This document shows, piece after piece, positions 1 through 64,000 of a DNA stretch of 64,000 nt; position 1 is the first letter of the stretch; each line of letters begins with the position of its first letter. The stretch is taken from contig CP126168.1 in NCBI GenBank assembly GCA_032881465.1, positions 1,178,001-1,242,000 on the forward strand, in the 5' to 3' direction. The notes beneath the pieces are model-generated. The model made no database searches. It was not told where the DNA came from and was given only the letters and a program-made list of their open reading frames with translations. Made by a program: the position numbers and the translations under genes. This stretch comes from Parvibaculaceae bacterium PLY_AMNH_Bact1 (GTDB lineage: Bacteria > Pseudomonadota > Alphaproteobacteria > Parvibaculales > Parvibaculaceae).

Positions 1-946
1 GCGCATTTGCAATGCCTTCTTCCACTGTCTGCTCGGTTTTCATCTTGCCACTGCTGATGAGCTTGGCCATCTCCGCATAAAAATCCGGAATAATATCGAG
101 ATGGTTCGATACGATGAAGCCTTCCAGCTTCAAGCTCTTGCCGACAATCTGAATGAGGTTATTGGGGCCTGGGCGGGGCTCTTTGTCATTATACTGTTCG
201 ATCATGCCACAAAGCGCGGCGCGACCGTGCGGGTTCATATAGTTGATCGCTGCCTGCAGATGGGCGCCACCCACATTTTCAAAATAGACATCAATGCCTT
301 TGGGGAAGGCATCGCGAACGGCTGCGTCCAGATCACCACAGGTCTTGTAGTTGATGGCTTTGTCGATCCCGGCCACTTCTTCAAGCCATTTGCACTTGTC
401 ATCGGACCCGGCGGAACCCACAACATAGCAGCCATGAGCTTTGGCAAGCTGACAGACAACGGCACCGACAGCGCCGGAGGCTGCTGAGACGAAGACATTC
501 TCGCCATCTTTAAGACCAGCGACTTTGAAAAGGCCGGCATAAGCTGTCATGCCAGGCATGCCGAGCGTGCCGAGGTTCGCTTCAATCGGTCCCATGGCAG
601 GGTCGATCTTGTTCACCATGGTACCGTCGGTCACATAGAACTCCCGCCAGCCATTCATGGAATTGACGTAGTCGCCAACTGCGAAATCCTTATTGTTGGA
701 CTCGATGACTTTCCCGATGCAGCCCCCGTCCATGGTTTCACCAATCTGGAAAGGCGGTACATAGCTCTCCCGATCCATCATACGTCCGCGCATATAGGGG
801 TCGACCGACATCCAGAGGTTCTGCACAAGGAACTCGCCATTGCCAGGTGACGCGACTGGTACCTCGACGACCTGGAAGTCGCTGTCTTTAGGTTCGCCGT
901 CGGGCCGTGCGGCAAGCTGCACCTCTTTGCTGATCATGTTTGACAT
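1..946 (-). CDS. CurA-like NADP-dependent oxidoreductase (3' end outside window)
   Basis: Medium-chain dehydrogenase/reductase of the zinc-free CurA/leukotriene B4 12-hydroxydehydrogenase type, expected to reduce the double bond of enones with NADPH in the cytosol. The start ATG at 946-944 follows an AGGAG at a good distance, giving MSNMISKEVQLAARPDG. About 315 codons are visible; the family is about 335-340 residues, so only the last few residues lie outside the window. The cofactor loop reads VFVSAASGAVGAVVCQLAK, followed by GIDVYFENVGG, both typical of the family. It is the last visible gene of a minus-strand run with the sulfatase and a second CurA-like paralogue. Substrate is unknown. 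Confidence 0.85.
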   Translation of the reverse strand, partial: MSNMISKEVQLAARPDGEPKDSDFQVVEVPVASPGNGEFLVQNLWMSVDPYMRGRMMDRESYVPPFQIGETMDGGCIGKVIESNNKDFAVGDYVNSMNGWREFYVTDGTMVNKIDPAMGPIEANLGTLGMPGMTAYAGLFKVAGLKDGENVFVSAASGAVGAVVCQLAKAHGCYVVGSAGSDDKCKWLEEVAGIDKAINYKTCGDLDAAVRDAFPKGIDVYFENVGGAHLQAAINYMNPHGRAALCGMIEQYNDKEPRPGPNNLIQIVGKSLKLEGFIVSNHLDIIPDFYAEMAKLISSGKMKTEQTVEEGIANA

Positions 947-983
947 ATCTGTCTCCTGTTAGAGTTGTGGTTGATTGGATGGT

Positions 984-2411
984 TCAGTTTCTTGGATCTG
1001 TGTCCCAGGGGATGACGTCTGCGGTCTCGACCATCCATGTAAGGATATGGTCTTTCATTTCCCTGATCTTGTCTTTGTGCGTTGGGTCATTGATGAGATT
1101 GCATTCCTCTAAAGGATCGTTTGTCCGGTCGTAAATCTCATCACTCTCATACAATCGATAAATGTAGGTCCAATCCTGGCTGCGCACGGAGATGGCTTTA
1201 CCAGCGAGGGTTGGGTCTTCCTGCTGCAGTCCCGCTTTGAGATCATAGGGGAAATCGGCCTGTTCTACGAGATCAGCTTCGCCTTGCGTGTAGCCACCCT
1301 CGGAAAAAGCGAGCTCGCGGTGTGGCGTGGTTGGATCAGCAAGAACCGGCTTTAGGCTTTTCCCGAAATGCGTGTGGTTTGCGTCGATGCCCGCATAGTC
1401 GAGCAGGGTGGGGAGCAGGTCGACCATCTCCACCATCGTCTCCGCGGTGCCGCCTTGAGCAACCCCCGGTCCACCGATAATGAGAGGGTTACGTACGAGA
1501 CAATCATCCAGCCCGCTGGTCCATTTTTCCACCTGATCAAAGTCGCCCGCATATTCGCCATGGTCAGTGAAGAAGAGCGTCATCGTGTCGTTGGCCTGAC
1601 CACTGGACTTAAGGGCATCCATCAACCGTCCGAATTGTGCGTCGATGCGCGAAATCATGCCGTAATATGTGGCGACGATCTCGTTCCATTCGTCTTCACT
1701 AAGACGATCACGACCGTGAGCGTCTTTGAGCGTTTGCATGAAACGGGGTTTGGACGAGAGGTCTGCCTGCGCGCGCCGTGGCATGTCGGAGCGATTATGA
1801 AGGCTGAAAAAAGGCTCTTCCACTTCAAAAGGTAGGTGCGGAAAAATCTGCGCAACGAACAGGACCCACGGGCCGTCTGGCGCGTCTTCCAGCCATTGAA
1901 TGGCGGTCTGCAGATTGGCTTCGTCAAGATCAAGAAACGGTCCGTCACCGGTTCCATCCTTGCCCTTGCGCTCTCCATGATAAAAGGCCCGCGCCAAAGC
2001 GTCCTCTCGGGGCGTTTTATCAAACTCGAAAAACATGGACGGGTAGGTGGTGAACCCATGAAAGTCCGTACTTTCCTCGAGCACACCCGGCGCGAATGTA
2101 TCGCCGCGTGCCCCAGCCCAGGCGACGTTGTAGCCCCCATCCTTGAGGAGCTTCAAAAGGTTGGGCTCCCAGGGCTTTATGAGATGGGTGAGCGTACGGT
2201 GGCCGCGTACATGGGGGTACCATCCCGTAAACATGGAAACCCGGCTCGGGCTGCAGACGGAGTTTTGACAATATGCGTTGGTGAAGCGCGTGCCCTTTGC
2301 AGCGAACGCATCCAGATTGGGTGTTTGTACAACTGGGTTGCCAAATGCACCGACGCAGTCAGCGCGTAGCTGATCCGGCATGAAGATCAGGAAATTGGGT
2401 CGTTTGCTCAT
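984..2411 (-). CDS. Sulfatase family hydrolase
   Basis: Alkaline-phosphatase-superfamily sulfatase of 475 residues, expected to hydrolyse sulfate (or phosphonate) esters. The N-terminal MPDQLRAD supplies metal-binding Asp13. CSPSR at residues 53-57 is the core C-x-P-x-R signature in which Cys becomes formylglycine, so activity should need a formylglycine-generating enzyme encoded elsewhere. FFTDHGEYAG gives the later metal-binding Asp-His. No signal peptide is seen, so it is probably cytoplasmic. I chose ATG 2411 (MSKRPNFLIF) because family homology begins there; an upstream in-frame start at 2465 would overlap the preceding gene. It starts 10 bases after the stop of the upstream oxidoreductase, suggesting one operon. 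The substrate cannot be told. Confidence 0.9.
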   Translation of the reverse strand: MSKRPNFLIFMPDQLRADCVGAFGNPVVQTPNLDAFAAKGTRFTNAYCQNSVCSPSRVSMFTGWYPHVRGHRTLTHLIKPWEPNLLKLLKDGGYNVAWAGARGDTFAPGVLEESTDFHGFTTYPSMFFEFDKTPREDALARAFYHGERKGKDGTGDGPFLDLDEANLQTAIQWLEDAPDGPWVLFVAQIFPHLPFEVEEPFFSLHNRSDMPRRAQADLSSKPRFMQTLKDAHGRDRLSEDEWNEIVATYYGMISRIDAQFGRLMDALKSSGQANDTMTLFFTDHGEYAGDFDQVEKWTSGLDDCLVRNPLIIGGPGVAQGGTAETMVEMVDLLPTLLDYAGIDANHTHFGKSLKPVLADPTTPHRELAFSEGGYTQGEADLVEQADFPYDLKAGLQQEDPTLAGKAISVRSQDWTYIYRLYESDEIYDRTNDPLEECNLINDPTHKDKIREMKDHILTWMVETADVIPWDTDPRN

Positions 2412-2421
2412 GAGAGCTGCA

Positions 2422-3435
2422 CTACACGACTTTGACCATTCGCTTGCCGCGATTTTCACCAGCAAGCAATCCGATCAGCGCCGCTGGCGTATTCTCCAAC
2501 CCGTCAATAATGTCTTCCTGCACCTTGATCTTGCCCTCAGCGACCCAGCCTTCCAGATCCTTCAACGCCTTCTCCCGCTCATTGGGGAAGTCAGACATGA
2601 TGAAACCGCGTAGGTTGAGACGCTTGGTGACGATGAGGCCGGGTACGCCGCGCGGTCCTGCAGAGGGTGGGGCACCATCATATTGAGAGACGGCACCGCA
2701 ACAGGCAATGCGGCCAAAATTATTCATGCGGAAGAGGGCAGCTTCCAGAATATCGCCGCCCACATTGTCGAAATAGACATCGATCCCCTGAGGCGCGACA
2801 GCTTTCAGCGCTTTGAAGACTGGCTCGGTCTTGTAGTTCACTGTGGCATCGAACCCGAGTTCGTCTTTCAGCCACTGACATTTCTCATCTGAGCCGGCAA
2901 TGCCGATCACCGTGCAATCAGGCACGGCGGCTTTGGCGATCTGACCCACCAGCGTGCCAACTGAACCCGCAGCGGCAGAAACCAGAATGGTCTCACCAGC
3001 TTTCGGTGTGGCACAATTCAGGAGACCGAAATAGGCAGTGAGGCCAGCAACACCGTAAACACTCAAGAGATGCGTTTTTGGTTCCATCGCGGGCACCTTC
3101 TGCGCCCCTTTTGCGGGAACCGCGGCATAGTCCTGCCAACCTGTGTCGGCAAACACCAGATCGCCAGCCGAGAAATCGGGTGATTTACTGTCAATCACCT
3201 CTGCAATGGCACCGCCAGCCATCACCTGACCTGATTCAACGGCGTCACGATAGGTTGCGCCCTGCATCCAGGCCCGGTTGGCTGCATCAAGGGAGATGTA
3301 GTGGGTCCGCAGCAACAGTGTGCCGTCGTCTGACAACGTTGGCGCCGTTGTTTCGGCCATCTTGAAGTGTTCTGCGCCAAGCTTACCCTTTGGTGTTTCC
3401 ACCAGCAGGATCTGGCGATTTATTGCCTCTGCCAT
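2422..3435 (-). CDS. CurA-like NADP-dependent oxidoreductase
   Basis: Second zinc-free medium-chain reductase (337 residues) of the same family as the gene at 1-946 but clearly diverged. The cofactor loop is ILVSAAAGSVGTLVGQIAK and the family motif GIDVYFDNVGGD follows. Start ATG 3435 (MAEAINRQ) is preceded by GGGGAG at about 8 bases; longer in-frame starts at 3450 and 3516 lack family similarity. It is first in the apparent operon oxidoreductase-sulfatase-oxidoreductase and divergent from nadE; the 180-base gap to nadE should hold both promoters. The pairing with a sulfatase suggests stepwise degradation of a sulfated, unsaturated compound, which is inference only. Confidence 0.87.
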   Translation of the reverse strand: MAEAINRQILLVETPKGKLGAEHFKMAETTAPTLSDDGTLLLRTHYISLDAANRAWMQGATYRDAVESGQVMAGGAIAEVIDSKSPDFSAGDLVFADTGWQDYAAVPAKGAQKVPAMEPKTHLLSVYGVAGLTAYFGLLNCATPKAGETILVSAAAGSVGTLVGQIAKAAVPDCTVIGIAGSDEKCQWLKDELGFDATVNYKTEPVFKALKAVAPQGIDVYFDNVGGDILEAALFRMNNFGRIACCGAVSQYDGAPPSAGPRGVPGLIVTKRLNLRGFIMSDFPNEREKALKDLEGWVAEGKIKVQEDIIDGLENTPAALIGLLAGENRGKRMVKVV

Positions 3436-3615
3436 CCTATTTCTCCCCATTTTTAATGTTTGTTGCCGCCAGCATATAGACAGGACAAAGGGGATGCACC
3501 ACCTGTAAAACCCCATATTCGTTGGGTAAATTGCAGACCCTATTGTTCATGCACGAACAGCAAGCTAGAAACACGTTCCCGATCTGACGAAGAGTTGAGT
3601 CTGAAGCCTTTACCC

Positions 3616-5277
3616 ATGACTGATCAGTTGAAAATAGCCCTCGCCCAATTGAACCCAACCGTGGGCGATATTGCCGGCAATATGGCGAAAGCCCGCGCTG
3701 CCCGAGCTGATGCCGCGGCAAAAGGTGCGGATCTCGTCATGTTCCCAGAGCTTTTTCTGATTGGGTATCCACCGGAAGACCTGGTGTTGAAGCCCTCATT
3801 CCAGGTGGCCGTTGATGAAGCGCTGGCAGATCTCGCGAAAGACACAAGTGATGGCGGCCCTGGTTACCTCATTGGCGCACCGTCCCGCGAAGAGACAGGC
3901 CTTCACAATTCCATGGTCCTGATCGACGGTGGAGAGGTCGTCGGCAAACGCCATAAAATCCATCTGCCAAACTATGGTGTCTTTGATGAACCCCGCGTCT
4001 TTGCACCCGGCAGTATGCCAGGACCCTTGCCGTTCAGAGGTGTGCGCTTAGGGGTTCCCGTCTGCGAAGACATCTGGTTTGAAGATGTGACGGAATGTTT
4101 GGAAGAGACCGGCGCTGAGATGCTGCTGGTGCCCAACGGCTCACCTTTTGACACTGCTAAGCACGATGCACGCATGCAGCACTGTGTTGCCCGGATCAAC
4201 GAGACCGGATTGCCACTCGTCTATCTCAACCAAATCGGCGGCCAGGACGAGCTTGTATTTGATGGCGCGTCGTTCGTGTTGAACAGCGACCTGTCCTTGG
4301 CCGCGCAAATGCCGGCCTGGATAGAAACTGTCCTTGTGACCACCTGGTCCCGCGAAGGCAGTGGTTGGGTCTGCGCCAAGGAAGCCGCTGCACAAATCCC
4401 GGATGGAGATGAGGCGATCTACAATGCCTGTGTCTTGGGTCTCCGCGACTATGTCACCAAGAACCGTTTTCCTGGTGTGGTGCTCGGCCTATCTGGCGGT
4501 GTCGACTCGGCGATCTGTGCGGCCATGGCCGTCGATGCGCTCGGCGCTGACAAAGTGCACTGCGTCATGCTGCCTTACAAATACACAGCCGATGAAAGCG
4601 TGAGCGATGCGGAGCAATGCGCTGCCGCACTTGGTGTGCGTTATGACAGCGTGCCCATCGAAGGGCCGGTGAAGGGCTTTCTTGAAGCGCTTGACCCCAT
4701 GTTCGCCAACACACAATCTGATACGACGGAAGAAAACCTTCAGTCACGGACCCGCGGCACCATCCTCATGGCACTGTCGAATAAGTTTGGCAGCATGGTG
4801 GTGACCACCGGCAACAAGTCGGAAGTGTCGGTCGGGTATGCTACCCTCTATGGCGACATGAATGGCGGCTACAACCCGATCAAGGATCTCTACAAACTTC
4901 AGGTGTTTGCACTCTGTCGTTGGCGGAACGCAAACAAGCCGTCAATTGGTCTTGGCCCAGACGGTGAAGTGATACCGGTCAACATCATCACCAAGCCTCC
5001 GTCGGCAGAACTTCGTGAAGATCAAAAGGACGAAGACTCCTTACCTCCTTATGAGGTGCTCGACGACATTCTCGAATGCCTGGTTGAGAAAGAAATGCCC
5101 TTTGAGGACATTGTCGAACGCGGTCACGACCGGGACCTTGTGAAACGCATCGAGCATCTGCTCTACGTTGCAGAATACAAACGACGTCAGGCGGCACCGG
5201 GCGTGAAGATCACGTCGCGCAATTTCGGGCGCGATCGTCGCTATCCCATCACCAACGGTTATCGCGACGCGCGGTAA
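3616..5277 (+). CDS. nadE: Glutamine-dependent NAD+ synthetase
   Basis: Two-domain NAD synthetase (553 residues) making NAD from deamido-NAD, ATP and glutamine-derived ammonia. The N-terminal nitrilase-type glutaminase domain shows its triad: Glu45 (FPELFLIGYPPEDL), Lys114 (RHKIHLPNYGVFDE) and Cys150 (GVPVCEDIWF). The C-terminal synthetase domain carries the PP-loop SGGVDS at residues 293-298 and TTGNKSE further on. Length matches the family. ATG 3616 gives MTDQLKIALAQLNP, the usual N-terminus; the open frame extends back to 3460 without similarity. gltX follows after 8 bases, so the two are likely co-transcribed. Confidence 0.97.
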   Translation: MTDQLKIALAQLNPTVGDIAGNMAKARAARADAAAKGADLVMFPELFLIGYPPEDLVLKPSFQVAVDEALADLAKDTSDGGPGYLIGAPSREETGLHNSMVLIDGGEVVGKRHKIHLPNYGVFDEPRVFAPGSMPGPLPFRGVRLGVPVCEDIWFEDVTECLEETGAEMLLVPNGSPFDTAKHDARMQHCVARINETGLPLVYLNQIGGQDELVFDGASFVLNSDLSLAAQMPAWIETVLVTTWSREGSGWVCAKEAAAQIPDGDEAIYNACVLGLRDYVTKNRFPGVVLGLSGGVDSAICAAMAVDALGADKVHCVMLPYKYTADESVSDAEQCAAALGVRYDSVPIEGPVKGFLEALDPMFANTQSDTTEENLQSRTRGTILMALSNKFGSMVVTTGNKSEVSVGYATLYGDMNGGYNPIKDLYKLQVFALCRWRNANKPSIGLGPDGEVIPVNIITKPPSAELREDQKDEDSLPPYEVLDDILECLVEKEMPFEDIVERGHDRDLVKRIEHLLYVAEYKRRQAAPGVKITSRNFGRDRRYPITNGYRDAR

Positions 5278-5285
5278 GGAATAAA

Positions 5286-6632
5286 ATGACTGCTTGTCTT
5301 AGATTTGCGCCGAGTCCAACCGGCACCATTCATGTCGGCAATGTTCGTACGGCCTTGTTCAACTGGCTGCTGGCGAAGAAGGAAGGCGGTTCTTTCATTC
5401 TGCGTCTGGACGACACAGATACAGAACGCTCTACACAGGAATATGCCGACAAGATTGTGGCTGATATGGCCTGGCTCGGTCTGACGCACGACAAGACCTT
5501 CCGCCAGTCTGACCGGTTTGACCGATATGCAGAGATGGTTGAAAAGCTGAAAGCCGATGGCCGGCTCTATCCCTGCTACGAAACACCAGATGAGCTGGAC
5601 CGCAAACGCAAACGCCAGCTGGGTCGCAAGCTGCCACCTGTCTATGACCGCGCAGCGCTCAATCTGACCGATGACGAAAAAGCGGCCTTTGAAGCAGAAG
5701 GGCGTCAGCCCCATTGGCGCTTCAAGCTCGATCCGGAAGTCGTAGAGTTCGATGATCTCTTTTTGGGGCAGGTTAAGGTCGATACGAAGAGCCTGTCGGA
5801 CCCGATCCTCATCCGCGGCGACGGCTCCTATCTTTATACATTGCCAAGCGTCGTCGACGATATTGATATGGAGATCACCCATATTGTGCGCGGTGAAGAT
5901 CACGTGACCAACACAGGTGCGCAGGTGCAGGTGTTCCGGGCACTGGGCGCGGAGCCACCTATCTTTGGACATCACTCCTTGTTGCTCAATGAAGAGGGCC
6001 AGCCGCTTTCCAAACGCCTTCGCGGCGAATACTCAATTGAAGCGCTTCGCGATGCCGGGTTTGAACCTATGGCCGTGACGTCGTTCCTCGCGAAGCTTGG
6101 CACATCAGATGCAGCTATTGCCCGATCAGACCTGAAAGTCTTGGCAGACGAGTTTGAGCCAGGTGAGGTAGGGCGCTCAGGCCATCGGTTTGACAAGAAA
6201 GAACTGGAACGCGTTAACGCAGCGCTCATGCACATGACACCCTTCGAAAGGGTGTCTGACCGTTTGGCAGAGCGGGGCATTGACGGCGGCGCTGACTTCT
6301 GGGACGCAGTTCGCCCCAATCTCACACTCTTTGATGGGGTGGCGGAGTGGTGGCACGTCGCCCATGGGCCCGTTGAGCCGGTCATCGAAGCTGAAGATGC
6401 TGACTTCATCACAGCAGCTGCGGCGGCACTACCATTGGAGCCTTGGGATGAAACCACCTGGAAGGCCTGGACAGGCACGCTGAAGCAAGAAACCGGACGG
6501 AAAGGTAAGGGGCTCTTCATGCCGCTGAGGCTGGCGCTCACTGGTCTTCGCCATGGACCTGAGCTCGCAAACCTGCTACCTCTTCTTGGGCGCGACCGCG
6601 CGTTGGCTCGCTTGGGCGGGCAGAAGGCTTGA
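5286..6632 (+). CDS. gltX: Glutamyl-tRNA synthetase
   Basis: Class I aminoacyl-tRNA synthetase (448 residues) charging tRNA with glutamate. The HIGH-type motif appears as TIHVGNVRTALFNW near residue 15 and the KMSKS-type loop as QPLSKRLRGEYS near residue 240. DDTDTERS is the glutamate-binding stretch. Alphaproteobacteria often carry two GltX paralogues, one favouring tRNA-Gln for the transamidation route; this shorter protein could be either. It follows nadE with an 8-base gap. Confidence 0.93.
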   Translation: MTACLRFAPSPTGTIHVGNVRTALFNWLLAKKEGGSFILRLDDTDTERSTQEYADKIVADMAWLGLTHDKTFRQSDRFDRYAEMVEKLKADGRLYPCYETPDELDRKRKRQLGRKLPPVYDRAALNLTDDEKAAFEAEGRQPHWRFKLDPEVVEFDDLFLGQVKVDTKSLSDPILIRGDGSYLYTLPSVVDDIDMEITHIVRGEDHVTNTGAQVQVFRALGAEPPIFGHHSLLLNEEGQPLSKRLRGEYSIEALRDAGFEPMAVTSFLAKLGTSDAAIARSDLKVLADEFEPGEVGRSGHRFDKKELERVNAALMHMTPFERVSDRLAERGIDGGADFWDAVRPNLTLFDGVAEWWHVAHGPVEPVIEAEDADFITAAAAALPLEPWDETTWKAWTGTLKQETGRKGKGLFMPLRLALTGLRHGPELANLLPLLGRDRALARLGGQKA

Positions 6633-6819
6633 ATTTGGACACGAATGGCGAGACCGATCCGATGAACATCATCAACGCGATCATTACTAAGGGTCTGATT
6701 ATCAGCGGCTAACAGCATTGGCCGCCGCCGTTCGAGCACGTTTTCTTCAGAAATTCAGACGTTAAGAACCGGCCGGTGGCGACACAGGGAACACGGTTGG
6801 GCGGACATGTGTCCGTTGA

Positions 6820-6864
6820 GCATTTTCAGCAAAAGTGTGTAGCGGTTTTGCGGTTCGAAAATGC
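6820..6864. repeat. REP-like palindromic element upstream of cimA
   Basis: A nested inverted repeat: GCATTTTC (6820-6827) pairs with GAAAATGC (6857-6864), and inside it GCAAAA (6829-6834) pairs with TTTTGC (6846-6851). The pattern (GAGCATTTTC, purine-rich AAAAGTG, GCGGTTTTGCG, GAAAATGC) strongly resembles the dispersed intergenic palindrome of Rhizobiales genomes. It ends 22 bases before the cimA start, so it lies in the leader or promoter. Only one copy was seen in this window. Confidence 0.65.
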
Positions 6865-6886
6865 GATCAACAAATGGACAAATAAA

Positions 6887-8530
6887 ATGAGCAAAGAACG
6901 GCTTTATCTCTTCGACACCACATTGCGCGATGGCGCGCAGACGCAAGGCGTGGATTTCTCTGTCGAGGACAAGCGGCTCATTGCGGGCCTTCTGGATAAG
7001 CTCGGGCTGGATTATGTGGAAGGCGGCTATCCCGGCGCTAATCCCACGGATACTGATTTCTTCTCCAACGATCCAGGCCTGAAGCACGCGACGTTTACCG
7101 CCTTTGGCATGACCAAACGGGCCGGCCGGTCCGCAGACAATGACCCGGGCCTTGCCGCCATTCTCGACAGCTCAGCCTCTGCCGTTTGCTTGGTGGCAAA
7201 GAGCTGGGACTTCCATGTGGATGTGGCGCTCGGCATCACCAATGATGAAAATCTGGAGACCATCACAGATAGCGTGCGTGCGATCATTGCCCGTGGCCGC
7301 GAGGCCATGATCGACTGTGAGCACTTCTTCGATGGCTATAAGGCAAATCCGGACTATGCGCGGGCCTGCGTGAAGGCGGCGCTCGACGAAGGCGCGCGCT
7401 GGGCGATCCTCTGCGACACGAATGGAGGCACGCTGCCTCATGAGGTGGAGCAGATCGTGACGGATCTCACGAAGGACTTCCCCGGTGACCGCCTCGGCAT
7501 TCACTGCCACAATGATACAGAAAACGCGGTTGCCAATACGCTGGCGGCGGTGCGCGCAGGGGTGCGGCAGATCCAGGGCACGCTCAATGGTCTTGGGGAG
7601 CGCTGCGGCAATGCCAATATGGTGTCGCTCATTCCAACGCTCTTGTTGAAGCCGGAGTATGCCGATCGTTTTGAGATCGGTGTCAGAGAGGAGCAGCTCA
7701 AAGACATCACCCATGTATCACGTACGCTGGATGAGCTATTGAACCGGGCACCGGATCGATATGCTCCATATGTGGGCGAGAGTGCTTTCGCGTCTAAAGC
7801 AGGTATCCACGTTTCCGCCATCCTGAAAAACCCAGCGACCTACGAGCATGTAGAGCCAGAAAGTGTTGGCAACAAGCGTCACATCTCAGTCTCTGATCAG
7901 TCCGGGCGGTCCAACGTTCTGGCGCAGTTTGAAGCCGCGGGCATCGACGTTGACAGCAAGGACCCGCGCATCAACCGCCTGCTGGATGAAGTTAAAGAAC
8001 GTGAATATCTTGGCTACTCCTATGACGGCGCAGAAGCATCCTTCGAGCTATTGGCGCGCCGCATGCTGGGCCAGGTGCCGGAATATTTCACGGTCAACTC
8101 TTTCCGGGTACTTATCGAACGTCGCTACAATGCGGTGGGAGAGCTGGTCACCGTGTCGGAAGCAACGGCCAAAGTAGTCGTAGATGGGGAACAGTTCATT
8201 TCCGTGGGCGAGGGGAATGGCCCGATCAATGCTCTCGATGAAGCGCTCCGCAAGGATCTCGGCAAGTACCAGTCCTATATCGACGAAATCCGTCTGGTGG
8301 ACTTTAAGGTGCGTATCCTCACTGGCGGCACTGAGGCCGTCACCCGCGTGTTGATCGAAAGCGCAGATGCCGCTGGTAACCGTTGGTTCACAGTGGGCGT
8401 TTCTCCCAACATTGTGGATGCATCCTTCCAGGCACTAACAGACAGCATCACCTACAAACTGTTACGCGATGGCGCACCCGCGCCCTTGTCGTCCGACAGT
8501 CAGGCAACGCTCAAACAACCCGGACGCTGA
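6887..8530 (+). CDS. cimA: Citramalate synthase
   Basis: Member of the isopropylmalate/citramalate synthase family (547 residues), condensing pyruvate with acetyl-CoA to citramalate, the first step of a threonine-independent isoleucine route. LYLFDTTLRDGAQ opens the HMGL-type TIM barrel; HCHNDTENAVANTLAAV holds the metal-binding His-x-His, followed by the GLGERCGNAN glycine loop. The C-terminal part from about residue 410 has the LeuA-type allosteric domain (VRILTGGTEAVTRVLIES). The length fits TIGR00977-type CimA rather than LeuA. ATG 6887 (MSKERLY) is the family start; an earlier GTG at 6776 would read through the palindromic repeat. Confidence 0.9.
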   Translation: MSKERLYLFDTTLRDGAQTQGVDFSVEDKRLIAGLLDKLGLDYVEGGYPGANPTDTDFFSNDPGLKHATFTAFGMTKRAGRSADNDPGLAAILDSSASAVCLVAKSWDFHVDVALGITNDENLETITDSVRAIIARGREAMIDCEHFFDGYKANPDYARACVKAALDEGARWAILCDTNGGTLPHEVEQIVTDLTKDFPGDRLGIHCHNDTENAVANTLAAVRAGVRQIQGTLNGLGERCGNANMVSLIPTLLLKPEYADRFEIGVREEQLKDITHVSRTLDELLNRAPDRYAPYVGESAFASKAGIHVSAILKNPATYEHVEPESVGNKRHISVSDQSGRSNVLAQFEAAGIDVDSKDPRINRLLDEVKEREYLGYSYDGAEASFELLARRMLGQVPEYFTVNSFRVLIERRYNAVGELVTVSEATAKVVVDGEQFISVGEGNGPINALDEALRKDLGKYQSYIDEIRLVDFKVRILTGGTEAVTRVLIESADAAGNRWFTVGVSPNIVDASFQALTDSITYKLLRDGAPAPLSSDSQATLKQPGR

Positions 8531-8534
8531 TCAG

Positions 8535-9122
8535 TCACTGCTTTGCGGATAGGCCAGTAATCAGCTGCCGGATCGACGCCTCTAGGTCCTTCTGAGACAC
8601 TCGTTTGCCACCGTGCAAGGCAACCAATGCTGCCTCAGCCAGCACGGCGTTTAGGAAGCGTGCTGCAATTTCGATTGAAGGCACATCTATCTCTCCCGCC
8701 TCTGATGCTGCTTTCAGTCCAGCGCTCATGAGGCCGAGGCTCGTTGCTGCTTCCAGGTCTCGCGCTCGCTCCCAGCCCAGCACCTGCGGTGCCTGATCAA
8801 TCAGGATCGCGGCAATCTGGGGCTTGCGGACTTCCTTGAGCCAGGAGAGGCAGGCATTGATCAGGCTCTCAAGCGGTGAATCAGATGCCTTCGCAGCCTT
8901 TCCCGAGCGTTGGATGGCGCCATCAGAGGTGGAGACAAAAACCGCCTCAAACACATCCCGCTTAGTGGGGAAGTGATAGTACATCGCCCCCCGACTCACT
9001 CCAGCCGCAGCCAGTATGTCCTCCGTTGAGGTTCCATCAAACCCTTGATTTACAAAGAGTTTTTCGGCTGATGTGATGAGGGAGGCGCGCGTTGCCGCGC
9101 GTCTTTCTGATTGAGTTGCCAT
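8535..9122 (-). CDS. TetR/AcrR-family transcriptional repressor
   Basis: One-domain TetR regulator of 195 residues. The helix-turn-helix occupies about residues 28-60 (TSTEDILAAAGVSRGAMYYH), followed by FPTKRDVFEAVF, the usual end of the DNA-binding domain; the remaining helices form the ligand domain. It is divergent from the NTF2-like gene at 9196 and the two share a 73-base intergenic region containing a near-ideal operator at 9153-9181. Autoregulation and control of the neighbour are therefore likely. The ligand is unknown. Its 3' end faces cimA with only 4 bases between stop codons. Confidence 0.93.
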   Translation of the reverse strand: MATQSERRAATRASLITSAEKLFVNQGFDGTSTEDILAAAGVSRGAMYYHFPTKRDVFEAVFVSTSDGAIQRSGKAAKASDSPLESLINACLSWLKEVRKPQIAAILIDQAPQVLGWERARDLEAATSLGLMSAGLKAASEAGEIDVPSIEIAARFLNAVLAEAALVALHGGKRVSQKDLEASIRQLITGLSAKQ

Positions 9123-9152
9123 AAACCCACTTTACATCAACTCTCTGCAAAG

Positions 9153-9181
9153 ATAAAAACCGACAGACAGTCGGTTTTTAT
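9153..9181. promoter_or_regulatory. Probable TetR operator
   Basis: Perfect inverted repeat with 12-base arms (9153-9164 and 9170-9181) around a 5-base spacer AGACA; the core is ACCGAC-N5-GTCGGT. It lies between the divergent tetR and NTF2-like starts, 31 bases from the first and 14 from the second, where a bound dimer would block both promoters. Confidence 0.8.
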
Positions 9182-9195
9182 ATTGGAGAAAATTG

Positions 9196-9567
9196 ATGAG
9201 AAATTACCCCGAGAATTTCGACCACATGCTGGCGGCCTGGAACGAGCACGATCTGTCTAAAGTTCGCGGACACCTTGAAAAGGCAGTGGCACCAGACGTG
9301 CACTTTCTCGATCCGAATAAGGACGTAACGGGCATCGATGCTTTTGTTGAGATGGTCCACGAGTTTCGTACGGAGATTGCGCCGGACGCTATGAATTCTC
9401 GAGCCAGCGGCGTAGATGGGCACAACGGCTTGTATCGCTACAATTGGGCTATACATAGTAAAGGCGAATTGGTCCTGACCGGATTCGATATGTGCATGAC
9501 GAACGATGACGGCATGATTTCGAAGGTCTACGGTTTCTTCGGACCTTTGCCTGAACTAGAGTCCTGA
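9196..9567 (+). CDS. SnoaL/NTF2-like protein
   Basis: A 123-residue alpha+beta-barrel (NTF2-like) protein of SnoaL type. The pattern AAWNEHDLSKVRGHLEKAVAPDVHFLDP, then TGIDAFVEMVHEF and a beta-rich second half ending in YGFFGPLPE, is typical. Such proteins bind or isomerise small hydrophobic molecules; no defining catalytic pair can be assigned. ATG 9196 follows GGAGAA at 6 bases; a TTG three bases earlier is less likely. It lies directly downstream of the TetR operator and is the probable target of that repressor. Confidence 0.75.
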   Translation: MRNYPENFDHMLAAWNEHDLSKVRGHLEKAVAPDVHFLDPNKDVTGIDAFVEMVHEFRTEIAPDAMNSRASGVDGHNGLYRYNWAIHSKGELVLTGFDMCMTNDDGMISKVYGFFGPLPELES

Positions 9568-9588
9568 TTTACAGCCCGACGCTAAAGC

Positions 9589-9612
9589 GGAAGCCCGCTC
9601 AGCCGGGCTTCC
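9589..9612 (+). terminator. Hairpin after the NTF2-like gene
   Basis: Perfect 9-base stem GGAAGCCCG (9589-9597) with CGGGCTTCC (9604-9612) and a 6-base loop, 21 bases past the stop at 9567. No T-run follows, so termination is only probable. Confidence 0.5.
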
Positions 9613-9629
9613 GAACATGGTGAGCCGGG

Positions 9630-10556
9630 GTGAGTACAAATTCGGAAAAGGATGCTGGTCGTGAGGCCCTGTTGGGCGGCATCGGCGCAGCGTCAGGGTA
9701 TGCCTTCTGGGGCCTTACCGTTATTTTCTACAAACAGCTCACCCACGTGTCGGCCTACGAGGTTCTGGCACACCGCACACTTTGGAGTGTTGTTCTCACT
9801 GTCGGCCTCATTTTTCTTTTTAGGCGGCGGGGAGCCTTTTTTGCAGCACTGACCAACAAACGTCTTCTGCTGACCTTGACCGCGACAAGCCTGATCATCG
9901 GGACCAATTGGTTCGTGTTCATCTATTCGATCAACGAAGAACGGGTGCTTGAAACGAGCCTCGGCTATTACATCAATCCGCTGATCAGCGTTCTAATCGG
10001 TGTCGCGTTTCTGTCGGAAAAACTGACCCGACCGCAGATTGCCGCGGTTGTCCTCGCATCGATTGGCGTTGTTGTGATGACCATCGACTTTGGCACCGTC
10101 CCTTGGATTTCCCTCTTCCTCGCCGTGACGTTTGCGATCTACGGATACTTGCGCAAAATCACAAAAGTCGAACCACTAGAAGGCCTCTCTATTGAAGTGC
10201 TGATCTTGCTGCCCTTCGCCATTGGCTATCTGCTGTTCATGGAAAGCGGCGAGGGAACAGCGCTTATGCATGAAGGTGGCTGGACGGTCTTCCTGCTGAT
10301 GTTGGCGGGGCCGATGACGGTCATACCGCTCTTCCTGTTCAACTATGGGGCGCAGCGTATTCGCCTGGCGACCCTGGGTCTGATGCAATATTTGGCGCCC
10401 ACGGTTCAACTGGTGATTGCGGTGTGGATGTATGGGGAAGCGTTGACCGATACCCACCTCGTCACCTTCGGTCTCATCTGGGCAGGCCTTGCGCTCTTCA
10501 GCTGGGATACCTGGCGCCGAGAGCGAGAACTGCGCCGTGTCGCGCGGGCAGCTTAG
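9630..10556 (+). CDS. rarD: RarD-type EamA-family permease
   Basis: Inner-membrane protein (308 residues) with about ten hydrophobic helices, of the drug/metabolite transporter superfamily. GAASGYAFWGLTVIFYKQL and ANRTLWS-like AHRTLWSVV are the RarD signatures, followed by TSLIIGTNWFVFIYSIN and LGYYINPLISVLIG. The C-terminal half contains LFNYGAQRIRLATLGLMQYL. RarD proteins were first linked to chloramphenicol sensitivity, but their substrate is unsettled. The start is GTG 9630. Probably monocistronic. Confidence 0.9.
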   Translation: MSTNSEKDAGREALLGGIGAASGYAFWGLTVIFYKQLTHVSAYEVLAHRTLWSVVLTVGLIFLFRRRGAFFAALTNKRLLLTLTATSLIIGTNWFVFIYSINEERVLETSLGYYINPLISVLIGVAFLSEKLTRPQIAAVVLASIGVVVMTIDFGTVPWISLFLAVTFAIYGYLRKITKVEPLEGLSIEVLILLPFAIGYLLFMESGEGTALMHEGGWTVFLLMLAGPMTVIPLFLFNYGAQRIRLATLGLMQYLAPTVQLVIAVWMYGEALTDTHLVTFGLIWAGLALFSWDTWRRERELRRVARAA

Positions 10557-10744
10557 GTACCTCAGGTCCAGCGAATCGTTGATTTGATTATCAGAGAGCC
10601 ATAGCCTCCAGTAAGGCTTGGCCCGAGCCTCCCCCCTCCATTGGGGAAGCATCTGACATGTGGGGTGACCAACTCATCGAACCATCTGTTCGAGCAGGCA
10701 CATAAGGAGGGATTGTGACGACCGCTCGCAATGGAGGTTCTCTA

Positions 10745-11458
10745 ATGAGACTATCAGCCCCAATTTATCGACTAAAACGCCAGGCCAAACTGTTGGCGCG
10801 CAAAACCGGCGTTCCTCTGAACGAAGCGCTTAACCAGATTGCCAAAGAAGAGGGTTTCACAAGCTGGAGCCTGTTGGCGAGCCAATATGCCGCTGAGCGT
10901 CCAGCAATTCGTATTCTGTCAGAACTGCAACAGGGTGACTTGGTGCTGCTGGGTGCGCGGCCAGAGCACGGCAAGACCCTGATGGCGCTGGAGATCATTA
11001 CAGAAGCCATAAAGGGCGGCGCGGAGGGCGCATTTTTTACACTGGACTATAACGACACAGACGTACTGCACCGGCTGGAGTCCATCGGGTGCAACCCGCA
11101 AGCACTCGGCACTACATTCCTGCTCGACACGTCCGACGAGATTGATGCTGATCACATCGTCGAGCAGCTGAACGGGAAACCCCGAGGCACATTAGTGGCC
11201 ATCGACTATCTGCAGGTGCTGGATCAAAGGCGCAGCAGTCCGGAGATTAATCAGCAGATTGAGACGTTGAGGGCCTGGGCGAAAGAGGCAGGTCACATCA
11301 TCCTTCTGATCTCTCAGATTGATCGCAAGTACGAGCTGGCTGCCAATGGTTTGCCGACACTGGCAGATGTGCGTACGCCAAACCCTCTCGACCTGTCGCT
11401 CTTCACCAAGTGCTGCTTCTTGAGTGAGGGGGAAGTGAAACTTGAGGCGGTCGCCTGA
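10745..11458 (+). CDS. DnaB-like RecA-fold ATPase (helicase-related)
   Basis: A 237-residue protein with one RecA/DnaB-C-type ATPase core and no DnaB N-terminal domain. LVLLGARPEHGKTLMALEI (from about residue 67) is a Walker A in the DnaB style; TLVAIDYLQVLDQ is Walker B with the DYLQ of replicative helicases; ILLISQIDR matches the DnaB H4 region. The first 50 residues (KRQAKLLARKTGVPLNEALN, then EGFTSWSLLA) form a small helical domain seen in other alphaproteobacterial proteins of this kind. ATG 10745 has GGAGG at 6 bases; a GTG at 10715 with AAGGAGG is an equally possible start. Annotated homologues are called DNA helicase, but hexamer formation and helicase activity are unproven here. Confidence 0.75.
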   Translation: MRLSAPIYRLKRQAKLLARKTGVPLNEALNQIAKEEGFTSWSLLASQYAAERPAIRILSELQQGDLVLLGARPEHGKTLMALEIITEAIKGGAEGAFFTLDYNDTDVLHRLESIGCNPQALGTTFLLDTSDEIDADHIVEQLNGKPRGTLVAIDYLQVLDQRRSSPEINQQIETLRAWAKEAGHIILLISQIDRKYELAANGLPTLADVRTPNPLDLSLFTKCCFLSEGEVKLEAVA

Positions 11459-11518
11459 CCATACAAAACTCGGGACCGGGGCAATCGTTCCGGTTCCCTC
11501 ACCCGATGTGCGTTCTCG

Positions 11519-12067
11519 CTACAGCGCTGCTTCAATCCGCGGCAATACATCTTCGACCCGGTCGACGACTGCATATTGACCGCGGATCGACGACCCGACG
11601 AACCCCTGATCCATCATATGGTCGAACAGGTCCACCAGCGGATCCCAGAAACCATTGAAATTGAGAAAGAGGATGGGGCGGTTGTGGCGTCCGAGCTGCG
11701 CCCAGGTGAGCATCTCGATCACTTCTTCCAGGGTTCCAATACCGCCGGGCAGGGCAAGGAAGGCATGGGCGCGATCAAACATCTTCTGCTTGCGCTCATG
11801 CATGGTGCCCACCACCAGAAGCTCGCTCACCTCATTATAGGCGATCTCTTTGGTCTGCAGAAAATCGGGAATAATGCCGGTAACGTGACCGCCTTCAGCC
11901 ATCACTGTCCGGGCACAAATGCCCATAAGGCCAATGCCACCGCCGCCGTAAACCAGGCCAATGTCATTCTTGGCGAATGTTCGGCCCAGGTTTTCCGCCA
12001 TTTCGGAAAACTCGGGTTCGTTGCCTTTGCTAGACCCACAATAGACACAGACATTTAGGCGGGGCAT
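11519..12067 (-). CDS. LOG-family protein (TIGR00730 type)
   Basis: Rossmann-fold protein of 182 residues in the lysine-decarboxylase-like/LOG family. CVYCGSSKGN near the N-terminus and LPGGIGTLEEVIEMLTW (the PGGxGTxxE motif) identify it. Members cleave cytokinin riboside monophosphates or nucleoside monophosphates to base and ribose phosphate. ATG 12067 (MPRLNVCVYCG) has GGAG 6 bases upstream; an upstream in-frame start at 12124 has no support. It faces the DnaB-like gene tail to tail and is divergent from the LysM gene. Confidence 0.9.
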   Translation of the reverse strand: MPRLNVCVYCGSSKGNEPEFSEMAENLGRTFAKNDIGLVYGGGGIGLMGICARTVMAEGGHVTGIIPDFLQTKEIAYNEVSELLVVGTMHERKQKMFDRAHAFLALPGGIGTLEEVIEMLTWAQLGRHNRPILFLNFNGFWDPLVDLFDHMMDQGFVGSSIRGQYAVVDRVEDVLPRIEAAL

Positions 12068-12280
12068 GCAGTCTCCTGGCTCGTTTTCCGTCCGATGGGC
12101 TTCAAAATGGTGCCGTATTTGCACTCTAACGTCATGAACAATGTGTACTGTGACCTGCGTCCCAGTCCGGAACAGGTATTAACCATGCGCGTGGCTGAGG
12201 GAAGCATTTTTCGTCAGGCCAGGTAGCATGGCGCAGTACAATAATCAGGACGGAAGAAACCGAAAGAGGGGTCTGTGCCA

Positions 12281-13246
12281 ATGTCATCGCGAAACCTAGC
12301 CATTGGCGGTGCGGCAGCCGCAGCAATCATCGCCATCATCATCGCTTTGTTCCTGTTTACAGGCGGAGACGAGGAAACAGAAACGGTTGCCACGACCCCG
12401 GTCGGTCAGTCTCAACAGACGACGCCGACCGAAGAAATCGCAGAGAAGATTGTCCCGACCTTTGACATTGTCCGTGTCGAAAGAGATGGCATGGCCGTCA
12501 TTGCAGGTCGCTCAGAACCGCGGGCAGCGATAACGCTGAAAAGAAACGGCACCGCTATCGCGACGGAGGAGGCAGACGGTCGCGGCGAGTGGGTGATCGT
12601 TCTGGAGACGCCTTTGGCACCGGGCGATGTGGAGCTCACACTCACCGCACGCAACCCGGATGGTAGTGAAATCGACTCCGTCCAGTCCGTATCCGTTTCT
12701 GTTCCAGAACAGGAAGGCGGTCAGGCGCTCGTTGTGCTGGCAGAGCCAGGTAAAGCGAGCCGCGTACTGCAGGGTCCGGGTGTGCCGTCTGACGCTGGAA
12801 ATCTCGTCCTTGAGGCAGTGGACTATGACGAGAATGGTAACGTCATCATCTCCGGTATTACCGAACCAAACAGTACGGTTCGAATTTACCTGAACGACAA
12901 ACCAATCGGTGACGCAGTGGCTGATGCGGAAGGCCGCTGGGAGCTTCGCCCGAACGGCGCCGTTGCGCCGGGAACCTATACCATGCGGATCGACCAGCTT
13001 GACGCCAACGGTCAGGTTTCCGCCCGCGTCGAGGTGCCCTTCGAACGCGGCGTGGCAGAAGATGTCCGCCGTCAGATCGCAGAGGGCCAGGTTGTCATCC
13101 AACCAGGCAACAATCTCTGGAACATTGCCCGGCAGCTCTATGGCAGCGGGTTCCGCTACACCACCATCTATCAGGCGAATCGCGATCAGATTCGCGACCC
13201 AGACCTGATCTACCCAGGTCAGGTGCTGTCCACCCCAGCTGAATAA
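12281..13246 (+). CDS. LysM-domain envelope protein
   Basis: A 321-residue protein with one N-terminal membrane segment (residues about 7-27, AIGGAAAAAIIAIIIALFLF), an acidic linker, two beta-rich Ig-like repeats (RSEPRAAITLKRNGTA near 80 and ITEPNSTVRIYLNDKP near 205), and a C-terminal LysM domain (VIQPGNNLWNIARQLYG through YPGQVLSTP, about residues 268-319). The layout suggests a membrane-anchored protein reaching into the periplasm and touching peptidoglycan. ATG 12281 is preferred over GTG 12275 because the GAGGGG spacing is better. Exact role unknown. Confidence 0.85.
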   Translation: MSSRNLAIGGAAAAAIIAIIIALFLFTGGDEETETVATTPVGQSQQTTPTEEIAEKIVPTFDIVRVERDGMAVIAGRSEPRAAITLKRNGTAIATEEADGRGEWVIVLETPLAPGDVELTLTARNPDGSEIDSVQSVSVSVPEQEGGQALVVLAEPGKASRVLQGPGVPSDAGNLVLEAVDYDENGNVIISGITEPNSTVRIYLNDKPIGDAVADAEGRWELRPNGAVAPGTYTMRIDQLDANGQVSARVEVPFERGVAEDVRRQIAEGQVVIQPGNNLWNIARQLYGSGFRYTTIYQANRDQIRDPDLIYPGQVLSTPAE

Positions 13247-13252
13247 GGCTCT

Positions 13253-13301
13253 CTGGAGCGCCTTGTGCGCTCCAGAAACAGGCCCCTTGGCACGAAGGGG
13301 C
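13253..13301 (+). terminator. Two tandem hairpins after the LysM gene
   Basis: First stem CTGGAGCGC (13253-13261) with GCGCTCCAG (13267-13275), loop CTTGT; second stem GCCCCTT (13282-13288) with AAGGGGC (13295-13301). Neither has a T-run. They start 7 bases after the stop codon and precede a stronger terminator at 13334. Confidence 0.5.
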
Positions 13302-13333
13302 ATAAGCCCTAAATAGTGAATATGCTTGTTTCC

Positions 13334-13364
13334 CACCCCGGTCCCTCAGGTCGGGGTGTTTTCT
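13334..13364 (+). terminator. Intrinsic terminator
   Basis: Stem CACCCCG (13334-13340) pairs with CGGGGTG (13352-13358) and is followed at once by TTTTCTT. It separates the LysM gene from the ABC exporter at 13421. Confidence 0.75.
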
Positions 13365-13420
13365 TCTGCATTCTGCGAAAATCCGAAGAGACAGAGTGAA
13401 CGGGCAGCAGAGGAGGGCGC

Positions 13421-15289
13421 ATGACGCCGCGCATTGGGGCAATGAGTGAGCCGGTTAATCTCTCGTTGCCGCCGAAAACGACCAGTACCTATCGCTCTGT
13501 GCTGCCGCTTCTTTGGCCGGAAGGCAGGCCGGATCTGCGCACACGTGTCGTTCTGGCCTTCATCGCCATGTTTGGTGCCAAGGCGTTCACTGTGTATGCA
13601 CCGTTTTTCTACCGAGATTCTGTTGATGCGCTGACGGCAGATGGAACGAGTATGACTGCCATTGTCGCAGTCCCGGTGACCCTCGTGGTTGCCTATGGTG
13701 TTGCCCGCATCATGATGATCGCCATGGCCCAATTGCGCGATGGTCTGTTTGCCCGTGTCGGACAAAACGCCGTGCGGACACTGGCACTACGCACCTTCAA
13801 ACACATTCATGCCCTCTCGCTCCGGTTCCACCTCGAACGGCGGACAGGCGGCTTAAGTCGCATTATCGAACGTGGTACCAAAGCCATCGAATTCCTGCTG
13901 CGCTTTTCGCTGTTCAGTATCTTCCCGACCATTATCGAGCTGCTTTTAGTCGCTGGCATCCTTTGGTGGAACTTTGACTGGCGCTATGCGGCGGTTACCG
14001 GTGGTGTCATTTCGCTCTATATCGCCTTTACATACTGGGCGACGGAATGGCGGACAGCCATTCGCCGCGAAATGAACGACCGAGATACAGAAGCAAACAC
14101 CAAAGCAATCGACAGCCTGCTCAACTATGAGACCGTTAAATATTTTGGCAATGAGCGCCATGAGAGTGGCCGCTATGACAAAGCGATGGAAGGGTATGAA
14201 GACGCGGCTATTCGCACGTCCACGTCGCTGTCGGTTCTGAATACGGGCCAGACCCTCATTTTCACGTTTGGGCTGATCGCACTCATGCTGATGGCAGCCT
14301 ATGGGGTGGCAGCGGGCGACCTCACAGTCGGTGAGTTTGTCATGGTGAACGCCTTCATGATCCAGCTGTCGGCGCCGCTCAATCTGCTGGGCTCAGTCTA
14401 TCGGGAAATCCGGCAGGCATTGGTCGACATGGAAACCATGTTCGGCCTGATTGCCGTGCCACCCGAAATCGTCGACCAGCCTGACGCTGACGCGCTTAAG
14501 GTCTCTGGCGGCGCGATCCGGTTTGACGACGTTTCTTTTTCCTATGATCCTGATCGCGGGATTTTGAGCCATGTCTCATTTGAGGTGCCCGCCGGCAAGT
14601 CTATCGCGCTTGTGGGGCCGTCAGGAGCAGGGAAATCGACCATCAGCCGGATTCTGTACCGCTTCTACGACGTGCAGGAGGGGTCGGTGACCATCGATGG
14701 TCAGGAGATTTCGAGGGTCACCCAGGACAGCCTGCGTGCAGCTATCGGGATCGTTCCTCAGGACACGGTGCTCTTCAATGACACCATTCGCTACAACATT
14801 CGCTACGGGCGACCGGACGCGACTGACGCGGAAGTCGAAGAGGCCGCCCGGCTCGCCCAGATTTCAGACTTCATTGCGGACTTGCCTCGAGGGTATGACA
14901 CGATGGTTGGGGAGCGGGGTCTCAAACTGTCTGGTGGTGAGAAGCAGCGCGTGGCCATTGCGCGCACCATCCTCAAGAACCCGCCCATCCTGATGCTGGA
15001 TGAAGCGACGTCTGCACTCGACAGCGCGACGGAGCGGGAGATTCAGTCAGCTCTCGGCATTATCTCCGAAAACCGCACGACCCTGATCATCGCCCACCGT
15101 CTGTCTACGGTTGTGGATGCAGACGAAATTCTGGTTCTTGACAAAGGCCAAATCATTGAGCGGGGCAGCCATAGAGACCTTTTGGGTCTGGATGGGACCT
15201 ACGCAAATATGTGGAACAGACAACTGGAAGAAGCGGCGGAAACGCAGGCGTTGAGCGAGCCGCAACACAGCCCTCAAGACGTCCACTAA
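13421..15289 (+). CDS. ATM1-type ABC exporter (permease-ATPase fusion)
   Basis: Half-transporter of 622 residues: an N-terminal six-helix membrane domain (about residues 35-330) and a C-terminal ATPase. VGPSGAGKST (near 398) is Walker A, LSGGEKQRVAIART (near 503) the ABC signature and ILMLDEATSALD (near 523) Walker B; the D-loop and IIAHRLSTV switch histidine follow. The membrane domain motifs RTGGLSRIIERGTKAIEFLL and LLNYETVKYFGNE are characteristic of the Atm1/HMT1 group, which exports glutathione conjugates or glutathione-bound metals. ATG 13421 has GAGGAGG just upstream; ATG 13442 is an alternative. Confidence 0.9.
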   Translation: MTPRIGAMSEPVNLSLPPKTTSTYRSVLPLLWPEGRPDLRTRVVLAFIAMFGAKAFTVYAPFFYRDSVDALTADGTSMTAIVAVPVTLVVAYGVARIMMIAMAQLRDGLFARVGQNAVRTLALRTFKHIHALSLRFHLERRTGGLSRIIERGTKAIEFLLRFSLFSIFPTIIELLLVAGILWWNFDWRYAAVTGGVISLYIAFTYWATEWRTAIRREMNDRDTEANTKAIDSLLNYETVKYFGNERHESGRYDKAMEGYEDAAIRTSTSLSVLNTGQTLIFTFGLIALMLMAAYGVAAGDLTVGEFVMVNAFMIQLSAPLNLLGSVYREIRQALVDMETMFGLIAVPPEIVDQPDADALKVSGGAIRFDDVSFSYDPDRGILSHVSFEVPAGKSIALVGPSGAGKSTISRILYRFYDVQEGSVTIDGQEISRVTQDSLRAAIGIVPQDTVLFNDTIRYNIRYGRPDATDAEVEEAARLAQISDFIADLPRGYDTMVGERGLKLSGGEKQRVAIARTILKNPPILMLDEATSALDSATEREIQSALGIISENRTTLIIAHRLSTVVDADEILVLDKGQIIERGSHRDLLGLDGTYANMWNRQLEEAAETQALSEPQHSPQDVH

Positions 15290-15320
15290 ACGTCCAAGAG
15301 AGCGCTTAACCTGAGGCCGC

Positions 15321-15350
15321 CGCCGCTGTAAGGTGGAGCCAACAGCGGCG
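15321..15350 (+). terminator. Hairpin between the exporter and psd
   Basis: Perfect 9-base stem CGCCGCTGT (15321-15329) with ACAGCGGCG (15342-15350), 12-base loop, no T-run. It could end the exporter transcript or lie in the psd leader. Confidence 0.4.
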
Positions 15351-15381
15351 TAGCCGCGCAAATCTAACTCAGGAACCGTCA

Positions 15382-16074
15382 ATGGACGCACTCACCTCCG
15401 TTCTCGTGCCAATTCATAAAGAAGGGCACAAGTTCATCCTCATTTTTGCAGCTATCACCTTGCTTTTCTTCCTTCTGTGGGAGCCGCTCGGCTGGCTCGG
15501 CGTGATTTTAACGGCCTGGTGCGCCTATTTTTTCCGAGATCCTGACCGTCTGACCCCTGCGCGAGACGGGTTGCTCATTTCTCCCGCCGATGGTGTGGTG
15601 AGCCTCATCACGGAAGCAGCGCCACCGCCAGAACTGGGTCTTGGCGAAATGGCCCGTCCGCGGATCAGTATCTTCATGAATGTGTTCAATTGCCACGTGA
15701 ACCGCTCGCCGGTCTCCGGCACGGTGACACGTACCGCGTATCGTCCAGGTCTCTTTCTAAACGCAGACCTCGATAAGGCGAGTGACGATAATGAGCGGCA
15801 CTCTTTGGTAATCGATACGGCGAACGGCAAAAGCTATGTGGTCGTCCAGATTGCAGGGCTTGTGGCGCGCCGTATCGTAAATGAAGTGAAAGACGGAGAC
15901 GCTCTGCAGGCCGGTGAACGCTTCGGCCTCATCCGCTTTGGGAGCCGGGTCGATGTTTACCTTGAGCCAGGCGAAACACCCCTGGTCTCTGTGGGTCAGA
16001 CCATGATCGCCGGTGAAACAGTGCTCGTGGACACGAAATCGGACGAGACGGCGAGGCTTGCAGAAATCCGCTGA
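15382..16074 (+). CDS. psd: Phosphatidylserine decarboxylase proenzyme
   Basis: A 230-residue proenzyme that decarboxylates phosphatidylserine to phosphatidylethanolamine at the inner membrane. It is of the short alphaproteobacterial/archaeal type: membrane segments near residues 18-50, [18 protein letters not shown] (the conserved His-x-N-R-x-P block), and [15 protein letters not shown] near residue 185, where cleavage between Gly and Ser creates the pyruvoyl group. It precedes pssA by 68 bases; together they make phosphatidylethanolamine from CDP-diacylglycerol and serine. Confidence 0.95.
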
Positions 16075-16142
16075 GAGGCGGAGACTGTAAGCGTGGGCCC
16101 AGAGCTTAGGCAACAAGAGCAGACGAAATAGAGGAGCAGACC

Positions 16143-16985
16143 ATGGCAATCTCTCCATTCGGATCGCGTGACCGCGCGGCGGGGACCCATCAGCGTCGGA
16201 GCCTTAAGACGCTCCCGATCCGCAGTCTTGTGCCCAACAGTCTCACTGTTATGGCGCTTTGTGCTGGGTTGACGTCTATTCGATTTGGGCTCGATGGGAG
16301 GTTTGAGTTAGCCGTTCTGGCGATCTGCGTCGCGGCGATCCTTGACGGCCTTGACGGTCGCGTCGCGCGGTTGCTCAAAGGGACAACCAAGTTCGGCGCT
16401 GAATTGGATTCCTTGTCTGACTTCCTCTGCTTTGGCGTGGCACCGGTCATGCTGCTCTATCTCTGGACCCTGGACGGTCTGGGGGGGCTTGGATGGATTG
16501 TGGTGCTCGGGTTTGCTGTCTGCTGCGCCCTGCGCTTAGCACGCTTTAATGTCGCTCTGGAAGACCCTGACAAGCCTGCCTGGACCGCAAACTACTTTAT
16601 TGGTGTGCCCTCACCGGCGGCAGCGGGGCTCGTCATGTTGCCTTTGTACCTCTCCTTCATCGGCGTTGAATTTTTAAGAGAAGCTGAATTGCTTGTGGCA
16701 GCCTATGTTGCCGGCATCGCCTTTTTGATGGTGAGTAAGATCCCGACTTTCTCTGGAAAGAGATTGGGGATGCGGGTGCGCCGAGATGAAATGCTGCCAG
16801 TGTTGCTCGGTGTTGCGCTTTCTGTTGCTGTGCTCTTCAGCTACCCCTGGATCACACTGAGTGTGCTTGTGGTTGGGTATCTGGCTTTTCTGCCTGTCAG
16901 TACAATGCGCTATCGACACCACCAAAAGCGTACCGCTTTTGTGTCGGATGATGACGAAGACGAGTTTCTGGCAGACTCAAAGTAA
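16143..16985 (+). CDS. pssA: CDP-diacylglycerol-serine O-phosphatidyltransferase
   Basis: Integral membrane CDP-alcohol phosphatidyltransferase (280 residues) joining serine to CDP-diacylglycerol. The catalytic signature DG-x2-AR-x8-G-x3-D-x3-D is present at about residues 71-94 (DGRVARLLKGTTKFGAELD, then SLSD). Several hydrophobic helices follow, and the tail is acidic (DDDEDEFL). Start ATG 16143 follows GAGGAG. It lies downstream of psd, the usual order in alphaproteobacteria, and ends at a strong terminator. Confidence 0.95.
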   Translation: MAISPFGSRDRAAGTHQRRSLKTLPIRSLVPNSLTVMALCAGLTSIRFGLDGRFELAVLAICVAAILDGLDGRVARLLKGTTKFGAELDSLSDFLCFGVAPVMLLYLWTLDGLGGLGWIVVLGFAVCCALRLARFNVALEDPDKPAWTANYFIGVPSPAAAGLVMLPLYLSFIGVEFLREAELLVAAYVAGIAFLMVSKIPTFSGKRLGMRVRRDEMLPVLLGVALSVAVLFSYPWITLSVLVVGYLAFLPVSTMRYRHHQKRTAFVSDDDEDEFLADSK

Positions 16986-17013
16986 AAGGCCCCACTTCAT
17001 CAGCAGGGCCTTT
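16985..17013. terminator. Bidirectional terminator between pssA and the RND pump
   Basis: Stem AAAGGCCC (16985-16992) with GGGCCTTT (17006-17013). T-rich ends exist on both strands, so it can serve pssA and the convergent RND gene ending at 17048. Confidence 0.8.
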
Positions 17014-17047
17014 CTATTCAGATAAATCAGTAGCCTTGGTCGCTTGC

Positions 17048-20000
17048 CTATTCGGCTGGCTGAGAGTGTGTCCAGTTTTCCCGATCTCGGCGCAGGAAGC
17101 GCCGTTCCTGGAATGACTGCTTAAAGCGGCTCGGGGCCACCAGCAGAACCGGGACCAGGACCAGCGTCAGCAGTGTCGAGAAGCCAAGGCCAAAGATGAT
17201 CGCGGTCGAGAGCTGTACCCACCAGGCGGCAACGGGGCCACCATAGGTAATCTCGCGCGCAAAGAAGTTCACGTTCACCTGAATGGCCATGGGAAGCAGA
17301 CCAAACATGGTTGTGATTGTGGTCAGAAGGATAGGCCGCAAACGTTGCCCGGCTGTTCGCAGGATAGCTTCAATTTCATCCATGCCGTCCTTCAGCAGGC
17401 GCTGATAAGTGTCGATCAATACGATTGAGTTATTCACCACGATTCCGGCCAACGCCACGACCCCAGTGCCGGTCATAATAATAGAGAAGGTCTGGCCTGT
17501 AATCATCATGCCGAGGAAAACGCCGACGGTTGATAGAACAACGGTGGACAGTGTTAGGGCAGAAAAATAGAAGCTGTTGAATTGGGTCAGCAGGATGATG
17601 AACATCAGGAAGAGGGCTGCAAGCATAGCGCGGAGGAGGAATGCGCCAGACTCTGCCTGTTCTTCATTCGCACCACGAAAAACCACCGTGACGCGAGGAT
17701 CAATTGTTTGAGTCTTTACCCATTCCTTGAGCTCCGTCACTTTTGCATCAACGTTGATCTTGGCCTCTGTTTTCGGATCTATGCCGGTATTAGCTTTGAT
17801 CATGAAACGACGATGCCCATCGATGCGCTCAATGGTCGAGACTTGTTGTTGTGGTGTTCTCGATACAAAGTTACTAATAGGAACGAGGCCATTATTGGTG
17901 CGGATACGCAGTTGATCCAGCTGCGCCACGCTTCGATACTCACTTGGGTACCGAACGCGAATATCAACTTCGTCTTCCGCATCATCAGGTCGGTAGTTTC
18001 CGATCAGGATGCCATTGGTGACGAGCTGCACAGTCGCTCCGACCGTTGTGATATCTGCGCCAAACCGGCCCGCCATCTCTCTGTCAACGGACAAGACCCA
18101 CTCAATGCCGGGCAGGGGACGCGAGTCTTCGATATCGATAAGGCCCATATCACTGTTTTCGAGGTGGTCGCGAATGAACGCTGTCGTTGCTACGAGAGCT
18201 TCCTCGCTGTCAGAGGTCATCTGAACCTGAATGTCTTTGCCCGTTGGAGGCCCATCTTCTCGCTTGCGCACTTCAACGGTGATACCCGGGATAGTCGCAG
18301 CTCTTTGGCGGATTTCTTCAAGAATGATGGCGCCTTTGCGGCGTTCCTCATACTTGTCGAGTTCGATCATCATTTCCGCGATTTGGTCCGCAGGCCGGTC
18401 GCCGCCGCCTGAGCCAGGACCGCCGCCGCCAACTGAGGTACCAGCCTGCGAAAACACCGTCCGAACACCCGCTGTTGTGAGGGCTATTTCCTCAACTTCC
18501 TGAGCAAGTTGTTGCATATCTGTGGCGGACAGGTTTCCTCGCGCACCGACTAGGATGATTGCCTGTTCAGGTTCCGTATCAACAAAAAACTCAACACCGT
18601 TTCCGAAGAAACTATAGGCAACGATGGTGGAGACAAGGACGACGCTGGCACCGCTGAGGACCAAAATGGGATGATGGACCAGCTTGTCCAACATCCGAAC
18701 ATAGGAACCTGTCAGCCCGGGTAGCAGTCGCACGTCGCCGGTTTCAGCACCGGCAAGCATTTTCAGGACTTCGCTGTCCTGATCTTCTGTTTTCCCAACC
18801 AGCGACCCAAGCACCGGCAGGAAGAGCATGGCGGTAATGAATGAGGCGGTCAGGACCACGATCAATGTGATCGGAAGGTAGGACATAAACTCGCCGCTCA
18901 CCCCCGGCCAGGCCAGCATGGGCAAAAAGGCGGCAAGGGTCGTCGCTGTTGAAGAGGCGATGGGCCAGAACATACGTTTGGCACCAAGCGAGTAGGCCTC
19001 AAGACGGTCGAGGCCTTCGGCCATCTTCCGGTCGGCATATTCGACCACCACAATGGCACCGTCGACCAAGATACCGACGGACAAAAGCATGCCAAACATG
19101 ACCATCATGTTCACGGTCATACCCATGATCGACATGAAGAGAAAACCGATCATGAACGAGGTTGGGATGGCAATACCCACCAGGATGGAAGAGCGCATGC
19201 CCAGAGCTGCAACACAGACGATCATCACCAGAGCAATCGCTGTGATAATGGATGCCTGGAGAGAACCCAGCGCGCGGAAAATCCAGGTCGATGCGTCCAG
19301 CGTATAGTTCACCTGAATTTCTTCAGGCCAGTTCGCAGAGAAGGTCTCGACAATCTTCACAACTTGCGCGTTATTGTCGACGATGTTCTCACCGATACGC
19401 TTGGTAATCTGCAAAGCGATGGCTGGCTGTCCGTTGAAGCGGGCGTAGGAGTCCACATCCTTAAAGGTTCTGCGGATGTCTGCCAGGTCAGAAAGGGTGA
19501 CGACACCATCGCCGGACACCTTTATGGGAAGGTTGAGTACATCGTCACGGTCCTCAAAGAGGCCAGGGACTTTTACTGAAAAACGACCCTCGCCAGAATT
19601 GACAGCGCCCGCAGCGACCAGACGGTTGTTGAGCGAAACAGCGTTGATCAGCTCAGACTGCGAGACATCGTAGGACTCCATGCGCGAGGGATCGATAATA
19701 ACTTCAAGCAGTTCCTCGCGGTGTCCAACAAGCTCTGCCTGCAGAACGGTCGGGACGTTGCCTTCAATTTCATCTTGGAGAGCGCGGGCATGCTGAAACA
19801 GCGTGCGCTCAGGCACGTCGCCGGAAAGGGTGACAATCAGAACCGGGAAGAGGGAGGTGTTAAACTCTCGAATGATGGGTTCTTCCGTGTCACCAGGCAA
19901 TTCCGCCTGGGCCAGATCCACTTTTTCACGTACATCGGCAAGTGCGGAATCTTTATCGAAGCTCACATCGAACTCAAGGATGATCCCAGCATGGCCGGTC

Positions 20001-20257
20001 GACGCGATAGCCGTCAATTCATCAAGGCCCTCTAGAGAACGAAGCTCCGTCTCCATGGGTTTGATGAGCAATCGCTCTGCGTCCTCGGGAGAAATGCCCT
20101 GGTGAATGATTGATACATAGAAAACCGGGATCTGAATGTCTGGGTCAGCTTCTTTTGGAATTGAGATATAGGCTGATACGCCAGCGAGCACCATCAGAAC
20201 CATCAATGTCATGACGGTTCTGGTGCGCGCTATCGCAGCATCAATAAAGCTGTTCAT
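17048..20257 (-). CDS. RND efflux pump inner-membrane subunit (AcrB-like)
   Basis: Proton-driven HAE1-type RND transporter of 1069 residues with the usual twelve helices and two large periplasmic loops. TM1 is at about residues 12-32; the TM4 region reads GILVDGAIVVVEYADRKMAE with the paired proton-relay Asp residues nearby, and the second half has VALAGIVVNNSIVLID. A glycine-rich run (residues about 592-610, VGGGGPGSGGGDRP) sits in the porter domain and is unusual. The start overlaps the adaptor stop by ATGA, so translation is coupled. The PKEADPDIQIP near residue 34 is shared with metal- and drug-exporting relatives. Substrate unknown. Confidence 0.93.
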   Translation of the reverse strand: MNSFIDAAIARTRTVMTLMVLMVLAGVSAYISIPKEADPDIQIPVFYVSIIHQGISPEDAERLLIKPMETELRSLEGLDELTAIASTGHAGIILEFDVSFDKDSALADVREKVDLAQAELPGDTEEPIIREFNTSLFPVLIVTLSGDVPERTLFQHARALQDEIEGNVPTVLQAELVGHREELLEVIIDPSRMESYDVSQSELINAVSLNNRLVAAGAVNSGEGRFSVKVPGLFEDRDDVLNLPIKVSGDGVVTLSDLADIRRTFKDVDSYARFNGQPAIALQITKRIGENIVDNNAQVVKIVETFSANWPEEIQVNYTLDASTWIFRALGSLQASIITAIALVMIVCVAALGMRSSILVGIAIPTSFMIGFLFMSIMGMTVNMMVMFGMLLSVGILVDGAIVVVEYADRKMAEGLDRLEAYSLGAKRMFWPIASSTATTLAAFLPMLAWPGVSGEFMSYLPITLIVVLTASFITAMLFLPVLGSLVGKTEDQDSEVLKMLAGAETGDVRLLPGLTGSYVRMLDKLVHHPILVLSGASVVLVSTIVAYSFFGNGVEFFVDTEPEQAIILVGARGNLSATDMQQLAQEVEEIALTTAGVRTVFSQAGTSVGGGGPGSGGGDRPADQIAEMMIELDKYEERRKGAIILEEIRQRAATIPGITVEVRKREDGPPTGKDIQVQMTSDSEEALVATTAFIRDHLENSDMGLIDIEDSRPLPGIEWVLSVDREMAGRFGADITTVGATVQLVTNGILIGNYRPDDAEDEVDIRVRYPSEYRSVAQLDQLRIRTNNGLVPISNFVSRTPQQQVSTIERIDGHRRFMIKANTGIDPKTEAKINVDAKVTELKEWVKTQTIDPRVTVVFRGANEEQAESGAFLLRAMLAALFLMFIILLTQFNSFYFSALTLSTVVLSTVGVFLGMMITGQTFSIIMTGTGVVALAGIVVNNSIVLIDTYQRLLKDGMDEIEAILRTAGQRLRPILLTTITTMFGLLPMAIQVNVNFFAREITYGGPVAAWWVQLSTAIIFGLGFSTLLTLVLVPVLLVAPSRFKQSFQERRFLRRDRENWTHSQPAE

Positions 20258-21369
20258 GAGGCAGCTCCCATCTCGTCTTCATAGGTCACGTCCACGGTTT
20301 GTCCTGGGACGACAAAATCCTGCCCTACCGTGATCAGTTTCGCACTTGTCGGGAGGCCGGTGACCCACACCCCATCAGGACCATCGGCCAAAATTTGAAC
20401 GCGCTGGAAGTGCACCACATTGCTCTCGTCCAGAATTCTTAACCCGATTGTTCCGGCATCATCCAGGCCCAGAATGGAAGGTGGCACACGGTGCGCCATA
20501 ACCTCCGAGCTGGGAACCTTGATTTCAGCTGTCACTCCCGAGCGAAGCTTCCGTTCAGGATTGGGGACCTCCAGTTCGACGCGGAAGGTGCGCGTTGCCG
20601 GATCTGCTGTGGTGGAAATGAAACGCACTCTGCCTTCGACGGTCTCGCCGGTTACCAGAGTTGCAATGCCCAGGGTGCCTTCCTGAAGCTTATCAACGTC
20701 GGTCTCTGCAACTTGGCCGACCACAAGGAAGGGGTCCATGTCGACAATCATTGCGCATGGCTGTGACACCTGAAGATAATCGCCGACTTCAACAGGTCGC
20801 GCATCCAGGACGCCGTCAAATGGAGCAAGTATTCTTGTATGGCTGAGCTCCACTTCCTGCTGCTTTACTTGCGCCCGAGCAGCATCATAGGCAGCCTGCG
20901 ATGCCGCAGCCTGTGTTTCTGACCTGTGGCCCCGTGCCGCCAACTTCTGGGCAGCATCAAGTTCGAGCCAGCGCTGCCTCATAAGAGCTTCGGCTTCTGC
21001 CATGCGGGCATCGCGCGCGTTAAGCGATAGGCGACAGATCACGTCGCCTTTTTCTACCGTCGAACCTTTCTCAACAGGCAGTTCGATGATGGTTCCTGAT
21101 GTCTCGGCTCTAACCTGAACCGACCTGACGGCTTCGGTGCGACCTCGAATAACAACCTCGGTATTGCGAGCTTCAGCATGGAAGATCGCAGCCCGAACTC
21201 TGGGGGTCCGTGCGGCAGTCTCGTCGGTGTCGGCAGTCTCGATGACTTCGCCATTTTCATCGACCTCAACGACCTCAGCGTCGCCATTGCCGATCTGGCC
21301 TGACAAAACCCATGCACCAATGATAGCTGCAATAATCAGCGCCAATATGTGAGAACGCCGCAAGCTCAT
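20254..21369 (-). CDS. RND efflux periplasmic adaptor (membrane fusion protein)
   Basis: A 371-residue HlyD/AcrA-type adaptor linking the pump to an outer-membrane channel. An N-terminal membrane anchor (LALIIAAIIGAWVLSGQ) is followed by an acidic linker, a lipoyl half-motif (VRAETSGTIIELPVEKGSTV), a short helical hairpin with ARGHRSETQAAASQAAY, the second lipoyl half (ILAPFDGVLDARPVEVGDYL) and the beta-barrel domain. ATG 21369 (MSLRRSH) is preferred; a GTG at 21396 is possible. It lies between padR and the pump. No outer-membrane factor gene is adjacent. Confidence 0.92.
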   Translation of the reverse strand: MSLRRSHILALIIAAIIGAWVLSGQIGNGDAEVVEVDENGEVIETADTDETAARTPRVRAAIFHAEARNTEVVIRGRTEAVRSVQVRAETSGTIIELPVEKGSTVEKGDVICRLSLNARDARMAEAEALMRQRWLELDAAQKLAARGHRSETQAAASQAAYDAARAQVKQQEVELSHTRILAPFDGVLDARPVEVGDYLQVSQPCAMIVDMDPFLVVGQVAETDVDKLQEGTLGIATLVTGETVEGRVRFISTTADPATRTFRVELEVPNPERKLRSGVTAEIKVPSSEVMAHRVPPSILGLDDAGTIGLRILDESNVVHFQRVQILADGPDGVWVTGLPTSAKLITVGQDFVVPGQTVDVTYEDEMGAAS

Positions 21370-21454
21370 CTTATTCAACCTTCTATTCTGGGCCACTTAT
21401 GCGACCTTATTGTCGCCGCTTTGGACGACATGTCATTTCAGATACCAGCGTTTG

Positions 21455-21997
21455 TCAGCGCACTGGCTCTACTTCGTTGTTACGAACGGGCTCTTCTACC
21501 AGATGCCTATTCTCTGCGATAAATTTCAGGGAAGCGGTCATGACTGCTTCCCCGTACCTCCGAACGAACTCCTGTCCGGGATTTACGCAACTGTCTTGTT
21601 CCGATTGAAGCTCTTGCAGCTCGCCTCGAATACCCTGGACACGATCTTCAAGCAGGCTGGTCACGCGCTCTGATGACAGCGCGTCAGCGAAGAGCATCAC
21701 GAAAAGAAACTCTGACTTGAAACGGTCTTCTGCCAGAGGCTTGGCCAGTGCCTGTTCAAGCTCTCGTTTGCCTTTCGCCGTAATCGAATAGATTTTCTTG
21801 TCTGGCCGCCCGCCCTGTTGCTGAGACTTGCAGGTTAGCAAACCATCATCTGTCAGGCGGGTCAGGGCTGGGTAGATAGACCCGAAACTTGCCTCATGGA
21901 AATGAGAAAAGATGCCGGTCTCAAACATTTTCTTGATCTCATATCCCGTGGCGTCACCGAGATCCAGTGCGCCAAGGCAGAGTATTTTGACGTCCAT
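21455..21997 (-). CDS. PadR-family transcriptional regulator
   Basis: A 180-residue PadR regulator: an N-terminal winged helix (MDVKILCLGALDLGDATGYE, then FGSIYPALTRLTDDGLL and GRPDKKIYSITAKGKREL) and a C-terminal helical dimer domain of the Vir type. PadR proteins usually repress nearby efflux or detoxification genes until an inducer binds. It is first in the minus-strand run with the RND adaptor and pump (58-85 bases gap depending on the adaptor start), so it probably represses its own operon, with candidate sites at 22010-22032 and 22067-22088. Confidence 0.92.
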   Translation of the reverse strand: MDVKILCLGALDLGDATGYEIKKMFETGIFSHFHEASFGSIYPALTRLTDDGLLTCKSQQQGGRPDKKIYSITAKGKRELEQALAKPLAEDRFKSEFLFVMLFADALSSERVTSLLEDRVQGIRGELQELQSEQDSCVNPGQEFVRRYGEAVMTASLKFIAENRHLVEEPVRNNEVEPVR

Positions 21998-22009
21998 TCT
22001 TCTTTTAAG

Positions 22010-22032
22010 GCCTCAATTGGGGAAATTGAGGC
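22010..22032. promoter_or_regulatory. Candidate PadR operator
   Basis: Perfect inverted repeat GCCTCAATT (22010-22018) and AATTGAGGC (22024-22032) with a 5-base spacer, 12 bases upstream of the padR start codon. It overlaps the expected leader and ribosome-binding region, a position suited to autorepression. Confidence 0.6.
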
Positions 22033-22066
22033 TTCCACGCTGTTTTTGGGGGCTGCGTATCGTGGC

Positions 22067-22088
22067 TATATATAGGTTCGATATATCA
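22067..22088 (-). promoter_or_regulatory. Repeated ATATAT motif, possible padR promoter or second operator
   Basis: TATATATA (about 22067-22074) and GATATATC (22080-22087) lie about 70-90 bases before padR. AT-rich ATATAT-type half-sites are common among PadR operators, and the stretch also offers -10-like sequence for minus-strand transcription. This is a pattern call only. Confidence 0.35.
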
Positions 22089-22171
22089 AGCGCCAAGGTG
22101 CGGCAAGGAAGAAATTGTAAATTTTTGTAACGGAATCAGGGGTATGGAAGCCGATGGCGTGTCGTCAGTGT

Positions 22172-23431
<1,260 letters not shown>

Positions 23432-23717
23432 CAATCAAATGTTTCGTCGCAGTTCTGGCACCGGTCATTTTTGTGAACAGCTGCCCCCAATTAGATGAAA
23501 CCATACCTTTATTTGATTAAAATTTCGTGAGAGGTGCAAAAACACACCTTTTGTGCTGGTGGCCGGACACGGTGAACGAATATTTTTCCTCCAAACACAA
23601 AGAACTATTGAAGGAAACCCACGTGTCGGGGCACGCTCTCATAAATCAGTACGAAAGATCAGATTTTTCGCTGCAGGGAGAGACCACCAAGTCATGGGTA
23701 TGTAAAAGTGAAGTGGA

Positions 23718-26042
23718 GTGAGAGACCTGACTAGTATTTGGCCGAGTGATGCTAGTCAGCGGTATCCCAAGCTGGTGCTCGCCATTTGGGGGCTCCTCTT
23801 TCTGGGGATGATTGCGGGTGGCAAAAACCTCACTGTTTCGTTCGACACCCGCATATTCTATTCGGAACAAAACCAGCTGCTGCTGCAGCTACGCGGTTTT
23901 GAACGGAAGTTTTCTCACAACAACAACATTCTGTTTGTGATCAGTCCTCGTGATGGGGACGAAGGAAGAATTGCGACTGTTGAGACGCTTCAAGCTTTGG
24001 TTGAAATCACGGATCTGGCGTGGCGTCTGCCTCATTCAACGCAGGTCGAGAGCCTATCGAATTTTCCGCGGATTGTGTCAGACGAGGACGCTTTCTCAGT
24101 TTTGGAGATGGTCCCGTCATCTGGGCGGCTGACGCCGAGCGCGGTTGCGGTTATTGAAGAAGAGAGCCTGGGCGACCGCCTGATTGTTGACCGACTGCTC
24201 TCAGCAGATGGGCGCACGACCGGCGTAAATGTCAATTTCAGACTGCCCCCCTCTGCTTCCTCTGAGGTGCAGGAAATCACCGAAGCGGCACATCAATTCG
24301 TTCGCAAGATCGAAACTGACTATCCACATTTGCAGGTGCATCTGACCGGCAACGTTATGCTGATGACAACCTTCAACGAGGCATCGCATGTGGATGCCCG
24401 ATTGCTGGTGCCCGTTGCGCTGATCGTAGCGGCAATCATCGTCGCCGTATTTCTGAGGTCCCGAAACGGGACCATTGCTGTTTTGTCTATTCTGGGGGTT
24501 GCGAGTCTGGCGTCTATGGGGGTCGCCGGGTGGTTTGGGCACGTCATTACGCCCGCATCAATTGCAGCACCGATCATTGTGATCTCGATTGCTCTCGCAT
24601 CCACCATCCACGTTGTCATTGCTGTGAAGCATGAGTTGGCCTCCGGTGTGGACAATGGAACAGCGATTAAACAAGCCATCAGAACAAATGCCGCTGCTGT
24701 CGGGTTAACTAACCTTACGACCGCAGTCGGGTTCCTTGCCATGAACAGGGCAGATGCACCGCCGCTCAACGACATGGGGAACATTGTCTTTGCGGGTATT
24801 GTTCTCAGCTATTTGCTGACATTTACCTGGTTGCCTAGCGTTCTCACATTGTTGCCGCTGAAGCCATCTCAGGATCGGTCTGCTCAGCTTATGGCCGGAG
24901 TAGGGCGTACCATCAACAGACTTCGCTGGGTTCTTCTGATCATGGTGAGCACGGGCGTTCTGGCAACCATCGGCGGTTTGGGGCAAATCCGTTTGGACGA
25001 CGATTTCGTGCGCTATTTCGATGATCGCTTCGAATATCGTGTGGCTTCTGATTTTGCGGAAGAGCGTCTGACAGGTCTCAATATCATGGAGTTCGATCTT
25101 GAGACTGGCATCGATGGCGGTGTGTACACAGCTGAATACCAGCACTTTTTGGCAGACTTCACCGACTGGCTTGGCCAACAGCCAGGTGTTGCCAGTATTG
25201 CTGACATCTCAGAGATTACCCGGCGCATTCATAAGGCCATGCGGGTAGAAGATGAGCCAACACTCAACGGCATTCCAGACAATGCCGATCTCATCTCCCA
25301 GTATTTTCTGCTGTACGAACTATCGCTTCCCTATGGCGCGTCCCTCACAGATAGGATCAATGTCTCGCGAAGCGCCAGTCGAGTGACGATCATTATGCGT
25401 GGGCTGACGTCGGGTGAGATCCGGAACTTGCACGAACGCGCCACCGCCTGGCTGGCGACGCATGCGCCGGGCCAGGCCGCGACAACAGGGATCAGCATCA
25501 ACGTCCTGTTTGCCTATCTCTCCAATGACAACATCCGATCAATGATCACAGGTACTTTCGTGTCTATCCTGATCATCGGATTGATCATTGCATTCGCGTT
25601 GCGCAGCTTTGCATTCGGTGCATTGAGTCTTGCAACCAATCTGTTGCCTGCAATCGTCGGATTTGGGCTCTGGGGCTACTTTATTCAGGATATTGGCATT
25701 GCTGGAGCGGTGATCACCACAATGACCCTGGGGATCGTGGTGGATGACACAATACATTTCCTCATGAAGTACCGGCGTCAGCGGGCGGGTGGTGCATCAG
25801 CTGCTGAGGCAATTGAAGCCGTCTTTTCAACTGTGGGGGTCGCGATGGTGATTACCAGTGTGTCGCTTGCGACAGGATTTATCGTGCTGTCGCTGTCCGG
25901 GTTTCAGATCAACCGCTCGCTCGGCATTCAAACCTCGATCATCGTTGTGGTGGCTTTGGGCATCTGCTGGTTCCTGCTACCGCCCTTGTTACGGTTAATA
26001 GACAAAGGTGGCAGTGAAATTGCAGATGTAGCCAGGGAGTGA
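23718..26042 (+). CDS. MMPL-type RND exporter
   Basis: RND-superfamily permease of 774 residues in the HAE3/MMPL branch, typically moving lipids, hopanoids or other hydrophobic molecules. TM1 is at about residues 20-37 (LVLAIWGLLFLGMIAGG); a periplasmic loop follows; helices 2-6 span about 232-385 and helices 7-12 about 400-760. TM4-like IAAPIIVISIALASTIHVVI and TM10-like VITTMTLGIVVDDTIHFLMK carry the relay Asp/His residues. No adaptor gene is adjacent, as usual for MMPL proteins. The start is GTG 23718. It may be co-transcribed with the PilZ-methyltransferase 127 bases downstream. Confidence 0.9.
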   Translation: MRDLTSIWPSDASQRYPKLVLAIWGLLFLGMIAGGKNLTVSFDTRIFYSEQNQLLLQLRGFERKFSHNNNILFVISPRDGDEGRIATVETLQALVEITDLAWRLPHSTQVESLSNFPRIVSDEDAFSVLEMVPSSGRLTPSAVAVIEEESLGDRLIVDRLLSADGRTTGVNVNFRLPPSASSEVQEITEAAHQFVRKIETDYPHLQVHLTGNVMLMTTFNEASHVDARLLVPVALIVAAIIVAVFLRSRNGTIAVLSILGVASLASMGVAGWFGHVITPASIAAPIIVISIALASTIHVVIAVKHELASGVDNGTAIKQAIRTNAAAVGLTNLTTAVGFLAMNRADAPPLNDMGNIVFAGIVLSYLLTFTWLPSVLTLLPLKPSQDRSAQLMAGVGRTINRLRWVLLIMVSTGVLATIGGLGQIRLDDDFVRYFDDRFEYRVASDFAEERLTGLNIMEFDLETGIDGGVYTAEYQHFLADFTDWLGQQPGVASIADISEITRRIHKAMRVEDEPTLNGIPDNADLISQYFLLYELSLPYGASLTDRINVSRSASRVTIIMRGLTSGEIRNLHERATAWLATHAPGQAATTGISINVLFAYLSNDNIRSMITGTFVSILIIGLIIAFALRSFAFGALSLATNLLPAIVGFGLWGYFIQDIGIAGAVITTMTLGIVVDDTIHFLMKYRRQRAGGASAAEAIEAVFSTVGVAMVITSVSLATGFIVLSLSGFQINRSLGIQTSIIVVVALGICWFLLPPLLRLIDKGGSEIADVARE

Positions 26043-26134
26043 TCCGGAACGAAACATCACTAATGCCTTGCATATCTATAGTTAAGCTTGGAAATTTGTA
26101 ACCAGATCGGATTCGGATGTTCTATATTGAAACG

Positions 26135-26150
26135 GCAAAATTAGTTTTGC
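26135..26150 (+). promoter_or_regulatory. Leader hairpin before the PilZ-methyltransferase gene
   Basis: GCAAAA (26135-26140) and TTTTGC (26145-26150) form a 6-base stem with loop TTAG, ending 6 bases before the AAGGAA ribosome-binding site at 26156. It may influence translation or be an operator; it is short enough to be chance. Confidence 0.35.
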
Positions 26151-26169
26151 TCATCAAGGAATAGTAATA

Positions 26170-27624
26170 ATGCGTACATATGAGCAGCTCACCGGCGCCA
26201 AGGGCCGAAAGGTTTTTTACCGCGCAGAACGGTATCGTGCTGACCACCTTTTCAAGGACATCGTGCCTGCTGTGGATCTGGGAGGCGACCGGGCCGCGCT
26301 GAAAGACGTGTCGATGACAGGGCTTGCCGCGCAAAGCGGCGAGCTGGACTATTGGGACGGCCGACTGGGGGATGAAATTCCAGTGCGTCTGTGCATCGCA
26401 GACGACACGCTATATGAAGGCTCCGGGCGAATTCGTCGTATCGAACCCAGCGGTGTTCGCACGACGGTCGCTGTGGAGTTGACCACCGGCTATATCGACA
26501 TTCCCTCAGTGGTGACGGATCACGACCAGTTCCTTTTGTCTCGTGCGCTTTCTGATCCCCAGTTTGGGACAGCATCAAACATTCTGCCCGAGTATCAGGA
26601 GCTTGCTGCAGAGATTATCTATCTGTTTCGCTCCTACCGAGACCTGCTCTCCCGTTTCGAAGATAGGCTCGGGGATGTGTCGGAGGAAGACCGGGCAAAA
26701 CAACTTCATGAAGCTCTTGTCGCTTGTGAAGACAAGATGGTCCCGCAGTGGAAAGAGCTGTGGTATCGCGGCAATGACATCACATTTCCTATGCTGGGTG
26801 ATCCCATCACTCTTGCTGAACACAAACGGTATACAGAACAAGTTCTAACACCTGACTTCATGCCAGGCCCTGTGATGCGCCGCTGCTACGAGAAGCCATT
26901 GGGGTATCCTGGTGACTATCAGATTATGAACTATGTGTATCGATGGGAAAAAGTCGGCGATACACCCTACGAGAAACTTCTGCATCGTATCGGGATTGAG
27001 ACGGGTGAATGTGTTGGGACCCGCCTGCGCATGACCCAGAAATTCATTGGTGAGAAAGTACGCGAAACCGCGGGCAGCGAGGTGATGAATATCACCAACC
27101 TGGGCTGTGGATCAGCCCACGAAGTTGCAGAGTTTCTCAAGATAGATGCTTTGGCTCGCCCGGTTAATTTCACCCTGATCGATCAGGACCATGATGCTCT
27201 CTCTTATGCTTATGAGCATGCGCACCCGCAGGTGGTCCGTCATGGTGGCAAGGCGCGGATACAATGCCTGCAAGCATCCTTTGCTCAGTTGCTGAAGGCC
27301 GGACCTTTGTTCAACTCACTGCCACCTCAGGATATGATCTACAGCCTGGGGCTTTATGATTATCTGTCCGCGCGCCGTGCGAAGGCGCTGACCCACGATC
27401 TCTACGATCAGCTGGCGCCCGGCGGATATATGGTCCTCGCGAACGTTAAGACCGGGCGTGAGACCTGTATGTGGCCGCTTGAGTTCATCACCGACTGGAG
27501 TCTGGTCTACAGGACGGCGGATGAGATGTGGGACATGGTGGATGGTCTGGACTGCGAGCGGATTTCGCTTGAAGAAGACAAGACCAAATGCGTCTACGTC
27601 ATGACTGTACGCAAGCCAGAGTGA
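26170..27624 (+). CDS. PilZ-like domain fused to class I methyltransferase
   Basis: A 484-residue protein. The first 115 residues look like a PilZ domain: an Arg-rich stretch (FYRAERYRADHLF, about 16-28), LKDVSMTGLA (the D-x-S-x-x-G pattern, about 44-53) and a beta-rich remainder, suggesting c-di-GMP binding. A helical middle (120-240) leads to a Rossmann methyltransferase with motif I NLGCGSAHEVAEF (near 309-321) and acidic TLIDQDHDALSYA. PGGYMVLANVKTG is the late strand. So methyl transfer may be controlled by c-di-GMP. The substrate is unknown. ATG 26170 has AAGGAA at 8 bases. It lies downstream of the MMPL exporter and convergent with the histidine kinase. Confidence 0.75.
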   Translation: MRTYEQLTGAKGRKVFYRAERYRADHLFKDIVPAVDLGGDRAALKDVSMTGLAAQSGELDYWDGRLGDEIPVRLCIADDTLYEGSGRIRRIEPSGVRTTVAVELTTGYIDIPSVVTDHDQFLLSRALSDPQFGTASNILPEYQELAAEIIYLFRSYRDLLSRFEDRLGDVSEEDRAKQLHEALVACEDKMVPQWKELWYRGNDITFPMLGDPITLAEHKRYTEQVLTPDFMPGPVMRRCYEKPLGYPGDYQIMNYVYRWEKVGDTPYEKLLHRIGIETGECVGTRLRMTQKFIGEKVRETAGSEVMNITNLGCGSAHEVAEFLKIDALARPVNFTLIDQDHDALSYAYEHAHPQVVRHGGKARIQCLQASFAQLLKAGPLFNSLPPQDMIYSLGLYDYLSARRAKALTHDLYDQLAPGGYMVLANVKTGRETCMWPLEFITDWSLVYRTADEMWDMVDGLDCERISLEEDKTKCVYVMTVRKPE

Positions 27625-27646
27625 AGATAGGCTGCTGGTGAGCGTT

Positions 27647-29155
27647 TTAGGTTGCCCAGCGCATGCCGCCTTCAGATGGCGCGTCAACAAAACGGCTTCG
27701 GGGGAATGTGACATGCACATTCGTCCCGGAGCCTTTCCGGCTTTCCATGCGCACGTCGCCGCCATGTAGCGCCATTATTTTCCGCACCAGTGGCAGGCCA
27801 AGGCCCGTGCCCTGTTGCGTGCGGCTCATTGCGTTTTCGACCTGAACAAACGGTTCGAATATCCGTTCAATATCATCCTCGTCCACGCCGATCCCGGTGT
27901 CTTCGATGTTGAGCTCAAGCTCTCCTGCTTCTGTAAGGCCCAGTTCCACGCTCACCTGGCCACCCTCGGGCGTGAACTTCAGTGCATTAGAGGTCAGGTT
28001 GATAACCACCTGATTGAACAGGCGCGGGTCAGCCAACAACCAGGGAATGTCGTCGCGAACACGGAATGTCAGTTTGATCTTCAGCTCGCTCGCGCGCGGC
28101 CGGAACATCCGCATTGTCTGGTTAAGGGCTTCCACCGGGTCTAGCGCATCTTCATCAAGTTCTAGCTTACCTGCTTCAGCTTTTGAAAGGTCCAGAATGT
28201 CATTGATGATACTCAGCAGGTGCGATCCACTGTTGCGAATGTCGCCCGCGTAGTCCGCATACCGCTCGTTGTTGATCGGCCCGAACATTTGTGTCGCGAT
28301 AATTTCTGAGAAGCCGATGATGGCGTTCAATGGGGTGCGGAGCTCGTGACTCATGATTGCAAGGAAATCGTTCTTCGCTCGGTTCGCTGTCTCGGACTGC
28401 TCCAGAAGTTCTTCAGAGCGTTCTCGTTCTGATTTCAACCGTTCATTGTCCACAAAAGCGAAACGCATTTGCCGCTCGTGCACATAGGTCAAGAAGCTAC
28501 AGGTCGCAATACCAAGCAACATGAACGCAGTATTGTTGATCAATACATTTTCCGGCTGGGGATTGATGAAGAGCACCACTGCTTCATATGCCGTAAAGGT
28601 TGCCAGCGCCCACGTGAGCGAATACATGAAATTGAGACGCCACAGGCAGGCGCTAAAACAGATAATGGCTATCAGACCACCATAATAGAGATAGCTACCG
28701 GGGGCATCTGCCAACGCAATCATGGCGACAACGCCGAGGCCAGGCGTCGCCATGGAAAAAGAGAGCCAGAACTGGTGGCGATGGCTGAACCAGGGCGCAT
28801 AGGAAAGTGCGACGATGCCGAGTAGAAGCGGGCAAACAAGACCGAGCCGAATGAACCAAGCTTGGTAGAGAATGTCTGGCACGATGAAATAGTCCAGGAT
28901 GCCAAAGGCCGCCATGATGACAGCGCCGGCCACGATACAAAACCGGGTGAACCCGATCTGCCGTTCGTAATTGTCCTGGCGGTATGCTTCCTCAGCCGTC
29001 GGATCAAGGAAACCCATCGTGATGGGATGCATGTCGTAGGACAAAGCCGATCCCGTCAGTGCCTCGTTGCTGTCGCTACGGGCCTGATTGGAGAGTATCG
29101 GTGGCGCATGACCACTCTCACCCAACTCGGCAAGTCCTTCTTGGCGACTATGCAT
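27647..29155 (-). CDS. Membrane sensor histidine kinase
   Basis: A 502-residue kinase. Residues about 70-220 hold roughly six membrane helices with short loops, so sensing probably occurs in or near the membrane. A coiled-coil (NERLKSERERSEELLEQSE) leads to the HisKA domain with phospho-acceptor in MSHELRTPLNAIIGF (near 270), then the ATPase domain with N box (NLTSNALKFTPEGG), G1 (DTGIGVDEDDIERIFEPF) and G2 (GTGLGLPLVRKI). No receiver domain and no adjacent response regulator, so it is an orphan. ATG 29155 has a poor ribosome-binding site; ATG 29032 is possible. It is convergent with the PilZ-methyltransferase. Confidence 0.93.
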   Translation of the reverse strand: MHSRQEGLAELGESGHAPPILSNQARSDSNEALTGSALSYDMHPITMGFLDPTAEEAYRQDNYERQIGFTRFCIVAGAVIMAAFGILDYFIVPDILYQAWFIRLGLVCPLLLGIVALSYAPWFSHRHQFWLSFSMATPGLGVVAMIALADAPGSYLYYGGLIAIICFSACLWRLNFMYSLTWALATFTAYEAVVLFINPQPENVLINNTAFMLLGIATCSFLTYVHERQMRFAFVDNERLKSERERSEELLEQSETANRAKNDFLAIMSHELRTPLNAIIGFSEIIATQMFGPINNERYADYAGDIRNSGSHLLSIINDILDLSKAEAGKLELDEDALDPVEALNQTMRMFRPRASELKIKLTFRVRDDIPWLLADPRLFNQVVINLTSNALKFTPEGGQVSVELGLTEAGELELNIEDTGIGVDEDDIERIFEPFVQVENAMSRTQQGTGLGLPLVRKIMALHGGDVRMESRKGSGTNVHVTFPRSRFVDAPSEGGMRWAT

Positions 29156-29364
29156 GCGTTAATACGACCCCGGCCTCAAACAGAGAATGCAGATTTATTT
29201 AACTTTCTACTGTTGAGAAGATAATTTGCCGTTAACCGACAGTGTTTGGGACCTGCTGTTCGGTCAAACTTGGATCTTTTGTTAACGTTTTGAGAATGGT
29301 GGCTGTAAAATGTAGGAGAGGGCCTTAAGGGTGAGCCGCCCGAAACCAAGTGCAGGTCGATGAA

Positions 29365-29841
29365 ATGTTAACGGGGGTGCGAGTGATTCAAATATATGTT
29401 GATGGGGATGCATGTCCGGTTAAAGCCGAAGTGGAAAAGGTTGCCGAGCGGCATGGGCTGACGGTTTTCATCGTGAGCAATTCAGGTATGCGGCCGCGAC
29501 GTCACCCTCTCATCCAGCAAATTGTTGTGCCTGAAGGGCCAGATGTTGCTGACGACTGGATTGCAGAACGCGCCACAGAAAATGATATCGCCATAACTGC
29601 CGATATTCCTTTGGCGGGCCGTTGTCTCGAAAATGGTGCAAAAGTCATAGGGCCGACCGGCAAGATTTTCAGTGAAGAAAATATCGGCATGGCGCTTGGC
29701 ATGCGGGAGTTAAAGCAGCATTTGCGGGAAAGCAATAACACGCAGACCTACAATGCGGGGTTTACAGCACGCGACCGGTCACAGTTTCTCAATACACTGG
29801 AGAACGAAATCCAGGCACTTAAACGCAGTGGGGCTCGCTGA
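29365..29841 (+). CDS. YaiI/YqxD-family protein (DUF188)
   Basis: A 158-residue protein of the UPF0178/DUF188 family, related to PIN-like nucleases. IQIYVDGDACPVKAEV at the N-terminus, ADDWIAERATENDIAITADIPLA in the middle and GPTGKIFSEENIGMALGMREL are the family blocks, with acidic residues that could bind metal. The function is not established. The start is uncertain: ATG 29365 gives a few extra residues, while GTG 29383 follows GGGGG and gives the family-like MIQIYVDGDACP. Confidence 0.88.
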   Translation: MLTGVRVIQIYVDGDACPVKAEVEKVAERHGLTVFIVSNSGMRPRRHPLIQQIVVPEGPDVADDWIAERATENDIAITADIPLAGRCLENGAKVIGPTGKIFSEENIGMALGMRELKQHLRESNNTQTYNAGFTARDRSQFLNTLENEIQALKRSGAR

Positions 29842-29906
29842 CGCACTGATCTATCAATCGGTGAACACCGTAGAGAAGGCGTGTCCTCTAAGTCGCGGAG
29901 AGAATT

Positions 29907-30629
29907 TTGGCCAGATCTACCAGTTTGACATCCTTTCCGTGTGGCGGCGTTGCTATCGTGGTTGGGGCGTCGGGTGGTATTGGGGCTGCGCTCGTCCATG
30001 CAGTTGCACGGTCGGGACGGTTTAGCGAGGTGAGGGAGCTTGGACGGTCCACCAGCCCGCCGCTCGACTTGCTCGCTGAAGAAAGTATCGCAGAAGCTGC
30101 CTCATCTTTCGTCGATGCTGCGGCTCCACCAAGGCTTATTATTGATGCAACAGGCCTGTTGCACGGCGGCGGCTTGATGCCAGAAAAGAGCCTTGCTCAG
30201 ATCGATGGAGCTCAACTTGACCAACTCTTCGCTGTTAACGCCATCGGTCCAGCATTGCTGATGAAGCACTTTCTTCCGCTACTGCCGAACGATGGAAAGT
30301 CGGTTTTTGCTACGCTTTCAGCAAAAGTTGGGAGTATCGGAGATAATCAGCTGGGCGGTTGGTATGGGTATCGCGCCTCAAAGGCCGCGCTCAATCAATT
30401 CGTTAGAACGGCGGCAATAGAGGTGAAGAGACGAAAGCCTGCCGCAGTGTGTGTCGCGCTTCATCCAGGCACAGTTGCGACCGACCTGTCGGCACCTTTC
30501 GCTAAAGATGGGCTGGCAGTGCAGACACCCGGTGCAGCGGCAGTTAGTCTTCTGAAGACGATTGAAGATTTGTCGGTGGATCAAACAGGCGGTTTCTATT
30601 CATATGAGGGCGAAGAGCTGCCCTGGTAG
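29907..30629 (+). CDS. Short-chain dehydrogenase (C-factor-like)
   Basis: A 240-residue SDR. VVGASGGIGAALVHAVA (about 18-34) is the cofactor loop; WYGYRASKAALNQFVR holds the catalytic Tyr-x-x-x-Lys; ALHPGTVATDLS is the post-catalytic PG motif. It resembles CsgA/C-factor-type SDRs. The only plausible start is TTG 29907, preceded by GGAG at 6 bases; no ATG or GTG in frame precedes the cofactor loop at a sensible distance. It lies 65 bases after the YaiI-like gene and convergent with the flavoprotein. Confidence 0.83.
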   Translation: MARSTSLTSFPCGGVAIVVGASGGIGAALVHAVARSGRFSEVRELGRSTSPPLDLLAEESIAEAASSFVDAAAPPRLIIDATGLLHGGGLMPEKSLAQIDGAQLDQLFAVNAIGPALLMKHFLPLLPNDGKSVFATLSAKVGSIGDNQLGGWYGYRASKAALNQFVRTAAIEVKRRKPAAVCVALHPGTVATDLSAPFAKDGLAVQTPGAAAVSLLKTIEDLSVDQTGGFYSYEGEELPW

Positions 30630-30637
30630 CCCGGCAA

Positions 30638-31819
30638 TCAGAGATTGCGTGCGGCAGCGGCGCCGGAAGCCCATGCCCATTGGAAATTGTAACCGCCAAG
30701 CCACCCGGTGACGTCTACAACCTCACCGATGAAATAGAGCCCGGGGACCGTGCGTGCTTCTAGTGTTTTGGGTTGGAGTGCCTCAGTGGACACCCCACCC
30801 ACGGTAACTTCGGCAGTGCGGTAGCCCTCGGTTCCAGAGGGCGTAAGGAGCCAGCCTTGAACCTTGTCGGCAACACTCTTCAGCCGCTTGTTCGAAAGAT
30901 CGGCAAGGCGTCGATGCCCCTCTAGGTCATCTGTCAGACACTTGGCCAGCCGTTTGGGAAGAAACTCCGACAAGGCAACAGTGACATCTGTTTTTGGGCG
31001 GACGTCGCGCAGAGTGGTGAGCTCAGAAAACAGATCCACATCAGGAAGGAGATTGACTTCCAACGAGGTGCTTTCTTGCCAATAAGAAGAGGCCTGAAGG
31101 ATAGAGGGGCCGCTCAGGCCACGATGCGTGAAGAGCAGCGCTTCTCTGAACGAGATACTACCCGTGGAGACGTCTGCGTCGACCGATACGCCTGGAAGGT
31201 CTGCATGCACTTCCTTCCAAGTTTGATCAAAGGTGAAGGGCACGAGGCCCGGGCGGGTGGTTACAACAGGGAGGCCAAGCTGCTCCGCAAGTTGGTAGCC
31301 AAATCCCGTTGCACCCATTTTTGGGATCGATTTTCCACCAGTCGCGACAACAAGTGATCCGCCCGTGAGGGTGCCGCCACTGGTCTCAACGGCAAAACCA
31401 CTCTCGGTCTTGGCAACCGCATTAATCTCTGTTTGTAGCCTGATTTCAGTACTGCCCTTTGCACATTCAGCCAGCAACATGTCGATGATTTGTTGGGACG
31501 ACCCATCACAGAACAATTGACCAAGGGTCTTCTCGTGATAGGCAATGTTGTAAGCCTCAACGAGAGCAATGAAATCGTCGGGGGTATAGGCACTCAGGGC
31601 GTTGCGGGCAAAATAGGGATCGGCGGAGAGAAAGCGGTCCACCTGGGTGTTGATGTTTGTAAAATTGCACCGGCCACCGCCAGAGATACGGATCTTTTCC
31701 CCCGGCTTTTTTGCGTGATCGAGCACGAGTACGCTGCGGCCCCGTTGGCTGGCCATACCCGCGCACATGAGCCCGGCGCCACCGGCTCCTAGAATAATCA
31801 CATCGAAAGTGTCTGACAT
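30638..31819 (-). CDS. HI0933-family flavoprotein (NAD(P)/FAD-dependent oxidoreductase)
   Basis: A 393-residue flavoprotein of the HI0933/BaiN family. DVIILGAGGAGLMCAGMASQ (residues 6-25) is the FAD-binding GxGxxG; KIRISGGGRCNFTN is a hallmark of the family, as are SLVVATGGKSIPKMGATGFGY and the C-terminal GLYFIGEVVDVTGWLGGYN. Related enzymes reduce steroid or bile-acid intermediates, but most members are uncharacterised. Start ATG 31819. It follows the MscS gene by 51 bases on the same strand, possibly one transcript. Confidence 0.92.
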   Translation of the reverse strand: MSDTFDVIILGAGGAGLMCAGMASQRGRSVLVLDHAKKPGEKIRISGGGRCNFTNINTQVDRFLSADPYFARNALSAYTPDDFIALVEAYNIAYHEKTLGQLFCDGSSQQIIDMLLAECAKGSTEIRLQTEINAVAKTESGFAVETSGGTLTGGSLVVATGGKSIPKMGATGFGYQLAEQLGLPVVTTRPGLVPFTFDQTWKEVHADLPGVSVDADVSTGSISFREALLFTHRGLSGPSILQASSYWQESTSLEVNLLPDVDLFSELTTLRDVRPKTDVTVALSEFLPKRLAKCLTDDLEGHRRLADLSNKRLKSVADKVQGWLLTPSGTEGYRTAEVTVGGVSTEALQPKTLEARTVPGLYFIGEVVDVTGWLGGYNFQWAWASGAAAARNL

Positions 31820-31870
31820 TTGGTCCGCTGTGGCGTTTGTAGGTGCAAGGAGGAGAGGTCCCCCCGGCTC

Positions 31871-33193
31871 TTACCGGTCTTTGAGATATTTTTCCAGCAC
31901 AGCCTCCAATCCGCTCGCGGAGGCAACGTGCACGTCGTGCTGAGGAAAGGGGAACTCAATTCCTTCTTCATGGAATAGGTCCCAGATCGCGAGGCGGATG
32001 TCGCTGGCTATATTCACCATGCCTTTTTCCGGGTCCAGAACCCAGACACGGAGCTCTAAGTTTACCGACGAGTCTGCGAATTCGGTGAGGCGGACCTGCG
32101 GGTCATGTTCTGGATCTTTGAGAACGCGGGTGTGGTCGCCTGCCGCCTGCACCATCAATTCCATCGCTTTGCGCACATCAGAGCCGTAGGAGATGCCCAA
32201 CCCGATTTTGATCCGTACTGCTTTATTGCTGTGAGACCAATTGATCACCTGTTGCGTGATAATGTCCTCGTTGGGGATCAGATATTCTTTGCCGTCCCGT
32301 GTGGCAACTGTGATGTAGCGGGCCCCCATCTTGTCGATCCAGCCATAGGCATCGCCGACTTCAATCACATCGCCGGGTTTTAGGGAACGGTCCAGAAGCA
32401 GCAGGATGCCGCTGAACAGATTAGAGATAACTTTCTGCAGTCCAAAGCCAACGCCGATGCCCACTGCGCCGGAGAAAATGGCAACAGCAGACAGGTCAAT
32501 TCCGACGCTGGTCAGCGCCACGACAACGGCAAGGGTGATGAAGACAATGCGCAAAAGTTTGACAAGGAGGACGCGCGCTGCTGGTGTGACGCCAGACATG
32601 GCGCGCATCCGGTCATCGGTTAGCCGCACAAGCACCTGTGAGAGGATCAGGAACGCTGCAAGAAGCAGAATGCCGTTAATGAGACCCAGAGCAGAGACCC
32701 GCAGATCACCAGCCTGAAAGGCTGCAGCGTCGAGAAGGCCGCGGAGCGGATCAAGCCATCCTAGGATCGCAAGCGCAGCCACGATCCAAACAATTGTGGC
32801 AATGGCCGGTGTCCAGGTCGACTGACGCAGGAAACTGCTCAACAGTCGGATAACCACCCAGGCCGCCAAAAGGTTGCCTGCAACCCTCAGCATTTCCGTG
32901 GGCTGTTCCGCCTGAGCCATAGCTGCGAACCCAGTCCAGACGAGTAGGGCTGCGGTGAGCGGGAAAATCAGCGGTTGCAGTTTTTCTGCGGATTTTGTCA
33001 GCACCTGCCCTTGACCGGCAAGGCGATTAACATGAGGTGCGAAATGGCGGTGAACGAGATAAGCGACGATCGCTGCTATGGCGAAGAGTGCTGCCTGGGT
33101 TGCTGCGGACCAGGTGAAGATGTGCAGATGTACCCAAGTTTCTGTCGATGCGAGTAATTTCTCAAACTTATCCAATAAAACCGATGAATCCAT
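31871..33193 (-). CDS. MscS-family mechanosensitive channel
   Basis: A 440-residue inner-membrane channel with several N-terminal helices, then the pore helix and conserved hydrophilic neck: FSGAVGIGVGFGLQKVISNL, followed by LDRSLKPGDVIEVGD and the beta domain (GARYITVATRDGKEYLIPNED). It should release solutes on hypo-osmotic shock; related larger channels respond to other cues. The N-terminus has more helices than E. coli MscS (286 residues), placing it in the YnaI/YbdG-like group. ATG 33193 is used. Confidence 0.93.
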   Translation of the reverse strand: MDSSVLLDKFEKLLASTETWVHLHIFTWSAATQAALFAIAAIVAYLVHRHFAPHVNRLAGQGQVLTKSAEKLQPLIFPLTAALLVWTGFAAMAQAEQPTEMLRVAGNLLAAWVVIRLLSSFLRQSTWTPAIATIVWIVAALAILGWLDPLRGLLDAAAFQAGDLRVSALGLINGILLLAAFLILSQVLVRLTDDRMRAMSGVTPAARVLLVKLLRIVFITLAVVVALTSVGIDLSAVAIFSGAVGIGVGFGLQKVISNLFSGILLLLDRSLKPGDVIEVGDAYGWIDKMGARYITVATRDGKEYLIPNEDIITQQVINWSHSNKAVRIKIGLGISYGSDVRKAMELMVQAAGDHTRVLKDPEHDPQVRLTEFADSSVNLELRVWVLDPEKGMVNIASDIRLAIWDLFHEEGIEFPFPQHDVHVASASGLEAVLEKYLKDR

Positions 33194-33391
33194 CCTGTGT
33201 TGCCTCCAATCGACTTGGCGCTGTCAGCCTAAGGATGCAAGCAGAAGTGAACAAGTTGGACCGAGAAATGGCCGCCTTTAGTCTATAAATGGAAGCCCTG
33301 ACACTTCCATTTGCGAGAGCCATAGAGCTGTCCTTTTGCTGAAAAAATGCTACAGTCATGAAAAAATGGCCTAAAATTTCAGGGGGGTGAC

Positions 33392-35272
33392 GTGGTGAAA
33401 ACGCAAAAAAAGACAATGCAGGCGGTAACGGTATTTACCGCGCGCAAAATCATCACCATGGATCCCTCATTGCCCGAAGCGACAGCAGTTGCCGTGTCTG
33501 AGGGCCGGATCATGGCTGTTGGCTCACTTGAGAGCATGGAACCCTGGTTTACCGGGAGGGCAGTCACCGTCGATGATCGGTTCGCTGACAAAGTGCTGAT
33601 GCCAGGTTTTATCGACAATCACGTGCATCCGTTTCTTGGCGCGCTTCTGACGCCAATGGAGATTATTGCGCCGGAACCATGGCGCATGGCAGGCGGTGAT
33701 ATTCACCCAGCAGCCAACACACCGGCAGAATATGAAGCCCGGCTGAAAGAACGTCTCGCTGCACGGACTGACACAGACGAACTCTTCATCTCTTTTGGCT
33801 ACCAGCCGTTGGAGCACGGAAAGTGGGGCCGCCCAGAGCTCGACAAAATCGCACCAGATAGACCCGTCGTTCTTTTTCAGCGTTCCTTTCATGAGACCTA
33901 TCTGAACAGCGCTGCAATGACAGCTCTTGGATTATCGGCGGAGGTCGTCAGCGATCATTCGCAGGTTGACTTTGCACAAGGCCATTTCTTCGAAACCGGC
34001 AACATGATGGTCATGGGCAAGCTGATGTCGACGCTGTTGGCTGACGACTGGTATCGTAAGGGACTGGGCATCACCTGCGATCTGATGCGTCAGGGTGGCA
34101 TTACGACCGCCGCGGACATGTTGTTTGGCACGATCAGTCCAGACTTTGAGCTTGCGGCGATCAATGCCGTAATAGAGCAGCCTGAATTACCGATGCGGGT
34201 TGTGAATGTTTTTGACGGACGCGGCTTTAGCAACCGGGCGTCTGGACGTGGCAACGGGGCACCGGATGCGGAGATCGACTTTGCGGCTGGGCAAGGGGCG
34301 ATGGAAGAGCTGCTTGGAAAAGACGAGGGGCGTGTGCGCTTCCTGAGAGCCGTGAAGCTCTTCGCAGACGGCGCCATGTTCTCTGCACTCATGCAGATGA
34401 ATGAACCCGGATACATCGATGGGCATGAAGGCGAGTGGATCATGACGCCTGACGTCTTGGCCCAGGGCGTAAAGCATTTCTGGGAAGCAGGCTATCAGAT
34501 CCACGTTCATGTTAACGGGGACAAGGGCATGGATTCAGTGCTTGATGCGCTTGCTCAGGCACAGGACGCTAAGCCTCGGTTTGATCATCGCTTTGTGATG
34601 CATCACGTGGGCTTTCATACCAATGCGCAGTCAACGCGCATGGCCGCACTTGGCGCCCATGCAAGCGTGAACCCCTATTACATTCATGCTCTGTCAGACA
34701 CACTTTCGGAGCTTGATTTGGGGCCAGAGCGGGCAGGCCAACTCGTGCGCTCACAATCCATTTTGCGCAACAATATGAAAGTGTCTTTCCATTCTGACTT
34801 CATGATGGCGCCGTTAGAGCCGCTCTTCCTCGCTTGGTGTGCCGGAGCGCGCGTCACCCGCAGCGGCCAACAGGTCTCGCCGGAAGAGAGGCTGAGTATG
34901 GAGCAGGCGCTGCGCGGCATCACCATTGATGCAGCCTTTGCCCTCGGCATGGATGATGAAATCGGGTCCATTGTTGCGGGCAAGAAAGCTGACTTTGCTG
35001 TTTTGGAAGATGACCCGTTCGACCTGGGCGTTGACCGCCTGAAAGATGTACGTGTTGCGGGCGTCGTGTTTGAAGGCGCAGTCACCATGTTGGCGAAGCC
35101 AGTGGCGTCCGTCTTTGGCGAGACCGGGCGCATGCCTGTGCCGGAGCCCACGCAAGACCAGTTGGAAGCCACTCATTGTTGTCACGATGTTGATCCCTGT
35201 GGGCACCTTCAGGAGATTGCCGCGTGGATACACGCCATGCCGGAAGATGTTCTTGGTCAACGGCTGAGCTAG
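33392..35272 (+). CDS. Amidohydrolase family 3 metal-dependent hydrolase
   Basis: A 626-residue amidohydrolase of the YtcJ-like group. The N-terminal beta sandwich (ARKIITMDPSLPEATAVAV) leads into MPGFIDNHVHPFLG, the metal-binding His-x-His; KLFADGAMFSALMQM supplies the usual Lys, and HVHVNGDKGMDSVLDAL and HSDFMMAPLEPL the later metal ligands. These enzymes hydrolyse amide or formamide bonds. The C-terminal 50 residues include an unusual Cys/His-rich tail (THCCHDVDPCGH). GTG 33392 follows AGGGGGG; ATG 33416 is possible. The DAPG-hydrolase-like gene follows after 13 bases. Confidence 0.88.
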   Translation: MVKTQKKTMQAVTVFTARKIITMDPSLPEATAVAVSEGRIMAVGSLESMEPWFTGRAVTVDDRFADKVLMPGFIDNHVHPFLGALLTPMEIIAPEPWRMAGGDIHPAANTPAEYEARLKERLAARTDTDELFISFGYQPLEHGKWGRPELDKIAPDRPVVLFQRSFHETYLNSAAMTALGLSAEVVSDHSQVDFAQGHFFETGNMMVMGKLMSTLLADDWYRKGLGITCDLMRQGGITTAADMLFGTISPDFELAAINAVIEQPELPMRVVNVFDGRGFSNRASGRGNGAPDAEIDFAAGQGAMEELLGKDEGRVRFLRAVKLFADGAMFSALMQMNEPGYIDGHEGEWIMTPDVLAQGVKHFWEAGYQIHVHVNGDKGMDSVLDALAQAQDAKPRFDHRFVMHHVGFHTNAQSTRMAALGAHASVNPYYIHALSDTLSELDLGPERAGQLVRSQSILRNNMKVSFHSDFMMAPLEPLFLAWCAGARVTRSGQQVSPEERLSMEQALRGITIDAAFALGMDDEIGSIVAGKKADFAVLEDDPFDLGVDRLKDVRVAGVVFEGAVTMLAKPVASVFGETGRMPVPEPTQDQLEATHCCHDVDPCGHLQEIAAWIHAMPEDVLGQRLS

Positions 35273-35285
35273 CGGGTGAGAACAA

Positions 35286-36026
35286 ATGAAAGCGCTGTTT
35301 GCTTTACTGAGTGTGGGTGTGCTCATTGTCGCCATCTGGGGATGGGCCCCTTTGAGCAACGCCATTAATCCCGATGACGCGCTCGCACCTGGCTATGATG
35401 GGCTTGAAACAGGTGTCGAGCGGCTGGCAGACGGGACCTATCATGTCTCTGCACTAACACGCATGCCGGGTGTTAATGCCAAGATGGTGAAGTGGTGGTT
35501 CACAGACTTCCTGCAGACAAGTGAACACTATTCATGGTGGCACCCAACCGCCCATGTCTGGATGGACTGGGAAAACAAGGTCCCCGGCAAGATCGTGGGC
35601 GCAAGTCATCTTGTCCACGAGTATATCGGCGGCGAAATGCAGAAACTGCGCATCCAGTTTGTGCCACCCGAACAGGTGCTCGGGCCCTTGCCGGAGTTGG
35701 AGGAAGGAACTTTTGTCCTCTGCGCCTGGGCGGGGCTTTTGGAAGAACCGCTCTACGTCGCCAAAATGTGTCATGTGGTGCGGGACACGGCCTGGGGAGC
35801 GGAGATGCGGAGTAACTTCTGGATGGGGCATGTCGCCCGCCGGGAAGGGAATGAAGCCGTTACGTCAATCGAAGGTATTGTGGGGAACACAGCGCTCGCG
35901 CGGTACATCCTGCTGGATGAGGCCGCGGCCATTGCTTTGATGACGCATGCCATTGAGGAGATGGGATATCTGTCCGATCTTCTTCCCGCGCTCTATGCAC
36001 GAGAAACCTCAGCCCGAGCGGAGTAG
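35286..36026 (+). CDS. DAPG/phloretin-hydrolase-like protein
   Basis: A 246-residue protein with an N-terminal signal or membrane segment (ALFALLSVGVLIVAIWGWAP). The core MPGVNAKMVKWWFTDFLQTS, then HYSWWHPTAHVWMDW, matches the M-P-x-V-x-x-x-M-x-x-WWF ... Y-x-x-WHP-x-x-H pattern I associate with the PhlG (2,4-diacetylphloroglucinol hydrolase) family, zinc enzymes cleaving C-C bonds next to phenols. HLVHEYIGGE and FWMGHVARR hold candidate metal ligands. Known PhlG proteins are cytoplasmic, so the leader is unusual. It is coupled to the amidohydrolase (13-base gap), suggesting catabolism of an aromatic ketone or amide. Confidence 0.6.
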   Translation: MKALFALLSVGVLIVAIWGWAPLSNAINPDDALAPGYDGLETGVERLADGTYHVSALTRMPGVNAKMVKWWFTDFLQTSEHYSWWHPTAHVWMDWENKVPGKIVGASHLVHEYIGGEMQKLRIQFVPPEQVLGPLPELEEGTFVLCAWAGLLEEPLYVAKMCHVVRDTAWGAEMRSNFWMGHVARREGNEAVTSIEGIVGNTALARYILLDEAAAIALMTHAIEEMGYLSDLLPALYARETSARAE

Positions 36027-36067
36027 GGTCTCAAAACCCGACCAAGATACATGATATGCGCAGAAAC

Positions 36068-36141
36068 TGGCTGGGGAACTAGGATTCGAACCTAGACTAC
36101 CTGAGTCAGAGTCAGGCGTCCTACCATTAGACGATTCCCCA
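36068..36141 (-). tRNA. tRNA-Gln (anticodon CTG)
   Basis: Full cloverleaf on the minus strand. Acceptor stem TGGGGAA (36141-36135) pairs with TTCCCCA (36078-36072), discriminator G, and CCA is encoded (36070-36068). The D arm holds TAATGGTA, the anticodon stem CCTGA/TCAGG encloses loop CTCTGAC with anticodon CTG at 36109-36107, and the T loop is TTCGAAT. The first 24 bases are repeated at 38081-38104. Confidence 0.97.
36118..36141 (-). repeat. 24-base direct repeat, copy 1 (5' part of tRNA-Gln)
   Basis: The 24 bases from 36118 to 36141 are identical, in the same orientation, to 38081-38104; flanking bases differ on both sides. This is what duplicated attachment sites of a tRNA-targeted insertion look like, though insertions more often duplicate a tRNA 3' end. 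Confidence 0.8.
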
Positions 36142-36265
36142 ATGAAATCAATGACTTACGGGAGAGTTTAGCGCTTGCTAAATTTTCCTGTGCGATATCA
36201 ATGGTTTGCGCGACAGGGTGTACCGGAATCTCACAGGAGGTTCAAGCAGTTGTGACCGGGGCTGG

Positions 36266-36282
36266 TGCGCACGCCGTGCGCA
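36266..36282. repeat. 17-base perfect palindrome
   Basis: TGCGCACG (36266-36273), one C, then CGTGCGCA (36275-36282). It lies in the gene-free part of the tRNA-bounded segment. It could be a protein-binding site or a strong hairpin; no T-run follows. Confidence 0.6.
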
Positions 36283-36495
36283 TCAAAAGTGCGACATTTT
36301 GCCTAGGTAAAAGAACTAGGTTTCAGGCCGATTTTTGCCGGATTTGGGCGAAAATTCCGAGAGTCAAGGTTATCCCATAGTAGAATCTGTGAGTTATTAT
36401 GGGTTACATCAGCTGGTCAGCTTTGCATTTCTCAGCCTAAAATGCTTAAACAAGTCGTGTTCAGGGGGACGCTAGAGTGTCAAAGACACCATCTG

Positions 36496-36510
36496 TTAAG
36501 ACGAGTTTAA
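36496..36510. promoter_or_regulatory. CtrA-like box (TTAA-N7-TTAA)
   Basis: TTAA (36496-36499) and TTAA (36507-36510) are separated by exactly seven bases, the consensus spacing for the alphaproteobacterial cell-cycle regulator CtrA. It lies 51 bases before the small ORF start at 36562. A single such match can occur by chance. Confidence 0.35.
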
Positions 36511-36561
36511 GGCTATGCGTACAGCATGAGACTTGAGTTCGAACCCCGTAGGGAGGAACCG

Positions 36562-36816
36562 ATGGAGGTCAGAATGTCGAATTGGCAAACAGTAAGCATC
36601 GCTCGTGCGCAAGCGTTTGGCGATACGGTCGATTGGTTGATTCCCACAGATACGGGGATCAAATCCCACCCAGCGCCAGTGGGTAGTTCTGGTGAACCCA
36701 TGCCGTCACACACATCAGCTCGGGAACACCCTGTAGAACAGACCACTACAGCGACTCCGCTAACGTTGCCTAAGGCTTCTGGTGGTGCCACTGCTGGTTA
36801 TGAATCTCAGACCTGA
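36562..36816 (+). CDS. Small hypothetical protein in the tRNA-bounded segment
   Basis: An 84-residue ORF starting at ATG 36562, with GGGAGG 5 bases upstream; an earlier in-frame ATG at 36526 lacks such a site. The protein begins MEVRMSNWQTVSIARAQAFG; its second half is rich in Thr, Pro, Ser and Gly and probably disordered. No motif, membrane segment or family recognised. Its last 47 bases overlap the 3' end of the convergent proteinase gene. It may not be expressed; the ribosome-binding site and CtrA-like box are the only support. Confidence 0.35.
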   Translation: MEVRMSNWQTVSIARAQAFGDTVDWLIPTDTGIKSHPAPVGSSGEPMPSHTSAREHPVEQTTTATPLTLPKASGGATAGYESQT

Positions 36817-37834
36817 TCAAGGGTTCGCCTTGAGCGCCAGCTCCAGACACAACTAGCGTCATTTCACGGTCGAAGCTGCTTGTTAGCCGCGAACTTTCTA
36901 TGATCGCCATAGTGTTGTTGCACTCAAATTTAGTGCCATCCACAAACTCAGGTCCTGGCTGGCCGGGTTGCACTGCTGGATTTCTCGGAGCGAGCCGATA
37001 AAAGTCGGCCATCGGATCGAATATCTGGTCGTTTTGTAGAAGCTCTTCAAACTCAAGGTAGAGTTTCCAGACAGCTGTCTCCAATTCCGGTGGCACATGC
37101 TCGGTTATCTTTAAGCCCAGTTCTTCCTTCGCCTCTTTTCTATTGATTGGATGTCCATGGAAGTAGAGTTTGGAAGCCAAAGTATCAATAGTTTCATCTA
37201 TGACATGCTTGTGTGTTTCTTCGGACATGTGAGTGAGCAGTATTTTTCTAGCGATCATTCGGCTTTGTGCGATAAATCTTTCCACATTGCCCAAAGCGAG
37301 TGGATGGACTTTTTCCGCGAGAATTTTGACCGCCTTAACAAGTTCATCTTCATGCCTAATGCCAACTGTGTCCTTTATGAAGCTGATATAGGCTTTAACA
37401 TCTTCAACGCTAATACCCATCTTGTGCCCATTTTGAGGGTCAACCGGATTGTACTCGTTGCTAACGGTTGGATCGATTGGTCCCATCTCTCCGAACGGGT
37501 GCATTATTATTTCATCTGCTCCAAGCGCCAGCATCGTCGCTGCGCTGTAAGCGCGATAAGGTATGATTACACCGATTTCCTTGGCGAACTCGCGAAACAG
37601 AGAAATTATCCGCCAAGGCACGACACCATTGCCGCCATTGCTGCAAATAAACAAGTCGATTTTGTCGACAGGCCTATTGGGGAGAAGTTGAAGGTGCTCG
37701 AAAAAGACTCTGACTGAATCTTCCATCATTTGCGCACCTAACCCCGGTCTCAGGCTAGTCAAATAGCAAATAACATGTGAATCCCGAGCGTCTTCAATTT
37801 CCCTGATGATTTGTGTTCTTGCTGCGTGTGTCAT
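36770..37834 (-). CDS. SDH-family Clp-fold serine proteinase
   Basis: A 354-residue protein of the SDH/SppA-like Clp-fold group (serine dehydrogenase proteinase family). The fold blocks are visible: KIDLFICSNGGNGVVPWRII (oxyanion strand, near 58-77), VIIPYRAYSAATMLALGADE (nucleophile region, Ser in YSAAT near residue 97), and IIMHPFGEMGPIDPTVSN. No signal peptide or transmembrane helix is obvious, unlike true SppA, so it is probably cytoplasmic. The C-terminal third is helical and of unknown role. Its codon content is poor in G+C: four 60-base lines counted by hand give 35-53%, mean 44%, well below neighbours. It lies inside the tRNA-Gln-bounded segment and looks acquired. Target proteins unknown. 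Confidence 0.82.
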   Translation of the reverse strand: MTHAARTQIIREIEDARDSHVICYLTSLRPGLGAQMMEDSVRVFFEHLQLLPNRPVDKIDLFICSNGGNGVVPWRIISLFREFAKEIGVIIPYRAYSAATMLALGADEIIMHPFGEMGPIDPTVSNEYNPVDPQNGHKMGISVEDVKAYISFIKDTVGIRHEDELVKAVKILAEKVHPLALGNVERFIAQSRMIARKILLTHMSEETHKHVIDETIDTLASKLYFHGHPINRKEAKEELGLKITEHVPPELETAVWKLYLEFEELLQNDQIFDPMADFYRLAPRNPAVQPGQPGPEFVDGTKFECNNTMAIIESSRLTSSFDREMTLVVSGAGAQGEPLIRSEIHNQQWHHQKP

Positions 37835-38034
37835 TGGTCTTCCCGATGCTTTCAGTAAACTATCAATATCACACAGGCAGGCTCGTAAAATATCTTTTCG
37901 CTTAGTGAGGAGCGCTTAGGGTTGTTTTGTCCGCGTGCTGATCCATCGGTCAACGCACTGGAGCAAATATCGTTGGTGATCAGTTGTGGTTTTAGCACTC
38001 GCTCGCAAGCCGTTGATTCAACTGACGGGAACAA

Positions 38035-38065
38035 AACGGGGAAAGTGCTAAACCCCGTTGTTTTT
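38035..38065 (+). terminator. Intrinsic terminator with an alternative pairing partner
   Basis: Stem AACGGGG (38035-38041) with CCCCGTT (38053-38059), then GTTTTTATT. Its loop contains AGTGCTAAA (38044-38052), which is perfectly complementary to TTTAGCACT at 37991-37999, so two mutually exclusive folds are possible. No protein gene precedes it on this strand, so the terminated transcript would be non-coding. The opposite strand also carries a T-rich end. Confidence 0.6.
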
Positions 38066-38067
38066 AT

Positions 38068-38104
38068 TGGGGAGCTGGTGGTCCTACCATTAGACGATTC
38101 CCCA
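38068..38104 (-). pseudogene. Degenerate tRNA-Gln fragment
   Basis: Read on the minus strand it begins with the first 24 bases of the tRNA-Gln at 36068-36141 (identical), then jumps to CACCAGC and TCCCCA, which resembles a tRNA 3' acceptor strand. Acceptor TGGGGA (38104-38099) can still pair with TCCCCA (38073-38068), but anticodon and T arms are missing. Either an attachment-site remnant or an internally deleted tRNA copy. Confidence 0.75.
38081..38104 (-). repeat. 24-base direct repeat, copy 2
   Basis: Identical and parallel to 36118-36141. The two copies bound 1,939 bases containing the SDH-family proteinase and the small ORF. Confidence 0.8.
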
Positions 38105-38336
38105 TCCGGGCAACTCCAGCGACCATATTTCAGCGGCTGAAGTGGGGCAGAACTTATGTGTCCCGCGCCTTCGCGTCAACCGATGTTAAAAGCCCCGAAA
38201 GCATTCATTAAACCAGCCATTCCTTCGATCTCGCGAACCTGATAGGCTCGCCCCAACTAACGATTAAAGGACCCTGGTTGAGACGGGGCAGCAAGGCGAG
38301 AATTGCTTTGCGCACCGTACTCCCAGGTGGATCGAT

Positions 38337-39704
38337 GTGACGGATACGGGAGATCGGTCCCAGGCTGCTTCGGGGGAGGCAGCGGCATCTCGGTCGGATG
38401 CGGGACCTGTGGAGGGATCGAACGGGATCGCTGGGCAAACGCCCGGCGTCGATGCGGCGCGCGACGACGCAGCCCAGCCCAAAAAGCGAAGACGCCGCCG
38501 TCGACGCCGCAAGAAGGCAAGCAAGTCTGCTGCCGAGACATCCGCCGATAGCCAAAATCAGCCGCAGGATTCTCAGGCAGAGCGTTCGCTGCAGCCGAAG
38601 CCACAGCTGAAACAGCAGTCAAATCCCCAGCCAAAAGCCGGAACTCCTAAAGATCCGCCGGTTTACGCGGCCATCGATTTAGGCACCAACAATTGCCGCT
38701 TGCTTGTCGCTAAAAGAAGTCGCGACGGCTTCCGCGTCATTGATGCCTATTCCCGCATTGTGCGTTTGGGCGAGGGGTTGGCCTCGACCGGTCAGCTCAG
38801 CGACGATGCCATGGACCGGGCCGCTGCAGCGCTCAAAATTTGTGCGGATAAAATGAAACGCCGGGGCGTGACCCGGGCACGCTCAATCGCAACAGAAGCC
38901 TGTCGGACAGCGGCAAACGGTACGGACTTTATCGCCCGTGTGGTGCAAGAAACAGGAATTGAGCTCGATATCGTCTCGACGGCCGACGAGGCGCAGCTGG
39001 CAGTTGGCGGGTGCGCGCCGCTCCTGGATCCCAGCCATGCAGCAGCTTTGGTCTTTGATATTGGCGGCGGTAGCACCGAGCTCATGTGGGTGCACCATGA
39101 GGATAAGCCCAAACCGGAAATTCTCGATTGGACCAGCCTTCCCTGTGGTGTGGTGACCTTGGCGGAAACCTATGGGGGCGATGAGGTCTCTGAGGCGCTT
39201 TATCAGGATATGGTTGCCGATGTCGCTGAGCGTCTCGCACCCTTCAAACAACGCCTTGAAGGCAGAGAATGCGACGAGAAGCGGTTTCACCTGCTCGGTA
39301 CGTCAGGGACGGTCACGACCATCGCCGGGGTTCATCTAGGGCTCAAGCGTTATGATCGATCTCAGGTCGATGGCGCCTGGGTAAGTCTTGATGATGTGTC
39401 GAATGTAACGCAAACCCTGTTAGGTATGACACTAGCTGAACGGGCTGCACATTCCTGCGTCGGGCAGGAAAGGGCCGACCTTGTGTTGGCAGGATGCGCC
39501 ATTTTGGACGCCATATCTCAGGCCTGGCCTGCGGACCGGCTGCGCGTTGCCGATAGGGGACTGAGAGAAGGCATCTTGTTTTCTCTGATGGAAGCTGATC
39601 AAACACGTGGGAGCGCTGGTCGACGCCGTCGCAGAAGGCGACGCAGGCGTAAATCACAGGCAAATCAGGGTGTCTCTCCATCTGCCGGAGAGACAAAATC
39701 ATGA
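38337..39704 (+). CDS. Ppx/GppA family phosphatase with arginine-rich tails
   Basis: Exopolyphosphatase/guanosine pentaphosphate phosphatase of 455 residues. The ASKHA-fold core starts near residue 107: VYAAIDLGTNNCRLLVA (phosphate-1), FDIGGGSTELMWV (phosphate-2) and LLGTSGTVTTIAGV. The N-terminal 105 residues are low-complexity with a run of Arg/Lys around 50-62, and the C-terminus has another Arg run near 425-436. Such tails could bind RNA, ribosomes or polyphosphate. GTG 38337 follows AGGTGG. rlmE follows after 9 bases, linking it to ribosome maturation; some GppA-like proteins occur beside rlmE in alphaproteobacteria. Confidence 0.9.
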   Translation: MTDTGDRSQAASGEAAASRSDAGPVEGSNGIAGQTPGVDAARDDAAQPKKRRRRRRRRKKASKSAAETSADSQNQPQDSQAERSLQPKPQLKQQSNPQPKAGTPKDPPVYAAIDLGTNNCRLLVAKRSRDGFRVIDAYSRIVRLGEGLASTGQLSDDAMDRAAAALKICADKMKRRGVTRARSIATEACRTAANGTDFIARVVQETGIELDIVSTADEAQLAVGGCAPLLDPSHAAALVFDIGGGSTELMWVHHEDKPKPEILDWTSLPCGVVTLAETYGGDEVSEALYQDMVADVAERLAPFKQRLEGRECDEKRFHLLGTSGTVTTIAGVHLGLKRYDRSQVDGAWVSLDDVSNVTQTLLGMTLAERAAHSCVGQERADLVLAGCAILDAISQAWPADRLRVADRGLREGILFSLMEADQTRGSAGRRRRRRRRRRKSQANQGVSPSAGETKS

Positions 39705-39713
39705 GCAACGAAA

Positions 39714-40457
39714 ATGAGTGAGAAAGCCGACAAAGGTGGGTCGAGCCGTAAGGGAGGCCGGCGGAATTTGCGCGAGCGCGTGAAAACCGCGCGGGGACGC
39801 AAGCTCTCGTCCAAACTCTGGCTCGAACGTCAGCTGAACGACCCCTATGTGACCCGCGCCAAGGAAGAGGGCTATCGCTCGCGCGCCGCCTTCAAGCTGA
39901 CGGAAATGGACGACAAATTTCATTTTCTTAAAAAGGGCGGCCGGATCGTTGACCTGGGCGCTGCCCCTGGTGGCTGGACACAAGTTTCGGTTGCCCGCAC
40001 CGGCTCGGATAAAGGCCCATCAGGAACACGGGGCAAAGTTGTGGGCATCGACCTTCAGGAGGTTGATGCGATTCCCGGCGCGGACCTCTATGTGCTCGAT
40101 TTTCTGGAAGACGATGCCGACACTAAGGTGAAACAATGGCTCGGCGGCGAGGCGGATGTGGTTCTGTCAGATATGGCGGCGGCCTCTATGGGTCACAAAC
40201 AGACCGATCATCTGCGCATCATGGCACTCGCCGAAGCAGCTGCCCAATTTGCCCATGATGTCTTGTGCGTGGGCGGCACCTATTGCGCCAAAGTGCTGCA
40301 GGGTGGCGCAGAACAAGAGCTTTTAGGCATGCTGAAGCGGGATTTTAAGACGGTCCGGCACGTGAAACCCGCGGCCAGTCGGGCCGATTCTTCCGAAATG
40401 TATGTCCTCGCAACTGGCTTTAAGGGGCGCCAGGAAGAGGACGACGACGAAGTCTAG
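39714..40457 (+). CDS. rlmE: 23S rRNA (uridine-2'-O-)-methyltransferase
   Basis: RrmJ/FtsJ-type methyltransferase of 247 residues that methylates the 2'-O of U2552 of 23S rRNA (E. coli numbering) late in large-subunit assembly. [20 protein letters not shown] holds the catalytic Lys, [12 protein letters not shown] is motif [15 protein letters not shown] the catalytic Asp motif, and YCAKVLQGG the second Lys. The N-terminal 40 residues are basic ([18 protein letters not shown]), fitting rRNA binding. It starts 9 bases after the ppx stop. Confidence 0.96.
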
Positions 40458-40568
40458 GGTGCCCGGAGCGGGTCCCGTGTTTTATGCAACGCTGTGTCAC
40501 AATATCGTCCTTTGCATTTCTCTGATCTGGTGTTACACACCAGCGCCAACATCACTATCCCGCTGTAG

Positions 40569-42047
<1,479 letters not shown>

Positions 42048-42068
42048 CTTTCAAGACAGAAGACATTT

Positions 42069-43361
42069 ATGACACCTGCCGCCCGCCTTTCTGCAGCTAT
42101 TGAAATTCTCGATCAGATCGCGAAGGGAAAAATGGCGGACAGAGTGTCCGCTGCCTGGGCGAAGGCCAACCGGTATGCAGGCTCAAAGGACCGGGCGGCG
42201 ATCCAGGCCCGTGTTTTCGATGTTTTGCGCAATCGCGCCCTTTACAGCTTCGCTGCTGACAGCACAACGCCGCGCTCTCTCATTCAAGCATCCCTGACGA
42301 TTGAAGATGGTCTGTCTCCTGATGAGGTCAGGGAACTGTTTGACGGTGCCAAGTTCGCCCCTGTTCCGTTGACCGTAACAGAGACAAATGCGCTCGCTGG
42401 TCTGTCTGCCCGATTGGAAAGTGCGCCGGCACATGTGCGTATGAATGTCCCTGAATGGTTGCTGCCGGAGCTTCAGAATGCATTTGGCGAACGGCTCGAG
42501 GTCGAACTCGCAGCGTTGAACACCCGAGCCCCTGTGGATCTGAGGGTAAATTCACTGAAAGCAACACGCTCGGATGTTCAGGAACGCCTGGCGACAGAGA
42601 ACATCGAAACGGACCCTTGCGGCGGGTCGCCATGGGGCCTTCGCTCCAAAAGCAAAGCCCGTGTGACCCATACCAAGACGTTCAATGAGGGCCTTGTTGA
42701 GATTCAGGACTTGGGCTCTCAGCTCACCTGCATGATTTCGAGTGTTCAGCCCGGCGAGCGGGTGGTCGATCTCTGCGCAGGTGCGGGGGGCAAAGCCCTA
42801 GCGTTGTCTGCCATGCTGTCCGGCGAAGGTTCCGTGATTGCATGTGACACAGATCCAAGACGTCTCGGGCGTCTGAAGCCTCGCGCGGACAGGGCAGGCG
42901 CTGGAACAATTGAAACCCGAAGACTTCATCCTTTCGATCCAAACGCCGCCGACCCGGATCTGGAAGATCTGGAAGGCGTGGTCGACTGCGTCTTTGTGGA
43001 TGCGCCGTGCTCTGGCACCGGTGCCTGGCGGCGGCAACCGGAAGCCCGCTGGCAGCTCACGCCTGAAAAACTGGAAGCCTATCGCACTGCCCAAGTGGAA
43101 GTGTTGATCCGAGGTGCGCGTCTGGTGCGGCCCGGCGGACGCCTCATCTATGTCACTTGTTCCATATTGCCATGTGAGAACGACGACCAAATTGATGCTT
43201 TCCTGAAGGAAATAACCATGTTTCAGGAGCGCGACTGGCGCTCAAACTGGCCGGAAGGTGAACCCAAGCCCGCTGCACCCGACGGGCTCCGCCTGCGTTT
43301 GACCCCGCACAGCACCGACACAGACGGTTTTTTTGCCGTCATTCTGGAACGCGTTGAATGA
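42069..43361 (+). CDS. RsmB-like rRNA (cytosine-C5-)-methyltransferase
   Basis: NOL1/NOP2/Sun-family m5C methyltransferase, 430 residues. An N-terminal helical NusB-like region (residues 1-130) precedes the catalytic domain: VDLCAGAGGKALALSAM (motif I, near 236-252), FVDAPCSGTGAWRRQPEARW (catalytic Pro-Cys, near 308) and VTCSILPCEND (second Cys). RsmB methylates C967 of 16S rRNA in E. coli; exact target here is unproven. It sits between guaB and guaA with gaps of 21 and 80 bases. Confidence 0.9.
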   Translation: MTPAARLSAAIEILDQIAKGKMADRVSAAWAKANRYAGSKDRAAIQARVFDVLRNRALYSFAADSTTPRSLIQASLTIEDGLSPDEVRELFDGAKFAPVPLTVTETNALAGLSARLESAPAHVRMNVPEWLLPELQNAFGERLEVELAALNTRAPVDLRVNSLKATRSDVQERLATENIETDPCGGSPWGLRSKSKARVTHTKTFNEGLVEIQDLGSQLTCMISSVQPGERVVDLCAGAGGKALALSAMLSGEGSVIACDTDPRRLGRLKPRADRAGAGTIETRRLHPFDPNAADPDLEDLEGVVDCVFVDAPCSGTGAWRRQPEARWQLTPEKLEAYRTAQVEVLIRGARLVRPGGRLIYVTCSILPCENDDQIDAFLKEITMFQERDWRSNWPEGEPKPAAPDGLRLRLTPHSTDTDGFFAVILERVE

Positions 43362-43441
43362 GGATGTGCACGTCCTTGACTCAATTCACCGGGGATGGTG
43401 AGTCCCTTACCCATATTTTCTCTGAACATCAGTAGAGCCGC

Positions 43442-44989
43442 ATGACCGACCGTATTCTGATTATTGATTTTGGCAGCCAGGTAACCCAGCTCATTGCCCG
43501 CCGGGTGCGTGAAAGTGGCGTCTACAGCGAGATTGTTCCATTTAACTCGGCAGCAAAAGCGCTCGAAACCTTTGACCCAAAGGCGATCATCCTGTCGGGC
43601 GGTCCGGCGAGTGTGACTGGCACGGACACGCCACGGGCACCGGAAGCCGTTTTCACATTGGGTGTGCCCGTATTGGGCATCTGCTACGGCGAACAGACCA
43701 TGTGTGCTCAACTGGGCGGGCGGGTCGAGGCTCATGACCATCAGGAATTTGGCCGTGCCGACATTGAAGTGGTCGAAGACTGCGCGCTCTTTGAAGGTGT
43801 GCTGAAGGCTGGCGATAAAGAACAGGTTTGGATGAGCCATGGGGACCGGGTGGTCGAGCTTCCTGAAGGCTTCAAAACCGTTGCTGTCTCTGAAGGCGCC
43901 CCCTATGCAGCCATCGCAGACGAAGCGCGGAAGTTTTATGCGGTTCAGTTTCACCCCGAAGTCGTACATACGCCACGCGGCGCCGAGCTTCTCCAGAATT
44001 TCACTCACAAAATTGCCGGATGCCAGGGTGACTGGACCATGGCTGCCTTCAAGGAGACCGAAATCGCGAAAGTGCGCGAACAGGTCGGTTCAGGCCGCGT
44101 CATCTGTGGTCTCTCCGGCGGTGTCGATTCATCTGTCGTGGCGGTGCTGCTTCATGAAGCCATTGGCGATCAGCTGCAATGCGTCTTTGTGGACACCGGT
44201 GTCATGCGGGCAGGGGAAGCCGATGAAGTCGTCAATCTCTTCCGCGACCACTACAACATTCCGCTTGTTCATGCCGATGCAAGGGACCTCTTCTTAGGAA
44301 AACTGGAAGGCGTCTCCGATCCGGAGAAGAAGCGGAAGATTATTGGCGCGACTTTCATTGATGTCTTCGAAGAAGAAGCAAAGAAAATCGGTGGGGCAGA
44401 CTTCCTGGCCCAGGGAACGCTCTATCCGGATGTGATTGAAAGCGTCTCCTTTACAGGCGGTCCGAGCGTCACAATCAAGAGTCACCACAATGTGGGCGGC
44501 CTGCCAGAACGCATGAACATGAAACTGGTGGAGCCTCTCCGCGAGCTTTTCAAAGATGAAGTGCGTGTGCTGGGACGCGAGCTGGGCCTGCCGGAAACCT
44601 TTGTCGGGCGTCACCCGTTCCCGGGACCGGGCCTCGCGATACGCATACCCGGCGACATCACCCGCGAGAAAGTGGACATCCTGCAGAAAGCCGATGCGGT
44701 TTATCTCGATGAGATCCGCAAAGCAGGCCTCTATGACGAAATTTGGCAGGCCTTTGCAGTGCTGCTCCCAGTCCGCTCAGTGGGGGTCATGGGCGATAGC
44801 CGAACTTATGATTATGTCTGCGCGCTCCGAGCAGTCACCTCAACGGACGGCATGACGGCTGACTATTACCCGTTTGAGCATTCCTTCCTGGGGCGTGTTT
44901 CCACACGGATCATCAATGAGGTACGCGGTATTAACCGCGTTGTTTATGATGTGACATCCAAACCACCCGGCACCATCGAGTGGGAATGA
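43442..44989 (+). CDS. guaA: GMP synthase (glutamine-hydrolysing)
   Basis: A 515-residue enzyme making GMP from XMP, ATP and glutamine. The N-terminal class I glutaminase has Cys in [12 protein letters not shown] (near 81) and His-x-Glu in [10 protein letters not shown]; the ATP-PPase domain has [17 protein letters not shown]; the C-terminal dimerisation domain ends with KPPGTIEWE. It completes the guaB/guaA pair. Stop codon lies 3 bases from the convergent azoreductase gene, so there is no room for a separate terminator. Confidence 0.97.
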
Positions 44990-44992
44990 TTG

Positions 44993-45661
44993 CTAACTGA
45001 CCGTCTGATGAGTCACGCTACGGTTCGCAAGTTTTGCCGCCAACTTTTCGACGCGGGCCATTGCATCTGATTTTGATTTTTCAAAGCGGTGGTCGGCGAA
45101 CTCCTGATACTCAATACCAATGTGGTGCAGGCTATCCGTGCCAAGATACTTTGAGATTGTTCGTATATGGGGAACGAGATGATCAGCACCAGCATTAATG
45201 CCGCCTGGGCCAAAGCCAAACTCTCCCGCGGCGGTAAGCAGAACGAGAGTCTTGCCGCTGAAAATCGGCTCGAGCGGTTGATCACCCCGTGAGAGATCGA
45301 AGGTAAAGGTCTTATCAACTCGGACGACCTGATCGACCCAGGCCTTCAGAGACGCAGGCAAGCCGTAATTATACATCGGTGTCGCCATGAGAATGATATC
45401 TGATCTATCTATCTCCGCGATGAGCCGGTCAGAGGTTTCCAGTTCAGCCATTTGTTCACTCGTCCGCTGATCGGCAGACGTGAAAGCGGCATCAATCCAG
45501 TCTTCAGAGATCGGTGTGGGGGGATGCAGACCCACATCGCGCTCAATTACCTTCAAATCGGAAGCGGTCCGATGCCAAGTCTGGAGAAAATGATCGCTCA
45601 TCATGCGGGTAAGAGACCGAGCGTGCCTGGCGCTTGCATCAATGCGAAGGAGTGTGGGCAT
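44993..45661 (-). CDS. azoR: FMN-dependent NADH azoreductase
   Basis: Flavodoxin-fold quinone/azo reductase of 222 residues. LLRIDASARHARSLTRMMSD (FMN phosphate loop) and MATPMYNYGLPASLKAWVDQ (flavin loop) are the signatures; LLTAAGEFGFGPGG follows. The family reduces quinones by two electrons with NADH. ATG 45661 (MPTLLRID) matches the family; a longer start at 45703 does not. It is divergent from the LysR gene at 45825, its likely regulator, with candidate sites between them. Confidence 0.9.
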   Translation of the reverse strand: MPTLLRIDASARHARSLTRMMSDHFLQTWHRTASDLKVIERDVGLHPPTPISEDWIDAAFTSADQRTSEQMAELETSDRLIAEIDRSDIILMATPMYNYGLPASLKAWVDQVVRVDKTFTFDLSRGDQPLEPIFSGKTLVLLTAAGEFGFGPGGINAGADHLVPHIRTISKYLGTDSLHHIGIEYQEFADHRFEKSKSDAMARVEKLAAKLANRSVTHQTVS

Positions 45662-45712
45662 GTTTTTTCCCTTTTCATGCGTTTTATCTGTTCCTCCGCA
45701 CATATGCCATGA

Positions 45713-45731
45713 ATGAGAAAAATTGGCTCAT
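45713..45731. promoter_or_regulatory. Candidate LysR binding site 1
   Basis: Inverted repeat ATGAG (45713-45717) and CTCAT (45727-45731) with a 9-base AT-rich spacer, in the divergent azoR/lysR intergenic region, about 52 bases from the azoR start. The same half-sites recur at 45798-45812. Confidence 0.55.
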
Positions 45732-45797
45732 GAGTAGAGGGAAAGACAAAAATGGTCATTTAAAGTTAAGGCGCAAACATGATATTCTCACCAACAA

Positions 45798-45812
45798 ATG
45801 AGTAAAACTCAT
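45798..45812. promoter_or_regulatory. Candidate LysR binding site 2
   Basis: ATGAG (45798-45802), five bases, CTCAT (45808-45812); a T-N11-A-like symmetrical site just upstream of the lysR ribosome-binding site at 45815, fitting autoregulation. The same pentamer pair occurs at 45713-45731. Confidence 0.55.
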
Positions 45813-45824
45813 CTGAGGAGTGTC

Positions 45825-46727
45825 ATGTCCTTACCATCTCTTGTCGCACTTAGAGCGTTTGACGCCGCGGCCCGTCTCGGGAGCTTCAAGCAGGCGGCTG
45901 ATGCCTTGAACGTATCGGCGACAGCGATCTCTCATCACATCCGCGGACTGGAAGCTCAGATAGGCGTGCCGCTGTTTCTGAGGGGGACACGTCAGGTTTC
46001 ATTGACAGACGAAGGGCGCCAGCTTTCCGAAGCGACGGCATTCGCATTTTCCCGGATCGAAGCGACGCTTGAAACACTTTGCGTCGCCGAGAACACGCTT
46101 ACCATTTCAACCACACCGGCCTTTGCATCACTTTGGCTCGCGCCGCGTATTCAGTCATTCGAGGCACAGCATCCTTACCTCCGGGTTCGCACGGTATCCT
46201 CGACAGACGTGGTGGATTTGCAGCGGGACCGGACGATTGATGCCGCCATTCGATATGGCGAAGACGGGTGTTCGCATGACGGGTGGCTCACCTTGAGAGA
46301 AAGCGTCTGTGCATTTGGTTCTCCGGATTACATCAGGCGTTTGGAGCACCTGTCTCAGGCAGAGTTCATCAGTACAGCCTGGATGTCGAAGGACCTGAAA
46401 CACACCAGTTGGACGGATTGGTTCGCTGCCGCAGAGTATGAGCCGGACAAAGATGCGAAGGTTCGAGAGTTTTTGCAGGAGCATGAAGTGCTTCAGGCGG
46501 GCCTGGGCGGACAGGGTCTGATTCTTCTAAGCGATGTTCTGGCTGCAGACATGGTGGCGCGGGGTTGGTTGGAACCTTATCGTCCAGACATATGTCTTGA
46601 AGGGTTAGGCTACCGTGTCATTTGCGGTCCGCAAAAATCCGACTCGAAAAAGCTGAAGGCTTTTGTGGCATGGCTAACTAAGGAAATAGGGTCGGCTGAG
46701 ACATCGGCCAAGACCGCCGCACCCTGA
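45825..46727 (+). CDS. LysR-family transcriptional regulator (GcvA-like)
   Basis: A 300-residue LysR regulator. The N-terminal winged helix reads LVALRAFDAAARLGSFKQAA, then LNVSATAISHHIRGLEAQIG and PLFLRGTRQVSLTDEGRQL, the pattern of the GcvA/AmpR group. The remainder is the two-lobed effector domain. ATG 45825 has GAGGAG at 4 bases and is preferred over ATG 45798, which lies within a putative operator. Divergent from azoR, which it probably controls in response to a quinone or similar compound (inference). Confidence 0.92.
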   Translation: MSLPSLVALRAFDAAARLGSFKQAADALNVSATAISHHIRGLEAQIGVPLFLRGTRQVSLTDEGRQLSEATAFAFSRIEATLETLCVAENTLTISTTPAFASLWLAPRIQSFEAQHPYLRVRTVSSTDVVDLQRDRTIDAAIRYGEDGCSHDGWLTLRESVCAFGSPDYIRRLEHLSQAEFISTAWMSKDLKHTSWTDWFAAAEYEPDKDAKVREFLQEHEVLQAGLGGQGLILLSDVLAADMVARGWLEPYRPDICLEGLGYRVICGPQKSDSKKLKAFVAWLTKEIGSAETSAKTAAP

Positions 46728-46809
46728 GTTCGGCTTTACCCTGTGAGTTTCTAACCATTCCCTCATTCGCTAAGAGGGTATGTCGGTCGAATTGAATTGG
46801 GGAAGTATT

Positions 46810-47123
46810 ATGAAGACTGTTCTTTCAGGTCTTTTGATTTTGGTTTTGCGACAGCTAGCTCTGTCGCGAGTGCATCTGGCCCGCGCTCTGGTGTAGACAT
46901 CGACGCATCGAAGTGCGTTGCTTGTCACGGGTCGGGCGCAGCTGGCGCACAGAAACTCGGCGATGTGGCCGCTTGGGCGCTTGTGATCGGCAAAGGTATT
47001 GATGTCTTGTATGGCAGCACGATCAATGGCTTTAACGGAATGCCTGCAATAGGGCTTTGCCTCGATTGTTCTGATGACGAGCTAAAAGCGGCCGTCGATT
47101 AAATGGTCGAACAGTCGCAATAA
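46810..47123 (+). pseudogene. Cytochrome c5-like gene broken by frameshift and stop
   Basis: ATG 46810 opens a signal peptide (MKTVLSGLLILVL) that then runs into a wrong frame and stops. The rest of a cytochrome c continues in the next frame: ATASSVASASG, a typical cleavage region, then SKCVACHGSGAAGAQKLGD with heme motif CVACH, NGFNGMPAIGLCLDCSDDEL and AAVD. A TAA at 47100-47102 stands where the family has Tyr (DYMVE), and the frame resumes as MVEQSQ with a stop at 47121. One missing base near 46847 and one substitution explain both lesions. c5-like proteins are periplasmic electron carriers. Either a decayed gene or assembly errors. Confidence 0.8.
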
Positions 47124-47135
47124 GGATGTCTTTGC

Positions 47136-47636
47136 CTATTTGAGATCATCAATCACATCAGAGATCCGCTGAAAAAAGTGAAGTCCCTGATTGATCTCTT
47201 CGTCAGTCATGGTTTCGATGATGCGCTGAATAAAGGCATCACCGCGCTTGATCATGCCTTCCACAAACTTTTCACCGGCACGCGTTAGGGTCACGACTTT
47301 TTCGCGACCGGAATGTGCTGCTTCCTCCACAGTGAGAAGCGATAGAGGGTCGCTCGCCATGCTTCGGATTGCCTTTGTGATCGCCGCCCCGGAAATGTCA
47401 AACCAGGCGCCTAAATGGCGCTCAATGTCTTTCCGGTTCATGCGCTTGCCGTCGGTGCCTTCCGAGTGGATCAACCACAGAATGGCCACCTGATGGCGTC
47501 CTATCTTTCCGCCGCGCATTGAATCTTCTACACGCAGTCCCGCCTTGTAGTGGATCGGATAGTAAAACTCGAGAAAACGTCGCGCTGCGTCAGCCGGCGC
47601 CTGGTCAATCCGTCTTTTTGTCTTGGTCTTAGGCAT
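47136..47636 (-). CDS. MarR-family transcriptional regulator
   Basis: A 166-residue winged-helix regulator. The DNA-binding part is HQVAILWLIHSEGTDGKRMN, RKDIERHLGAWFDISGAAIT, KAIRSMASDPLSLLTVEE and the wing HSGREKVVTLTRAGEKFVEG. Flanking helices form the dimer. It is divergent from the P450 gene; the shared 126-base region contains a symmetrical promoter-like element at 47708-47736. Control of the P450 operon is likely but inferred. Confidence 0.85.
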   Translation of the reverse strand: MPKTKTKRRIDQAPADAARRFLEFYYPIHYKAGLRVEDSMRGGKIGRHQVAILWLIHSEGTDGKRMNRKDIERHLGAWFDISGAAITKAIRSMASDPLSLLTVEEAAHSGREKVVTLTRAGEKFVEGMIKRGDAFIQRIIETMTDEEINQGLHFFQRISDVIDDLK

Positions 47637-47707
47637 GAATGTCGCGAATCCCTTGAGCCTTTTGGGAGAGTCTAGGCCGGTACCTGCTATTCACCAGGCT
47701 TTAAAAG

Positions 47708-47736
47708 TTTACAATGGAAATAATTTATGATGTAAA
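47708..47736 (+). promoter_or_regulatory. P450 promoter with embedded inverted repeat
   Basis: TTTACA (47708-47713) and TGTAAA (47731-47736) are exact inverse complements separated by 17 bases. The same elements have sigma-70 spacing (-35-like TTTACA, -10-like TGTAAA), so promoter and MarR operator may coincide. It ends 26 bases before the P450 start. Confidence 0.5.
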
Positions 47737-47762
47737 TTAAAATTCTTATCGGGGAGGACAAG

Positions 47763-49010
47763 ATGAACGCATCGGAAGTCAAAAATGATTTGGCGCGTCT
47801 TACCGCGTCGTCGACCATCGCAGACCCATATCCACTTTATGACCGATTGCGGTCCGTAAGCCCTGTAAAAGGATATGCGGACTACCCGCCGGGAACGGTC
47901 CCGGGGCAGGATGAGCCCGTATCAGCCTGGGTCCTGCTGTCTTATGACCATGTAGCCGCTGCTGCCCGCGATCACCGAACCTTCTCTTCGCGAGACCCGT
48001 TGCAGGAGGCATCTTCGGCACCAACACTCATGTTGGTCAATCACGATAATCCGGAACATGACCGATTGCGGGGCATCGTCAATCTGGCATTTTCGCGCAA
48101 ACGCATGGAGGCGGAAGCCCCGGCTGTCCGAGCCATCGTTGAAGAGTTGTTGAGCGAGCTAGGGTCGCGGGATGTTGATGTTATGGAGAAGGTGGCGTCA
48201 GTCCTGCCGGCCCGTGTGATGGTGCATTTGCTTGGCCTGCCACGTGCAGACGCAGATCGTTTTCGCCACTGGGCGACCGCCTTTATGTTGTCTGCCGATC
48301 TGACGGCAGAGCAGCGCCAGGCAAGTAATGAAGAGCTTGCGGCCTACTTCATCGAGAAAGTCTCCACGATGGCTGGCGCGCTCGCAGCAGGCGATGATGT
48401 TCCTGACTGTTTGATGCGGGCGCTTCTTGAGGCAGAAGCGGACGGCGAGAAACTATCGGTAGAAGAGGTCATCCGATTTTGCATCACCTTGGTTGTTGCT
48501 GGGGCGGAGACCACAACCTTCCTGATTGGCAATCTGCTCTACAATTTGGCGACGATGAAGGATGTCCATCAAAGGCTGAAAGAAGATCCAGCCCTTCTGG
48601 TGCCTTTCATCGATGAAACATTGCGGCATTCAGGGCCGCCACAGCGCCTTTTCCGGATAGCCACCCAGGATGTGCGTGTGGGTACCGCCAACATAAAAAA
48701 GGGTGATTGGGTGGCGCTCTTCTTTGCCGCCGCCAATCATGATCCGGCAGTATTTGCAGATCCGGGCCGTTTTGATATGAGCCGACCGAACCTCAACAAG
48801 CAGCTGACACTGGGTGTCGGTGTTCACCATTGTCTCGGGTCCGCTCTGGCAAAGCTGGAAGCGCGTGTCCTTTTGGAAGGGATTCTGGCACGTGGTGATG
48901 AGATCCAGCTCGGCGGCTCCTTTCCTGTGCCTCAGACCGCGAGCCTCCTAAATCACGGATTTGAGCGATTGGTTCTGCGGTTCGTTCGAAATACAGCGGA
49001 GGCCGCATAA
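47763..49010 (+). CDS. Cytochrome P450
   Basis: Soluble bacterial P450 of 415 residues, a heme monooxygenase needing ferredoxin and reductase from elsewhere. [20 protein letters not shown] is the I-helix oxygen-binding motif, [16 protein letters not shown] the K-helix E-x-x-R, and [20 protein letters not shown] the heme-Cys loop (Phe of the usual FGxGxHxCxG is Leu). [18 protein letters not shown] is the C-helix. The substrate is unknown; it resembles CYP families acting on terpenes, steroids or fatty acids. GGGGAGG lies upstream of ATG 47763. The NTF2-like gene overlaps its stop (TAATG). Confidence 0.95.
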
Positions 49011-49414
49011 TGGGTAAAGAGCAGAATATTGCCGAGACACAAAAACTCTTCGAAGCCTTCGGTGCAGGAGATGTCCCTCGTATTCTAGAGTTTGTGAATG
49101 ACGATATCCTGATCGAGTTTTACGGCCCTGAAGGCATCATTCCCTATGCGGGCACCTATAGGGGGCGTGATGAGGCCAGATCCTTCTTTGAGACCGTTCT
49201 CTCGTCGGTGGACATTCATGTTTTTGAGCCGGAAGAGTTTCTAGCGGACAAAGATAAGGTCGTTGTCACTGGACACTTACATCTCACGTCTAAGAGGACA
49301 GGTGGCGCCATCAAATCAGATTTTGTTCATGTAATAACGATGGCGGGTGGCAAGTGGACGCGTTTTCGCGATTTCATGAACACCGCTGTGGCGGTAGAAG
49401 CATTTTCCAGCTGA
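49010..49414 (+). CDS. SnoaL/NTF2-like protein coupled to the P450
   Basis: A 134-residue NTF2-like protein (QKLFEAFGAGDVPRILEFVN, DDILIEFYGPEGIIPYAGTY, GRDEARSFFETV, then a beta sheet ending KWTRFRDFMNTAVAVEAF), of the ketosteroid-isomerase-like type. Its ATG shares a base with the P450 stop codon, so the two are translationally coupled. It may bind or isomerise the P450 substrate or product; that is inference. No specific catalytic residues assigned. Confidence 0.82.
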   Translation: MGKEQNIAETQKLFEAFGAGDVPRILEFVNDDILIEFYGPEGIIPYAGTYRGRDEARSFFETVLSSVDIHVFEPEEFLADKDKVVVTGHLHLTSKRTGGAIKSDFVHVITMAGGKWTRFRDFMNTAVAVEAFSS

Positions 49415-49484
49415 CGAACTGTTCCCACACTCCCTAAAGGAAGGTAGTCTTTCGCCAATACCGGTTTGAGGTGAAGGAAGTGGC

Positions 49485-50021
49485 ATGCGTGGAATGCAGG
49501 GTTTGGTGATTGTTGGGGTGTTGCTTGGGTCTATCAGCGCCGTCCAAGCGAATGGCGTGGAAGACAACAATAATTGCTACGAGCAGTTCCAGGGCGGCGA
49601 TATGAAGCTCGCCATTTATTATTGCAGCAGAGCAATTCAGTCAGGTGATCTGGAGCCGGGCGACATGGTTGTCGCGCTGCTCAATCGCGGTGTTGCCTAC
49701 AAAAACACCGGCAATCTGGAAATGGCGGTCGTGGATTATTCCTCCGCGCTGGACCTGTCGCCCGACGACGCACTTCTCTTTTCAAACCGCGCAAATGCGT
49801 ACCGCGAGCTGAACAAGCCGATAGAAGCGATGAGCGACATCAATCGGTCGATTGAATTGAACCCGCAGAATCCGGCAGCCTTCTATGTCCGGGGGCTCTT
49901 GTTTGAACAGATGGGCGACGCTGAGAACGCGCGTCGTGATTTTTTGCGCGCGCACGAAATCAATCCAGACGACAAGGAATTCCGCGAGCGTGCTGAAGCG
50001 TTTGGCGCAACCGAGCAATAG
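49485..50021 (+). CDS. Secreted tetratricopeptide-repeat protein
   Basis: A 178-residue protein with a signal peptide (LVIVGVLLGSISAVQA, cleavage near residue 22) and about three TPR units from residue 60 (LNRGVAYKNTGNLEMAVVDY, FSNRANAYRELNKPIEAMSD, YVRGLLFEQMGDAENARRDF). Probably a periplasmic scaffold. ATG 49485 follows AAGGAAG. The partner is unknown. The next gene starts 24 bases later. Confidence 0.85.
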   Translation: MRGMQGLVIVGVLLGSISAVQANGVEDNNNCYEQFQGGDMKLAIYYCSRAIQSGDLEPGDMVVALLNRGVAYKNTGNLEMAVVDYSSALDLSPDDALLFSNRANAYRELNKPIEAMSDINRSIELNPQNPAAFYVRGLLFEQMGDAENARRDFLRAHEINPDDKEFRERAEAFGATEQ

Positions 50022-50045
50022 AGAACTATAGGGTGGGGACGTTAC

Positions 50046-50846
50046 ATGGCTAAGCTCGACATAGTAGGGACGGTGACAGAGTCTTACAAAGGCGCCTGGT
50101 CTCACTTTGGCGATATGGTGAAACTCGTTTGGGCGCCGGTCGTGGTCTATATCGCGGCAAACGTCCTCCACTCACTGTCGGTTCAATCGATCACAGAAGA
50201 AATTGACCCCTCAGATGTCGAAGCTTTATTCCAGGCCAGTTGGGGTTGGCAGGCGGTCGCTGTGACCTTGCTCGGACTGTTTTTGTGGCCAATCATCGCT
50301 GTGGCTTGGCATCGGTTTATCCTGCTTGGCGAAACGAGCTCCTCTGCTCTCTACTTCAAGTTTGGCCGTCGTGAAGCGCGCTTTATGCTGACGTCGATTT
50401 TCCTCTCACTTCTGGTGGTCCCAGGCGTGTTAGTGATGGTTGTCGGGGCAGGAACGGCCCTGTCGGTTTTCGCAATCCCTGTTGGGTTGGTCCTGATGGT
50501 TGCGGGGCTCGCCTATGCGTTGCGTCTCTCGCTGCTTCTTCCAGCGGTTGCGACAGACGCAGCCGTTGATGCACGTGCGATCCTTGAAGCAACGCAGGAC
50601 AATGTGCTGCGCATCTTCGGGGCTCATATCCTCAACATTTTGGCCCTCATGGTAGTCGCTATTGTTGTGAGTATTCTTATTGGGATCGTCGCCTTGGTAA
50701 TGGGTCCGGTGATTGGAATTATCGGCGGTGCAGTTCTAGGTGTGTTTGCGCAGATCATTTCCGTCGCCATTCTCTCTGTCATGTACAGAGATTTGGTTCT
50801 CTCCCAGCAGAGCGCGGCGAGCCCACCTGACATCCAGGTTCACTAG
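50046..50846 (+). CDS. Multi-pass membrane protein of unknown function
   Basis: A 266-residue integral membrane protein with about six hydrophobic segments: near residues 27-45, 70-92, 113-135, 140-165, 193-220 and 222-245, with the pattern of paired helices seen in YciC-like/glycerophosphoryl-diester-type membrane families. No catalytic motif is seen. The loop SVQSITEEIDPSDVEALFQA is the main hydrophilic part. It lies 24 bases after the TPR gene and may share its transcript. Function not recognised. Confidence 0.75.
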   Translation: MAKLDIVGTVTESYKGAWSHFGDMVKLVWAPVVVYIAANVLHSLSVQSITEEIDPSDVEALFQASWGWQAVAVTLLGLFLWPIIAVAWHRFILLGETSSSALYFKFGRREARFMLTSIFLSLLVVPGVLVMVVGAGTALSVFAIPVGLVLMVAGLAYALRLSLLLPAVATDAAVDARAILEATQDNVLRIFGAHILNILALMVVAIVVSILIGIVALVMGPVIGIIGGAVLGVFAQIISVAILSVMYRDLVLSQQSAASPPDIQVH

Positions 50847-50951
50847 ACGAACTTCGCTCCCACATGATTGCCCATTGAAAGACCGAAACCGGCGAGCTGC
50901 GCCTCACCATTTTCTCTAGGTTGCGCAAAGGCAGTTTATGGAGAGGGTGAG

Positions 50952-51728
50952 ATGCGGAAAGCAGACAAATCATGTGAGGGCAAAGTCGCCATTGTCGCTG
51001 GCGCGAGCTCCGGCATCGGGCGTGCAACGGCACGGCGGCTCGCGGCAGAAGGAGCTGCGATCGTTGCAGGTGCCAGACGCCAGGTTGAACTCGACAGCTT
51101 GGTCTCTGAAATCAAATCAGATGGCGGAAGAGCGGTGGCGGTCGTCGGCGATGCCACGCAAGAAGCTTTTTCCAGGGATCTGGTGGAGCGTGCCTGTCTG
51201 GATTTTGGTGGTTTGGATGTTGCGGTAAACGCAGCTGGAACGCTCGGGCCTATGGGACCGATGGTCGATTTGAGCTGCGATCAGTGGAATGCAGTTCTCT
51301 CCACAAACCTTACCAGCGCTTTCCTTGGCGCCAAGCACCAGATCCCGGCAATGCTCGAACGCGGGGCAGGGTCCATCATTTTTGTAAGCTCTTTTGTTGG
51401 TCACACTGCGGCGATGCCGGGCGTCGCGGCTTATGCAGCCAGTAAGGCGGGGATGATCGGTCTCATGAAATCCCTCGCGGTTGAGTATGGGGCAGAGGGC
51501 ATTCGTTCCAACGCATTGCTACCCGGTGGCACCCAAACGGCGATGGCGGACGTCATGGCAGACACAGACGAGATGCGCCAGTTTGTTCGTGAGATGCATG
51601 CGTTGAAGCGAATCTCTGAACCTCACGAGCAGGCTGAAGCCGCTCTATTCCTGGCTTCCGACGCTTCATCCTTTGTAACCGGCACCGCCATGCTGGTAGA
51701 TGGCGGTGTCTCAATCAGCAAAACATGA
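50952..51728 (+). CDS. Short-chain dehydrogenase/reductase
   Basis: Classical SDR of 258 residues. VAIVAGASSGIGRATARRLA is the cofactor loop, DVAVNAAGTLGPMGP the NAG motif, YAASKAGMIGLMKSLAVEYG the catalytic Tyr-x-x-x-Lys, and VTGTAMLVDGGVSISK the typical end. An acidic residue at the end of strand 2 is not evident, so NADP is likelier than NAD. ATG 50952 follows GAGAGG; an in-frame upstream start at 50868 is not supported. Substrate unknown. Confidence 0.92.
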   Translation: MRKADKSCEGKVAIVAGASSGIGRATARRLAAEGAAIVAGARRQVELDSLVSEIKSDGGRAVAVVGDATQEAFSRDLVERACLDFGGLDVAVNAAGTLGPMGPMVDLSCDQWNAVLSTNLTSAFLGAKHQIPAMLERGAGSIIFVSSFVGHTAAMPGVAAYAASKAGMIGLMKSLAVEYGAEGIRSNALLPGGTQTAMADVMADTDEMRQFVREMHALKRISEPHEQAEAALFLASDASSFVTGTAMLVDGGVSISKT

Positions 51729-51826
51729 CTGAATTGGGGCATAGAGTTAACAAAAAACGGACTGTAAGCCATTGAAAATAAGGGAGAAAAAAGGATGTGC
51801 CTCCAAGCTTGACCAGGGCTGCCAAT

Positions 51827-51846
51827 TGCCCCATATGGCAGGGGCA
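51827..51846 (+). promoter_or_regulatory. Hairpin in the panB leader
   Basis: TGCCCC (51827-51832) pairs with GGGGCA (51841-51846), 8-base loop, 58 bases before the panB start and about 100 bases past the SDR stop. It could end the SDR transcript or act in the panB leader. No T-run. Confidence 0.35.
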
Positions 51847-51904
51847 TTGACCGCCCCCCGTCGCCCCATTGGGTGAAATGCGGTCACAATTGGAGGTCGT
51901 ACCC

Positions 51905-52729
51905 ATGTCGGTTCACACCAAGATCAAGCGCATCACTGTTCCAGAAATCATGGCTCGCAAGGGCAATACACCCATCGTGTCATTGACCGCCTACCATGCG
52001 CACACAGCGCGCTACATTGACCCATATGTCGACTTTCTGTTGGTTGGGGACAGTCTGGGCATGGTCATGTACGGCATGGAAAATACGCTCGGCGTAACCA
52101 TCGACATGATGATCGCCCATGGCGCTGCCGTGGTCCGCGGGACAGAGCGGGCCCTGGTCGTGGTTGATATGCCTTTTGGCTCCTATGAAGAATCACCGGA
52201 AATCGCGTTCCGCAATGCCTGTCGGATTATCAAGGAGACGGGTTGTACAGCTGTGAAGCTCGAAGGCGGCGCCCGGATGGGCCCGACCATCAAATATCTG
52301 AGCGAGCGGGGCATCCCTGTCATGGCTCATATCGGCCTTACCCCCCAGAGCACCAATGTGATGGGCGGCTTTAAAACACAAGGTCGGGTAGCGGAAGACT
52401 GGGCGGAGATTGAGAACGATGCGCTCGTCATCTCAGAATCCGGCGCCTTTGCCGTTGTGCTTGAAGGGATGGCAGAGCCGCTGGCTGCAAAGATTTCCGG
52501 TCAGATCAGCATTCCCACCATTGGCATTGGGGCCTCTGCAGCCTGCGATGGCCAGATTCTCGTTCTGGAAGACATGCTGGGCCTCTCTCCCAAGCCACCG
52601 AAATTCGTTAAAGAGTTCGCGACTCTCGGTGCTGCGATTGCTGGTGCCGCCGAAGCCTATGCCGACGAAGTGCGTGGGCGGGCGTTTCCGGCCAAAGAGC
52701 ACACATATGCCATGAAGAAGGTAGATTGA
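51905..52729 (+). CDS. panB: 3-methyl-2-oxobutanoate hydroxymethyltransferase
   Basis: Ketopantoate hydroxymethyltransferase of 274 residues, first step of pantothenate (coenzyme A) synthesis, using methylenetetrahydrofolate. [40 protein letters not shown] and [20 protein letters not shown] are the TIM-barrel metal- and substrate-binding blocks; [20 protein letters not shown] follows. ATG 51905 follows GGAGG; an in-frame start at 51869 is not supported. panC is not adjacent. Confidence 0.97.
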
Positions 52730-52756
52730 GCAGGCAGCCGGGCTATTAAGCTAAAT

Positions 52757-52789
52757 CGTCTTTCCGTCCCATTTGCGGGTGGAAGGACG
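52757..52789 (+). terminator. Hairpin after panB
   Basis: CGTCTTTCC (52757-52765) pairs with GGAAGGACG (52781-52789) with one G-T wobble, and CCC/GGG extends the stem inside. It lies 27 bases after the panB stop; no T-run. Confidence 0.5.
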
Positions 52790-52886
52790 GTTGGCAAGTC
52801 ATTGAATTGACGTTACTTTACGGCCGCAAGATCGCCATCGGGGCTGCCATTCAGGCAGACGCCTCGACCTACCTCGGAGACTATTC

Positions 52887-53627
52887 TTGGCCGACATTTT
52901 TCGCGAAGTCGAAGAAGACATTCGCCGCGACCGCCTACAGCATCTATGGGATAAATACGGCATCTACCTGATCGGCTTTGTGGTTGGCATCATTGCCCTC
53001 ACCAGCCTGATTGTTGGATGGAGCAGCTATTCCCGGTCAGCAGCTGAGGACGCTTCAAAAGCATTTGCCGCGGCAGTTGCAGAGGCGGCCCAGGAAGGCG
53101 CTGATGCATCTACAATTTTTACGGAATTGGCGGACCAGGCTCCGAGCGGATATGCAGCGCTTTCCCGTTTGAGAGCCGCTGGTGCGTTGGCGGAAGCCGG
53201 TGAGATTGATCAGGCGATTGCAGCTTATGATGCTGTCGCGGCAGATAGCAGCGCAGACGAAATTTTGAGAGACCTTGCAAAGGTTAAATCGGGCACCTTG
53301 CTGGTTGGCCGCACGAGTTATGATGACTTGGCCATTCGTCTGGTGCCTTTGGCAGGCGATAGCGAACCCTGGCGCAATCCGGCACGCGAAGCGCTTGGAA
53401 TGGCAGCATTTGCGGAGCAGAAATACGCTCAGGCGCAGAGCTTTTTTCAAAGCATCATTGGCGAACAGACGGCCACACCAGGTGTCAGAGATCGGGCGCA
53501 TGTGATGCTTGCCTTAATTGCACCTCATGTTCCAGCGGCCCAAACCGTTCCATTGGGCGCATCTGAAAGCGCACCGGAGGAATCTGCACCGGCTAGTTCA
53601 ATAGAACCAACAGGAGAAGCACAATGA
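52887..53627 (+). CDS. YfgM-like tetratricopeptide membrane protein
   Basis: A 246-residue protein with a cytoplasmic N-terminus (REVEEDIRRDRLQHLWDKYG), one membrane helix (about 25-46, IYLIGFVVGIIALTSLIVGW) and a periplasmic helical-repeat domain rich in Ala. This architecture and its position before bamB and der match YfgM, an ancillary SecYEG subunit that works with periplasmic chaperones. The start is TTG 52887, preceded by GGAG at 7 bases; no ATG or GTG fits. It overlaps bamB by 4 bases (ATGA). Confidence 0.88.
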   Translation: MADIFREVEEDIRRDRLQHLWDKYGIYLIGFVVGIIALTSLIVGWSSYSRSAAEDASKAFAAAVAEAAQEGADASTIFTELADQAPSGYAALSRLRAAGALAEAGEIDQAIAAYDAVAADSSADEILRDLAKVKSGTLLVGRTSYDDLAIRLVPLAGDSEPWRNPAREALGMAAFAEQKYAQAQSFFQSIIGEQTATPGVRDRAHVMLALIAPHVPAAQTVPLGASESAPEESAPASSIEPTGEAQ

Positions 53628-54958
53628 CAACATGGCGGGTGGTGGCATTGGGGTTGGTTGCGGCGGTGTCACTTGCCGGATGTGACACAATTGGCGACAT
53701 TATTTCTTCAGATGACAAAGAGGCGCTGCCGGGTGAACGCATCTCCGTTATGGCGCTTGAGCGGAAATTGGAGGCTGACCCCCGACTGGCGTCGTTGGAG
53801 GTTGTCCTTCCACGGCCTTATGTGAACGAGGATTGGCCGCAGCCGGGTGGCTATGCTGATAATGCGATGCATCATTTGCAGGCGTCGGGCTCTTTGGATG
53901 TTTTTTGGAGCAGCAATGCCGGGTCAGGATCGAGCGGGTCGACAGAGCTCGCAACGGCGCCGGTTGCCGCAGCCGGGCAGGTCTACGTTCTCGATACAGA
54001 AACGGTTGTGCGAGCCTTCAATGCAACGACCGGCGTTGAAGCCTGGGAAGCAGAGCTTGCGCCAGAAGACGAAGACGCCGATGAAGGCCGCGGTGGTGGG
54101 CTTGCCTTCGACAGCGGTCGGCTTTTTGTAACGACCGGATTTGGTGAATCGATTGCTCTTGATGCAGCCACCGGTGCCGAGATTTGGCGAACCGAACTTG
54201 GGACACCCTTCCGTGCCGCCCCAACGGTGAATGGTGGCCGCATGTTCACCATTACGTCTGATAATCAAATGATCTGTTTGAACACCGAAGACGGGTCTGT
54301 TCTCTGGCGGCACCGCGGGATCGTTGAAAGCGCTGGGATTTTGGCCGCAACGTCGCCTGCAGTATCAGGGTCTATTGTTGTGGTGCCATATTCGTCCGGT
54401 GAGCTGTATGCGCTTCGCGTGGAAAATGGCAACACGCTTTGGTCAGATAGCCTGACCCGCACCGGCAATGTGACGTCTCTCACAGAACTCAACGATATTG
54501 CGGGGCGACCTGTAATCGACAGAGGTCGGGTCTATGCGGTCAGCCACTCGGGCCGGGCGGTCTCAATTGATATTCGAACGGGCGAACGTGTCTGGACGCG
54601 CAACATTGCAGGTACTCAGACACCTTGGGTGGCTGGTGGGTTCATCTTCGTTGTGACCCTGGATGCAGAAGTTGTTGCGCTCTCAAGGCGCGATGGTCGT
54701 ATTCGCTGGATACAGAAATTGGAACGGTTTGAAGACGAGGAAGACCGAGACGGTCCGATTGAGTGGAGTGGACCGGTGCTCGCAGGTGATCGCTTGGTTC
54801 TCGTATCGTCACGCGGCGAAGCTGTTTCCTTGTCACCATACTCTGGCGAAGAGCTAGGCCGTATTGAACTGCCTGACGCTGTCTTCGTGCCACCAATCCT
54901 GGCCAATGAAACACTGTTTGTATTGACCGACGATGCACGTATCGTTGCTTTGAAGTAA
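53624..54958 (+). CDS. bamB: Outer-membrane assembly lipoprotein BamB
   Basis: A 444-residue eight-bladed beta-propeller lipoprotein of the BAM complex, which folds outer-membrane beta-barrels. The lipobox is VAAVSLAGCDTIGD (Cys near residue 20). PQQ-type repeats recur: VLDTETVVRAFNATTGVEAW, ALDAATGAEIWRTELGTPFR, LNTEDGSVLWRH, SIDIRTGERVWTRN. The C-terminal FVLTDDARIVALK closes the propeller. It is coupled to the yfgM-like gene by ATGA and precedes der, the common alphaproteobacterial order. Confidence 0.93.
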   Translation: MTTWRVVALGLVAAVSLAGCDTIGDIISSDDKEALPGERISVMALERKLEADPRLASLEVVLPRPYVNEDWPQPGGYADNAMHHLQASGSLDVFWSSNAGSGSSGSTELATAPVAAAGQVYVLDTETVVRAFNATTGVEAWEAELAPEDEDADEGRGGGLAFDSGRLFVTTGFGESIALDAATGAEIWRTELGTPFRAAPTVNGGRMFTITSDNQMICLNTEDGSVLWRHRGIVESAGILAATSPAVSGSIVVVPYSSGELYALRVENGNTLWSDSLTRTGNVTSLTELNDIAGRPVIDRGRVYAVSHSGRAVSIDIRTGERVWTRNIAGTQTPWVAGGFIFVVTLDAEVVALSRRDGRIRWIQKLERFEDEEDRDGPIEWSGPVLAGDRLVLVSSRGEAVSLSPYSGEELGRIELPDAVFVPPILANETLFVLTDDARIVALK

Positions 54959-54972
54959 TAAGCTCAGGTGTC

Positions 54973-54991
54973 CTGGGCCCCGGTGGCCCAG
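54973..54991 (+). terminator. Hairpin between bamB and der
   Basis: CTGGGCC (54973-54979) pairs with GGCCCAG (54985-54991), loop CCGGT, 14 bases after the bamB stop. Without a T-run it may attenuate rather than stop transcription into der. Confidence 0.45.
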
Positions 54992-55038
54992 TGGCCTGGA
55001 TATGTCTGGAACCGCTGTGAACAGCGGACGGGAAACTG

Positions 55039-56457
55039 ATGCCATTTAAACTCGCCATTGTCGGCCGCCCCAATGTGGGCAAATCGACCCTTTTCAACCG
55101 TCTGGTTGGAAAGAAGCTGGCGCTCGTCGATGACACGCCCGGCGTCACCCGAGATCGGCGAGAGGGCGACGCGAGCATCGCAGACATTGAATTTACAATC
55201 GTTGATACAGCTGGCCTCGAAGATGCCAAAGGCGATGTGCTGGAAGCTCGCATGCAGCGGGGGACTGAGCTCGCAATCTCAGAAGCCGATGTCTGCCTGC
55301 TGCTCGTCGACGCCCGTGCCGGGATCACGCCAGCAGATGCATATTTCTCCCAGCTTCTGAGGAAAGTGGAGACCCCGGTCATTCTGGCTGCCAACAAGTG
55401 CGAAGGGGGCGCTGGAGAGGCAGGGCGAATGGAGGCTTACGAACTGGGTCTCGGCGCACCGCTGCCCCTTTCCGCTGAACATGGTGAAGGGCTGGGCGAT
55501 CTCTATGACGCGCTTCTGCCATTTGCCAAAGCCTTTGAAGAAGCTGAAGCCAACCAGGCCGTGGACGAAGCGTTGGGAGACGAAGAGGGGTTCGACCCAG
55601 ACGCTCCATATGAGCCTGACCTTGAAACACCTCTGCGTGTCGCAGTAGTGGGACGTCCGAATGCTGGTAAGTCCACATTGATCAATCAATTGTTGGGTGA
55701 AGACCGGATGTTGACCGGTCCAGAAGCAGGCATCACCCGCGACTCCATCGGTGTTGAATGGGAGTGGCGCGGACGGCGGGTGAAGCTGCATGACACAGCC
55801 GGGCTCAGACGTCGCGCGCGGGTGACAAAGAAACTCGAAAAACTCTCAGCGGCAGATGCACTCAGAGCTGTCCGCTTTGCGGAAGTTGTCGTCATTCTGA
55901 TCGATGCGACCATTCCCTTCGAAAAACAGGATCTGCACATCACAGACTTGGTTGAGCAGGAAGGGCGCGCGCTGGTCATTGCGGTCAACAAATGGGACCT
56001 GGTAGAAACGCCACAAAAGACCATGGAAGACCTGAAGGAGAAGTTGGGGCGCCTCCTGCCACAGGTCCGTGGTGTGCCCATCGTCACCTTCTCTGCATTA
56101 ACGGGGAAGGGCGTTGAGAAATTGATGCCAAAGATTGAAGAAATCCACAGCATCTGGAACGCACGCATTCCAACCGCAAAACTCAATAAGTGGTTGAGCG
56201 TGACGTCGTCAAAAAATCCACCACCAGCATCAAGGGGCCGGCCGGTCACATTGCGCTATGCAACCCAGGTAAAGAGCCGTCCACCAACCTTTGCAATTTT
56301 CTCAAGCCGGGCGCATGAAGTGCCGACATCTTACAAGCGCTACCTTGTGAACACACTCCGGGAAGAATTTGATCTGCGGGGCGTTCCCATCCGGCTGAAT
56401 ATGCGCAAACGCGATAACCCATTTGCCGACAAAGCAAAAAAGCGCAAACTGGGTTAG
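55039..56457 (+). CDS. der: Ribosome-assembly GTPase Der
   Basis: Tandem GTPase (472 residues) needed for 50S assembly. Domain 1: [17 protein letters not shown] (G1, residues 8-24), [13 protein letters not shown], and AANKCE where the NKxD Asp is replaced by Glu. Domain 2: [18 protein letters not shown] (near 204), [20 protein letters not shown]-like C-terminal domain follows ([40 protein letters not shown]). The NKCE change in domain 1 is unusual and could alter guanine specificity there. Confidence 0.97.
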
Positions 56458-56517
56458 AGAATTTCCAGCGGAAGTTGCAGACTTCAGCGTCCGGAAATGC
56501 GTAAAGCAAGGAATATG

Positions 56518-56554
56518 GAGCCTGGTTTTGAGTTTATCAAAACCCAGAAGGCTC
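56518..56554. terminator. Bidirectional hairpin between der and the ABC-F gene
   Basis: GGTTTTGA (56524-56531) pairs with TCAAAACC (56537-56544) around a 5-base loop, and outer GAGCCT (56518-56523) pairs with AGGCTC (56549-56554). The outer arm reaches the stop codon of the convergent ABC-F gene, so it can serve both genes. Confidence 0.65.
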
Positions 56555-58149
56555 TAGTTCGGTGCAAGCTGAACAACATCAGATACATTCATGTTCTCGA
56601 CAAAAAACGGATCGTGCGACGTAAATATCAGCGCGCCGCGATAGGTTTTAAGAGCTGCCTCCAGTGCTTCTAACGCGTCCACGTCCAAGTGATTGCTGGG
56701 TTCATCCAACAAGAGGAGTTGTGCAGGCTCTGGGCAATTGAGCAGGCGCACCAGGTCGGCCCGTAAGCGCTCTCCGGCACTGAGCTGGTCGAACGCTGTC
56801 ACTGCTTTCTCACCTCGCAGGCCGGCTCGGGCGAGGCTCGTTCGGATGTCCGTCTCTTGCCAATGAGGGCGATATGCGAGACAGCGGGCGAGCGGCGTAT
56901 TCGTGAGCGCATGCTTCTCACGCTGCAGCAAATATCCAGCGGGCACGTGTCGGCTCACAGTACCTTTGTCTGGGGCTTTTTGTCCGGCGATCAGGTCTAG
57001 AAGCGTGGATTTGCCGCTGCCATTTGCTCCATCCAGATGGAGACGCTGAGGTCCTTTGACTGCTAATCCAAACTTGTTCAAAAGGCTTCGGGCACCATAG
57101 CTAAAGCTGAGCTCCTCCAGATTGAGGACAGGTTGTTGCGGGTGAACTTCACTGGCAGTAGCATCAAACTGGACAGAGGGTGTTTCCTTATGCCTGGCGC
57201 GAGCTATGGCAACACGGTCGTTAGCGGCCGTCAGGCGGGCTTGTTTGATCTGGCTAAGCCTGCTGGTCGTGTGTTGGCTCCGGGCCTTGCGTCCATCGAG
57301 AACAATTTTTGGCTGGCCACCCTGCACGCGTTCACGACGACCCTTGGCCGCTTTTCGTTCCTGGCGTTCGCGAGCGACCTGTTGATCTCGTTTGGCTTGC
57401 CGTTCGGCTTGTTTTGCATGGGCAATCCGGGCGAGTGCAGCATCTTCTTGAGCCGTTTTTTCCGTTAGATAATGGGTGTAATTTCCGCCATAGACGTCAA
57501 GGCCCGTCGGTGTGAGTTCCCAAATTTCATCTGGAAGATTAAGCAAATGCCGGTCATGAGAGATGAGAAGCCAGGCAAACGGTGCATTGCGTAGCCAGGT
57601 CTCAAGCCAGGCTCGACCTTCCTGATCCAGATGGTTGGAAGGTTCATCCAGGATGAGGAGATCGGGCGCTGTCTGCTGGGTACCCAAAATTTGTAGTCTG
57701 AGCCATTCGCCACCACTGAGGTCGGTGATCAAGTGCGTTGGGGGCAGGTGTCCCAAGCCCACCTCCTGAAGCCTCCGACATAGGGTGGCTTCAAGATCCC
57801 AATCATCAGCAATGAGGACCATGTCCTCCGCCGTTGCTTTGCCTGCCTGGCTTCGTGCTAGCGCGTCGAATTTGCGCCCAACATTTAGGTAATCCACCAC
57901 GCGCATGTTTTGCAGGGGCGTCGCGTCCTGTGCCAGCAAGACAACCTGCCCATGAACCGCGAGGCTGCCGCGCGCAGGTGCAATGTCATTCACAAGCAGT
58001 CGGGACAAGGTCGACTTGCCGCTGCCATTGTGGCCGACAAGCGCAACGCGTTGGCCAGCTCTGATGGAAAAAGTTAAGTCTGAAAAGAGTTCTGCGCCGT
58101 CAGGCAACAGGTAGGCGAGGTTATCGCCTGCAACCAAAAATGGCGGCAT
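56554..58149 (-). CDS. ABC-F family ATPase
   Basis: Soluble protein of 531 residues with two ABC ATPase domains and no membrane part. Domain 1: VALVGHNGSGKSTLSRLLVN (near 34), LSGGEWLRLQI, LLILDEPSNHLDQ; domain 2: LDGANGSGKSTLLDLIAG (near 377), LSAGERLRADL, LLLLDEPSNHLD. The inter-domain linker (about 240-320) is long and highly basic, as in ABC-F proteins that enter the ribosomal E site. It could rescue stalled ribosomes or protect from antibiotics; which subgroup is uncertain. Convergent with der. Confidence 0.92.
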   Translation of the reverse strand: MPPFLVAGDNLAYLLPDGAELFSDLTFSIRAGQRVALVGHNGSGKSTLSRLLVNDIAPARGSLAVHGQVVLLAQDATPLQNMRVVDYLNVGRKFDALARSQAGKATAEDMVLIADDWDLEATLCRRLQEVGLGHLPPTHLITDLSGGEWLRLQILGTQQTAPDLLILDEPSNHLDQEGRAWLETWLRNAPFAWLLISHDRHLLNLPDEIWELTPTGLDVYGGNYTHYLTEKTAQEDAALARIAHAKQAERQAKRDQQVARERQERKAAKGRRERVQGGQPKIVLDGRKARSQHTTSRLSQIKQARLTAANDRVAIARARHKETPSVQFDATASEVHPQQPVLNLEELSFSYGARSLLNKFGLAVKGPQRLHLDGANGSGKSTLLDLIAGQKAPDKGTVSRHVPAGYLLQREKHALTNTPLARCLAYRPHWQETDIRTSLARAGLRGEKAVTAFDQLSAGERLRADLVRLLNCPEPAQLLLLDEPSNHLDVDALEALEAALKTYRGALIFTSHDPFFVENMNVSDVVQLAPN

Positions 58150-58300
58150 GGATCAAATCTCCGGCAAGAGGAATTCCTTATGCTCGGTCTATTTGTCCAT
58201 CGTCCTTTTCCTTAAGCGGTTCGGTTGTCAGTATTGCAATGACTAAGGTAGGGAGGCCCACATCGAATGACAAGGGATGCCAGGCCCCGATGCGCCAGCG

Positions 58301-59011
58301 TTAGGCTTGGAAAGCCACAACCTCTCCGTGGCGGGTACAAGTTTCACTCACCAGATCAAGGAAAAGCGGGGCAATATCTTCTGGGGTCTTGAGCGTCTCC
58401 GGGTCTTCCCCCGGCATGGCTTTTGCCCGCATCTTGGTCGCGATGGGACCCGGACTCACCATATTGATGCGCAATTCAGTCTTCTCCACTTCATGCGCCC
58501 AGGTTTTGACCAGAGCCTCTAGTGCCGCTTTTGATACGGAATAGGCGCCCCAGAATGGCCGGCATTTTTGTGCGGCACCAGATGTCACAAAGACGGCGCG
58601 TCCAGCTTCTGCCCGTTGCAGTAGTGGATCCAGTGACCGGATCAGGCGATAATTCGTTGTGACATTGACGGCGAAGGTCTTGTCCCACTCGTCTGGTGAG
58701 ATGTGCCCGGTTGGTGTGAGCGGCCCAAGAACACCTGCATTGCCAACAAGGATATCAAGCTTGCCCCAGCGCTCGAAGATCGTCCCACCCAGGCGGTCAA
58801 TCGCATCGAAATCAGTAAGGTCGAGGGGGACGAGCGTCGCGGTCCCGCCAGCTTTCTGGATTTCGTCATCGACCTCTTCCAGGGCACCGACTGTACGTGC
58901 CACGAGGATGACGTGAGCCCCTTCAGCCGCTAATGCGAGCGCAACAGCTCGGCCTATTCCACGTGACGCGCCTGTAATCAGCGCAAGCTTATCTGCAAGT
59001 CGTCCTGCCAT
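58301..59011 (-). CDS. Short-chain dehydrogenase/reductase
   Basis: SDR of 236 residues: LITGASRGIGRAVALALAAE (cofactor loop), DILVGNAGVLGPLTP (NAG motif), YSVSKAALEALVKTWAHEVE (Tyr-x-x-x-Lys) and NMVSPGPIATKMR. The Arg after the second glycine (SRGIG) favours NADP. It lies 14 bases after purF on the same strand and is probably the last gene of the radA-cvpA-purF operon; homologues follow purF in many alphaproteobacteria. Role unknown. Confidence 0.92.
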   Translation of the reverse strand: MAGRLADKLALITGASRGIGRAVALALAAEGAHVILVARTVGALEEVDDEIQKAGGTATLVPLDLTDFDAIDRLGGTIFERWGKLDILVGNAGVLGPLTPTGHISPDEWDKTFAVNVTTNYRLIRSLDPLLQRAEAGRAVFVTSGAAQKCRPFWGAYSVSKAALEALVKTWAHEVEKTELRINMVSPGPIATKMRAKAMPGEDPETLKTPEDIAPLFLDLVSETCTRHGEVVAFQA

Positions 59012-59025
59012 AATCGAGTCTGCTC

Positions 59026-60591
59026 TTAAGCGATTTCCGTCAGCAGTGACAGCTGGGCGGAGCGTTTTTCTTGTTGGTGATCGATAAGCGCGGTTGGGTA
59101 GTCGCCGGTGAAATAATGATCGGCGAATTGCGGGTTGTCATTGTCGCGGCCTTCGAACCCTAGGGCTCGATAGAGACCATCAACGGACACGAATGCCAGA
59201 CTGTCGACGCCGATATAGTTGCGCATGCCTTCCAGATCATAGTTTGCGGCGAGCAACTGGTCCCGCTCCGGCGTGTCGATACCGTAAAAGTCTGGGTGGG
59301 TAATGGGCGGACTGGAAATGCGCATATGCACTTCCTTTGCGCCCGCCTCATACATCATTTTGACGATTTTCGCAGAGGTCGTTCCGCGCACGATACTGTC
59401 GTCGACAAGAATGATCCGTTTCCCCTCAACAAGCGCCTTGTTTGCATTGTGCTTAAGGCGGACACCGAGTGCCCGAATATGCTGTGTGGGTTCGATAAAA
59501 GTACGGCCCACATAGTGATTTCGGATGATGCCGAGTTCGAACGGAATATTGGCTTCCGCTGCATACCCAATGGCTGCCGGAACACCGGAGTCCGGAACGG
59601 GGATCACCACGTCTGCGTCGACATGTGACTCGCGGGCAAGCTCTTCGCCGGTCCGGCGACGAACATTGTAAACGCTCTGCCCCCCCACAACGCTGTCAGG
59701 GCGCGCGAAATAGATATATTCAAATACGCAGGGCCGCGGCTGCATTGGTGGGAATGGATGCAGACTTTCAATTCCATCTTTGGTTGCAACAATCACTTCG
59801 CCGGGCTCGATCTCGCGGACAAAGCTTGCACCGATAATGTCGAGTGCGACGGTTTCTGATGTGAGGATAGGTGCCCCATCAAGCTCGCCGAGGATCAAAG
59901 GACGGATGCCAAGCGGATCACGTGCACCAATCAGCTTTTTATTGGTAAGTGCAACAAGTGCATAGGCGCCCTGAATCTGTCGGAGCGCATCAACAAAACG
60001 GTTCGTTGTGCGGTCGTGCCTGCCACGGGCCACAAGTTGCAGGATGACTTCTGTGTCCGACGTGGACTGAAAGATGGCGCCAGAGCGAACCAGATCGTCT
60101 CGCAGTGTCAGCGCATTGGTCAGATTGCCATTATGGGCGATGGCGAAGCCGCCGCCCCACAAGTCCGCGAATAAGGGCTGAACATTGCGTAAGATGGTTC
60201 CGCCGGTGGTCGAATAGCGCACATGACCGATGGCCCCTGTACCTGCCAGTCGATCCATCATCTTGGCGCTGGTGAAATGGTCGCCCACAAGCCCCATGCG
60301 CCGTTCAGAATGGAAATGCTCTCCGTCAAAGGAAACGAGGCCTGCGGCTTCCTGTCCGCGGTGCTGCAGGGCGTGCATACCAAGAGCTGTCAGAGCTGCT
60401 GCATCGGGATGGCCGAATATGCCAAAGACGCCGCACTCTTCGCGCAGTCGGTCTGCGTAGAGTTCGTCATGGCTGTCCAGAATGACACTGGCACCTTCGC
60501 CATGGGCAGGCGTGTTGTGTTGCATTTGAGTTGCGGCCATTGAGCCTGATAAATCTACCGTGGAACCGTTCTTGGAACCTGTCTCGGACAT
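59026..60591 (-). CDS. purF: Amidophosphoribosyltransferase
   Basis: First enzyme of purine synthesis (521 residues), transferring glutamine nitrogen to PRPP. The N-terminal nucleophile glutaminase begins at the Cys of EECGVFGIFGH, and the phosphoribosyltransferase domain has IILVDDSIVRGTTSAKIVKM (PRPP loop). Cys is residue 53 from ATG 60591, a longer leader than the roughly 11-residue propeptide of Bacillus; an internal ATG at 60540 would leave 35 residues. The leader must be removed for activity. It follows cvpA by 15 bases. Confidence 0.96.
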   Translation of the reverse strand: MSETGSKNGSTVDLSGSMAATQMQHNTPAHGEGASVILDSHDELYADRLREECGVFGIFGHPDAAALTALGMHALQHRGQEAAGLVSFDGEHFHSERRMGLVGDHFTSAKMMDRLAGTGAIGHVRYSTTGGTILRNVQPLFADLWGGGFAIAHNGNLTNALTLRDDLVRSGAIFQSTSDTEVILQLVARGRHDRTTNRFVDALRQIQGAYALVALTNKKLIGARDPLGIRPLILGELDGAPILTSETVALDIIGASFVREIEPGEVIVATKDGIESLHPFPPMQPRPCVFEYIYFARPDSVVGGQSVYNVRRRTGEELARESHVDADVVIPVPDSGVPAAIGYAAEANIPFELGIIRNHYVGRTFIEPTQHIRALGVRLKHNANKALVEGKRIILVDDSIVRGTTSAKIVKMMYEAGAKEVHMRISSPPITHPDFYGIDTPERDQLLAANYDLEGMRNYIGVDSLAFVSVDGLYRALGFEGRDNDNPQFADHYFTGDYPTALIDHQQEKRSAQLSLLTEIA

Positions 60592-60606
60592 CTGGGTGAT
60601 CGTCCT

Positions 60607-61251
60607 CTATTCCTGTGTGGCTTCGAAAAGTTGATCGAGCCCCCTCCGTTCGGAAGGCTTATACCCTGTCGTATCGTCGCTGTCAGTGTCTGATTTAGGC
60701 TCTTCTGTCCCCGAGTCTGCTGGGGGCGCTGTACGTCGTCCCTCTGGGGTGAAAAAGGGTTCTGTCGGCGCCGTCGACTGCTCGGCTGCCAGAGAGGAGA
60801 GGCCACCTGCGACAAAGTCCACCAACGGCAAAAGACGCGCATCAGCGATCCATTGGGGGCGATCTTCGCGGTCCGGGACGAGCCAGGTAAAGAGCAGAAA
60901 CGCAATGGCGACAACAAGAAGTCCTCGAAATACACCAAAAATGAAGCCAAGAGAACGGTCAAGAAAGCCGATCTCGCCGCCATGCGCCCGGTCGGTCCAT
61001 CGATAGGTGAGTGCCGATATGGCGATATAGACAACCCCGAATATCCCAGCGCCGGATATAGCAAGCGCGAGCCAGTAGGGTTCAACGATTGCCTGCACCA
61101 ATGGGATGAGCAGTGGATAGAGGAGCAGGGCTGCCAGAGCTGCGACAACCCAGGCAAGGATCGACAATATCTCGCTCGCAAATCCTCGCACCATGGCCAG
61201 GAGGCCGGATACAACCATTATCGCGATAACTGCAATATCAAAAAGGGTCAT
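60607..61251 (-). CDS. cvpA: CvpA family membrane protein
   Basis: A 214-residue protein with four hydrophobic segments in the first 130 residues (DIAVIAIMVVSGLLAMVRGF, ILAWVVAALAALLLYPLLIP, the VVYIAISALTYRW stretch and GVFRGLLVVAIAFLLFTWLV) and a polar Pro/Thr/Asp-rich tail. CvpA was named for colicin V production; later work links it to envelope integrity. It precedes purF as in E. coli. ATG 61251 (MTLFDIAVIA) is chosen over an upstream start at 61290. Confidence 0.92.
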   Translation of the reverse strand: MTLFDIAVIAIMVVSGLLAMVRGFASEILSILAWVVAALAALLLYPLLIPLVQAIVEPYWLALAISGAGIFGVVYIAISALTYRWTDRAHGGEIGFLDRSLGFIFGVFRGLLVVAIAFLLFTWLVPDREDRPQWIADARLLPLVDFVAGGLSSLAAEQSTAPTEPFFTPEGRRTAPPADSGTEEPKSDTDSDDTTGYKPSERRGLDQLFEATQE

Positions 61252-61319
61252 GACGGGTCTGTCCCCCAACTCGAACGCCACATAGGCCAAGTCTAACGCT
61301 CTCGTGGACCTGGGTCACC

Positions 61320-62732
61320 TTATGCTTCACGGGCTTGTGGCGCAGATGTCTCACCTGTCGACAGTTTGGCAATTAAATCGCCCAGGTCTTCCAATTCCGT
61401 CAGCTTCAGCTTGCCCGCCGGTGGTTTCTGGCGCCCTGCGGCTTTCGGCAGAATAGCGTGCTTAAAGCCAAGTTTCTCTGCTTCTTTGAGCCGTGCTTCC
61501 ATCTGACTGACGGGGCGAAGAGAGCCGGAAAGAGAAATTTCACCAAACAGAACCGTATCTGGCGGAATGGAAAGGCCTGAAAGGGATGAGATGAGAGCCC
61601 CGGCGACGGCCAGATCGGCAGCGGGCTCGCCAATACGCAAGCCGCCCGCGACATTAAGGTAGACATCCTGGTTCCCGATAGAGAGCCCACAGCGGGCTTC
61701 GAGGACTGCAAGTACCATTGAAAGTCGTCCGCTGTCCCAGCCGATGACCGCTCGCCGTGGCGTGCCAAGCGCACTTTGTGCAACCAAAGCCTGGATTTCC
61801 ACGAGAACAGGGCGCGTGCCTTCAATTCCGGCAAAAACTGCGGCACCACTTGCTTCCCGGTCGCGTTCGCCGATGAAGAGGGCAGATGGGTTTTCAACCT
61901 CCATCAGGCCGCCTTCTGCCATTTCGAACACACCGATTTCGTTTGCCGGGCCAAACCGATTCTTCACCGCGCGAAGAATCCGGAAATGATGTCCACGCTC
62001 GCCTTCGAAATAGAGCACCGTGTCGACCATATGCTCGACAACTTTGGGACCCGCAATCTGACCATCTTTGGTGACGTGGCCGACAATGATCATGGCTGCG
62101 CCGGATTTTTTGGCAAATCGTGTGAGTTCCTGCGCAGACGCACGAACTTGGCTGACTGTCCCCGGTGCGGAATCAAGGGCGTCCGTCCACATGGTCTGAA
62201 CAGAATCGATCACAATCGCATCAGGCGTCGGACCCTCTTGCAAGGTCGCGAGGATGTCTCGGAGGTTCGTCTCTGCGCCGAGCGAGACCGGCGCATCATC
62301 AAGCCCCAGACGCCTGGCCCGCATGCGCACTTGGTCGATCGCCTCCTCGCCGGAAATATAAACCGCTTCAGCCCCGCTGCGGGCAAGGACGGCCATTGCC
62401 TGAAGCAAAAGTGTCGATTTCCCGATGCCGGGATCGCCGCCGACAAGCACAGCTGAGCCAGGGACAAGACCGCCACCCAGCACCCGATCGAATTCTTTCA
62501 GTCCCGTGGTCCGCCGAGGTGTTTCTGTCGCCTCACCTTGCAGTGGCACGAGGGCAATCTGTCGGCCCTTTTTGGTCGAGCTCGCCTTAGCCGGACCACC
62601 AGCAACGCCGGAGCTTTCGGCAACTTCTTCGGTGATCGTGTTCCACTCGCCGCAGCCATCGCAGCGACCGGCCCAGCGCGGGGTCTGTGCACCGCAGGAT
62701 TGACAGACAAATTGACGACGGGCTTTTGCCAC
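61320..62732 (-). CDS. radA: DNA repair protein RadA
   Basis: A 470-residue RecA-like ATPase that drives branch migration in recombination. The N-terminal zinc finger is FVCQSCGAQTPRWAGRCDGC; Walker A is VGGDPGIGKSTLLLQAM; the RadA-specific KNRFGPANEIGVFEM follows; the C-terminal Lon-protease-like domain includes DLAVAGALISSLSG. It begins the core of the radA-cvpA-purF-SDR series and lies 43 bases after mlaF. Confidence 0.96.
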   Translation of the reverse strand: MAKARRQFVCQSCGAQTPRWAGRCDGCGEWNTITEEVAESSGVAGGPAKASSTKKGRQIALVPLQGEATETPRRTTGLKEFDRVLGGGLVPGSAVLVGGDPGIGKSTLLLQAMAVLARSGAEAVYISGEEAIDQVRMRARRLGLDDAPVSLGAETNLRDILATLQEGPTPDAIVIDSVQTMWTDALDSAPGTVSQVRASAQELTRFAKKSGAAMIIVGHVTKDGQIAGPKVVEHMVDTVLYFEGERGHHFRILRAVKNRFGPANEIGVFEMAEGGLMEVENPSALFIGERDREASGAAVFAGIEGTRPVLVEIQALVAQSALGTPRRAVIGWDSGRLSMVLAVLEARCGLSIGNQDVYLNVAGGLRIGEPAADLAVAGALISSLSGLSIPPDTVLFGEISLSGSLRPVSQMEARLKEAEKLGFKHAILPKAAGRQKPPAGKLKLTELEDLGDLIAKLSTGETSAPQAREA

Positions 62733-62775
62733 GGTCTTCCTTACAGATCGAGAGACGGCGCGTGAGGAACGGCCA

Positions 62776-63567
62776 TCAAGGTTTCAACACATCCATCTTG
62801 ATGGGTCCATCAGCGCGACCATGGATGAACTGATCCACATATTCATTGCCACTATTGTCGACTTCGTCACGGGTACCCGCCCAGATGATCTCACCTTTAT
62901 AGATCATCGCGATGTAATCGGCGATCTTTCGCGCACTTGCCATGTCATGGGTGATGGAAAGGGCTGTCGCGCCGAGCTTCTGCACGCTGTTGACGATTAA
63001 GTCGTTGATCACGTCAGCCATGATGGGATCAAGGCCCGTGGTGGGTTCATCGAAGAAAATGATTTCCGGGTCTGTTGCGATCGCGCGTGCCAGGCCCACA
63101 CGTTTCTGCATACCGCCAGACAGTTCCGCAGGAAAGAGAACACCAATGTCAGAAGTAAGCCCGACCTGGCCAAGCTTTTCGATCGCAATTTCCTTGGCGT
63201 CCTTGCGTTTCATGTTGCGACCCTGAATAAGGCCGAAGGCGACATTTTCCCAGACCGGCAGGCTGTCAAAAAGGGCAGCGTTCTGAAACAGCATGCCGAA
63301 CTTCCGAAGTGTTTTTTCGCGCTCGCTGGTGGAAAGTCGGGTGACATCTTTGCCGTCGACTTTGATGCTGCCTTTTTCCGGGCGGATGATCCCCAGTATG
63401 CTTTTGAGCATAACGGATTTGCCGCTGCCCGATCCCCCGATCACAACCAGCGACTTGCCCTTAGGGACCGTCAACGAGAGATCATGAAGGACAATTTTTT
63501 TGCCAAAGCGTTTGTGTACGTTATTCAGCTCAATCTTTATGTCTTTTGCCGGTACGGAAATATTCAT
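62776..63567 (-). CDS. mlaF: MlaF-type phospholipid-transport ATPase
   Basis: ABC ATPase of 263 residues for the Mla/Ttg2 pathway that moves phospholipids between the two membranes. VVIGGSGSGKSVMLKSILGI is Walker A with the Ser-Val that marks the MlaF group; ELSGGMQKRVGLARAIATDP is the signature with the family GGMQ; IIFFDEPTTGLDPIMADVIN is Walker B. It starts 12 bases after mlaE. No mlaD/mlaC genes are visible in the window; they may lie elsewhere. Confidence 0.92.
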   Translation of the reverse strand: MNISVPAKDIKIELNNVHKRFGKKIVLHDLSLTVPKGKSLVVIGGSGSGKSVMLKSILGIIRPEKGSIKVDGKDVTRLSTSEREKTLRKFGMLFQNAALFDSLPVWENVAFGLIQGRNMKRKDAKEIAIEKLGQVGLTSDIGVLFPAELSGGMQKRVGLARAIATDPEIIFFDEPTTGLDPIMADVINDLIVNSVQKLGATALSITHDMASARKIADYIAMIYKGEIIWAGTRDEVDNSGNEYVDQFIHGRADGPIKMDVLKP

Positions 63568-63579
63568 GGGGCGCCAGCC

Positions 63580-64000
63580 TTAAGACGAGAAGAAAAGCGA
63601 CGTCATCACATAGTTCGCCGCGAGAATGAGAATAGAGGCGTTGACCACAGCGTTGGTCGTCGCGCGGCCAACGCCTTGAGCACCGCCTCGACTGTGGAAC
63701 CCCTGATAGCAGCCCATCATCGCAATGATGAAGCCGAAGACCGAAGATTTGATGAGACCAGACGTCAGATCGTCCAGCTCCAAAAAGTCGACAGTGGTTT
63801 TGACGTAGACACCCGCATTGAAGTCTAGCGTCTGCGTGCCAACCACAAACCCTCCGAAAATACCGATCACATCGCCGACGAAAACAAGCGCAGGCAGAGT
63901 AATGACGGCAGCAACGACACGGGGCACGACCAGGTATTTGAACGGGTTGGTCGACAGGGTGGAGAGCGCGTCAATCTGTTCAGTGACCCGCATGGTCCCA
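63580..64000 (-). CDS. mlaE: MlaE-type phospholipid-transport permease (5' part outside window)
   Basis: C-terminal part of an MlaE family permease (DUF140). The frame is open to the window edge: GTMRVTEQIDALSTLSTNPF is the conserved mid-protein block, followed by two hydrophobic helices (VVAAVITLPALVFVGDVIGI and VFGFIIAMMGCYQGFHSRGG) and the C-terminal VGRATTNAVVNASILILAAN. About 140 of an expected 250-260 residues are present. An ATG at 63993 is internal, not the start. Confidence 0.9.
   Translation of the reverse strand, partial: GTMRVTEQIDALSTLSTNPFKYLVVPRVVAAVITLPALVFVGDVIGIFGGFVVGTQTLDFNAGVYVKTTVDFLELDDLTSGLIKSSVFGFIIAMMGCYQGFHSRGGAQGVGRATTNAVVNASILILAANYVMTSLFFSS

What the first reader, a model, noticed from the sequence alone, without database searches (positions are those of the whole stretch)
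36068..38104. tRNA-Gln-bounded cassette carrying a Clp-fold serine proteinase and no recombinase
Seen: an intact tRNA-Gln(CTG) and a parallel fragment with its first 24 bases flank about 1.94 kb. Four 60-base lines of the proteinase gene counted by hand are 35-53% G+C (mean 44%) against roughly 60% nearby. The segment holds only an SDH-family proteinase, a small unknown ORF and structured non-coding DNA. Known: mobile elements use tRNA genes as attachment sites, usually at the 3' end; use of the 5' half is rarer. Inference: a compact element mobilised in trans, possibly a defence or stress cargo, or a decayed island. This is my best candidate for an undescribed unit.
Basis: partly seen in the sequence, partly recalled or inferred. 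Interest (0 to 1): 0.75.

Follow-up and report, generated by a model that had tools for sequence, protein, structure and literature searches.

The report
Phage leftover at a tRNA gene
A 1.9 kb piece between a glutamine tRNA gene and a copy of that gene's front end is what remains of a phage-type insertion that has lost its inserting enzyme and kept one phage protease gene with a small partner gene of unknown function.

Summary
In detail: tRNA-Gln(CTG) 36068-36141(-), an exact 24-nt copy of its 5' end at 38081-38104, and between them a low-GC SDH-family proteinase, a small ORF and no recombinase. The ends are phage attachment sites. Four members of one tyrosine-integrase subfamily in viral contigs carry the same tRNA-Gln 5' core 11-46 nt behind the integrase gene. 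The window's two inner flanks match the arms of one such attP (left 32/60, right 53/110; 0 of 10,000 shuffles reach either), and AGTGCTAAA aligns in all five right arms compared. So the intact tRNA, with a phage-derived 5' flank, is attL; the 24-nt copy, which kept the native promoter, is attR. One relative shows a near-empty site, another a different integrase in the same tRNA. The proteinase was not found in 39 other genomes of the order; its nearest relatives are phage-borne (64% full length), and four phage loci share the convergent small ORF. No close integrase was found in the genome, so I read it as a CIME-like prophage remnant with an intact moron, not an active element. An ancestral second tRNA is rejected. 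The function of the proteinase pair is unknown; superinfection defence is my guess.

The parts
36068..36141 (-). Intact tRNA-Gln(CTG) gene; its 5' 24 nt (36118-36141) are the attL core
36142..36201 (-). Left attP arm, now the 5' flank of the intact tRNA; holds GCTAAA/TTTAGC sites (36167, 36177) and GTAAGTCATTGATTT
   Evidence: 32/60 identical to phage L131 arm, 0 of 10,000 shuffles; only 24/60 with L133 (536 of 10,000); native tRNA flanks against L131 16/60; 7-row alignment; sites
36202..36573 (.). Stretch without a recognised gene or integrase relic; palindrome TGCGCACGCCGTGCGCA at 36266-36282
36574..36816 (+). Small convergent gene, 80 aa, GGAGGT Shine-Dalgarno at 36564-36569
   Evidence: Convergent ORF also behind the proteinase in L199, L200, L201, L203; HMM built without the window ranks this ORF 1st of 1,297 window ORFs, E 0.12
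36770..37834 (-). SDH-family Clp-fold serine proteinase, 354 aa; G67, G68, S97, D121, H226 invariant in 28 sequences
   Evidence: nearest viral relative 64% over residues 1-353
37971..38080 (-). Right attP arm with two AGTGCTAAA sites in opposite orientation (37991, 38044)
   Evidence: 53/110 identical to phage L131 arm, 0 of 10,000 shuffles; 5-row alignment; the 9-mer occurs nowhere else in the window
38081..38104 (-). attR core: copy of the 5' 24 nt of tRNA-Gln
38105..38179 (-). Native tRNA-Gln promoter region (TTGACG 38179-38174, 17 nt, TAAGTT 38156-38151), now stranded upstream of attR
   Evidence: Homologous flank sits directly on the single tRNA of G002 and G001 and on the G005 fragment; promoter reading by eye, not found by the scan

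Best explanation
The segment 36142-38080 is the remnant of a temperate phage (or close relative) that inserted by a tyrosine integrase into the first 22-24 bases of tRNA-Gln(CTG). Insertion split the gene from its promoter: the chromosomal tRNA body was joined to phage DNA that brings a new 5' flank (attL), while the native promoter was left beside a 24-nt copy of the tRNA front (attR). The integrase gene, which in four related phages ends 11-46 nt before the core, and the phage body are gone. What is kept is a moron: an SDH/Clp-fold serine proteinase and a small convergent partner gene. Shown by comparison: attL/attR identity, insertion, horizontal gain, phage kinship of the proteinase. Inferred: loss by internal deletion, expression of the tRNA from the phage-derived flank, a lysogen-benefit (probably superinfection defence) role of the pair.
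For: 24/24 direct repeat. Phage attP/provirus with the same 5' core: L131, and the two ends L133/L127 of one 56-kb provirus, where the intact tRNA-Gln lies beside the integrase and the 5' fragment lies at the other end (Phage_integrase above cutoff in L131 and L133). Of 10 viral loci found with the integrase alignment, all 4 at 66-100% identity and 1 of 6 distant ones carry the core at 21-24 of 24; the other 5 reach 16 at most (spacing). Arm matches to L131 32/60 and 53/110 with 0 of 10,000 shuffles; AGTGCTAAA invariant in 5 of 5 right arms. Near-empty site with the native promoter in G002. Proteinase in 1 of 40 genomes of the order and 5 of 385 of the class, own genome included. 73 viral loci encode relatives, best 64% full length. 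The proteinase gene is opposite to both neighbours in 14 of 41 viral loci against 31 of 297 other ORFs there (45 of the 73 loci given, 41 with both neighbours).
Against: No phage structural gene and no clear integrase relic was recognised in the cassette. None of the nine SDH-bearing viral loci inspected (L199-L207) carries this tRNA core (best 16 of 24), so cargo and integrase are not seen together in any phage. Other single arm comparisons are not significant: right arm with L127 36/110 and L158 34/110, left arm with L133 24/60 (536 of 10,000) and L158 20/60. The cassette has no DNA relative in phage or plasmid records. The window's small ORF is only weakly matched when left out of the HMM (E 0.12).
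Confidence: 0.82

Rival explanations
1. The cassette is not dead: it is a compact non-autonomous element that keeps a complete attP (both arms and core) and is moved in trans when a phage with the matching integrase infects.
For: Both arms and the core are recognisable while everything else of a phage is missing; both genes are open; viral contigs with the matching integrase and an attP exist.
Against: No relative of the L131 integrase at E<=1e-5 in the own genome; no second copy in the own genome; the left part of the cassette (36142-36815) has no match over the same length in 39 other genomes of the family, and the cassette none in plasmids or phages; an internal deletion needs fewer assumptions.
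Confidence: 0.22
2. An ancestral tandem pair of tRNA-Gln genes, the right copy decayed to a 38-nt mini-tRNA (its 3' side TGGGGAG resembles the acceptor strand).
For: TTGGGGAGCTGGTG beside the 24-nt copy resembles the tRNA 3' end; two kinds of tRNA 5' flank exist in the genus.
Against: That stretch aligns with phage attP right arms (for example CCAGCCCAATAAAATCAA in L190), and the second flank type matches phage left arms. Among the seven genus genomes none shows two full copies (G004: none found, its contig ends at gppA); the second copy in G005 is a 42-nt fragment beside an integrase-like ORF.
Confidence: 0.03
3. The proteinase is not a moron for the lysogen but a phage particle protein (head-maturation protease), left by chance.
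For: Weak PHROG matches to head maturation proteases (E 7e-6 and weaker) beside phrog_11747; some phage copies lie within head or tail gene blocks.
Against: Best PHROG is phrog_11747, unknown function, E 6.9e-40; the gene is often inverted against its neighbours (14 of 41); in an E. coli prophage and a plasmid-borne phage record it lies inverted between antiterminator Q and the holin, away from head genes.
Confidence: 0.12

Closest known systems
CIME (cis-mobilisable element: attL and attR kept, integration and transfer genes lost)
   Same: Bounded by attL and attR of a site-specific integrase, no integrase, cargo only (definition read in passages of PMC5704250).
   Different: CIMEs as defined there derive from conjugative or mobilisable elements; [quoted passage not shown]
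Cryptic or 'grounded' prophage remnant
   Same: Phage attachment sites and a phage-type gene remain; the rest is deleted.
   Different: Only 1.9 kb is left, with no structural or lysis gene recognised; the grounded-prophage review PMC6379469 was seen only as a search listing.
Phage insertion at the 5' end of tRNA genes (Sinorhizobium meliloti survey)
   Same: [quoted passage not shown] 9 of 88 cases there, 77 of 88 at the 3' end (PMC11476347, passages).
   Different: No tRNA-Gln insertion or matching integrase was mentioned in the passages I saw; the rest of the paper was not read.
SDH/ClpP-like serine proteinases (PF01972, NF047768, phrog_11747)
   Same: PF01972 above cutoff (60.6 against 31.3 bits); fold hits SppA and ClpP (Foldseek best E 1.4e-5, TM 0.37 by query and 0.53 by target length).
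   Different: Far below the NF047768 cutoff (64.9 against 250 bits); belongs to a phage-borne clade with a small convergent partner.

Membership tests
CIME | attL and attR of one integrase at the ends | tested here: met
CIME | no integration gene inside | tested here: met
CIME | derived from an ICE or IME | tested here: inconclusive
   Arms match phage contigs; no comparison with ICE or IME arms was made. Hence 'CIME-like', not filed as a CIME
CIME | mobilised in cis after accretion with an incoming element | not testable with these tools
   needs an excision assay
Prophage remnant | attachment sites of a phage integrase | tested here: met
Prophage remnant | phage-type gene content | tested here: inconclusive
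   Proteinase in a PHROG family and nearest to viral loci, but no structural, replication or lysis gene recognised
SDH_protease PF01972 | score above the Pfam gathering cutoff | tested here: met
   60.6 bits against 31.3
SDH_protease PF01972 | Clp/SppA fold and conserved Ser with GG stretch | tested here: met
   S97, D121, H226, G67, G68 invariant in 28 sequences; model pLDDT 89.8, Foldseek hits at moderate TM. Catalytic roles are recalled, not assayed
SDH_protease PF01972 | proteolytic activity | not testable with these tools
   needs an enzyme assay
Known anti-phage defence systems (PADLOC) | match to a defence model | tested here: not met
   0 families for P0001 (E<=1) and for four SDH proteins (E<=5); the small ORF was not scanned there

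The most novel reading that the evidence does not exclude
The SDH proteinase with its small partner is an undescribed phage-borne two-gene system (protease plus regulator or substrate) that protects lysogens against other phages, and the cassette is a minimal carrier for it: just attP arms, core and moron, moved in trans by phages of the tRNA-Gln 5'-end integrase subfamily, each insertion also replacing the promoter of a host tRNA.
Probability: 0.15. Interest if true: 0.75.

Novelty: new member of a known kind. Interest (0 to 1): 0.45.

Why it matters
It turns a raw-sequence guess into a resolved site: an insertion at a tRNA 5' end in which phage DNA has replaced the 5' flank of a host tRNA gene, with the native promoter left behind as evidence. 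It points to a phage proteinase family with no known function (phrog_11747; 73 viral loci in one scan; a near-identical prophage copy in 47 of 5,426 complete E. coli genomes). A small codirectional ORF starts at the proteinase stop in 49 of 51 viral loci tested, against 190 of 473 other ORF ends in the same loci, or, in the clade nearest the window, a convergent one. That family can be tested in ordinary laboratory phage-host pairs.

Tried and rejected
Rejected: an ancestral second tRNA-Gln (see rivals); an Rfam RNA in the 'structured' DNA (only the tRNA passes its cutoff); a known defence system; the sense-strand 92-aa ORF 36513-36791(-) as the partner. The convergent ORF is conserved in the nearest phages instead (pairwise z 13.8, 12.4, 15.1 for three pairs, 5.6 and 6.1 for two more). 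Against this: sense-strand ORFs of L201/L202 and L201/L200 also reach 4.8 and 4.0, the window's convergent ORF reaches only 3.1 with L199 and not 3.0 with the others, and L202 (53% proteinase) has no convergent ORF that the HMM finds. In more distant clades the small ORF is codirectional.

Led nowhere: search for the left part of the cassette in 40 family genomes (only the own genome, with one extra 24-nt match there); single-protein scans of genome contigs and viral contigs with P0001 (none); the G005 integrase in 385 class genomes (0 at 1e-30); small-ORF scan with the L201 protein (only itself). The palindrome of the cassette occurs in 12 viral stretches with no consistent gene context by eye, so a shared regulator with the resident prophage stays a loose idea. 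The promoter and terminator scan found no more sites than shuffles.

Results against or weak: the L158 integrase-like protein (31% to L131; no Pfam match) shares the core but not the arms; G003's integrase relic upstream of its tRNA is only E 0.045, and G003's flank against L131 is not significant (23/60, 592 of 10,000). Of the 9 viral stretches with the core but no full tRNA-Gln behind it, L124, L125 and L149 showed no integrase to my eye, and L137 and L151 were not examined for one. G386 and G298, the other class genomes with two core copies, look like an assembly duplicate and two full tRNAs. Rows dropped: L213 and L250 (stop codons inside) from the alignment A5; L206, L213 and L250. Several viral SDH loci are near-identical E. 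coli-type prophages, so counts over loci are not independent.
Full report
What is there. tRNA-Gln(CTG) lies at 36068-36141 on the minus strand. An exact 24-nt copy of its 5' end lies at 38081-38104. Between them are an SDH_protease ORF (36770-37834, minus; PF01972), a small plus-strand ORF, and DNA without a recognised gene. G+C is 48.1% for the segment and 47.1% for the proteinase gene, against 55.1% for the window; no 1,065-bp step window away from this gene is as low (4 of 630, all overlapping it).

The site in relatives. A full-length match to this tRNA lies near gppA in 15 of the 20 family loci fetched, in G001, G002, G003 and G006 of the genus among them. G002 has one tRNA and 221 bp before the gppA match: a near-empty site, though its left neighbours differ. 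The flank to the right of the window's 24-nt copy is homologous to the flank directly on the G002 and G001 tRNA and on the G005 fragment, with TTGACG-17-TAAGTT, which I read as the native promoter. The intact window tRNA has another flank. G003 and G001 hold other genes between tRNA and gppA, but G001's lie beyond the native promoter and no second tRNA copy was found in either. G005 carries a 42-nt 5' copy of the tRNA beside an ORF with Arm-DNA-bind_3 (E 6.2e-10) and Phage_integrase (20.1 bits, below its 27.1 cutoff), while its intact tRNA is on another contig: a second insertion type in the same gene. Of 385 class genomes 105 have the core, and only G000, G298 and G386 have two copies; the latter two look like full tRNAs or an assembly duplicate.

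The ends are phage attachment sites. A scan of viral contigs for the core gave 36 stretches; in 9 (L124, L125, L127, L131, L136, L137, L149, L151, L158) it does not continue into a full tRNA-Gln. L131 is an attP inside a 43.9-kb contig with the integrase ending 42 nt before the core. L133 and L127 are the two ends of one 56-kb provirus: an intact tRNA-Gln beside the integrase at one end, the 5' fragment at the other, the same layout as in the window. Both integrases pass the Phage_integrase cutoff (78.4 and 70.5 bits). An integrase alignment found 10 viral loci; all 4 at 66-100% identity (L131's own contig and L133's among them) carry the core with gaps of 42, 38, 46 and 11 nt, and 1 of 6 distant ones does, gap 91; the other 5 reach 16 of 24 at most. 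The window's left flank equals the L131 arm at 32 of 60 positions and its right flank at 53 of 110 (means 19.1 and 32.5; 0 of 10,000 shuffles each); native flanks against L131 give 16 of 60. Against other single rows the window's arms are not significant (right: L127 36/110, L158 34/110; left: L133 24/60, L158 20/60). In the 5-row right-arm alignment AGTGCTAAA is invariant; in the window that 9-mer occurs only twice, both in the right arm. Flanks of G003 and G007 also resemble phage left arms (G007 against L131 34/60, 0 of 10,000; G003 against L133 27/60, 31 of 10,000, but against L131 23/60, 592 of 10,000), and G003 has a weak integrase C-terminus match in place (E 0.045). I infer earlier insertions at this gene in those lineages too.

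Hence the mechanism. Recombination within the first 22-24 nt joined the tRNA body to phage DNA carrying a new 5' flank (attL) and left the native promoter on the short copy (attR). This is shown by sequence comparison; that the phage flank drives the tRNA is inferred. The own genome has no relative of the L131 integrase at E<=1e-5 and no second copy of the segment. Its left part (36142-36815) was not found in 39 other family genomes, and the segment not in plasmids or phage records. I therefore prefer a remnant made by internal deletion over a live element.

The cargo. P0001 is found in 1 of 40 genomes of the order at E<=0.001 and 5 of 385 of the class at E<=1e-10, the own genome counted. Its alignment with three relatives finds 73 viral loci, best 64% over residues 1-353; best PHROG phrog_11747, unknown function. 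In E. coli a 35% relative lies inverted between antiterminator Q and the holin in a chromosomal prophage and in a phage-like plasmid record; near-identical DNA is in 47 of 5,426 complete genomes. In viral loci with both neighbours present the gene is opposite to both in 14 of 41, against 31 of 297 for other ORFs there (45 of 73 loci given). A codirectional ORF of 40-140 aa starts within -60 to +15 nt of the proteinase stop in 49 of 51 viral loci, against 190 of 473 other ORF ends in the same loci; several of these small proteins are alike across loci. In the clade nearest the window the conserved partner is convergent: L199/L200, L200/L201 and L201/L203 reach z 13.8, 12.4 and 15.1, while the window ORF against L199 reaches only 3.1. 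An HMM of the four phage ORFs ranks the window ORF first of 1,297 (E 0.12, next 2.0). The model (pLDDT 89.8) hits SppA and ClpP at moderate TM. A distant relative (29%) sits beside multiubiquitin, E2 and ThiF (E1) genes on a Methylocystis plasmid. PADLOC has no model for it. In print I found only two papers with the four family names searched, neither with them in title or abstract, and nothing apt in the ten listed of 280 for 'ClpP-like protease' with prophage and moron terms, none of which held that first term (listing only). My functional guess, superinfection defence, rests on position and kinship alone.

What is known. 5'-end insertion is a minority but documented: 9 of 88 phage-related sequences in S. 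meliloti tRNA genes (PMC11476347, passages). CIME is defined in PMC5704250 (passages); the cassette has attL and attR and lacks an integrase, but an ICE or IME origin was not established, so I call it CIME-like. tRNA-dependent lysogeny (PMC10865867, abstract) differs: there the tRNA is not restored. Williams 2002 on sublocations is recalled; it was not held.

Noticed in passing
G000:C1:1841286-1897419 (L280-L283): A prophage-like stretch of about 56 kb in the same genome, also on the 5' side of a tRNA: tRNA-Ser(GCT) is intact at one end, a 41-nt copy of its 5' part lies at the other, beside a 360-aa ORF with Phage_integrase above cutoff.
   Followed up: partly
window 36266-36282; G000:C1:1842471 and 1842642: Palindrome TGCGCACG(C/G)CGTGCGCA occurs at three places in the genome with at most one mismatch: once in the cassette and twice in that prophage, about 1.1-1.3 kb inside its tRNA end; none in five genus relatives. 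Twelve viral stretches hold it without common context by eye.
   Followed up: partly
viral loci L208-L255: Distant phage SDH proteinase genes are followed by a small, often S/T/N/A-rich codirectional ORF overlapping the stop codon (49 of 51 loci against 190 of 473 other ORF ends), in several alike families; no such ORF is annotated in the E. coli record looked at.
   Followed up: partly
L076 (Methylocystis iwaonis plasmid) 3527-6804: An SDH-family protein at the end of a multiubiquitin, E2, ThiF (E1), DUF6527 gene row.
   Followed up: no
L080 (G161) 24-99 and 469-1566: Another SDH relative lies about 370-390 bp from the 3' end of a tRNA-Ala(CGC) at a contig start.
   Followed up: no
G001 and G003, between tRNA-Gln and gppA: Different cargo at the same interval: a beta-lactamase-like ORF, a SnoaL-like ORF and a TetR-like regulator in G001; a Coq4-like ORF and a TetR-like regulator in G003 (names by eye from the sequence, no domain search).
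   Followed up: partly
L137, L151 (IMG/VR): Phage tRNA arrays in which a tRNA-Gln 5' end runs into other sequence, with a full tRNA-Gln about 550 bases further on.
   Followed up: no
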